Shown: one piece after another, positions 1 to 21,875 of the stretch
Layout of the letters: every line of letters starts with the position of its first letter
How positions within the stretch are numbered: position 1 is the first letter of the stretch
Origin: a virus
DNA length: 21,875 bases
Reading direction: 5' to 3' (one strand)
IMG/VR virus record: IMGVR_UViG_3300011114_000827
Span: 1 to 21,875 of that record
Position numbers and translations under genes: made by a program
Notes under the pieces: model-generated
What the model was told of the DNA's origin: nothing
The model's input: the letters and a program-made list of their open reading frames with translations, nothing else
Databases searched by the model: none

Positions 1-81
1 AATGCTACCTTATTACAAATTTCAAATACAACTATTTCAGCCACTAATGGCTATGAAACATCTTTTAATGAACTTATCTAA
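1..81 (+). CDS. 3' end of an unidentified phage gene
   Basis: An open frame enters from the left edge and reads 26 codons to a TAA at 79-81. The visible tail is rich in Thr, Ser, Asn and Ile. It ends five bases before the tail tube gene, so it is co-oriented with the structural genes and is probably another tail-module protein (tail completion or terminator proteins usually sit here). Too little is visible to name a family. Confidence 0.6.
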   Translation, partial: NATLLQISNTTISATNGYETSFNELI

Positions 82-86
82 ACAAT

Positions 87-989
87 ATGGCAAACGCAAT
101 AAACGGAACTAATATAGTTTTATACGAATATGATAGCAATTCTATCTTTTACTTCAATGGAGGTACTACACAAGGTACTTTTGATGGTATTTTATGTAAA
201 GTATTAAACAGAACCCTTGTAGCTGGAACATCTGCTGATTTAAGTAAAACAGGTACAGGAACAATAGCTTCGTTTATTACGGATGCTTTAGATCCTGGTG
301 TGACTTCGATACCAGCAGGAATTTGGACTTTTAATGCTTATTATTCTATTTTGACCTCCTTTACAGGTGCTCAAATTCAGTATCAATTATATAAATATAA
401 TGGTAGTGTAGCTACCTTGTTATTTACATCAGCATCAACCACCTTAACATCTACATCTAAGACCTTATATCCTACGGAAATGACAGTTACTCAAACAACT
501 ATAAGTGTTACAGATAGGCTTCTAATTAAGGTTAATTATCTAGGTACAACAACTAATCAAATTACTCTTCATACTCAAGGCACTAATTTATCTCAAGTAA
601 CTACAACTATACCTTTATCAACCCCAATGGGTGCTTCTACAAGCTGTACATTTGAATCATCTACTGAACAAGTAGAAGTAACCTCACAGACATCAGCTTG
701 GTTTAGAGAGTATAAAAATGATGTTACAACTTGGACTGTTAGTTGTGATGGGTTTATAGCCATAAGTGGCTACTCTTATCTTGCTTTAATGCAAAAGCAA
801 TTAAATAGAGCATCAATAGATGTAAAATTCTCAATAAACAATGATAATGCAGATGGTAGTGGGACTTACGGCTATTCAATAATTAGTGGAACTACTAATA
901 TTACATCAATTAGCTTAAGTGCTCCTGTGGAGGGGGTTTCTACTTATTCTTTATCATTACAAGGGACAGGCCCATATTCTATAACATAA
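87..989 (+). CDS. Major tail tube protein (TP901-1-like) with embedded fibre-like domain
   Basis: Structural protein whose rings would stack into the tube of a long non-contractile tail. The first ~18 residues (MANAINGTNIVLYEYD) and residues ~181-300 look like a TP901-1-type tail tube: 'GASTSCTFESSTEQVEVTSQ', a W-x-V-S-x-DG stretch near 217-222, and the typical ending 'SLSAPVEG...SLQGTGP'. Residues ~20-180 are extra: a Thr/Ser-rich beta domain with 'PAGIWTFNAYYSI', 'QYQLYKYNG' and 'DRLLIKVNY', resembling modules found in tail fibres. Tail tube proteins of this family are usually about 130-200 residues, so the 300-residue length fits an internal insertion. It starts five bases after the preceding gene and is followed by a hairpin. 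The tail tube assignment is from recognised motifs; the domain boundary is inferred by eye. Confidence 0.78.
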   Translation: MANAINGTNIVLYEYDSNSIFYFNGGTTQGTFDGILCKVLNRTLVAGTSADLSKTGTGTIASFITDALDPGVTSIPAGIWTFNAYYSILTSFTGAQIQYQLYKYNGSVATLLFTSASTTLTSTSKTLYPTEMTVTQTTISVTDRLLIKVNYLGTTTNQITLHTQGTNLSQVTTTIPLSTPMGASTSCTFESSTEQVEVTSQTSAWFREYKNDVTTWTVSCDGFIAISGYSYLALMQKQLNRASIDVKFSINNDNADGSGTYGYSIISGTTNITSISLSAPVEGVSTYSLSLQGTGPYSIT

Positions 990-990
990 T

Positions 991-1020
991 TAATCCTTAT
1001 ATCAACGATAGCAAGGATTA
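991..1020 (+). other. Hairpin after the tail tube gene
   Basis: TAATCCTT (991-998) and AAGGATTA (1013-1020) can form a perfect 8-bp stem with a 14-base loop, two bases after the tail tube stop codon. No T-run follows, so it is not a convincing intrinsic terminator. It could stabilise the 3' end of the abundant tail tube mRNA or be a processing site. Confidence 0.4.
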
Positions 1021-1043
1021 TATAGACTTATTTAATAATTGAT

Positions 1044-1051
1044 TAAATTTG
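1044..1051 (+). promoter_or_regulatory. Possible Bacteroidetes -7 element before the BppU-like gene
   Basis: TAAATTTG matches the Bacteroidetes primary-sigma -7 consensus TAnnTTTG and lies 15 bases before the ATG at 1067, in the only real gap between early tail genes. No good -33 TTTG was found. The six fixed bases are expected by chance tens of times in a window of this length and composition, so position is the main support. Confidence 0.35.
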
Positions 1052-1066
1052 TAAAAATTATAAATA

Positions 1067-1435
1067 ATGGCTTCTTACGCAAATGCTGATTTTAAACCTG
1101 CCCAATATAATATCCAAATGTGGAAGAACGACACTTGGAATAATACTTTCACATTATTAAATGATACTACCCCCATTAACTTAACAGGGGCAACTGTGGA
1201 AATCCAGATTAGAAAAAAGGCTAATTCATCAGATGCTTTAGCTACTTTGACTATAGGGAATGGTATAACAATCTCAGGAGCAAGTAGTAACATAATAACT
1301 GTAGCTTACAATGTGGATATAGATGCTGGTTCGTATGTTTACGATATGGCTATTCAGTTCTCTGATGGTACTGAAAAAACTTACATTTGGGGCATATTCA
1401 TAATTTACGAAGACGTAACTAAAATAACTAACTAG
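1067..1435 (+). CDS. BppU-like N-terminal domain protein, tail/baseplate adaptor
   Basis: A 122-residue beta-rich protein. The stretch 'TWNNTFTLLNDTTPINLTGATVEIQIRKK' (residues ~23-51) and the following strands, with a D-A-GSYVYDM motif near 87-95 and a final 'IWGIFII', resemble the N-terminal domain of siphophage upper baseplate proteins (BppU family), which anchors receptor-binding proteins to the tail tip. Here it is free-standing and the large fibre gene begins one base after its stop codon (TAG A ATG), as expected for an adaptor translated together with its fibre. The start follows an A/T-rich leader (ATAAATA). Family resemblance was judged by eye from the pattern, not a search. Confidence 0.55.
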   Translation: MASYANADFKPAQYNIQMWKNDTWNNTFTLLNDTTPINLTGATVEIQIRKKANSSDALATLTIGNGITISGASSNIITVAYNVDIDAGSYVYDMAIQFSDGTEKTYIWGIFIIYEDVTKITN

Positions 1436-1436
1436 A

Positions 1437-4400
1437 ATGATAAATTTAACCGTTGTTGAGGATAATGTAACGATAACCGTTAGTGAAGTTGGGCCTACTG
1501 GCCCTGCTGGTCAAGGTGTACCAACAGGTGGAACTACAGGTCAAGTTTTGACTAAAACAAGTAGTACTAACTATGCTACAACTTGGGCTAACAATGGAAC
1601 TGGAACTGTTACAAGTGTGGGGGTTACCGAATCTAGTGCTGCTTTGAATATCACAGGAAGTCCTGTTACAACAAGTGGTAATATTAATATTGGTTTTGCT
1701 GGTACTTCTGCTCAGTATGTAGCAGGTGATGGTTCTTTAGTAACTTTTCCTACTACTCTTGACGAAGCTAAAAGACTTATAACTCAAGTAACTAATAGAA
1801 GTGGTGCTTTAATGACAAAAGGTACTATTGTTTATATCAATGGTGCTCAAGGCAACTTGCCAACAATAGCTAAATCACTTGCTACAAGCGATGCTACTTC
1901 TGCTCAAACTCTTGGTTTTTTACAAACTGACATTGCAAACAATGCTTCAGGTTATGTAGTTATAGCAGGGAAGATAGAAAACCTAGATACAAGTGCTATT
2001 ACTGAAGGTGCTCAATTATACCTTAGTTCTACTATAGCAGGTACTTATACTACAACTAAACAATATGCACCTGCACATTTAGTGTATGTAGGTGTAGTAG
2101 TTAGGTCTCATCCGACTCAAGGATCAATAGAGGTTAAGGTACAAAATGGGTATGAATTAGATGAAATTCATAATGTATCAGCTCAGACTCCATCAAATAA
2201 TGATAGTATATTTTTTAATACTTCTACTCAATTATGGGAGAATAAATCAATCAATTCTGTACTAGGTGTTACACCAATTGGTTTAACAAGCTTAAGTGGA
2301 GTTGCTCCTGTTTCTTATAATAATACGAATGGTCAAATTAGTATGGCTGCTTCCAATGGGAGTGTGCCAGGTTATTTAACTACTACTGATTGGAATACTT
2401 TTGATAGCAAAGTTGCTCCTACTACATCGGTAGCGACTACTGCTCCATTACAAGGTGGTGGCAATTTAAGTGCTAATAGAACTTTATCAATTACTAAATC
2501 AGATATATCTACAGATGGGTATTTAAGTTCTACTGATTGGAACACATTTAACAATAAAGTTAATTCAAGTATACAAATTACTGCTATTGCTCCATTAACA
2601 GGCGGTGGAGATTTATCATCTAATATTATAATTGGTATTCCTGCTGTAAGTAGTTTTACAGATGGTTACATTACTGCATCTGATTATGTTGACTTTAAAA
2701 ATAGTATTAAACAATTAGGTTCTCAAACTGTAGGATATTTTACAAAATATACTGGTGACAAAGCAATAGCTCAATCATCGGTTTATGAAGATGGGACTAC
2801 ATTATATTTACCTGCTATTGTTAAGCAATCAGGCTTAGGTAATAGCAATGCTGTAGTAACTGATGGAAGTGGTAATACTGTTTCTGCAACAATAGGAACT
2901 GGTTTATCATTAGTAGGTGGAGTATTAACTGCAACAGGGACAGGTACAGGTTCAATTGGGGGTACAGGTACTATAAACTATGTACCAAAATTTAGTGGTA
3001 CATCTTCTATAGGTAATTCTAACATTCAAGATAGTGGTTCTTTGATTACTTTAGGTAGTGATACTACAATTTCAAGTGGTGGATTAGGAATAGGTACAAC
3101 AAGTTTAACAGGATATAATTTAAGAGTTTCTAAAAATATTTCAGGAACAGGTTCATCTTTTGGAGTAATAGTAGATGGAGCAATACAATCAGATGTAACA
3201 AATGCTGTTTTATTTAGAACAACCCCATCAACTGCTGCATCAGCATTTACTCTTTCATCTTTACAACATTTTACTGCAGGAACAACAACTATAGGTTCAG
3301 GTTCTACTGTAACTAATCAATATGGATTTTTGGTTATAGCAACTGCAATAGGTGCAACAAATAACTATGCATTTTCAGGGCAATTAGCTGCTGCAACAAA
3401 TACTTGGAATTTATATAATTCAGGTACTGCACCTAACTATATGAATGGTAGTTTGAGTATTGGTACAACAAGTTCAACAGGATATAGATTAATTGTAGGT
3501 GGAGCAATTACAGGAAGTACTACATCTTATGGTGTATATTCATTTGGAACTATACAATCAGATGTTACATCTGCTGCATATATGTATAGAGCAGCACCTT
3601 CAACTGCTGCTGCATCTTTTACTTTAACAAATTTATTTAACTATCATTCATCTGCAGGTACTGTAGGTGCAGGTGCAACTATTACTAATCATTTTGGATA
3701 TTATGCAGATGCTTTAAGTATTGGTACTAATAACTATGGATTCTTTGGTGCAGTTGCTGCAGGTACAGGTCGTTGGAATTTATTTATGAATGGTACGGCT
3801 GATAACTATTTATCAGGTAATTTAGGAATAGGTGGTTCACAAAATAATGTCAGTGCAGGTTCTATTTTAACTTCTACATTAACAAATGGTGGTTCAGGTT
3901 ATGTTGATGGTGTTTATACAGATGTGGCAGTAACTGCTATATCAACTAATGGTACATACGCATTATATACAATTACAGTTGTTAGTGGAATAGTTACAGA
4001 TGCTACATTAACTTGGGGTGGTCAAACATATAAGGTAGGTGATACAATAACAGTATCTAATACACTTTTAGGTGGCACAGGTAGTGGTTTAATTATCACA
4101 GTATCAACTGTTGATTCATCTATTTTAAAATTAAGTTCAGGAACTACAACAGGTTCTGATTTATCATTATATAGAAGTTCAACAAGTATATTAGTTACTA
4201 ACCCTATTGGTTCTATTAAATGGGAAGGTAATGATGCATCTACTAAATCAAGTGGTGTATATGCTAAATTGAGTGCATTTGCTGCAGGTTCTTCAGGTGG
4301 TGCTTATTTATCTTTCTTTACTTCAACAGGAGCAGGTGGTGCATTAACTGAACAATTAAGAATAGGTAGTGGTGGTCAAGTTGGAATAGGTGGTGCTTAT

Positions 4401-5312
4401 TCTTTAACAGCATATGGATTAAGAGTATCTAAAAATATAACAGGCAGTACTATTTCTTATGGTATAATGAGTGATGGAATAATTCAATCTGATGTAACAA
4501 ACCAACCACATTATTTTTCAACTAATGCTCAAACCGCTGCTGCAGCATTTACAACATCTACAATATTTCATTATAGAGCAATACAAGGTACATTTGGAGC
4601 AGGTTCAACTGTAACTTCGCAACACGGATTTGCAGTTGATAATACTTTAATTGGTGCTACAAATAACTATGGTTTCTTTGGTAATATTCCTAGTGGCACT
4701 AACAGATGGAACATCTACATGAACGGTACTGCCAACAACTATATGGCAGGAAGTTTAGGTATAGGTAGTACAAGTTTGACACTATATTCATTAAGGGTTG
4801 GTAAAAATATCACAGGCGGTACTTTTGCAGGTAGTATTTTATCTAATGCAACTGTACAAAGTGATGTAACAAGTGATGCTATATCTTTTTATAGCTTACC
4901 TGCTACTGCTGCATCAGCGTTTACTTTAACTACTTTAACGCATTTCTATGCTCAACAAAGTACAATAGGTGCTACTTCTGCAGTAACAAACCAAATTGGT
5001 TTCTTTGCACATAGTACAATGATAGGTGCAACTAACAACTATGGTTTTTATGGAAGTATAGCAAGTGGCACTAACAGATGGAACTTATATATGGTAGGAA
5101 CGGCTGCTAACTATATGGCAGGGAATACAGGCATTGGTACAACAACTACAAATTCATTTTTAAACATAGGAGCAGGTACAACTGCAAAAGCACAAATTAA
5201 CTTAGCTTCTTCTACTGCACCAACTACACCTAATGATGGGGATATTTGGTTTGATGGAACTGCATTAAAAATTAGAATTGGTGGTGTAACAAAAACAGTA
5301 ACAGTAACTTAA
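1437..5312 (+). CDS. Large tail fibre / receptor-binding protein with long internal repeats
   Basis: A 1291-residue fibre, the likely host-recognition protein. Residues ~18-28 hold a short collagen-like GPTGPAG stretch, then 'GTTGQVLTKTSSTNYATTWAN' type sequence common at the start of phage fibres. Residues ~113-275 form a globular module seen in Bacteroidetes phage fibres (KGTIVYINGA ... LDTSAITEGAQLYLS ... VKVQNGYELDEIHNV). Three short motifs (GYLTTTDWNTF, GYLSSTDWNTF, GYITASDYVDF) follow about 49 residues apart. Four copies of a ~124-residue repeat occupy 549-794 and 980-1228, with a different domain between the pairs. The C-terminus (APTTPNDGDIWFDGTALKIR) is a common fibre ending; no S74 chaperone peptidase motif was seen. 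Composition is Gly/Thr/Ser/Ala-rich with almost no Cys, as in trimeric beta fibres. Confidence 0.85.
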   Translation: MINLTVVEDNVTITVSEVGPTGPAGQGVPTGGTTGQVLTKTSSTNYATTWANNGTGTVTSVGVTESSAALNITGSPVTTSGNINIGFAGTSAQYVAGDGSLVTFPTTLDEAKRLITQVTNRSGALMTKGTIVYINGAQGNLPTIAKSLATSDATSAQTLGFLQTDIANNASGYVVIAGKIENLDTSAITEGAQLYLSSTIAGTYTTTKQYAPAHLVYVGVVVRSHPTQGSIEVKVQNGYELDEIHNVSAQTPSNNDSIFFNTSTQLWENKSINSVLGVTPIGLTSLSGVAPVSYNNTNGQISMAASNGSVPGYLTTTDWNTFDSKVAPTTSVATTAPLQGGGNLSANRTLSITKSDISTDGYLSSTDWNTFNNKVNSSIQITAIAPLTGGGDLSSNIIIGIPAVSSFTDGYITASDYVDFKNSIKQLGSQTVGYFTKYTGDKAIAQSSVYEDGTTLYLPAIVKQSGLGNSNAVVTDGSGNTVSATIGTGLSLVGGVLTATGTGTGSIGGTGTINYVPKFSGTSSIGNSNIQDSGSLITLGSDTTISSGGLGIGTTSLTGYNLRVSKNISGTGSSFGVIVDGAIQSDVTNAVLFRTTPSTAASAFTLSSLQHFTAGTTTIGSGSTVTNQYGFLVIATAIGATNNYAFSGQLAAATNTWNLYNSGTAPNYMNGSLSIGTTSSTGYRLIVGGAITGSTTSYGVYSFGTIQSDVTSAAYMYRAAPSTAAASFTLTNLFNYHSSAGTVGAGATITNHFGYYADALSIGTNNYGFFGAVAAGTGRWNLFMNGTADNYLSGNLGIGGSQNNVSAGSILTSTLTNGGSGYVDGVYTDVAVTAISTNGTYALYTITVVSGIVTDATLTWGGQTYKVGDTITVSNTLLGGTGSGLIITVSTVDSSILKLSSGTTTGSDLSLYRSSTSILVTNPIGSIKWEGNDASTKSSGVYAKLSAFAAGSSGGAYLSFFTSTGAGGALTEQLRIGSGGQVGIGGAYSLTAYGLRVSKNITGSTISYGIMSDGIIQSDVTNQPHYFSTNAQTAAAAFTTSTIFHYRAIQGTFGAGSTVTSQHGFAVDNTLIGATNNYGFFGNIPSGTNRWNIYMNGTANNYMAGSLGIGSTSLTLYSLRVGKNITGGTFAGSILSNATVQSDVTSDAISFYSLPATAASAFTLTTLTHFYAQQSTIGATSAVTNQIGFFAHSTMIGATNNYGFYGSIASGTNRWNLYMVGTAANYMAGNTGIGTTTTNSFLNIGAGTTAKAQINLASSTAPTTPNDGDIWFDGTALKIRIGGVTKTVTVT
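3081..3820 (+). repeat. Fibre repeat copies 1 and 2
   Basis: Two tandem ~370-base units (about 3081-3446 and 3447-3818) each code for about 124 residues beginning near a G-x-G/S-I-G-T-T-S motif, then 'IQSDVT', 'STAA-ASFTL', 'TNNYGF/NNYAF' and 'W-NL' blocks. They are diverged at the DNA level but keep the same order of motifs. Confidence 0.75.
4375..5120 (+). repeat. Fibre repeat copies 3 and 4
   Basis: Two further units (about 4375-4748 and 4749-5120) of the same ~124-residue repeat: GIG start, 'RVSKNITG' or 'RVGKNITG', 'QSDVT', 'IGATNNYGF', then a block reading S-GTNRWN-YM. Copies 3 and 4 share an almost identical stretch at about 4690-4715 and 5062-5087, which points to recent duplication or gene conversion. 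They are separated from copies 1-2 by a ~185-residue unrelated segment. Confidence 0.75.
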
Positions 5313-5323
5313 TATAAAATAAT

Positions 5324-5638
5324 ATGGCAAAATATCAATGGGTAATTCCACAAGATGCAATGGTAACAGCTAAAAGTCTAGATGGCTTATCAGATGTAGT
5401 GGTAACTATAAATGCTTTCAGAGAAATCAGTGATGAAACAACTTCAACACAAGTTCCTGTATGCGTTGGTTTAACACTACCTGCAGAAGGGTTTATTCCT
5501 TATGCTGACCTTACACAAGAGATTGTAGAAGGTTGGTTAAACGCAGGAACAGATGTACCAGCATTAGATAATGAATTAGCAGTTCAATTGGATAATATAA
5601 TTAATCCAAAGACTGTTGTTTTACCAAACCCATTTTAA
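5324..5638 (+). CDS. Conserved small tail-associated protein, unknown function
   Basis: A 104-residue acidic protein starting MAKYQWVIPQDAM. It has alternating beta-type segments (residues ~3-40), a Thr-rich linker and an amphipathic C-terminal part (IVEGWLNAGTDVPALDNELA...). Small proteins of this type, with a conserved 'W-I/V ... L-V-x-x-INW/NAF' start, are often found right after the fibre gene in Bacteroidetes phages and may be virion components, but I cannot assign a role. It starts 11 bases after the fibre stop in an AT-rich leader. Confidence 0.7.
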   Translation: MAKYQWVIPQDAMVTAKSLDGLSDVVVTINAFREISDETTSTQVPVCVGLTLPAEGFIPYADLTQEIVEGWLNAGTDVPALDNELAVQLDNIINPKTVVLPNPF

Positions 5639-5640
5639 CT

Positions 5641-5648
5641 TATATTTG
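5641..5648 (+). promoter_or_regulatory. Possible -7 element before the lysis cassette
   Basis: TATATTTG fits TAnnTTTG exactly and lies 15 bases before the ATG at 5664, the same distance as the element before 1067. It would serve the run of overlapping genes 5664-7257. No clear -33 box was identified, and chance matches to six bases are frequent. Confidence 0.4.
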
Positions 5649-5663
5649 TAAAAAATCTATACT

Positions 5664-5816
5664 ATGATTCAGTTAAATGAAGAAAACTTAAAAGCTCTTG
5701 AAGCTTATTTATTGGATGTTCCTTTTAAATATGCGAACCCAATCTTACAAATGCTCGGTAAATTAGTACAAGAGCAAAATCCACAAGTTCCAGAAGCAGA
5801 AGTAGTGGAAGGGTAA
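5664..5816 (+). CDS. Small protein, first gene of the lysis cassette
   Basis: A 50-residue frame starting MIQLNEENLKALEAYL, predicted helical in its first half (LKALEAYLLDVPFKYANPILQMLGKLVQ) with a short acidic Pro/Glu tail. Its TAA shares one base with the ATG of the next gene (TAATG at 5814-5818), the same coupling used by other genes here, which supports that it is translated. Function is unknown. It was missed by simple length cut-offs. Confidence 0.65.
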   Translation: MIQLNEENLKALEAYLLDVPFKYANPILQMLGKLVQEQNPQVPEAEVVEG

Positions 5817-6409
5817 TGAAATTCGTAAAAGATAACATTTTGTTTATAGCCGTAATGCTCTTTGTGTTATGGCTATATTTTTTGCTTAAACCTAAGCAAG
5901 ATGATAAAGTAGACTTTAGTAATATTAAGTTTACCAAAATACTAACGGTTCACGATACTACGTACAAAACATTGCACGTTAATACGTACAAGAAGGGGAA
6001 TGATATACCATTCTATATCATTGATTCAGTACAGATTCCTGTACACGATACTTTATACGTATTATCCGATTATATGCGTATATATGCGTATTCTGACACT
6101 ATTAGAAAAGATAGTAATATCTTTGTAGTGAATGATACTATCAGCCAAAATAGGATCATTTCAAGAGGATTCAAAGCCAATTTAACCGAAAAAAGCATAA
6201 TTAAGAGAGAGTACTACGCTAGTAAACCGACTAATACCCTTTATTGGGGCATTAGAGGCTCATACAGCCCACTTAATGGCTTGGAAGTACTAAGTCCTTC
6301 CTTAATGTTAAGTGTCAAAAATAAGGCTCTAATAGGCTTTAGCGTAGATATTAATAAAAATTATAATATTGGGTACTCTGGTAGTATCTATTTTAAAATA
6401 GGTAAATAA
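5816..6409 (+). CDS. Single-pass membrane protein, candidate spanin
   Basis: A 197-residue protein with one N-terminal membrane segment (residues ~7-24, NILFIAVMLFVLWLYFLL) behind a short basic end, then a long polar, presumably periplasmic domain with two 'HDT-Y' motifs (VHDTTYKTL near 45-53 and VHDTLYVL near 76-83). The last ~55 residues (from YWGIRGSYSP) are alternating hydrophobic/polar strands ending in 'SGSIYFKIGK', resembling beta-hairpins of outer-membrane-associated proteins. Location between a small gene and two holin-like genes, just before the endolysin, suggests a role in the last step of lysis, linking or fusing inner and outer membranes. There is no lipobox, so a classical two-component o-spanin is not evident. 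Its stop overlaps the next start by one base. Confidence 0.5.
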   Translation: MKFVKDNILFIAVMLFVLWLYFLLKPKQDDKVDFSNIKFTKILTVHDTTYKTLHVNTYKKGNDIPFYIIDSVQIPVHDTLYVLSDYMRIYAYSDTIRKDSNIFVVNDTISQNRIISRGFKANLTEKSIIKREYYASKPTNTLYWGIRGSYSPLNGLEVLSPSLMLSVKNKALIGFSVDINKNYNIGYSGSIYFKIGK

Positions 6410-6624
6410 TGAATTTCTTTAGAAAAATGGTCTCAGAAGACAAAGAGGTTTCTAGTAAAAGAGTAGCTGGAATATTCGCTTTAGTGAATGGTGTGGTTTT
6501 AGCTTATCTATCTATCAAGTACGATATTAAAGAATGGTCGTTTAATGGCCTTCTTACTTTCTCGGGTATTGCCTTGGGATTAACAACAATTAATCAAATC
6601 TTTGAAAAAAAGTCTAATGCATAG
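6409..6624 (+). CDS. Holin-like small membrane protein 1
   Basis: A 71-residue protein with a charged N-terminus (MNFFRKMVSEDKEVSSKR), two hydrophobic segments (residues ~19-37 and ~45-62) joined by a short polar turn (KYDIKEW), and a basic end (FEKKSNA). Size, topology and position directly before an M15 peptidase gene match phage holins, which form the inner-membrane lesion that starts lysis. Sequence alone cannot prove hole formation. It overlaps its neighbours at both ends (1 base upstream, 8 bases downstream). Confidence 0.6.
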   Translation: MNFFRKMVSEDKEVSSKRVAGIFALVNGVVLAYLSIKYDIKEWSFNGLLTFSGIALGLTTINQIFEKKSNA

Positions 6625-6811
6625 TATCTCAGATTCTACTGAAATTTCTTCAGTTGGTTTAGCTTCTACAGCTATATCTTGGTTATCCTTTATGGAGGTC
6701 GTAAAGGTTAGTCCTTATACTCAACTTATCGTTAACATTTTGTCCATAATATGGTTGTCGTTACAAATATATAACTTCGTTAATACGAAGATTATAAAAC
6801 GTAAAAAATGA
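6617..6811 (+). CDS. Holin-like small membrane protein 2
   Basis: A 64-residue protein beginning MHSISDSTEISS with two hydrophobic segments (about residues 14-31 and 37-57) and a strongly basic tail (NTKIIKRKK). I chose the ATG at 6617 over the in-frame TTG at 6602, which would lengthen the overlap with the upstream gene. The last bases overlap the endolysin start (ATGA, 6808-6811). Paired small membrane genes before an endolysin are often holin and antiholin; which is which cannot be told here. Confidence 0.55.
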   Translation: MHSISDSTEISSVGLASTAISWLSFMEVVKVSPYTQLIVNILSIIWLSLQIYNFVNTKIIKRKK

Positions 6812-7257
6812 AACTAACAGCCCACTTTGACTTATCAGAGTTTACTAGAAGCGAATCAGCCAAAAGAGAAGGGCTTGACAATACTCCCACACCAGAACAT
6901 TTAGAAAACATAAAGATACTTTGTGAAAAAGTACTTGAGCCGATAAGATTACGTTTCGGCTCAATCAATATCTCTAGTGGATACAGAGGGAAATTACTCA
7001 ATCATTTCATTGGAGGTGCCGTTAATTCAGATCATTGCGTAGGCCGTGCGGCAGATATTGATATGGATGATGTAGGTACAGGTGTAACAAATAAAGAAAT
7101 CTTTGAATATATCAAGGATAATTTAGAATTCGACCAGGTTATAAATGAGTTTAATTACTCTTGGGTGCACGTGGGATATAGACAAGGAGCAAATAGAAAG
7201 CAAGTATTAAAAGCTGTGAAAGAGAAAGGTAAAACAGTTTACCAAGTTATAAAATAA
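6808..7257 (+). CDS. Endolysin, peptidase M15 family
   Basis: Zinc-dependent peptidoglycan peptidase that would cut peptide cross-links of the host wall at lysis. The 149-residue protein is a single M15_3/M15A-type domain: 'SSGYRGKLLN' (56-65), the zinc motif 'SDHCVGRAADID' (74-85, with ligands H76 and D83), a likely catalytic E114 in 'FDQVINEF', and the third ligand H121 in 'WVHVGY'. All key residues are present. There is no signal peptide, so it needs the holin to reach the wall. It overlaps the upstream holin-like gene by four bases, and a homing endonuclease gene starts on its stop codon. Confidence 0.9.
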   Translation: MKLTAHFDLSEFTRSESAKREGLDNTPTPEHLENIKILCEKVLEPIRLRFGSINISSGYRGKLLNHFIGGAVNSDHCVGRAADIDMDDVGTGVTNKEIFEYIKDNLEFDQVINEFNYSWVHVGYRQGANRKQVLKAVKEKGKTVYQVIK

Positions 7258-7823
7258 TGGCATATTTATATAGACATATAAGACTTGATAAAAATGAACC
7301 TTTCTATGTTGGAATAGGTTCAGGTGGGTATAGAAGAGCTAATAGCACTAAAGGCAGAAATAAAATATGGTATGGTATTGTTGCTAGAACAGATTATGAA
7401 GTTGAAATAATATTAGATAATCTAGGATGGGAAGAGGCTCGTATAAAAGAAAAGGAATTTATTTCTTTATACGGAAGAATTGATAAAAATAATGGGCCTT
7501 TGTGTAATCTAACCGAAGGTGGAGATGGTACTGTTGGTGTAGTAGCCTGGAATAAAGGTAAAAAACTTAGCGAAAAACATATAAATAGTTTATCAAAAGC
7601 ACAAACAGGATTGAAACGTTCAAAAGAAAGTATTATAAAGGCTATTGAGACAAAGAAATTAAACTTTAAAAACAAGGGAAGGATTGTAATAAATACTCAA
7701 ACAGGAATTTATTATGGTTCTGTTTCAGAAGCAGCAAAATCAATAGGCAAAAAACAGGCATATTTAAGTAAAGTTTTAAATGGAGAAATTAAAACCAACA
7801 AAACCAATTTTATTTACGCTTAA
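7257..7823 (+). CDS. GIY-YIG homing endonuclease with NUMOD DNA-binding modules
   Basis: Free-standing homing endonuclease that would cut phage DNA lacking the gene and spread by repair. The N-terminal catalytic domain shows a GIY-type strand (YLYRHIR, 3-9), the paired YVG (17-19), a conserved Arg region (GGYRRANS) and the acidic helix 'EKEFISLYG' (65-73, E67 the likely metal-binding Glu), then 'LCNLTEGGDG' (82-91). Residues ~98-131 (WNKGKKLSEKHINSLSKAQ...) are a NUMOD3-type DNA-binding repeat and residues ~143-188 a NUMOD1-type helix-turn-helix ending NKTNFIYA. The gene starts with the last base of the endolysin stop (TAATG), so it invaded without breaking that gene. Its C-terminus is shared with the HNH gene at 15489-16004. 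Confidence 0.9.
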   Translation: MAYLYRHIRLDKNEPFYVGIGSGGYRRANSTKGRNKIWYGIVARTDYEVEIILDNLGWEEARIKEKEFISLYGRIDKNNGPLCNLTEGGDGTVGVVAWNKGKKLSEKHINSLSKAQTGLKRSKESIIKAIETKKLNFKNKGRIVINTQTGIYYGSVSEAAKSIGKKQAYLSKVLNGEIKTNKTNFIYA

Positions 7824-7846
7824 TCTATAAACCAAAACCAATATAA

Positions 7847-8554
7847 ATGTCAAGAGCAAAAAATGTATTAGTTCTAGGGGATACCCACGAACCATTTTGT
7901 CACCCTAAATACAGGGACTTTTGTTACGAAGTAGGAAATAAATTTCAATGTTCAGAGGTTGTACATATTGGTGATGAGGTTGATGGCCACGCAATATCAT
8001 ATCACGAATCAAATCCTGATGGTTTTTCAGCAGGAAAAGAAGCAGATTTAGCACAAGCTGCTATGCTTAAATGGTATAAGACATTTCCAGATGCTAAAGT
8101 TTGTATAGGCAACCACTCTGCATTGCATAAAAGGAAGGCTAAAACAACAGGTTTGCCTGATAGATATATTAAAACATACGAACAAGTATGGGAAGCTCCT
8201 AGAGGCTGGAAATGGGCTTTAGAATGGGAAATAGATGGTGTTCTATACACTCACGGCACAGGATCATCAGGACAAGCTGGTGCTATCAATAGAGCAAGAG
8301 ATGCTCGACAATCAACAGTCATTGGTCACATCCACTCCTTCGGTGGTGTGCTTTATAGTAGCTCAGATAAGGATATGATATTCGGTATGAATGTCGGTTG
8401 TGGTATAGATATTAACGCTTACGCAATGGAATATTCACGACCTTTCCCCAAACGACCAACACTAGGATGTGGAGTTGTTTTAGATAACGGAAGAATTGCT
8501 ATATTCGTACCTATGCCTCTAGGAAGTAAAATAATAAGACTACCTAGAAAGTAA
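7847..8554 (+). CDS. Calcineurin-like metallophosphoesterase
   Basis: A 235-residue two-metal phosphoesterase. Metal-binding motifs are all visible: GDTH (D12, H14), GDEVDGH (D43), GNHS (N89, H90), a lone H136 in 'YTHGTG' and GHIH (H161, H163). The substrate cannot be read from the sequence; phage relatives of this fold act as nucleases, phosphodiesterases or protein phosphatases. The N-terminus runs directly into the first strand (NVLVLGDTH), so the start is convincing. It lies 23 bases after the homing endonuclease and is followed by a terminator hairpin, so it ends a transcription unit. Confidence 0.85.
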   Translation: MSRAKNVLVLGDTHEPFCHPKYRDFCYEVGNKFQCSEVVHIGDEVDGHAISYHESNPDGFSAGKEADLAQAAMLKWYKTFPDAKVCIGNHSALHKRKAKTTGLPDRYIKTYEQVWEAPRGWKWALEWEIDGVLYTHGTGSSGQAGAINRARDARQSTVIGHIHSFGGVLYSSSDKDMIFGMNVGCGIDINAYAMEYSRPFPKRPTLGCGVVLDNGRIAIFVPMPLGSKIIRLPRK

Positions 8555-8589
8555 ACATTTAACAAACTCACTTTAGACAATTAACAAAT

Positions 8590-8634
8590 AAGTGTGTATC
8601 ATATTGATAATCAATAAGGTATGCACTTTTTATT
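8590..8634 (+). terminator. Hairpin terminator after the phosphoesterase gene
   Basis: AAGTGTGTATC (8590-8600) pairs with GGTATGCACTT (8618-8628) over 11 positions, three of them G-U, and a second small palindrome (ATTGATAATCAAT, 8603-8615) sits in the loop. T-rich sequence TTTATTT follows. This fits an intrinsic terminator 36 bases after the stop codon. The inner palindrome also recurs near 20.8 kb (see findings), so the site may have a second role. Confidence 0.6.
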
Positions 8635-8652
8635 TCTATAATAATTAAAACG

Positions 8653-8660
8653 TAAATTTG
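8653..8660 (+). promoter_or_regulatory. Possible -7 element for the 8662-9052 unit
   Basis: TAAATTTG fits TAnnTTTG and follows the terminator, as expected for a new transcription unit. It ends one base before the ATG at 8662, so a transcript starting 4-6 bases downstream would lack that ATG. Either the true start codon is later or the match is accidental. Confidence 0.35.
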
Positions 8661-8661
8661 T

Positions 8662-8820
8662 ATGGGCGAACAACATCCTGATGAAGTAATTAAAGCACTA
8701 AAATTAGAGCAGAAATTATTAGAAGATAGACTGAAGGAAGTAGCAATGAAATTAAGATTAATCATTATTAAAGAGAGTGCAAGAGATGTTACTGCAAATC
8801 GAACAGCTTACGGAAGATGA
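8662..8820 (+). CDS. Small helical protein, unknown
   Basis: A 52-residue frame starting MGEQHPDEVIKALKLEQ; residues ~7-39 form a charged heptad-like helix (a probable short coiled coil). It overlaps the next gene by about 35 bases in another frame. The start is uncertain: a -7 promoter-like element abuts this ATG, and the next in-frame ATG is at 8746. No family recognised. Confidence 0.45.
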   Translation: MGEQHPDEVIKALKLEQKLLEDRLKEVAMKLRLIIIKESARDVTANRTAYGR

Positions 8821-9052
8821 TAGCTATGATTTAGAAGAATGTACCGAACAAAGTAATGCTTGGATTAATATTCATTTAGTTGAATCAGTAACAGAAGATG
8901 ATGAAGATAAAGATAGATGTTATGTCTATATGCAATCCCAAGACTTCTTCTATGTGAATGAGAGCTCAGACTCTTTTATCAAAAGGTATCAAGAGGCCTT
9001 ATTCGGAACCGTTATAACAAGGTTCTACGACAAAACAAATAGGCAGACATAA
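8786..9052 (+). CDS. Small acidic protein, unknown
   Basis: An 88-residue protein rich in Asp and Glu (e.g. LTEDDSYDLEE and TEDDEDKDRC) with beta-type segments 'AWINIHLVESV' and 'CYVYMQSQDFFYV', the latter flanked by acidic stretches. I prefer the ATG at 8786; a GTG at 8777 in the same frame is possible. It is the last + strand gene before the convergent terminators. The acidic, DNA-mimic-like composition is notable but no function is claimed. Confidence 0.6.
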   Translation: MLLQIEQLTEDDSYDLEECTEQSNAWINIHLVESVTEDDEDKDRCYVYMQSQDFFYVNESSDSFIKRYQEALFGTVITRFYDKTNRQT

Positions 9053-9084
9053 GAAGCTCTCTCATAGTTGGTGGTTTTTGGTTT

Positions 9085-9116
9085 ACCTACTCCTTAAAAA
9101 AGAGTAGGTTTTTTTA
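9085..9116 (+). terminator. Intrinsic terminator of the late (+) block
   Basis: ACCTACTC (9085-9092) and GAGTAGGT (9102-9109) form a perfect 8-bp stem with a 9-base loop, followed by a run of T's to 9115. It lies 33 bases after the last + strand gene and faces the - strand terminator at 9122-9150. Confidence 0.85.
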
Positions 9117-9121
9117 TGTAC

Positions 9122-9150
9122 AAAAAAGCCCCTCGTAGAAACGAGAGGCT
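9122..9150 (-). terminator. Intrinsic terminator of the early (-) block
   Basis: On the - strand AGCCTCTCG (9150-9142) pairs with CGAGGGGCT (9135-9127) over nine positions (one G-U) around a six-base loop, then a run of six T's (9127-9122). It ends the long leftward operon 27 bases past its last gene. With the + strand terminator it insulates the convergent blocks. Confidence 0.85.
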
Positions 9151-9177
9151 TACCTTTATTTCAAAAAAACACACAAA

Positions 9178-9363
9178 CTATTTATTTTTATATTCTTGTA
9201 CAGCAAAGGTTAGCATAGTAACCAATGTTAAAACATACAAGCATCTTGTAATCCAATGCCATTCAAGTGGGTTAAATTCATTTACTATAAAAGCAAATGG
9301 TAAATAAACTCCGAATAACAAAATTAGTAAATTAATTACAATTTCTTTAAGATTTGTTTTCAT
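9178..9363 (-). CDS. Small two-segment membrane protein
   Basis: A 61-residue protein: basic start (MKTNLKE), hydrophobic helix at ~8-27, an aromatic turn (NEFNPLEWHW), second hydrophobic helix at ~38-55 and a charged end (QEYKNK). It is the last gene of the early block, two bases after the HNH gene. Function is unknown; small early membrane proteins in phages often act on the host envelope or exclude other phages, but nothing specific can be said. Confidence 0.65.
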   Translation of the reverse strand: MKTNLKEIVINLLILLFGVYLPFAFIVNEFNPLEWHWITRCLYVLTLVTMLTFAVQEYKNK

Positions 9364-9365
9364 AC

Positions 9366-9890
9366 TTAATCTTTTTTATTTTTAATACAATCTTTTATAA
9401 ATTCTAAATGGATTTCTTTTGTATCAAGCAATTCATTTGTATCACATCTTCTATACATCATTCTTTCTTGGTCATATACTATAAATCTATGCCCTTTCTT
9501 ATGCTCTTTTGCTGATAACCAAATAACATCTTTATAATGTTCTTCGTTATAACTCCAATGATGTTTTTGAGCATCTTCAAAAGGTTTGTGCTTACTCATA
9601 CTTTGCGACTTTCTAGAGGCCTTTAATTTTTCAGGATATTTGGTTTCCCAAGCTAATTGGCTTTTATAATTTTTTTTAGTTTTACCTGAATAAAGCCTGT
9701 GATGTTTTTGCCTACCTCTTTCCCTTTCGCTTTCTACCCATTGAACATCTTGCTTTAATACAAATTGCCTATTATGAGAATCCTTTTTAGTACAATCCTT
9801 GCATTTATTAAGTAAGCCATCAGACATTTTAGGGTGTTTATAAAAATTATCTAATGGCTTATCTTGTTTACATTTAAAACAATTTTTCAT
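9366..9890 (-). CDS. HNH-type endonuclease with N-terminal Cys4 motif
   Basis: A 174-residue basic protein. The N-terminus has two CxxC pairs (C4/C7 and C30/C33, in CFKCKQ and CKDCTK) likely to bind zinc, framing 'DNFYKHPKMSDGLLNKC', a pattern seen in phage HNH proteins. The C-terminal half has the His-rich motif 'KHHWSYNEEHYKDVIWLSAKEHKKGH' region (H110, H111, N115, H118, H130, H134) resembling a divergent betabetaalpha-metal (HNH) nuclease. The middle is strongly basic. It is probably a free-standing homing nuclease, the first of three HNH-type genes in this block. A possible promoter lies 15 bases upstream of its ATG, consistent with autonomous expression. Confidence 0.7.
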   Translation of the reverse strand: MKNCFKCKQDKPLDNFYKHPKMSDGLLNKCKDCTKKDSHNRQFVLKQDVQWVESERERGRQKHHRLYSGKTKKNYKSQLAWETKYPEKLKASRKSQSMSKHKPFEDAQKHHWSYNEEHYKDVIWLSAKEHKKGHRFIVYDQERMMYRRCDTNELLDTKEIHLEFIKDCIKNKKD

Positions 9891-9904
9891 ATATCTTATT
9901 TATA

Positions 9905-9912
9905 CAAATATA
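9905..9912 (-). promoter_or_regulatory. Possible promoter of the HNH gene at 9366-9890
   Basis: On the - strand TATATTTG matches TAnnTTTG and ends 14 bases before the ATG at 9890, in a 59-base gap. A self-contained promoter would suit a mobile gene inserted in the operon. No clear -33 box was seen; chance matches are common. Confidence 0.4.
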
Positions 9913-9949
9913 CTTAAAATTATTTAAAATGGTAATTTTAACTTCCGTT

Positions 9950-10201
9950 CTAAAAGGGCAAGTCCTTTTTCGGCTTACCATCAGCTACCCAAGTATCAAG
10001 CTCGATATAGAAACCTGCTTCACCTGGTTTAGCATCTTTTTTGTTTTTAATAAGAATGTTAGCCCAACCATTATTAGTTGCTGCGAAGTCATTCATTTTC
10101 TTTAAATCATCAGGGCCGAAAGATACTTTCTTAAACTCCCCAAATGCTGTCTTCATTGTGAAAGACCTTCCTAGGAAAATCTTCTCTTTAGTTACTGCCA
10201 T
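9950..10201 (-). CDS. Small conserved-looking phage protein, unknown
   Basis: An 83-residue protein beginning MAVTKEKIFLGRSFTMKT. It appears to be a small beta-rich domain: 'GEFKKVSFGPDD', 'GWANILIKNKKDAKPGEAGFYIELDTW', then a basic end (KPKKDLPF). The compact, soluble, mixed-charge composition and place among replication genes would suit a nucleic-acid-associated protein, but no family is recognised. The ATG is preceded by AACAAAAAAC, the leader motif typical of this block. Confidence 0.65.
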   Translation of the reverse strand: MAVTKEKIFLGRSFTMKTAFGEFKKVSFGPDDLKKMNDFAATNNGWANILIKNKKDAKPGEAGFYIELDTWVADGKPKKDLPF

Positions 10202-10219
10202 TGTTTTTTGTTTTATTTA

Positions 10220-10417
10220 TTAAATACTATTGCTCTTTGATTCAGGCTTTACATTAGCTAAGATTTCTTTTAGTTTAGGCCTATGCTTCATATCTATTGC
10301 GAAGTCAATTAAGACTTGGTGTAAGAAGTCAAAAGTTTCCTGTGAGAAAACATCTTTGTTTTTCTTCACTGTTTTAGGGGCTTTCAATTCCTTGTTTTCT
10401 AATTCTATATTTTCCAT
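10220..10417 (-). CDS. Small protein, unknown
   Basis: A 65-residue protein with a charged, disordered-looking N-terminus (MENIELENKELKAPKTVKKNKD) and a helical second half (SQETFDFLHQVLIDFAIDMKHRPKLKEILANVK). It lies 10 bases after the small basic gene 10428-10553. No family recognised. Confidence 0.55.
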   Translation of the reverse strand: MENIELENKELKAPKTVKKNKDVFSQETFDFLHQVLIDFAIDMKHRPKLKEILANVKPESKSNSI

Positions 10418-10427
10418 CTTACTTGTT

Positions 10428-10553
10428 TTAACGGCCCTGGCCTCTGTAAGCCTTTGGCTTAGGACTATGTTTATTAAATGATTTCTTTGCTTTACCTTCT
10501 TTACGCTTTCCGAAGCTCACCTTTCTCGTATCTCCAGTCTTCACTTTCGCCAT
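10428..10553 (-). CDS. 41-residue very basic protein overlapping the nuclease gene out of frame
   Basis: An ATG at 10553 opens 41 codons to the TAA at 10428-10430. The product starts MAKVKTGDTRKVSFGKRK and ends KPKAYRGQGR, with Lys, Arg and Gly dominating and no acidic residues apart from one Asp and one Glu. The first 53 bases overlap the 3' end of the VRR-NUC gene in another frame. Small proteins with a K/R-x-SFGKRK start and KPK-YRGQG ending recur in Bacteroidetes phages as far as I recall, which supports its reality. The composition suggests nucleic-acid binding. It is too short for usual gene-finding thresholds. Confidence 0.6.
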   Translation of the reverse strand: MAKVKTGDTRKVSFGKRKEGKAKKSFNKHSPKPKAYRGQGR

Positions 10554-10863
10554 CTTTATATATTTTTACTTGTATTGTTTCATCTCTTACTTGCTGACAT
10601 AACATTGCTAATCCTCCTGCCATTGATAACTCTTCTAAAAATACCATTTGATCCGCAGACATCCTATCACCAATAGCTTTAATCTCACAGCAAACAAAAT
10701 GACCATACTTTTTACTATAACCAATAATGTCAGGAACTCCTTTTCTACCAATGAAGGCCCTACCTCTAACAGCTAGGTTATTATTCCTCCATACTTCGTT
10801 ACCATTATCCTTAAGATACTCTAACATCATCTTTGTTAATTCACTTGCTGATTGGTATGCCAT
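10501..10863 (-). CDS. VRR-NUC domain nuclease
   Basis: A 120-residue PD-(D/E)XK nuclease of the VRR-NUC type, which in phages probably resolves branched or recombination intermediates. The catalytic core is visible: 'GRKGVPDIIGY' (39-49, D45), 'CCEIKAIGDRMSADQ' (58-72, with E60-I-K62 and Q72) and 'GGLAMLCQQ' at the end of the fold. N-terminal 'SELTKMMLEYLKDNGNEVWRNNN' is the usual helix plus strand. I start at the ATG at 10863; an upstream TTG at 10869 would add two residues. Placement two genes after DnaB fits a replication/recombination role. The 3' end overlaps a small basic gene. Confidence 0.85.
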   Translation of the reverse strand: MAYQSASELTKMMLEYLKDNGNEVWRNNNLAVRGRAFIGRKGVPDIIGYSKKYGHFVCCEIKAIGDRMSADQMVFLEELSMAGGLAMLCQQVRDETIQVKIYKDGESEDWRYEKGELRKA

Positions 10864-10866
10864 TAC

Positions 10867-10874
10867 CAAAATTA
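10867..10874 (-). promoter_or_regulatory. Possible -7 element abutting the VRR-NUC start
   Basis: On the - strand TAATTTTG fits TAnnTTTG and ends three bases before the ATG at 10863. As at 8653-8660, this spacing would place the transcript start at or after the ATG, so it is either accidental, a leaderless start, or feeds a downstream gene. Confidence 0.2.
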
Positions 10875-10894
10875 CAATATATTATTAATATACA

Positions 10895-11260
10895 TTAATA
10901 CCAGCGAATAAGTTCTGCTGTTGGCATCTTCACATATTTTATTTTATCCTTTACTTTTATCTCACCTATTCTCCAATATCTTCTAGCCTTTACTCGTAAA
11001 AACTCAGCTCTTATAAACACTATTCTATCTCTTAGGTCTAAGTTAAAAGCAAAGAACTCTACTCGTTCATCTGAGATACCACTAGGCTGACCATCATTCT
11101 CATATTCTAACAAAAAATAACCCTTCTTTAAAGCTTCAATTTGATGTATGACTAATACCTTAGTACTCTTAGCAAATATTCTAATAGCCTGGTATGTACC
11201 ATCTACAGCCTTAGCAGCTTCTATCTCAAACTTTCTTCTATTTCTATAGCCCTTGGACAT
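10895..11260 (-). CDS. Conserved-looking early protein, unknown
   Basis: A 121-residue basic protein starting MSKGYRNRRKFEIEAAKAVDG. It has alternating strands (IRIFAKSTKVLVIHQIE, YFLLEYEND, RVEFFAFNL, RIVFIRAEFLRVK) and ends 'MPTAELIRWY'. The N-terminal 'RKFEIEAAKAV' helix followed by strands recalls the start of small Holliday-junction-resolvase-like folds, but the expected D...E-x-K motif is not clear, so no nuclease claim is made. Its start overlaps the DnaB gene by 17 bases in another frame, indicating translational coupling. Confidence 0.65.
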   Translation of the reverse strand: MSKGYRNRRKFEIEAAKAVDGTYQAIRIFAKSTKVLVIHQIEALKKGYFLLEYENDGQPSGISDERVEFFAFNLDLRDRIVFIRAEFLRVKARRYWRIGEIKVKDKIKYVKMPTAELIRWY

Positions 11261-12584
11261 AATCTTGGAAGGTCATTGTTTCAGGTAAAAATCTTAACGC
11301 TAGGTTTTTAGTAGCTCCGTGTCTATTCTTCTCCACCTTACAAACTACTAAATCACTTGGAGAATATTCTCTACCACCAATCTCTACTGATTCAGTTTGT
11401 TCATAGTAACCTGGTCTCATTAGCATTATCACAGCATCAGCATCTTGTTCTATTGATCCTGATTCTCTAAGGTCAGATAACTGAGGCATTTTATCACCTC
11501 GTTCTTCTACTCTTCTAGATAATTGGGATAGGGCGATAATAGGTACTTCCAACTCTTTGGCAAGTGCTTTTAGGCTCCTACTAATATAGGAAACCTCTTG
11601 CTCTCGGTTTTGGTTTGACTTGCCAGTACCACTCATAAGTTGAAGGTAATCGATAAAGATAATCTTTATGCCATACTTCTGTTTAAGAATAGTTGCTTTG
11701 GCTCGTAGCTGGGTTACACTAATACCGCCCATATCCTCAATGTAGATGGGGGAAGTAAGTATCTTGTCGTCAGTTCGCAATAAGTGAACTTTTTCGTTAG
11801 GTGTCAGTAAATTCATTCTAAGCCTTTTTAAGGGCAGTTCGGAGCTAATTGACTCTAATCTTTCAACTAGCTGATTGGAGCTCATTTCAAGGCTAAAAAT
11901 GGCCGTAGGGATGCCTCCTTGGATTGCTATGTGGTAGATACTAGAAAGCATAAAGGCAGTCTTACCCATTCCTGGTCTAGCAGCTATGATTACAAAGTCA
12001 GGCTCTACCCATCCACAAAGAGTGTTATTAAGCTCTATAAAACCTGTGTTAATGCCTAGTAACTGACCACTAACAGCAGCATCACGACCTTCATTTAGCT
12101 GTAAAATGATTTGGTCTATAGTCTTTTCGTATATATTACCAAACTCTTGCAGTCCCATAAGTTGTTTGCCAAACTTAGCTAGGGTATCATCTGTAGATTC
12201 CGCACCATCAAAGGCCGATACCTCCATTAATTTGCCCAGGGTTGCTAACTTTCTACGCTTGTATAATTCTATTATAACCTCTATGTGAGTGTTTAGGTGA
12301 GCAGTAGATACGACACTATTCGTAATCTTTGATAGGTATAAGGCTCCTACTTCATCTGAATGTTTATTATCTATAAGTCGTTGGAACACAGTACTTAAAT
12401 CTATTTGTATGTTCTTGTCATACATCTGCTTAATAGTTCTGAATATCAGTTGATGTCTTAAATCGTAGAAGATTTCTTCGTTTAAGTAGTTCACTACTAA
12501 TGGCAAAGCTCTTTTGTCTAGTAGGATAGAGCCTAGGATATTTTCTTCTAGTTCTAAGTTTTTTGGTAGGTTTATAACATCCAT
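11244..12584 (-). CDS. dnaB: Replicative DNA helicase DnaB
   Basis: Hexameric 5'-3' helicase that unwinds phage DNA ahead of the replisome. The 446 residues match full-length DnaB. N-terminal domain at ~8-105 (LELEENILGSILLD...), linker, then a RecA-type motor: Walker A 'AARPGMGKT' (201-209, K208/T209), 'FSLEMS' (230-235), Walker B 'IIFIDYLQL' (308-316, D312), 'ALSQLSRRVEER' (351-362), 'LRESGSIEQDADAVIML' (372-388) and an arginine-finger-type 'KNRHG' (419-423). All key residues are intact and no intein was seen. Its ATG shares a base with the stop of the DnaD-like gene, so initiator and helicase are translated in series. Confidence 0.97.
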   Translation of the reverse strand: MDVINLPKNLELEENILGSILLDKRALPLVVNYLNEEIFYDLRHQLIFRTIKQMYDKNIQIDLSTVFQRLIDNKHSDEVGALYLSKITNSVVSTAHLNTHIEVIIELYKRRKLATLGKLMEVSAFDGAESTDDTLAKFGKQLMGLQEFGNIYEKTIDQIILQLNEGRDAAVSGQLLGINTGFIELNNTLCGWVEPDFVIIAARPGMGKTAFMLSSIYHIAIQGGIPTAIFSLEMSSNQLVERLESISSELPLKRLRMNLLTPNEKVHLLRTDDKILTSPIYIEDMGGISVTQLRAKATILKQKYGIKIIFIDYLQLMSGTGKSNQNREQEVSYISRSLKALAKELEVPIIALSQLSRRVEERGDKMPQLSDLRESGSIEQDADAVIMLMRPGYYEQTESVEIGGREYSPSDLVVCKVEKNRHGATKNLALRFLPETMTFQDYVQGL

Positions 12585-13216
12585 TAGTCTAATTTAATTT
12601 TTGTTGTTATTTTATTTCCAAAATTTGGTATTTCAAACTTTGATGAATTTCTCTTCCAAGTTCTTATAGATGCTTTCCAATCCTTCATAGGGTTTTTACC
12701 TACTAACCATCCGTTTGAATCGTAATGGTCACAAAATTTTTCTGCATCTAAGTTATAACCAATTTCTTTACAATAAATTTTTACTTCTTCTATTGTTGGC
12801 TTAATAAATTTATTAGTAGATGTTTTTTTAAATGTATTATTATATGGTATAGGTTTAGCACTTTCGTTACTTCCATCTTGCAATTCTGCAATATGGATAT
12901 TGTAAGTTTGCAAAAAGGAATTTTCATCTTTAAAAGCATACCAACAAGTCCTATCATAACCACTTTTATTATAATTTTCTCTTAATAAAATGCCTTGTAT
13001 AACTAAAGAATCTAAAATTCTTTTCATTTTATGTTCATTCCAGTAAGGGAATATTTCACTAAATGCTTTATAAGAATTATATGTCCAAGTTCTGTCATTA
13101 TAAAAATGCTTTTTATTAGCTATATTTTTAGTTATCCAAAACTGTAAGTTATTTATAACTATTGCTTCTTCTATGCCATATTTAACGGCATATTCTGTAT
13201 TAAAGTGGTGTTCCAT
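12584..13216 (-). CDS. DnaD-like replication initiator / helicase loader
   Basis: A 210-residue protein probably marking the origin and recruiting DnaB. The N-terminal ~100 residues look like a winged-helix domain (GIEEAIVINNLQFWI, TWTYNSYKAFSEIFPYW, MKRILDSLVIQGILL, then 'TCWYAF'). After a polar linker, residues ~139-190 (PTIEEVKIYCKEIGYNLDAEKFCDHY...GWLVG...MKDWKASIRTWKRN) carry the compact C-terminal motif common in DnaD/DnaT-like phage proteins. The direct overlap with dnaB supports the role. Its start overlaps the HNH gene by 17 bases. Lower GC and Asn/Lys-rich text than dnaB may indicate separate origin. Confidence 0.7.
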   Translation of the reverse strand: MEHHFNTEYAVKYGIEEAIVINNLQFWITKNIANKKHFYNDRTWTYNSYKAFSEIFPYWNEHKMKRILDSLVIQGILLRENYNKSGYDRTCWYAFKDENSFLQTYNIHIAELQDGSNESAKPIPYNNTFKKTSTNKFIKPTIEEVKIYCKEIGYNLDAEKFCDHYDSNGWLVGKNPMKDWKASIRTWKRNSSKFEIPNFGNKITTKIKLD

Positions 13217-13592
13217 CTTCTATTTCTATTCCTTTATCAATTAAAAAATCACTCATCATTTTTCTAAATTCTACTAATTCTTCTAAAGTATATAATTCAG
13301 ACATTATTAAAATGTTTCTAATTTCTGATAATGTTCTAAATCTAGCCTTTTTTAATACTTGTTTAATTTCATTTGTCATTTCAGTTGTCTCATAATGACA
13401 ATCATAACATAAAGTATCATAACAATCTGAAGGGTAATCCCAAATTTCAGTCCCAAATTGATAATAATTATGATGAACGTGTAGTTGCTTTTCATCTGAA
13501 AAACATTTTTTACACTTAAAATCATCTCTTTGCATTATCTCAAGACGTTTCTTTTGCCATCTCGGATCTTTAAGTTTTTCTAAGTAAGTCAT
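13200..13592 (-). CDS. HNH endonuclease (small, Cys4-zinc type)
   Basis: From the ATG at 13592 the product has 130 residues: 'YLEKLKDPRWQKKRLEIMQRD' (3-23), CxxC (C27/C30 in KCKKC), 'LHVHHNYY' (37-44, catalytic H40/H41), then 'CYDTLCYDCHYE' (57-68) with the second CxxC and H66. This is the classical small HNH domain found beside replication genes in many phages, either homing or for DNA processing. Residues ~69-130 are helical. An in-frame upstream extension to 13643 would read through the structured RNA at 13600-13683 and is judged non-coding. The start codon follows the T-run of that hairpin directly. Confidence 0.8.
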   Translation of the reverse strand: MTYLEKLKDPRWQKKRLEIMQRDDFKCKKCFSDEKQLHVHHNYYQFGTEIWDYPSDCYDTLCYDCHYETTEMTNEIKQVLKKARFRTLSEIRNILIMSELYTLEELVEFRKMMSDFLIDKGIEIEDGTPL

Positions 13593-13599
13593 AAAAATA

Positions 13600-13683
13600 A
13601 AAAAGCCCATCGGTTTTGCTAGAAGTACGAGTTCTAACGCCACCTAGGGCAGAAAGTTTTAAATGTTATCTCGTACATAACAT
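13600..13683 (-). ncRNA. Structured RNA candidate with kissing-loop hairpins, upstream of an HNH gene
   Basis: Read on the - strand. Hairpin A: ATGTTAT (13683-13677), loop GTACGAG, ATAACAT (13669-13663), a perfect 7-bp stem. Hairpin B: GTTAGAA (13638-13632), loop CTCGTAC (13631-13625), TTCTAGC (13624-13618), 7 bp with one G-U. The two loops are perfect complements over all seven bases. Hairpin B is enclosed by GCCC (13650-13647)/GGGC (13609-13606) plus GGT/ACC pairs and is followed by a T-run (13606-13601), so the whole 3' part resembles an intrinsic terminator. A TATATTTG element ends two bases before hairpin A, so a transcript could begin at or just inside it. It may be a small RNA or an attenuator for the HNH gene. 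Confidence 0.55.
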
Positions 13684-13685
13684 TG

Positions 13686-13693
13686 CAAATATA
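13686..13693 (-). promoter_or_regulatory. Possible -7 element for the kissing-loop RNA
   Basis: On the - strand TATATTTG matches TAnnTTTG exactly and is followed at once by the structured RNA. The upstream region has GCTTTTAGG about 21 bases before it, only a weak -33 match. It overlaps the last codon region of the small gene ending at 13694, so a new transcript would start as soon as that gene ends. Confidence 0.45.
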
Positions 13694-13921
13694 CTAAGAT
13701 TTAGGTAGTATCCTAAAAGCCACTACTCTTTCTTTGTCTAGGTGCTTAATCATAAACTTCTTTCTAGCAATAGGGTTTAATGACTCTCTAATGCTCTGTG
13801 CTGTCACCTTAGACTTCCTACTAGCTGATGCTATTGATTTAAAATGAATCTCTTCTTTATTGTCAATAAAAATCATTCTCACAGGTATATTATTTTCCAT
13901 CCCTTTTATCTCTTGACTCAT
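13694..13921 (-). CDS. Small NUMOD1-like DNA-binding protein
   Basis: A 75-residue protein. Residues ~24-60 (EEIHFKSIASASRKSKVTAQSIRESLN) look like a NUMOD1/AraC-like helix-turn-helix: a strand, then 'S-A-SRKSKVTAQSIRESL' as the two helices. Such modules usually form the DNA-binding tail of homing endonucleases, so this may be a stand-alone regulator or the remnant of a homing gene. The start could be 13921 or the ATG at 13900; the shorter form reduces overlap with the upstream gene from 32 to 11 bases. Confidence 0.55.
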   Translation of the reverse strand: MSQEIKGMENNIPVRMIFIDNKEEIHFKSIASASRKSKVTAQSIRESLNPIARKKFMIKHLDKERVVAFRILPKS

Positions 13922-14195
13922 TTGGTTTAAAGTGGTTTTTTAATCCTTTTATAAATTGTTTATTACTAATGTTAAACTCTCTTTTGGTGAAGAACTCTTC
14001 ATCGATTTTTCCTCCATCCATTGCATTGGGATATACGAGAATGTCATCATCGTAAAAGTTCCTAACCATACCTGTGTCGTATAGTACGACTTTCCAAACT
14101 GTGTTTGTATCTGATCCGTAATCGATCCAGGCGATTGCTTTTCCGTACCCAAGAGGAGTGTGAACATCAATAGTATTTTTTAATTGGTAAATCAT
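13890..14195 (-). CDS. Small protein, unknown
   Basis: A 101-residue protein starting MIYQLKNTIDVHTPLGYGKAIAW. The first ~55 residues are a beta-rich domain with Gly turns (VHTPLGYGKAIAWIDYGSD, VWKVVLYDTGMVRNFYDDDILVY), and the rest is helical and basic (KQFIKGLKNHFKPNESRDKRDGK). The strand-turn pattern recalls small SH3-like domains, but no family is recognised. Its start overlaps the stop of the small frame 14192-14307. Confidence 0.6.
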   Translation of the reverse strand: MIYQLKNTIDVHTPLGYGKAIAWIDYGSDTNTVWKVVLYDTGMVRNFYDDDILVYPNAMDGGKIDEEFFTKREFNISNKQFIKGLKNHFKPNESRDKRDGK

Positions 14196-14307
14196 TTTCT
14201 TAAATATTCTTTAATCTCTATTGCTGCCATCGCACTACAATAGACAACAATAAAAACTGGTACTGCAATAAAAAAGAATTTTAACATCCCTAATGTTGCT
14301 TTCATTG
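14192..14307 (-). pseudogene. Small single-membrane-span gene split by a frameshift at an A6 run
   Basis: An ATG at 14307 starts MKATLGMLK, then the frame soon ends. In the -1 frame the text continues as a typical membrane peptide, KKFFFIAVPVFIVVYCSAM, with a charged end and a TGA at 14192-14194 that overlaps the next ATG. The switch falls on A-AAA-AAT, a classical -1 slippery heptamer. One extra A, or a -1 slip, would give an intact ~38-residue protein. It may be a sequencing or assembly error, a real frameshift mutation, or programmed frameshifting. Confidence 0.4.
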
Positions 14308-14775
14308 TTATTTCTTTAAAGATATTTTAAATGTTGTTGTAGATACTCTAGGAGCTGGATGTACCATCTCACCAGTCTCAGGATCAACCATAGGAGTATT
14401 AATAGTTCTAAGCATCTTCTCTCTTTCCTTTAAAGCATACTTAAGTGATTCTACTTCGTTGTTAAGCTTAGTCCAAGCATAATCTTGGTCATAAATGTAC
14501 TTAACTCCTGATTCAATTTTAGTAACCTCGCTACCTAAGACATCAGCCTTCCCACCAGGATACTTAGCTAATTCATCTACTACTAACTCTCTAAGCTCAC
14601 TACGAACACCATCGAATAATTGTGCGATGGCATCCATACGAACTAATGTTTCTAGTGCACTATCGCCAGTCTCTTTAAAATGCTCTACAATAGTAGTCTT
14701 AATAAGGTCGTTATTAAACTTACTTGGTTCATAGGTAGACAACTCTACCTTGGGTAAAAATATTTCTGTACTCAT
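14308..14775 (-). CDS. Early protein paired with the annealing protein, unknown
   Basis: A 155-residue soluble protein. Residues ~20-75 are helical and acidic (NDLIKTTIVEHFKETGDSALETLVRMDAIAQLFDGVRSELRELVVDELAKY), residues ~84-120 include a probable coiled coil (LNNEVESLKYALKEREKMLR), and the end is beta-type (RVSTTTFKISLKK). Its ATG shares a base with the stop of the annealing-protein gene, so the two are translated together and may act together in recombination. No family recognised. Confidence 0.65.
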   Translation of the reverse strand: MSTEIFLPKVELSTYEPSKFNNDLIKTTIVEHFKETGDSALETLVRMDAIAQLFDGVRSELRELVVDELAKYPGGKADVLGSEVTKIESGVKYIYDQDYAWTKLNNEVESLKYALKEREKMLRTINTPMVDPETGEMVHPAPRVSTTTFKISLKK

Positions 14776-15479
14776 TACTTTTTTGTTTTAGATGTGAATG
14801 ATTCTTTTTTAGACTTAAGCAACATTAGTAAGGCTTGGTCGCCATCTATATATTGCTTGTATTGATAATATAAATCGACTAGCTCCTTATTTTTTGTGCA
14901 GTCGGTTATTTGCTTAATTAGTTCTACTCTATCAACTACTTCCTCTACTAACTCTTCTACTTCTACTTCCTGTACAAAAGATTTTTTCGGCTCATCTTTA
15001 GCCCTAGCATCTGCTTTCGCATCTGCAAAGTCCATCTCTTCAGCAGGTGTCGCTTCGAATCCAGCAGCCTTCATTAACCAGGCTAACAAATTACGATACG
15101 CTTTACCAATAGCCCTAGTTTGAGCCATAGAGAGAATAGCGTATTCATCAAAATAACGCTTGGTTTTTTCGGCATTGGTACATAAAGCAATACCGACAGC
15201 AACAACAGAACCAGTAGTAATATTGCGAACTTCACAAGTCGCCATATATTTGATAGTAGTTTCATTTGACAAGTCTTGAGTAGATGTAATAATTGGCATC
15301 AATCCTAGTGAAGCTCCACAGAACTGCCAACCTTCAACGTTGACAAACTGCTTCCCTTGTATGTTAGAACTAAGCCCTTTTTCTTTTATTAGCTTACTTA
15401 ATTCAGTAGCTAATTGTAACATAGAATCTTTATTAATTAAAGAGTATGTTGGTTTTTCTAAATCTAAATTATCATTCAT
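14775..15479 (-). CDS. Probable single-strand annealing (recombination) protein
   Basis: A 234-residue protein. Two conserved-looking blocks stand out: 'GKQFVNVEGWQFCGASLGL' (42-60) and 'EYAILSMAQTRAIGKAYRN' (112-130) followed by 'LLAWLMKAAGFEATPAEEM' (131-149). The order of strands plus an 'AQTRA-GKAYR' helix resembles the core of phage annealing proteins of the ERF/Rad52-like superfamily, which pair complementary single strands in recombination-dependent replication. The C-terminal third is charged, low-complexity (EVEVEELVEEVVDR) and may contact SSB or nucleases. Neighbours (nuclease, helicase, initiator) fit. The family name is inferred by pattern and needs a profile search. Leader: ACAAAAACTATG. 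Confidence 0.5.
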   Translation of the reverse strand: MNDNLDLEKPTYSLINKDSMLQLATELSKLIKEKGLSSNIQGKQFVNVEGWQFCGASLGLMPIITSTQDLSNETTIKYMATCEVRNITTGSVVAVGIALCTNAEKTKRYFDEYAILSMAQTRAIGKAYRNLLAWLMKAAGFEATPAEEMDFADAKADARAKDEPKKSFVQEVEVEELVEEVVDRVELIKQITDCTKNKELVDLYYQYKQYIDGDQALLMLLKSKKESFTSKTKK

Positions 15480-15488
15480 AGTTTTTGT

Positions 15489-16004
15489 TTAAGCGTAAAT
15501 TAAATTTGTTTTGTTTTTATCGTGTCCATTAAGCATATTTCTAAGTGTACCATAATTTATGCGTTTGCATATTGCAGCATCTTTTGCAGAATCATAATAG
15601 TAGCCAGTTGATTTATCATAAACTCTCTTAGAATTAGCCTTTTTAATACCTTTTATTACATTAGTATTTAAGCCATTATCATAAGCGTGTTTAGTATTTT
15701 GTGATGGTGTAACCCACTCAAGATTTCTAAAATCATTGTTTTGTTTATTACCGTCTATATGGTTTACTTGTAAATTATCCTTTTTTGGTGCAACAAAATA
15801 CTCTGCAACAAGCCTGTGTACAAAAAACATTTTTTTCTTTTTGTTTATTTGTAAACCAACTGTGTTGTATCCGTTTTTATTACGATACTTTAAAAACATT
15901 CCACTTCTACCAAATATTAAACCATTGTAACCTACTCCATATCCTTGTAATTCAATTGGATATTTAGTCCTCTTCCAATCATTAATTGTTTTTGGCTGTT
16001 CCAT
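15489..16004 (-). CDS. HNH homing endonuclease with NUMOD4 and NUMOD1 modules
   Basis: A 171-residue free-standing homing endonuclease. Residues ~9-45 (DWKRTKYPIELQGYGVGYNG...FGRSGMFLKY) are NUMOD4-like, residues ~62-110 the HNH_3 catalytic domain ('FFVHRLVAEYFV', then 'VNHIDGNKQNNDFRNLEWVT' with H and N residues of the active site, then 'QNTKHAYDNG'), and residues ~123-171 a NUMOD1 helix-turn-helix ending NKTNLIYA. That last module, and the DNA for it, is nearly the same as in the GIY-YIG gene at 7257-7823. It lies between the annealing protein and small genes and overlaps the upstream gene by 23 bases. Confidence 0.9.
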   Translation of the reverse strand: MEQPKTINDWKRTKYPIELQGYGVGYNGLIFGRSGMFLKYRNKNGYNTVGLQINKKKKMFFVHRLVAEYFVAPKKDNLQVNHIDGNKQNNDFRNLEWVTPSQNTKHAYDNGLNTNVIKGIKKANSKRVYDKSTGYYYDSAKDAAICKRINYGTLRNMLNGHDKNKTNLIYA

Positions 16005-16188
16005 AATTTAGATTTTTTGTTTGGGTTTCTTGATAAAAATAAGCTTCTCTTGTTGGGAATTTTTGCCATATAGACAAGATTGATTCCATTAACTCAAGGT
16101 TAGCTTGTGAATAATTGATTTGGTGGATAATCTTAGCGATGAATAATCGCTTTTCAGAATCATCCCATTGTGCGAATTGACTTAGCAT
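15982..16188 (-). CDS. Small protein, unknown
   Basis: A 68-residue protein starting MLSQFAQWDDSEKRLFIAKI, mostly helical (SEKRLFIAKIIHQINYSQANLELMESILSIWQKF) with a polar tail. It overlaps the DnaA-like gene by 29 bases upstream and the HNH gene by 23 bases downstream. The long overlaps make it less certain than its neighbours, but the leader ACCAAAAAACACC fits the local start pattern. Confidence 0.5.
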   Translation of the reverse strand: MLSQFAQWDDSEKRLFIAKIIHQINYSQANLELMESILSIWQKFPTREAYFYQETQTKNLNYGTAKNN

Positions 16189-16555
16189 ACTTTAGGTGTT
16201 TTTTGGTTGGTAAATTAAGTTTAAGTAAAAATCTTATTTCATCAAATTGCTCTGCATATATGTCATTAGTGCTTAGGTCTTGTTTGTGCATACGAAGTCC
16301 GTGAAGGACAGTTGTATGGTCACGAAAAAATAACCTGCCTATTGAGGCTACTGTGGCCCCTACATAGGTCTTAAGAATGGCATAGCACATATTCCTAGTA
16401 AGCACTAGAATGCGTGATCTATCTTTAGACAAGGCATCTTTGTATTTTACATTCATCTCTTTACAAACAAACTGAATTATAGCTTCTCTATCAGGTTGCT
16501 CGATGTTTATTACTCCTGGCATAGTGTAGTAGTTTAGTTTATTCGGTGAAATCAT
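16160..16555 (-). CDS. Stand-alone DnaA domain IV (origin-binding) protein
   Basis: A 131-residue protein consisting of the DNA-binding C-terminal domain of DnaA without its AAA+ ATPase. Residues ~24-94 hold the domain: helices 'IIQFVCKEMNVKYKDALSKDR' and 'ILVLTRNMCYAILKTYVGATVASIGRLF', then the signature 'RDHTTVLHG' (78-86; DHTTVLH contacts the DnaA box), and 'LRMHKQDL'. It could recognise phage origin sequences, compete with host DnaA, or act as a transcription factor. The start is either the ATG at 16555 (17-base overlap upstream) or at 16522. The domain assignment is confident; the role in this phage is inference. Confidence 0.85.
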   Translation of the reverse strand: MISPNKLNYYTMPGVINIEQPDREAIIQFVCKEMNVKYKDALSKDRSRILVLTRNMCYAILKTYVGATVASIGRLFFRDHTTVLHGLRMHKQDLSTNDIYAEQFDEIRFLLKLNLPTKKHLKYAKSIRTMG

Positions 16556-16733
16556 AAATTTGGTTTTTTAATTCTTCTATCTTCTTACGATAGAAAGCTT
16601 CTACAATTTCAATCATCTCCTCATCAGCCTTAGCTAACCTTGTACGAACCTTATAGGGTGTATAGCCTGTTAACTCACAAATCTTTTTAATATCGCCATA
16701 CTTAAGTAAGGCACGATAATCTCTAACTAGCAT
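16539..16733 (-). CDS. Small helix-turn-helix-like protein
   Basis: A 64-residue protein. 'YGDIKKICELTGYTPYKVRTRLAKADEEMIEIVEAFYRKK' (residues ~12-51) reads as a helix-turn-helix with 'CELTGYTPYKVRTRL' as the core, followed by a charged helix. It could be a small transcriptional regulator. It overlaps both neighbours by 11-17 bases. The helix-turn-helix call is by eye. Confidence 0.55.
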   Translation of the reverse strand: MLVRDYRALLKYGDIKKICELTGYTPYKVRTRLAKADEEMIEIVEAFYRKKIEELKNQIYDFTE

Positions 16734-16965
16734 CTTTTAGTTTTTTATATAGTTTATAATGTCGGTCAATGGAACGCATAGCTCCTTCAATCGATGTGAA
16801 ATAATCAGCTCTCCAGTAGTAGAACTTATCTAGGGGTTTTTTGCTATCCCAATGGATAAACATACCACGATAGATGTAATCTTTTTTAATCCTCTCGCCA
16901 TCAACGACTATGATAAAATAGTCCTTAAGGCCTTTTTGTTTTAGATGTGCTGGTGTTGGGTGCAT
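16723..16965 (-). CDS. Small basic protein, unknown
   Basis: An 80-residue protein starting MHPTPAHLKQKGLKDYFIIVVDGERI, rich in Tyr, Lys and Trp with short strands (YFIIVVDGERI, GMFIHWDSK, KFYYWRADYF) and a C-terminal helix (SIEGAMRSIDRHYKLYKKLKDAS). No family recognised. It lies two bases after the next upstream gene. Confidence 0.6.
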   Translation of the reverse strand: MHPTPAHLKQKGLKDYFIIVVDGERIKKDYIYRGMFIHWDSKKPLDKFYYWRADYFTSIEGAMRSIDRHYKLYKKLKDAS

Positions 16966-16967
16966 AG

Positions 16968-17171
16968 TTATTCAGTTGTTGAAAAAATAGTTTCAGTTAC
17001 TTCAATATTAGGCTTTAAAGATATACCACTAGCAGCATTCATAAATCTTTCGTAAGCCTGTTCTTTTTTGTCTGAAATGGTATGATCTACATACACACCA
17101 TCCTTTTCAGTCCAGTATCTAACATATCCAGTTATTGGGTTAGTCTCTGTGATAAACTCGAATTTAGTCAT
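16968..17171 (-). CDS. Small protein, unknown
   Basis: A 67-residue protein, MTKFEFITETNPITGYVRYW then acidic/Tyr-rich sequence, with likely strands at both ends and a helix in the middle (KKEQAYERFMNAAS). The leader ACCAAAAAACCC 8 bases before the ATG matches the start pattern of this block. Function unknown. Confidence 0.6.
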   Translation of the reverse strand: MTKFEFITETNPITGYVRYWTEKDGVYVDHTISDKKEQAYERFMNAASGISLKPNIEVTETIFSTTE

Positions 17172-17172
17172 A

Positions 17173-17391
17173 TTATTGGGTTTTTTGGTTTACTTTATTA
17201 AGTTTTTGGTGTCTTTGGAAATAAGATTGAACTCCACTTGAATTGATTTGGCTCTGCATATTCTCATAATACACAGGATCAAGGAAAGTTTTTGCTTGGT
17301 AATTGTAATAAACTTGCTCACCAGGTGAGAAGTTTTTGCCAGTAAGACTGCATCTGCAATCGTACTTGACAGTGATTAATTCAAATGACAT
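17173..17391 (-). CDS. Small Cys-containing protein, unknown
   Basis: I start at the ATG at 17391 (72 residues, MSFELITVKYDCRCSLTGKN). The frame stays open upstream to 17478, but that part is the AAAAACCCC repeat leader and is judged non-coding. 'YDCRCSLTGKNFSPGEQVYYNYQAKTF' (residues ~10-36) recalls small phage zinc-ribbon-like proteins (C-x-x-TGK-x-x-x-GE), although only two Cys are present, so zinc binding is doubtful. The end is polar and Gln-rich. Confidence 0.55.
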   Translation of the reverse strand: MSFELITVKYDCRCSLTGKNFSPGEQVYYNYQAKTFLDPVYYENMQSQINSSGVQSYFQRHQKLNKVNQKTQ

Positions 17392-17395
17392 AGAT

Positions 17396-17467
17396 GGGGT
17401 TTTTGTTTTGTTTGACGAAGTTAAGGGGTTTTTGTTATTGTTTAAGATTTTTATGGGGTTTTTTGTT
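17396..17467 (-). repeat. Three AACAAAAACCCC repeats in a gene leader
   Basis: On the + strand GGGGTTTTTGTT occurs at 17396-17407 and 17425-17436, and with one extra T at 17455-17467: starts 29 and 30 bases apart. They fill the gap between the methyltransferase stop (17475) and the start of the next gene (ATG at 17391), so the transcript carries three AACAAAAACCCC blocks. They could be protein-binding sites or translational enhancers; see findings on the CAAAAAC motif. Confidence 0.6.
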
Positions 17468-17474
17468 AAGGAAA

Positions 17475-18110
17475 TCATAAAAGATTTTTAGTCCATTGCT
17501 CAGCCATAGCCTGGGCCATCCCCTGGAAAGTTTTTGACCTTAGGTTTCTACGCTCACTTGGAGTTTTTGCTATAGCCAAGGCATCAGCATACCACTTTGG
17601 ATGAGATTTGCCGCTCTTAAATATTGTCCGCTCACCTTTACCAACGATATTAGTAGGTTCTAACTTTGGAAGGTTTTTGAGCCATAGGCAGGTAGTTTTT
17701 GTTGCTTCGTCTCCAAACATCCAAGGCTGTACTATTTGGTCAGGTTTACGGATTTTTGTCGATATAACAGAGACAGGGTTTTCAATTGCTATTCTTGGAA
17801 TCGGTACATTCATAAGTTTTTGGACAAATTCCAAGGCCTCTGCTTGGTTTTTATACCTTTCAATATTAGGACTTTTGTCCTTGTTATATAGATGCCTCGC
17901 ACCACTAACAGACAGATAGGTACAAGGTGGGTGTGCGATCATCAGTTCCCAACCATTATTTACATAGTTAAAAACATCCCCCTGCAGGTGCCACTCAGGA
18001 TGGCCTCCGCTACAAGGTAATATGTCGCACGAAAAAGCCTCGTGACCTAAATCACGAAGCTTAATAGTTATTGCTTGGCTCTCTTCACAAGCCACTAATA
18101 TTTTAGCCAT
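17475..18110 (-). CDS. DNA cytosine-methyltransferase-like protein
   Basis: A 211-residue protein of the phage C5-methyltransferase-like group. N-terminal 'KILVACEESQAITIKLRDLGHEAFSCDILP' (3-32) resembles the SAM-binding motifs I-II, 'AHPPCTYLSVSG' (59-70) carries the PPC catalytic loop (C63), and 'AIENPVSVI' (108-116) matches the ENP motif. It is shorter than usual C5 methyltransferases and lacks a clear target-recognition domain, so specificity is unknown and it may be inactive or act on modified bases. The likely role is protection of phage DNA from host restriction. No partner endonuclease is visible. The gene contains several CAAAAAC motifs. Confidence 0.7.
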   Translation of the reverse strand: MAKILVACEESQAITIKLRDLGHEAFSCDILPCSGGHPEWHLQGDVFNYVNNGWELMIAHPPCTYLSVSGARHLYNKDKSPNIERYKNQAEALEFVQKLMNVPIPRIAIENPVSVISTKIRKPDQIVQPWMFGDEATKTTCLWLKNLPKLEPTNIVGKGERTIFKSGKSHPKWYADALAIAKTPSERRNLRSKTFQGMAQAMAEQWTKNLL

Positions 18111-18291
18111 TATTTAATATTGTTTTTAATGAATGAATGCAGTACTCTAATTCAGCAGATAAAATTGCTTTCTTATCTACTTTAATTTCGTTCTGTACCT
18201 CTAAATACAAAAAAGCTGCTCTATCTGTAAAATATTTAATAGCTTTTATTTCTTGCTTGGTTAAAAAATAACCTTTTATTTCTTGTGGCAT
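18103..18291 (-). CDS. Small protein, unknown
   Basis: A 62-residue helical protein (MPQEIKGYFLTKQEIKAIKY...), with 'AAFLYLEVQNEIKVDKKAILSAELEYCIHSLKTIL' as probable paired helices. It overlaps the methyltransferase start by eight bases. Function unknown. Confidence 0.55.
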   Translation of the reverse strand: MPQEIKGYFLTKQEIKAIKYFTDRAAFLYLEVQNEIKVDKKAILSAELEYCIHSLKTILNNG

Positions 18292-18295
18292 AAAA

Positions 18296-18550
18296 TTAAT
18301 TTAAATGGATTTTTACTTTGTTTATAAATTGCTGTACTGCTGAAGTATTGTTTATTTTATTTACTACAACCTCTTGGATCATTTTCTCGCCACCTTCTAC
18401 AGATTGCCATAGAATCAAATAAGATTCACCTATCTGTACATAAAGGTTTTTATCTAAGTCGATTTGGCCGTCTGTTTGATCATTTGCTAGGCTGTAGTTT
18501 TTTGGATTTACTCCGCTTCTAATTAGTTCTAAATAGATTTGCTTTAACAT
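18296..18550 (-). CDS. Small protein, unknown
   Basis: An 84-residue protein starting MLKQIYLELIRSGVNPKNYSL, with mixed strands in the middle (LYVQIGESYLILWQSVEGGEKM) and a C-terminal helix (SAVQQFINKVKIHLN). It looks like a compact soluble domain. Function unknown. Leader: AAAAAAAACACAATT before the ATG. Confidence 0.55.
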   Translation of the reverse strand: MLKQIYLELIRSGVNPKNYSLANDQTDGQIDLDKNLYVQIGESYLILWQSVEGGEKMIQEVVVNKINNTSAVQQFINKVKIHLN

Positions 18551-18574
18551 AATTGTGTTTTTTTTAGTTATATA

Positions 18575-18856
18575 TTATTTATCGAAATAAAAGTAAAATG
18601 ATGATGCAAGGCATATTTTTTTGTCAGTAAATTCCTTGTAACAATCAAAGTCAATATGCTCTAAAAAATAGGCTTTTGCCTCTTCATATGTTTCTATGTC
18701 TGAACATAAAAAATTGTAAACAATAGTATATAGATCCCCCCAAAAGAGCATTTTTGATGCCATATACTTTGGTACTGAATTAAATCTATTACTTGTTTCT
18801 GATCCAACTGATTTTAACGATGTGCATTCGTTAGGGAATGTAAATTTTGTAATCAT
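18575..18856 (-). CDS. Small protein, unknown
   Basis: A 93-residue protein starting MITKFTFPNECTSLKSVGSE, rich in Phe and Tyr, ending FYFYFDK. Segments 'YMASKMLFWGDLYTIVYNFLC' and 'YEEAKAYFLEHIDFDCYKEF' are helical; four Cys are scattered. No family recognised. The ATG follows ACCAAAAAACCTTTT, the local leader pattern. Confidence 0.6.
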   Translation of the reverse strand: MITKFTFPNECTSLKSVGSETSNRFNSVPKYMASKMLFWGDLYTIVYNFLCSDIETYEEAKAYFLEHIDFDCYKEFTDKKICLASSFYFYFDK

Positions 18857-19016
18857 AAAAGGTTTTTTGGTGTGTTTGAAAATTAAAAGTAAAGAAAGTT
18901 TTTGTTATATAAAGGTTTTTGTCACAAATTTTTAGGGGATTTTTATCGCAGATTTTTGCTAGGTTTTTGCCACAGATTTTTGTAGGTTTTTTGGCATACA
19001 TAAGCCAATAAGTCAT
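18831..19016 (-). CDS. Doubtful small Lys/Cys repeat protein
   Basis: From the ATG at 19016 the frame gives 61 residues with three 8-residue repeats (KICGKNLA, KICDKNPL, KICDKNLY) coded by three 24-base units; an upstream TTG at 19064 would add 16 residues. Several differences between units are synonymous (ATC/ATT, TGT/TGC, AAC/AAT), which hints at protein-level selection. Against this, the region is T-tract-rich on the + strand, carries inverted repeats at the start codon and overlaps the next gene by 26 bases. It could be a DNA element without a protein. Confidence 0.35.
   Translation of the reverse strand: MTYWLMYAKKPTKICGKNLAKICDKNPLKICDKNLYITKTFFTFNFQTHQKTFYDYKIYIP
18898..18992. repeat. 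Phased T-tracts within 24-base repeats
   Basis: Eight runs of 5-6 T (+ strand) centre near 18901, 18918, 18931, 18942, 18955, 18966, 18979 and 18989, most 11-13 bases apart, i.e. close to the DNA helical repeat. The core is a 24-base unit present about three times. Phased A/T-tracts of this kind usually give intrinsically curved DNA. Confidence 0.65.
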
Positions 19017-19104
19017 ATATATTAAATTTTTAATATGACATTGCCTGGCGGCTATGCATAGCAAAGCAGTAGCTAAAAATGAATTTTAAGCCTATTTTAA
19101 GCCC
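19012..19104. other. Cluster of palindromes and 11-base direct repeats
   Basis: GTCAT (19012-19016) and ATGAC (19035-19039) flank an ATTAAA/TTTAAT inverted repeat; GCTATGCATAGC (19051-19062) is a perfect 12-base palindrome; ATTTTAAGCCT/ATTTTAAGCCC is an 11-base tandem repeat at 19083-19104. Together with the adjacent phased T-tracts this is a candidate protein-binding or origin region. The gene-free stretch 19065-19172 contains nothing else I can identify. Confidence 0.45.
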
Positions 19105-19172
19105 TAAATTTGCGGTATATTTTTATTTTGGTGGCATAGTATTAATTTAATTTTTTACGGCTTTATTTGGTC

Positions 19173-19412
19173 TTATTTAGCCAAATATTCGAACCAACTT
19201 TTTTTATGTTTGTTGTAGGTGTATAAACTAGAACTATTTTGTAGCTCTATAAAATAACCTTTAAACATTGGGTATTTATTTGTAATGTAGTTGTAAGCCG
19301 TGCCGAAATTTGTTCTTATTACTTTCACCTGTTTTTTAGACTTAAGGATAAAAGAAAAGTCGTCGGTATAAGTTACGACATTAAAAAAATAAACATTCTT
19401 TAAAGCTGCCAT
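19173..19412 (-). CDS. Small protein, unknown
   Basis: A 79-residue basic, Tyr/Phe/Lys-rich protein, MAALKNVYFFNVVTYTDDFS then 'FILKSKKQVKVIRTNFGTAYNYI' and an aromatic C-terminus (SWFEYLAK). Likely a small alpha/beta domain. Its leader contains the tRNA-like element at 19434-19479. Function unknown. Confidence 0.6.
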   Translation of the reverse strand: MAALKNVYFFNVVTYTDDFSFILKSKKQVKVIRTNFGTAYNYITNKYPMFKGYFIELQNSSSLYTYNKHKKSWFEYLAK

Positions 19413-19433
19413 ATTATTTTGATTTGGTTTTGC

Positions 19434-19479
19434 TCGTTTGAGGGGATCGAACCCTTAAAGCCTCCGACAGGCCAAACGA
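19434..19479 (-). ncRNA. tRNA-like element lacking an anticodon arm
   Basis: On the - strand TCGTTTG (19479-19473) and CAAACGA (19440-19434) form a 7-bp acceptor-like stem. It encloses a D-arm-like hairpin GCCT-GTCGG-AGGC (19472-19460) whose loop has the usual GG, a TTTA linker, and a T arm AGGG-TTCGATC-CCCT (19455-19441) whose loop matches the TTCRANY tRNA consensus. The base after the acceptor is G (19433), then CA. There is no anticodon arm, so it cannot be a decoding tRNA. It sits in the 74-base gap between two early genes. It could be a degenerate tRNA, an RNase P substrate that processes the mRNA, or a tRNA mimic. Confidence 0.6.
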
Positions 19480-19486
19480 TCCTTTT

Positions 19487-20233
19487 TTATTCAACTACGA
19501 ATCCGCTTGTATCTTTTTTAGCTTTGCCCTTCGCAGTTAGTCCAACTACAACATTAATAGGGTCAAAATAGCGTAGATCGGTTAAATCTCCGTTTATAAC
19601 CTTAAAGCCGTTCCAAAATTTCGGTAATCCGTTTTTAAATACTACAGCTACATTACCGCCATTATTAAGAATCTCAATACATTTATTTTCGTTATTCTCT
19701 TTACGGCTAAATGTCAATTTATAATTAGTATTTTTATACTTATTTATGTAGTTAGGATTTGGTGTATAATCATAAAATAAAAGGGAACTATAAAAGGAAT
19801 CTAAAAAATCAATTCCGCTGTATCTTTTTAATAGATCTAGGTGGTCAATGTCGGAGGTGCCGTTTAATCTAATTGCTATTTTTACGTTCTTTTTAATTGT
19901 CTTATCTAGGATTCTTAAAATTTCGTTGGCTAATTGTAAATAAAAGGCCGAACGATCAAAGCCCCAAAACTTTGTTTTGTTTATTCTAGCTAATTGAACG
20001 TTGCTAAAAATACCCATCCCTGCAGTATTTAAACAACCTTTAATACAGCCACTAGAGGCAAAAGGACAAACATTAAAGCCGCTCAAATTGGCAGGTGCCA
20101 AATAAAGTATAAACGTCTCTAATTCATTTTTAATTGTTTTAGCGTTGGTTGATCCTTTGCTTAATAAGTTCTTAACAGCTTTGTATGTTGTAGCTGTTTT
20201 AGATTCTGTTGGTAATAATGTTGTAGTTGACAT
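19487..20233 (-). CDS. GP88-like protein with Cys cluster
   Basis: A 248-residue protein resembling the phage GP88 / DUF7227-type family. Residues ~46-90 hold 'NLSGFNVCPFASSGCIKGCLNTAG' region with C56, C63 and C67 (C-x6-C-x3-C), then 'NVQLARINKTKFW'. Later blocks are 'IAIRLNGTSDIDHLDLL' (119-135) and the C-terminal 'GDLTDLRYFDP' and 'VVGLTAKGKAKKDTSGFVV'. The three-Cys cluster in an alpha/beta protein recalls iron-sulphur or radical-SAM-like enzymes, but the classical CxxxCxxC spacing is absent. The activity is unknown. It is one of the first genes transcribed in the leftward block and is followed by the tRNA-like element. Confidence 0.6.
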   Translation of the reverse strand: MSTTTLLPTESKTATTYKAVKNLLSKGSTNAKTIKNELETFILYLAPANLSGFNVCPFASSGCIKGCLNTAGMGIFSNVQLARINKTKFWGFDRSAFYLQLANEILRILDKTIKKNVKIAIRLNGTSDIDHLDLLKRYSGIDFLDSFYSSLLFYDYTPNPNYINKYKNTNYKLTFSRKENNENKCIEILNNGGNVAVVFKNGLPKFWNGFKVINGDLTDLRYFDPINVVVGLTAKGKAKKDTSGFVVE

Positions 20234-20249
20234 AAATTTGATTTAAAGA

Positions 20250-20333
20250 TTATTTTTTTAATAGTGTTTTGATAAAGGCATAAAGCAGTATAAATAAACC
20301 GCTTAATAGAATCAGTTCTAGTATAGTTATCAT
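20250..20333 (-). CDS. Tiny single-span membrane protein
   Basis: A 27-residue frame, MITILELILLSGLFILLYAF then a basic end IKTLLKK. It is almost all one membrane helix with positive-inside charges. The ATG overlaps the stop of the preceding tiny gene (ATGA). Below usual annotation length; coupling and topology support it. Confidence 0.5.
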   Translation of the reverse strand: MITILELILLSGLFILLYAFIKTLLKK

Positions 20334-20425
20334 TGCTTATCTATTAAAAGGTTAATAAATAATTTAGCTACATAGCTAATAAAGAATACAAATAAACTAA
20401 GCTGAATGTAAAAAAGTATTTCCAT
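20330..20425 (-). CDS. Tiny single-span membrane protein, first gene of the early block
   Basis: A 31-residue frame starting MEILFYIQLSLFVFFISYVA with a short charged end (NLLIDKQ). It overlaps the next tiny membrane gene by four bases (ATGA). It is the most promoter-proximal frame seen in the leftward block, where phages often place host-takeover peptides. Confidence 0.5.
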   Translation of the reverse strand: MEILFYIQLSLFVFFISYVAKLFINLLIDKQ

Positions 20426-20999
20426 AATAAAGGTGCCATTTGTTTTATATGGCCTTATAAAGATAGGTACTTTATACATACAAACATCAAACAATGTAAA
20501 AAAATATTAAATTAGTTTATGCAATTAGATAGTGTATTTATTACACTAAGTAGGTTAATTAGTATACATTAGTTAAGTAGTACATTATAGTATGTTATAT
20601 TATCAACTATATTAGGTATATTATATAATATACTTATTCTTATTTAATATATGGATATAATGTTACATTAATTGAATAGAAGTATTTAAGGTAGATTCTT
20701 ACTTTTGGCCTAAGCCTGAGTAAACTATCAATAAAGTAAAATACATTAATTTAGCGTAGGAATTAGGCTTCTATTTAACATAATGGTAATTATAAGGTAA
20801 AACTATTGTTGATTATCAATAAGTTAAGTATGTGTAAAAAGATAATGGGACTATAGGCACCCCCTGGCACTTTTTTTAGTGTGTAAAAAATACACTAAGC
20901 CTTGGGCCCTTCATTATTCTGTTTCAAAACAAAGACTTAACCATTTTTGACATTTGATTTTTTTTATTTTCCATATAACCCATTAAAATAAATTGTAAT
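20426..20999. promoter_or_regulatory. Divergent intergenic control region with palindromes
   Basis: No convincing gene is seen in these 574 bases between the leftward early block and the rightward packaging block. It holds two related inverted repeats, TAGTGTA/TACACTA (20530-20548) and TTAGTGT/ACACTAA (20876-20898); an 18-base perfect palindrome GTATATTATATAATATAC (20616-20633); a motif shared with 8604-8621 (20809-20826); and a + strand TACTTTTG (20700-20707) fitting TAnnTTTG. TTGTA/TACAA flank the next ATG (20993-21007). It probably contains the promoters and operators for both directions, and possibly an origin. Confidence 0.55.
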
Positions 21000-21032
21000 A
21001 TGTACAAGTGTAAACCTAAACCTAAGAAATAA
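21000..21032 (+). CDS. Ten-codon leader ORF before the small terminase
   Basis: ATG at 21000 opens MYKCKPKPKK and ends in TAA whose last base is the first base of the terminase ATG (TAATG at 21030-21034). Overlap of this exact kind occurs at several real gene junctions here, suggesting that ribosomes finishing the leader restart on terS. A regulatory leader peptide is possible; a chance mini-frame cannot be excluded. Confidence 0.4.
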   Translation: MYKCKPKPKK

Positions 21033-21550
21033 TGAATGCAGAATTCAAAGACATCACTAAAGAAGCTTTTATCATAGCTTACAAGGAGAACTTCGGTAAT
21101 ATAACCATCTCTTGTGAATCAGCTGGTATATCCAGGTCATCGTACAATGTATGGATAAAGAATGATGCTGAGTTCGCTAAGAAACTAGCTGAAATAGAAC
21201 CTGAGGAGATAATGTTGGACTTCGGTGAGCATAAACTAATGGAACGTATTGCTAAGGGTGATACGTTAGCTACTATGTTCCTGTTAAAAACCAAAGGTAA
21301 GCGTAGAGGATACATCGAAAGACAAGAGGTTGCTCACGAAGGTGATGTTGTTAAGCAGATTACTGTGAATGTTTTAAAGGCAAACCATATTGAAGATGTT
21401 CCTAAACTAGATGGTGATGAGCACCTGCAACTAGAAGATAGTGGCTTAGTTGTTCCTGCTACTGAAGCTGCGAATATCCAAGATATACCACTTTACGAGT
21501 ACGATAAAGAGGTAGAATTAGAAAATGAAGCTGGAGAATACGAAGAATGA
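21032..21550 (+). CDS. terS: Terminase small subunit
   Basis: DNA-recognition subunit of the packaging motor. The 172-residue protein has an N-terminal helix-turn-helix (residues ~20-45, 'GNITISCESAGISRSSYNVW') of the phBC6A51-like terminase type, then 'EEIMLDFGEHKLMERIAKGDTLATMFLLKTKGKRRGY' (58-94), the typical central oligomerisation region, and an acidic tail (from ~120) likely to contact the large subunit. Position at the start of a + strand block, with a probable large subunit start 309 bases later, supports the call. A TTGTA/TACAA inverted repeat upstream could allow autoregulation. Confidence 0.85.
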   Translation: MNAEFKDITKEAFIIAYKENFGNITISCESAGISRSSYNVWIKNDAEFAKKLAEIEPEEIMLDFGEHKLMERIAKGDTLATMFLLKTKGKRRGYIERQEVAHEGDVVKQITVNVLKANHIEDVPKLDGDEHLQLEDSGLVVPATEAANIQDIPLYEYDKEVELENEAGEYEE

Positions 21551-21621
21551 GTATCGTAGATACGAAGAATAGTTCTATTTCGCATTTTAAGGCTAATACA
21601 GACACTTTAATTACAAAGTAG
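21547..21621 (+). CDS. Tiny ORF overlapping the terS stop
   Basis: An ATG overlapping the terS stop (ATGA, 21547-21550) opens 24 codons, MSIVDTKNSSISHFKANTDT and a short basic end, to a TAG. It could be a real small protein, the remnant of a longer gene, or accidental. The coupled start is the main support. Confidence 0.35.
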   Translation: MSIVDTKNSSISHFKANTDTLITK

Positions 21622-21858
21622 TACTATGTATCCAAAATTAACTTGAGTGTCTTAAAACGCTTCTAATTGCTTTTTAGATATGTTAGCAGTCATACTACGC
21701 AAATGTTCATTAAAGTAACATATAGATATTGTTATTTTACTTTTAAGGGGTAAAGTAAATTAGTAAAGCTATAACTTGACTTATGTTGGGCCTACCTTCC
21801 TATAAAACGAAAAGTATTAGCTTTGACTTGAGCAAACCAAAAATTTTAATTTATTTCT
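21622..21858 (+). other. Gap between terminase genes, possible promoter
   Basis: No gene is seen in 237 bases. ACTTGA occurs three times (21641-21646, 21774-21779, 21826-21831). TTGACT (21776-21781) and TATAAA (21801-21806), 19 bases apart, resemble a sigma70-type promoter, though this differs from the TAnnTTTG form used elsewhere. The region could hold a packaging recognition site, commonly close to terminase genes, but no direct evidence was found. Confidence 0.3.
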
Positions 21859-21875
21859 ATGGAAGTAACCACCAA
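21859..21875 (+). CDS. Start of the next gene, probably terminase large subunit
   Basis: ATG at 21859 opens MEVTT before the window ends. The leader is AT-rich (TTTATTTCT). Position after terS suggests the large terminase (ATPase/nuclease), but five residues do not identify it. Confidence 0.4.

Follow-up and report, generated by a model that had tools for sequence, protein, structure and literature searches.

Why should a phage keep, between two of its early genes, an RNA that has the arms of a tRNA but not the one that reads codons? The question arises in the window, by which we mean the whole stretch of 21,875 nucleotides of viral DNA that was analysed (IMG/VR record IMGVR_UViG_3300011114_000827). 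The gap of 74 nt between the stop codon of a GP88-family gene and the ATG of a gene for 79 amino acids holds, on the minus strand, a tRNA-like three-way junction of 46 nt without an anticodon arm (19479–19434), which starts 7 nt past the GP88 stop and is followed 21 nt further on by the next start codon. The initial annotation had placed a tRNA-like element between these early genes; the element is borne out, and its strand is corrected here to minus. The features of the region, in minus-strand order, are as follows:

19487–20233, minus strand: upstream gene of the GP88 family, 248 aa (PF17338, E = 4.3e-33; PHROG 1617, E = 1.2e-66)
19480–19486, minus strand: spacer of 7 nt between the GP88 stop and the element, where most relatives have a terminator-like hairpin
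19473–19479, minus strand: 5′ strand (TCGTTTG) of the 7-bp acceptor-like stem, pairing with 19434–19440
19460–19472, minus strand: D-like arm GCCT-GTCGG-AGGC, its loop closing 3′ with GG; four pairs, all covarying
19456–19459, minus strand: linker TTTA, 4 nt, in place of the anticodon arm; 3–5 nt in all 33 sequences compared
19441–19455, minus strand: T-like arm AGGG-TTCGATC-CCCT with a 4-bp stem; four pairs, all covarying
19434–19440, minus strand: 3′ strand (CAAACGA) of the acceptor-like stem, pairing with 19473–19479
19430–19433, minus strand: tail G-C-A-A, in the register N73-C74-x-A76 of a tRNA; the second base is invariably C
19413–19433, minus strand: A-rich unstructured leader of 21 nt, tail included; 20–22 nt in 28 of 29 loci
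19173–19412, minus strand: downstream gene of 79 aa from the open reading frame list, with no Pfam or PHROG match

RNAfold returned this same three-way junction as the minimum free energy structure (−15.6 kcal/mol). The folding energy alone is unremarkable (z = −0.76), so the case for the element rests on comparison. A descriptor asking for a 7-bp acceptor, a D-like hairpin with GG in its loop, a T stem of at least 4 bp, a TTCRANN loop and no room for an anticodon arm had one match in the real window and, over 2000 shuffles that preserve dinucleotides, four matches altogether, a rate of 0.002 per window. The tRNA detection that the initial annotation had advised came back empty: ARAGORN reported neither a tRNA nor a tmRNA in the window, Rfam 15 gave no family above its gathering threshold in the window and nine relatives, and at the element no Rfam model, that of tRNA included, matched even to E = 10. 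The arms stand in the order of a tRNA, but the test for an anticodon arm and its 7-nt loop was negative, which is why the element is not classed as one; lacking an anticodon, it cannot decode codons. The open-licence literature that we searched gave no description of such an element.

Relatives were gathered as GP88 homologues from IMG/VR contigs, and the element follows GP88 in dozens of them, in 33 distinct sequences. Arms in the same order lie behind the GP88 stop both in close relatives (~69–100% identity) and in a separate group at ~55% (L024–L029). The covariance search that had also been advised recovered the element behind GP88: a model built from 17 sequences has a single strong match, on the sense strand, in each locus or genome and matches divergent copies weakly, exactly at the expected place (L025, L119, L110, L027, and L187–L189). 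Weak matches of the model also occur elsewhere (L163, L126, and L061, of which L163 does not have the tRNA order), and a pattern scan of viral contigs returned unrelated matches too (L068).

The pairs covary. Compensatory double changes occur in 9 of the 15 pairs of the 17-sequence alignment. Its covariation score of 0.504 compares with 0.167 for shuffles, none of which, out of 500, scored as high; the signal collapses when the partners are slid by one column, and RNAalifold, unprompted, predicts the same 15 pairs. Among the 33 distinct sequences, 492 of 495 pair cells are standard (489 Watson–Crick and 3 G-U), the remaining 3 are of other kinds with no A-C among them, and double changes appear in 13 of the 15 pairs. 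Since this larger alignment was made by hand and fitted to the structure, the 17-sequence count is the safer number; copies with an ATCGAAT loop (L108, L110, and L267) were excluded from the 33 because their D arm could not be placed with confidence. The acceptor, the loss of either arm of which in relatives the initial annotation had named as grounds for doubt, is paired in all 33 sequences, with double changes in 5 of its 7 pairs, and the D stem takes the forms GCCT/AGGC, CCCT/AGGG, ACCT/AGGT, CCTA/TAGG, and TTAG/CTAA. Three G-U cells and no A-C cell in the sense reading speak against an RNA made from the antisense strand, although the difference is one of three cells only. At the level of sequence, this comparison confirms a genuine conserved RNA structure of about 46 bases, and the arrangement first described, with acceptor, D and T arms following one another as in a tRNA and no anticodon arm, is conserved in the relatives.

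The loops show which parts of the tRNA form are held. There are two loop types. In 24 of the 33 sequences the T loop is TTCRANN and the D loop ends in GG; in two separate groups (7/33) the T loop is AGCRANN and in the remaining two sequences CTCRAAA, and the D loop then reads, for example, UNGA or AGG. T-loop positions 3–5, C-R-A, are invariant, and every sequence has a G within the last two D-loop positions, so that a pair of the G19-C56 type is possible in every copy, and we infer that this tertiary elbow pair forms. The earlier proposal that the T loop and the D-loop GG would permit a tRNA elbow thus agrees with the relatives, while the T-loop consensus that it took as diagnostic stands only at C-R-A: 9 of the 33 sequences differ from TTCRA at loop positions 1–2, i.e., positions 54/55 are not UU, and U54 and U55 are not required. 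U1-A72 is also invariant, as is the C at the second tail base (C74 register; 33/33). The likeness of the 3′ GCA to part of NCCA holds for C74, which is kept in a conserved tail N-C-(A/G)-A, and fails for C75, which is not kept. The acceptor and T stems, estimated at first as a stack of about 11 bp, add up to 7 + 4 = 11 here and in most type I copies, and to 12 bp, the tRNA value, where the T stem has 5 bp, as in L027 and several type II copies; the copies with 12 bp are L187, L251, L263, L264, and L027. No copy has an anticodon arm.

Between the GP88 stop and the element, most relatives carry a terminator-like hairpin, whose end is 2–8 nt away from the element and in many only 2–4 nt; the window (L001), L003, and L004–L006/L118 have no hairpin there. 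The stretch from the last pair of the element to the next AUG measures 20–22 nt in 28 of 29 loci (36 nt in L027), a spacing that is constant although the leader sequence and the N-termini of the downstream gene differ, and shared ancestry explains part of it. The L025 genome keeps the element with no ORF nearby, and some GP88 phages (L190–L201) have no early element. The element is present in single copy, within an mRNA, and none of the remaining gene starts of the window is preceded by a tRNA-like leader of this sort.

Other identities for this stretch were considered and rejected. An intrinsic terminator does not fit a three-way junction followed by an A-rich leader with no U tract; a Bacteroidota promoter (TTTG ... 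TAnnTTTG across the element) does not fit because its TA part changes along with the T stem, whose pairing is preserved; and a Shine–Dalgarno GGAGG in the D arm is replaced by GGTAGG or UNGA in other copies.

The small ORF after the element (19173–19412 in the window, and in relatives) has exchangeable N-terminal parts and a conserved C-terminus, (K/H)SWFEYLAK and similar. Unrelated structured RNAs occupy the GP88 junction in L013, L017, and L122–L152, with GGTCCAGG..CCTGGACC hairpins and GAAA-loop hairpins whose stems seemingly covary. A non-coding gap of the early operon at 18900–19000 of the window carries repeated short stretches like AGGTTTTTG/CACAGATTTTTG.

The neighbouring protein and the likely host were also examined. 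GP88 has invariant residues C56, C63, C67, R122, N124, D128, Y154, D155, D216, and D219 among 69 sequences, and its AlphaFold model is confident (pLDDT 89); as this model has no fold match in the PDB below E 0.001, GP88 does not explain the RNA. Bacterial genomes searched for GP88 gave one distant copy only, which provides no prophage context. No DNA similarity to named phages was found, and the best terminase matches include named Bacteroides and Flavobacterium phages at ~35% identity. From a promoter box described below, the A-rich leaders and these terminase matches, we infer that the host is probably a Bacteroidota.

Other tRNA-like RNAs stand before genes in these phages. The first late gene encodes 64 aa, and its leader lies directly behind a Bacteroidota-type promoter box, TAGCTTTG, read with TAnnTTTG, which we take to be the Bacteroidota promoter consensus. 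A script scored 16 of 47 distinct leaders at this late site as containing a tRNA or tRNA-like RNA, one of which (L368, AT-rich) is probably spurious, and 31 as having none. These RNAs end 12–14 nt before the ATG, with a tail that is nearly always N-C-A-A, and ARAGORN calls them Leu, Trp, Arg, and Thr tRNAs and "tRNA-???" with 2- or 4-nt anticodons; the early element shares with them the N-C-A-A-type tail and the placement before a start codon. The late leader as such is variable (L325–L378), being near-leaderless, a hairpin ACTTGGT..ACCAAGT, or differing tRNAs or tRNA-like RNAs 13–14 nt before the ATG, with examples in L349 (1318–1489), L351 (1302–1489), L359 (1410–1489), and L369 (1417–1489). 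A distant GP88 phage, L249, provides an independent case: a tRNA-like RNA without an anticodon arm (6313–6374), whose D and T arms are canonical, ends 10 nt before an ATG. A longer tRNA-like RNA, seemingly without one arm, lies 19 nt before another early ORF in L321, the parent genome of L009 (9962–10047), and a tRNA-Leu-like RNA lies 27 nt before an ORF in L324, the genome of L025 (19642–19749); ARAGORN calls neither of these two.

For the early element itself, the comparative context favours a role in processing or as a leader over that of a decoy. The reading that we favour, with belief and doubt nearly balanced and doubt slightly the heavier, is that of a tRNA-like punctuation mark which does not decode and which RNase P of the host, its RNase Z, or both would cut. 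The early transcript would carry a pseudo-tRNA with an acceptor/T stack of 11–12 bp, a short D arm and a tRNA-type elbow, whose anticodon arm is absent because nothing reads it. Recognising the elbow and the acceptor stack, host RNase P would cut the polycistronic transcript on the 5′ side at 19479/19480 and RNase Z on the 3′ side near 19433/19432, which would separate the GP88 mRNA from the downstream early mRNA; the latter would begin at the element, or just past it, with the short A-rich leader.

Such recognition has precedent. RNase P gauges the stack of T stem and acceptor with the elbow as its reference, and cleavage is expected of RNAs that present this stack, as happens to the tRNA-like RNAs of MALAT1 and MEN-beta; the enzyme needs a T loop or one resembling it but can do without the D loop, and RNase Z also clamps the tRNA elbow (PMC4919913). 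The RNase P RNA of E. coli cleaves model hairpins made of an acceptor stem, a T stem and a T loop, and the C4 RNA of phages P1/P7 is a natural phage substrate of the enzyme (PMC11143913). The element presents a coaxial acceptor/T stack of 11 bp with a T-type loop, and what is kept in all 33 sequences, namely the loop C-R-A, the D-loop G, the 7-bp acceptor and C74, fits enzymes that measure elbow and acceptor, while the variable or absent parts (stem sequences, loop positions 54/55 and the anticodon arm) are those that such enzymes do not need. The layout of the element, a tRNA shape that separates two genes and directly precedes a start, is also that of tRNA punctuation, with L025 as the exception, and the late-site tRNAs with N-C-A-A tails before a start, together with the armless RNA of L249, support a processing mark.

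Several observations count against processing. A hairpin 2–4 nt upstream in many relatives leaves the RNase P protein hardly any single-stranded leader to bind, and U1-A72 instead of G-C and the missing C75 do not suit RNase P. The 11 stacked pairs, rather than 12, of most type I copies, and the loops without UU at 54/55, weigh in the same direction. The short-leader arrangement is not universal, as L025 shows, and neither the 31 late leaders without a tRNA nor the GP88 phages without the early element use such a mark.

The constant spacing of 20–22 nt makes a role as a leader or at the ribosome the main rival. Here the uncut element would be a cis-acting 5′ leader of the next gene, positioned where a ribosome engaged in initiation has its upstream boundary; there it might insulate the A-rich leader from upstream RNA, block degradation from the 5′ side, or dock on the ribosome (e.g., on the L1 stalk) and aid initiation in a host not reliant on Shine–Dalgarno sequences. 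We consider this unlikely, but it accounts for a distance held while the leader and the downstream N-terminus change; the plain hairpins of the distant L013 and L017 lie at the same junction, ~16 nt before the AUG, and binding of tRNA elbows by the L1 stalk is established (PMC4919913). The 36 nt of L027 and the element of L025 without a nearby ORF do not fit, and no second gene start in the window uses such a leader. Moreover, a plain hairpin would insulate as well, which leaves the conserved elbow unexplained unless the ribosome is contacted.

Less probable again is a small RNA acting in trans, a stable mini-tRNA of 46–50 nt that would be excised and would occupy host tRNA-binding enzymes or a defence protein as a decoy, its position in the operon being incidental. 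The tRNA-like maturation features on both sides of the element, its retention in the L025 genome and the several odd-anticodon tRNA-like RNAs of this phage group agree with this. Present once only, as part of an mRNA and in many cases preceded by a terminator-like hairpin, such an RNA would however be limited in amount, an RNA without an anticodon loop could not bait anticodon nucleases, and the fixed distance to the AUG is left unexplained.

We regard as very unlikely a processive antiterminator with a role like that of HK022 put RNA, in which the element would modify RNA polymerase past the GP88 hairpin so that the long early operon is transcribed. Its position near the start of the early operon, right after a terminator-like hairpin in most relatives, would suit this role, but the element comes after the terminator and not before it, the window and L003–L006 have no hairpin there, and the early strand has weak terminator-like sites only; to our knowledge, put RNAs are not tRNA-shaped.

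We give almost no credence to a decayed tRNA gene, or the tRNA part of an attP, without present function: T arms and 3′ acceptor strands of tRNAs are common attachment sites and some late-site relatives are real tRNAs, but the compensatory changes in 13 of 15 pairs require selection and contradict it, an attP core would show a conservation of sequence that is missing here, and a full-length tRNA occupies the site in none of the relatives, the case in which the initial annotation would have seen a decayed copy of a tRNA kept by others.

Returning to the punctuation reading, the early element and its late counterparts may belong to one class of phage pseudo-tRNA punctuation, an idea that we hold tentatively, with doubt plainly ahead of belief: non-decoding tRNA mimics, anticodon-less or anticodon-scrambled, just upstream of genes, which would either be excised by host tRNA maturation enzymes so as to define mRNA ends or dock by their elbow on the ribosome and drive initiation in hosts that make no use of Shine–Dalgarno sequences. 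If processing is true, these phages use host tRNA maturation enzymes as mRNA cutters by means of a 46-nt tag; if action on the ribosome is true, the element is a bacterial tRNA-mimic leader. Either way, it represents a new testable RNA family of uncultured Bacteroidota phages that tRNA finders and Rfam have missed.

Known systems each resemble the element in part. Mitochondrial tRNA punctuation likewise places a tRNA-shaped RNA between genes, right before a start codon, but uses real decoding tRNAs, whereas the element is a non-decoding mimic for which cutting is proposed only. With the C4 RNA of P1/P7 it would share being a phage RNA cut by RNase P, which is proven for C4 and proposed here; C4 is an antisense repressor and is not tRNA-ordered, whereas the element has the tRNA order with D and T arms. 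The MALAT1 and MEN-beta RNAs are also tRNA-like parts of a longer transcript with a reduced anticodon region, and the RNase P cleavage known for them is proposed for the element; they are eukaryotic, terminate a long noncoding RNA on its 3′ side and retain a small anticodon-like arm, whereas the element lies in a phage operon between genes and has no such arm. The tRNA-like structures of plant viruses are viral mimics of part of a tRNA as well, but they are 3′ terminal, aminoacylatable, have a pseudoknotted acceptor and often an anticodon-like region, whereas the element is internal and lacks that region. The tRNA-like domain of tmRNA has an acceptor and T arm, no anticodon arm and an elbow contact; tmRNA has a large inserted domain with a tag frame where the element has a linker of 3–5 nt, and the element is one piece of 46 nt with a D stem and no tag frame inside. 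Canonical tRNA shares the 7-bp acceptor, the GG-type D loop, the TTCRANN T loop of most copies and the N-C-x-A tail, and the element departs from it in the missing anticodon arm, U1-A72, an often 4-bp T stem and the absence of a connector between acceptor and D stem. In the element, a tRNA fold is selected without its anticodon arm, so that the half concerned with processing and recognition is split from the decoding half in a natural RNA.
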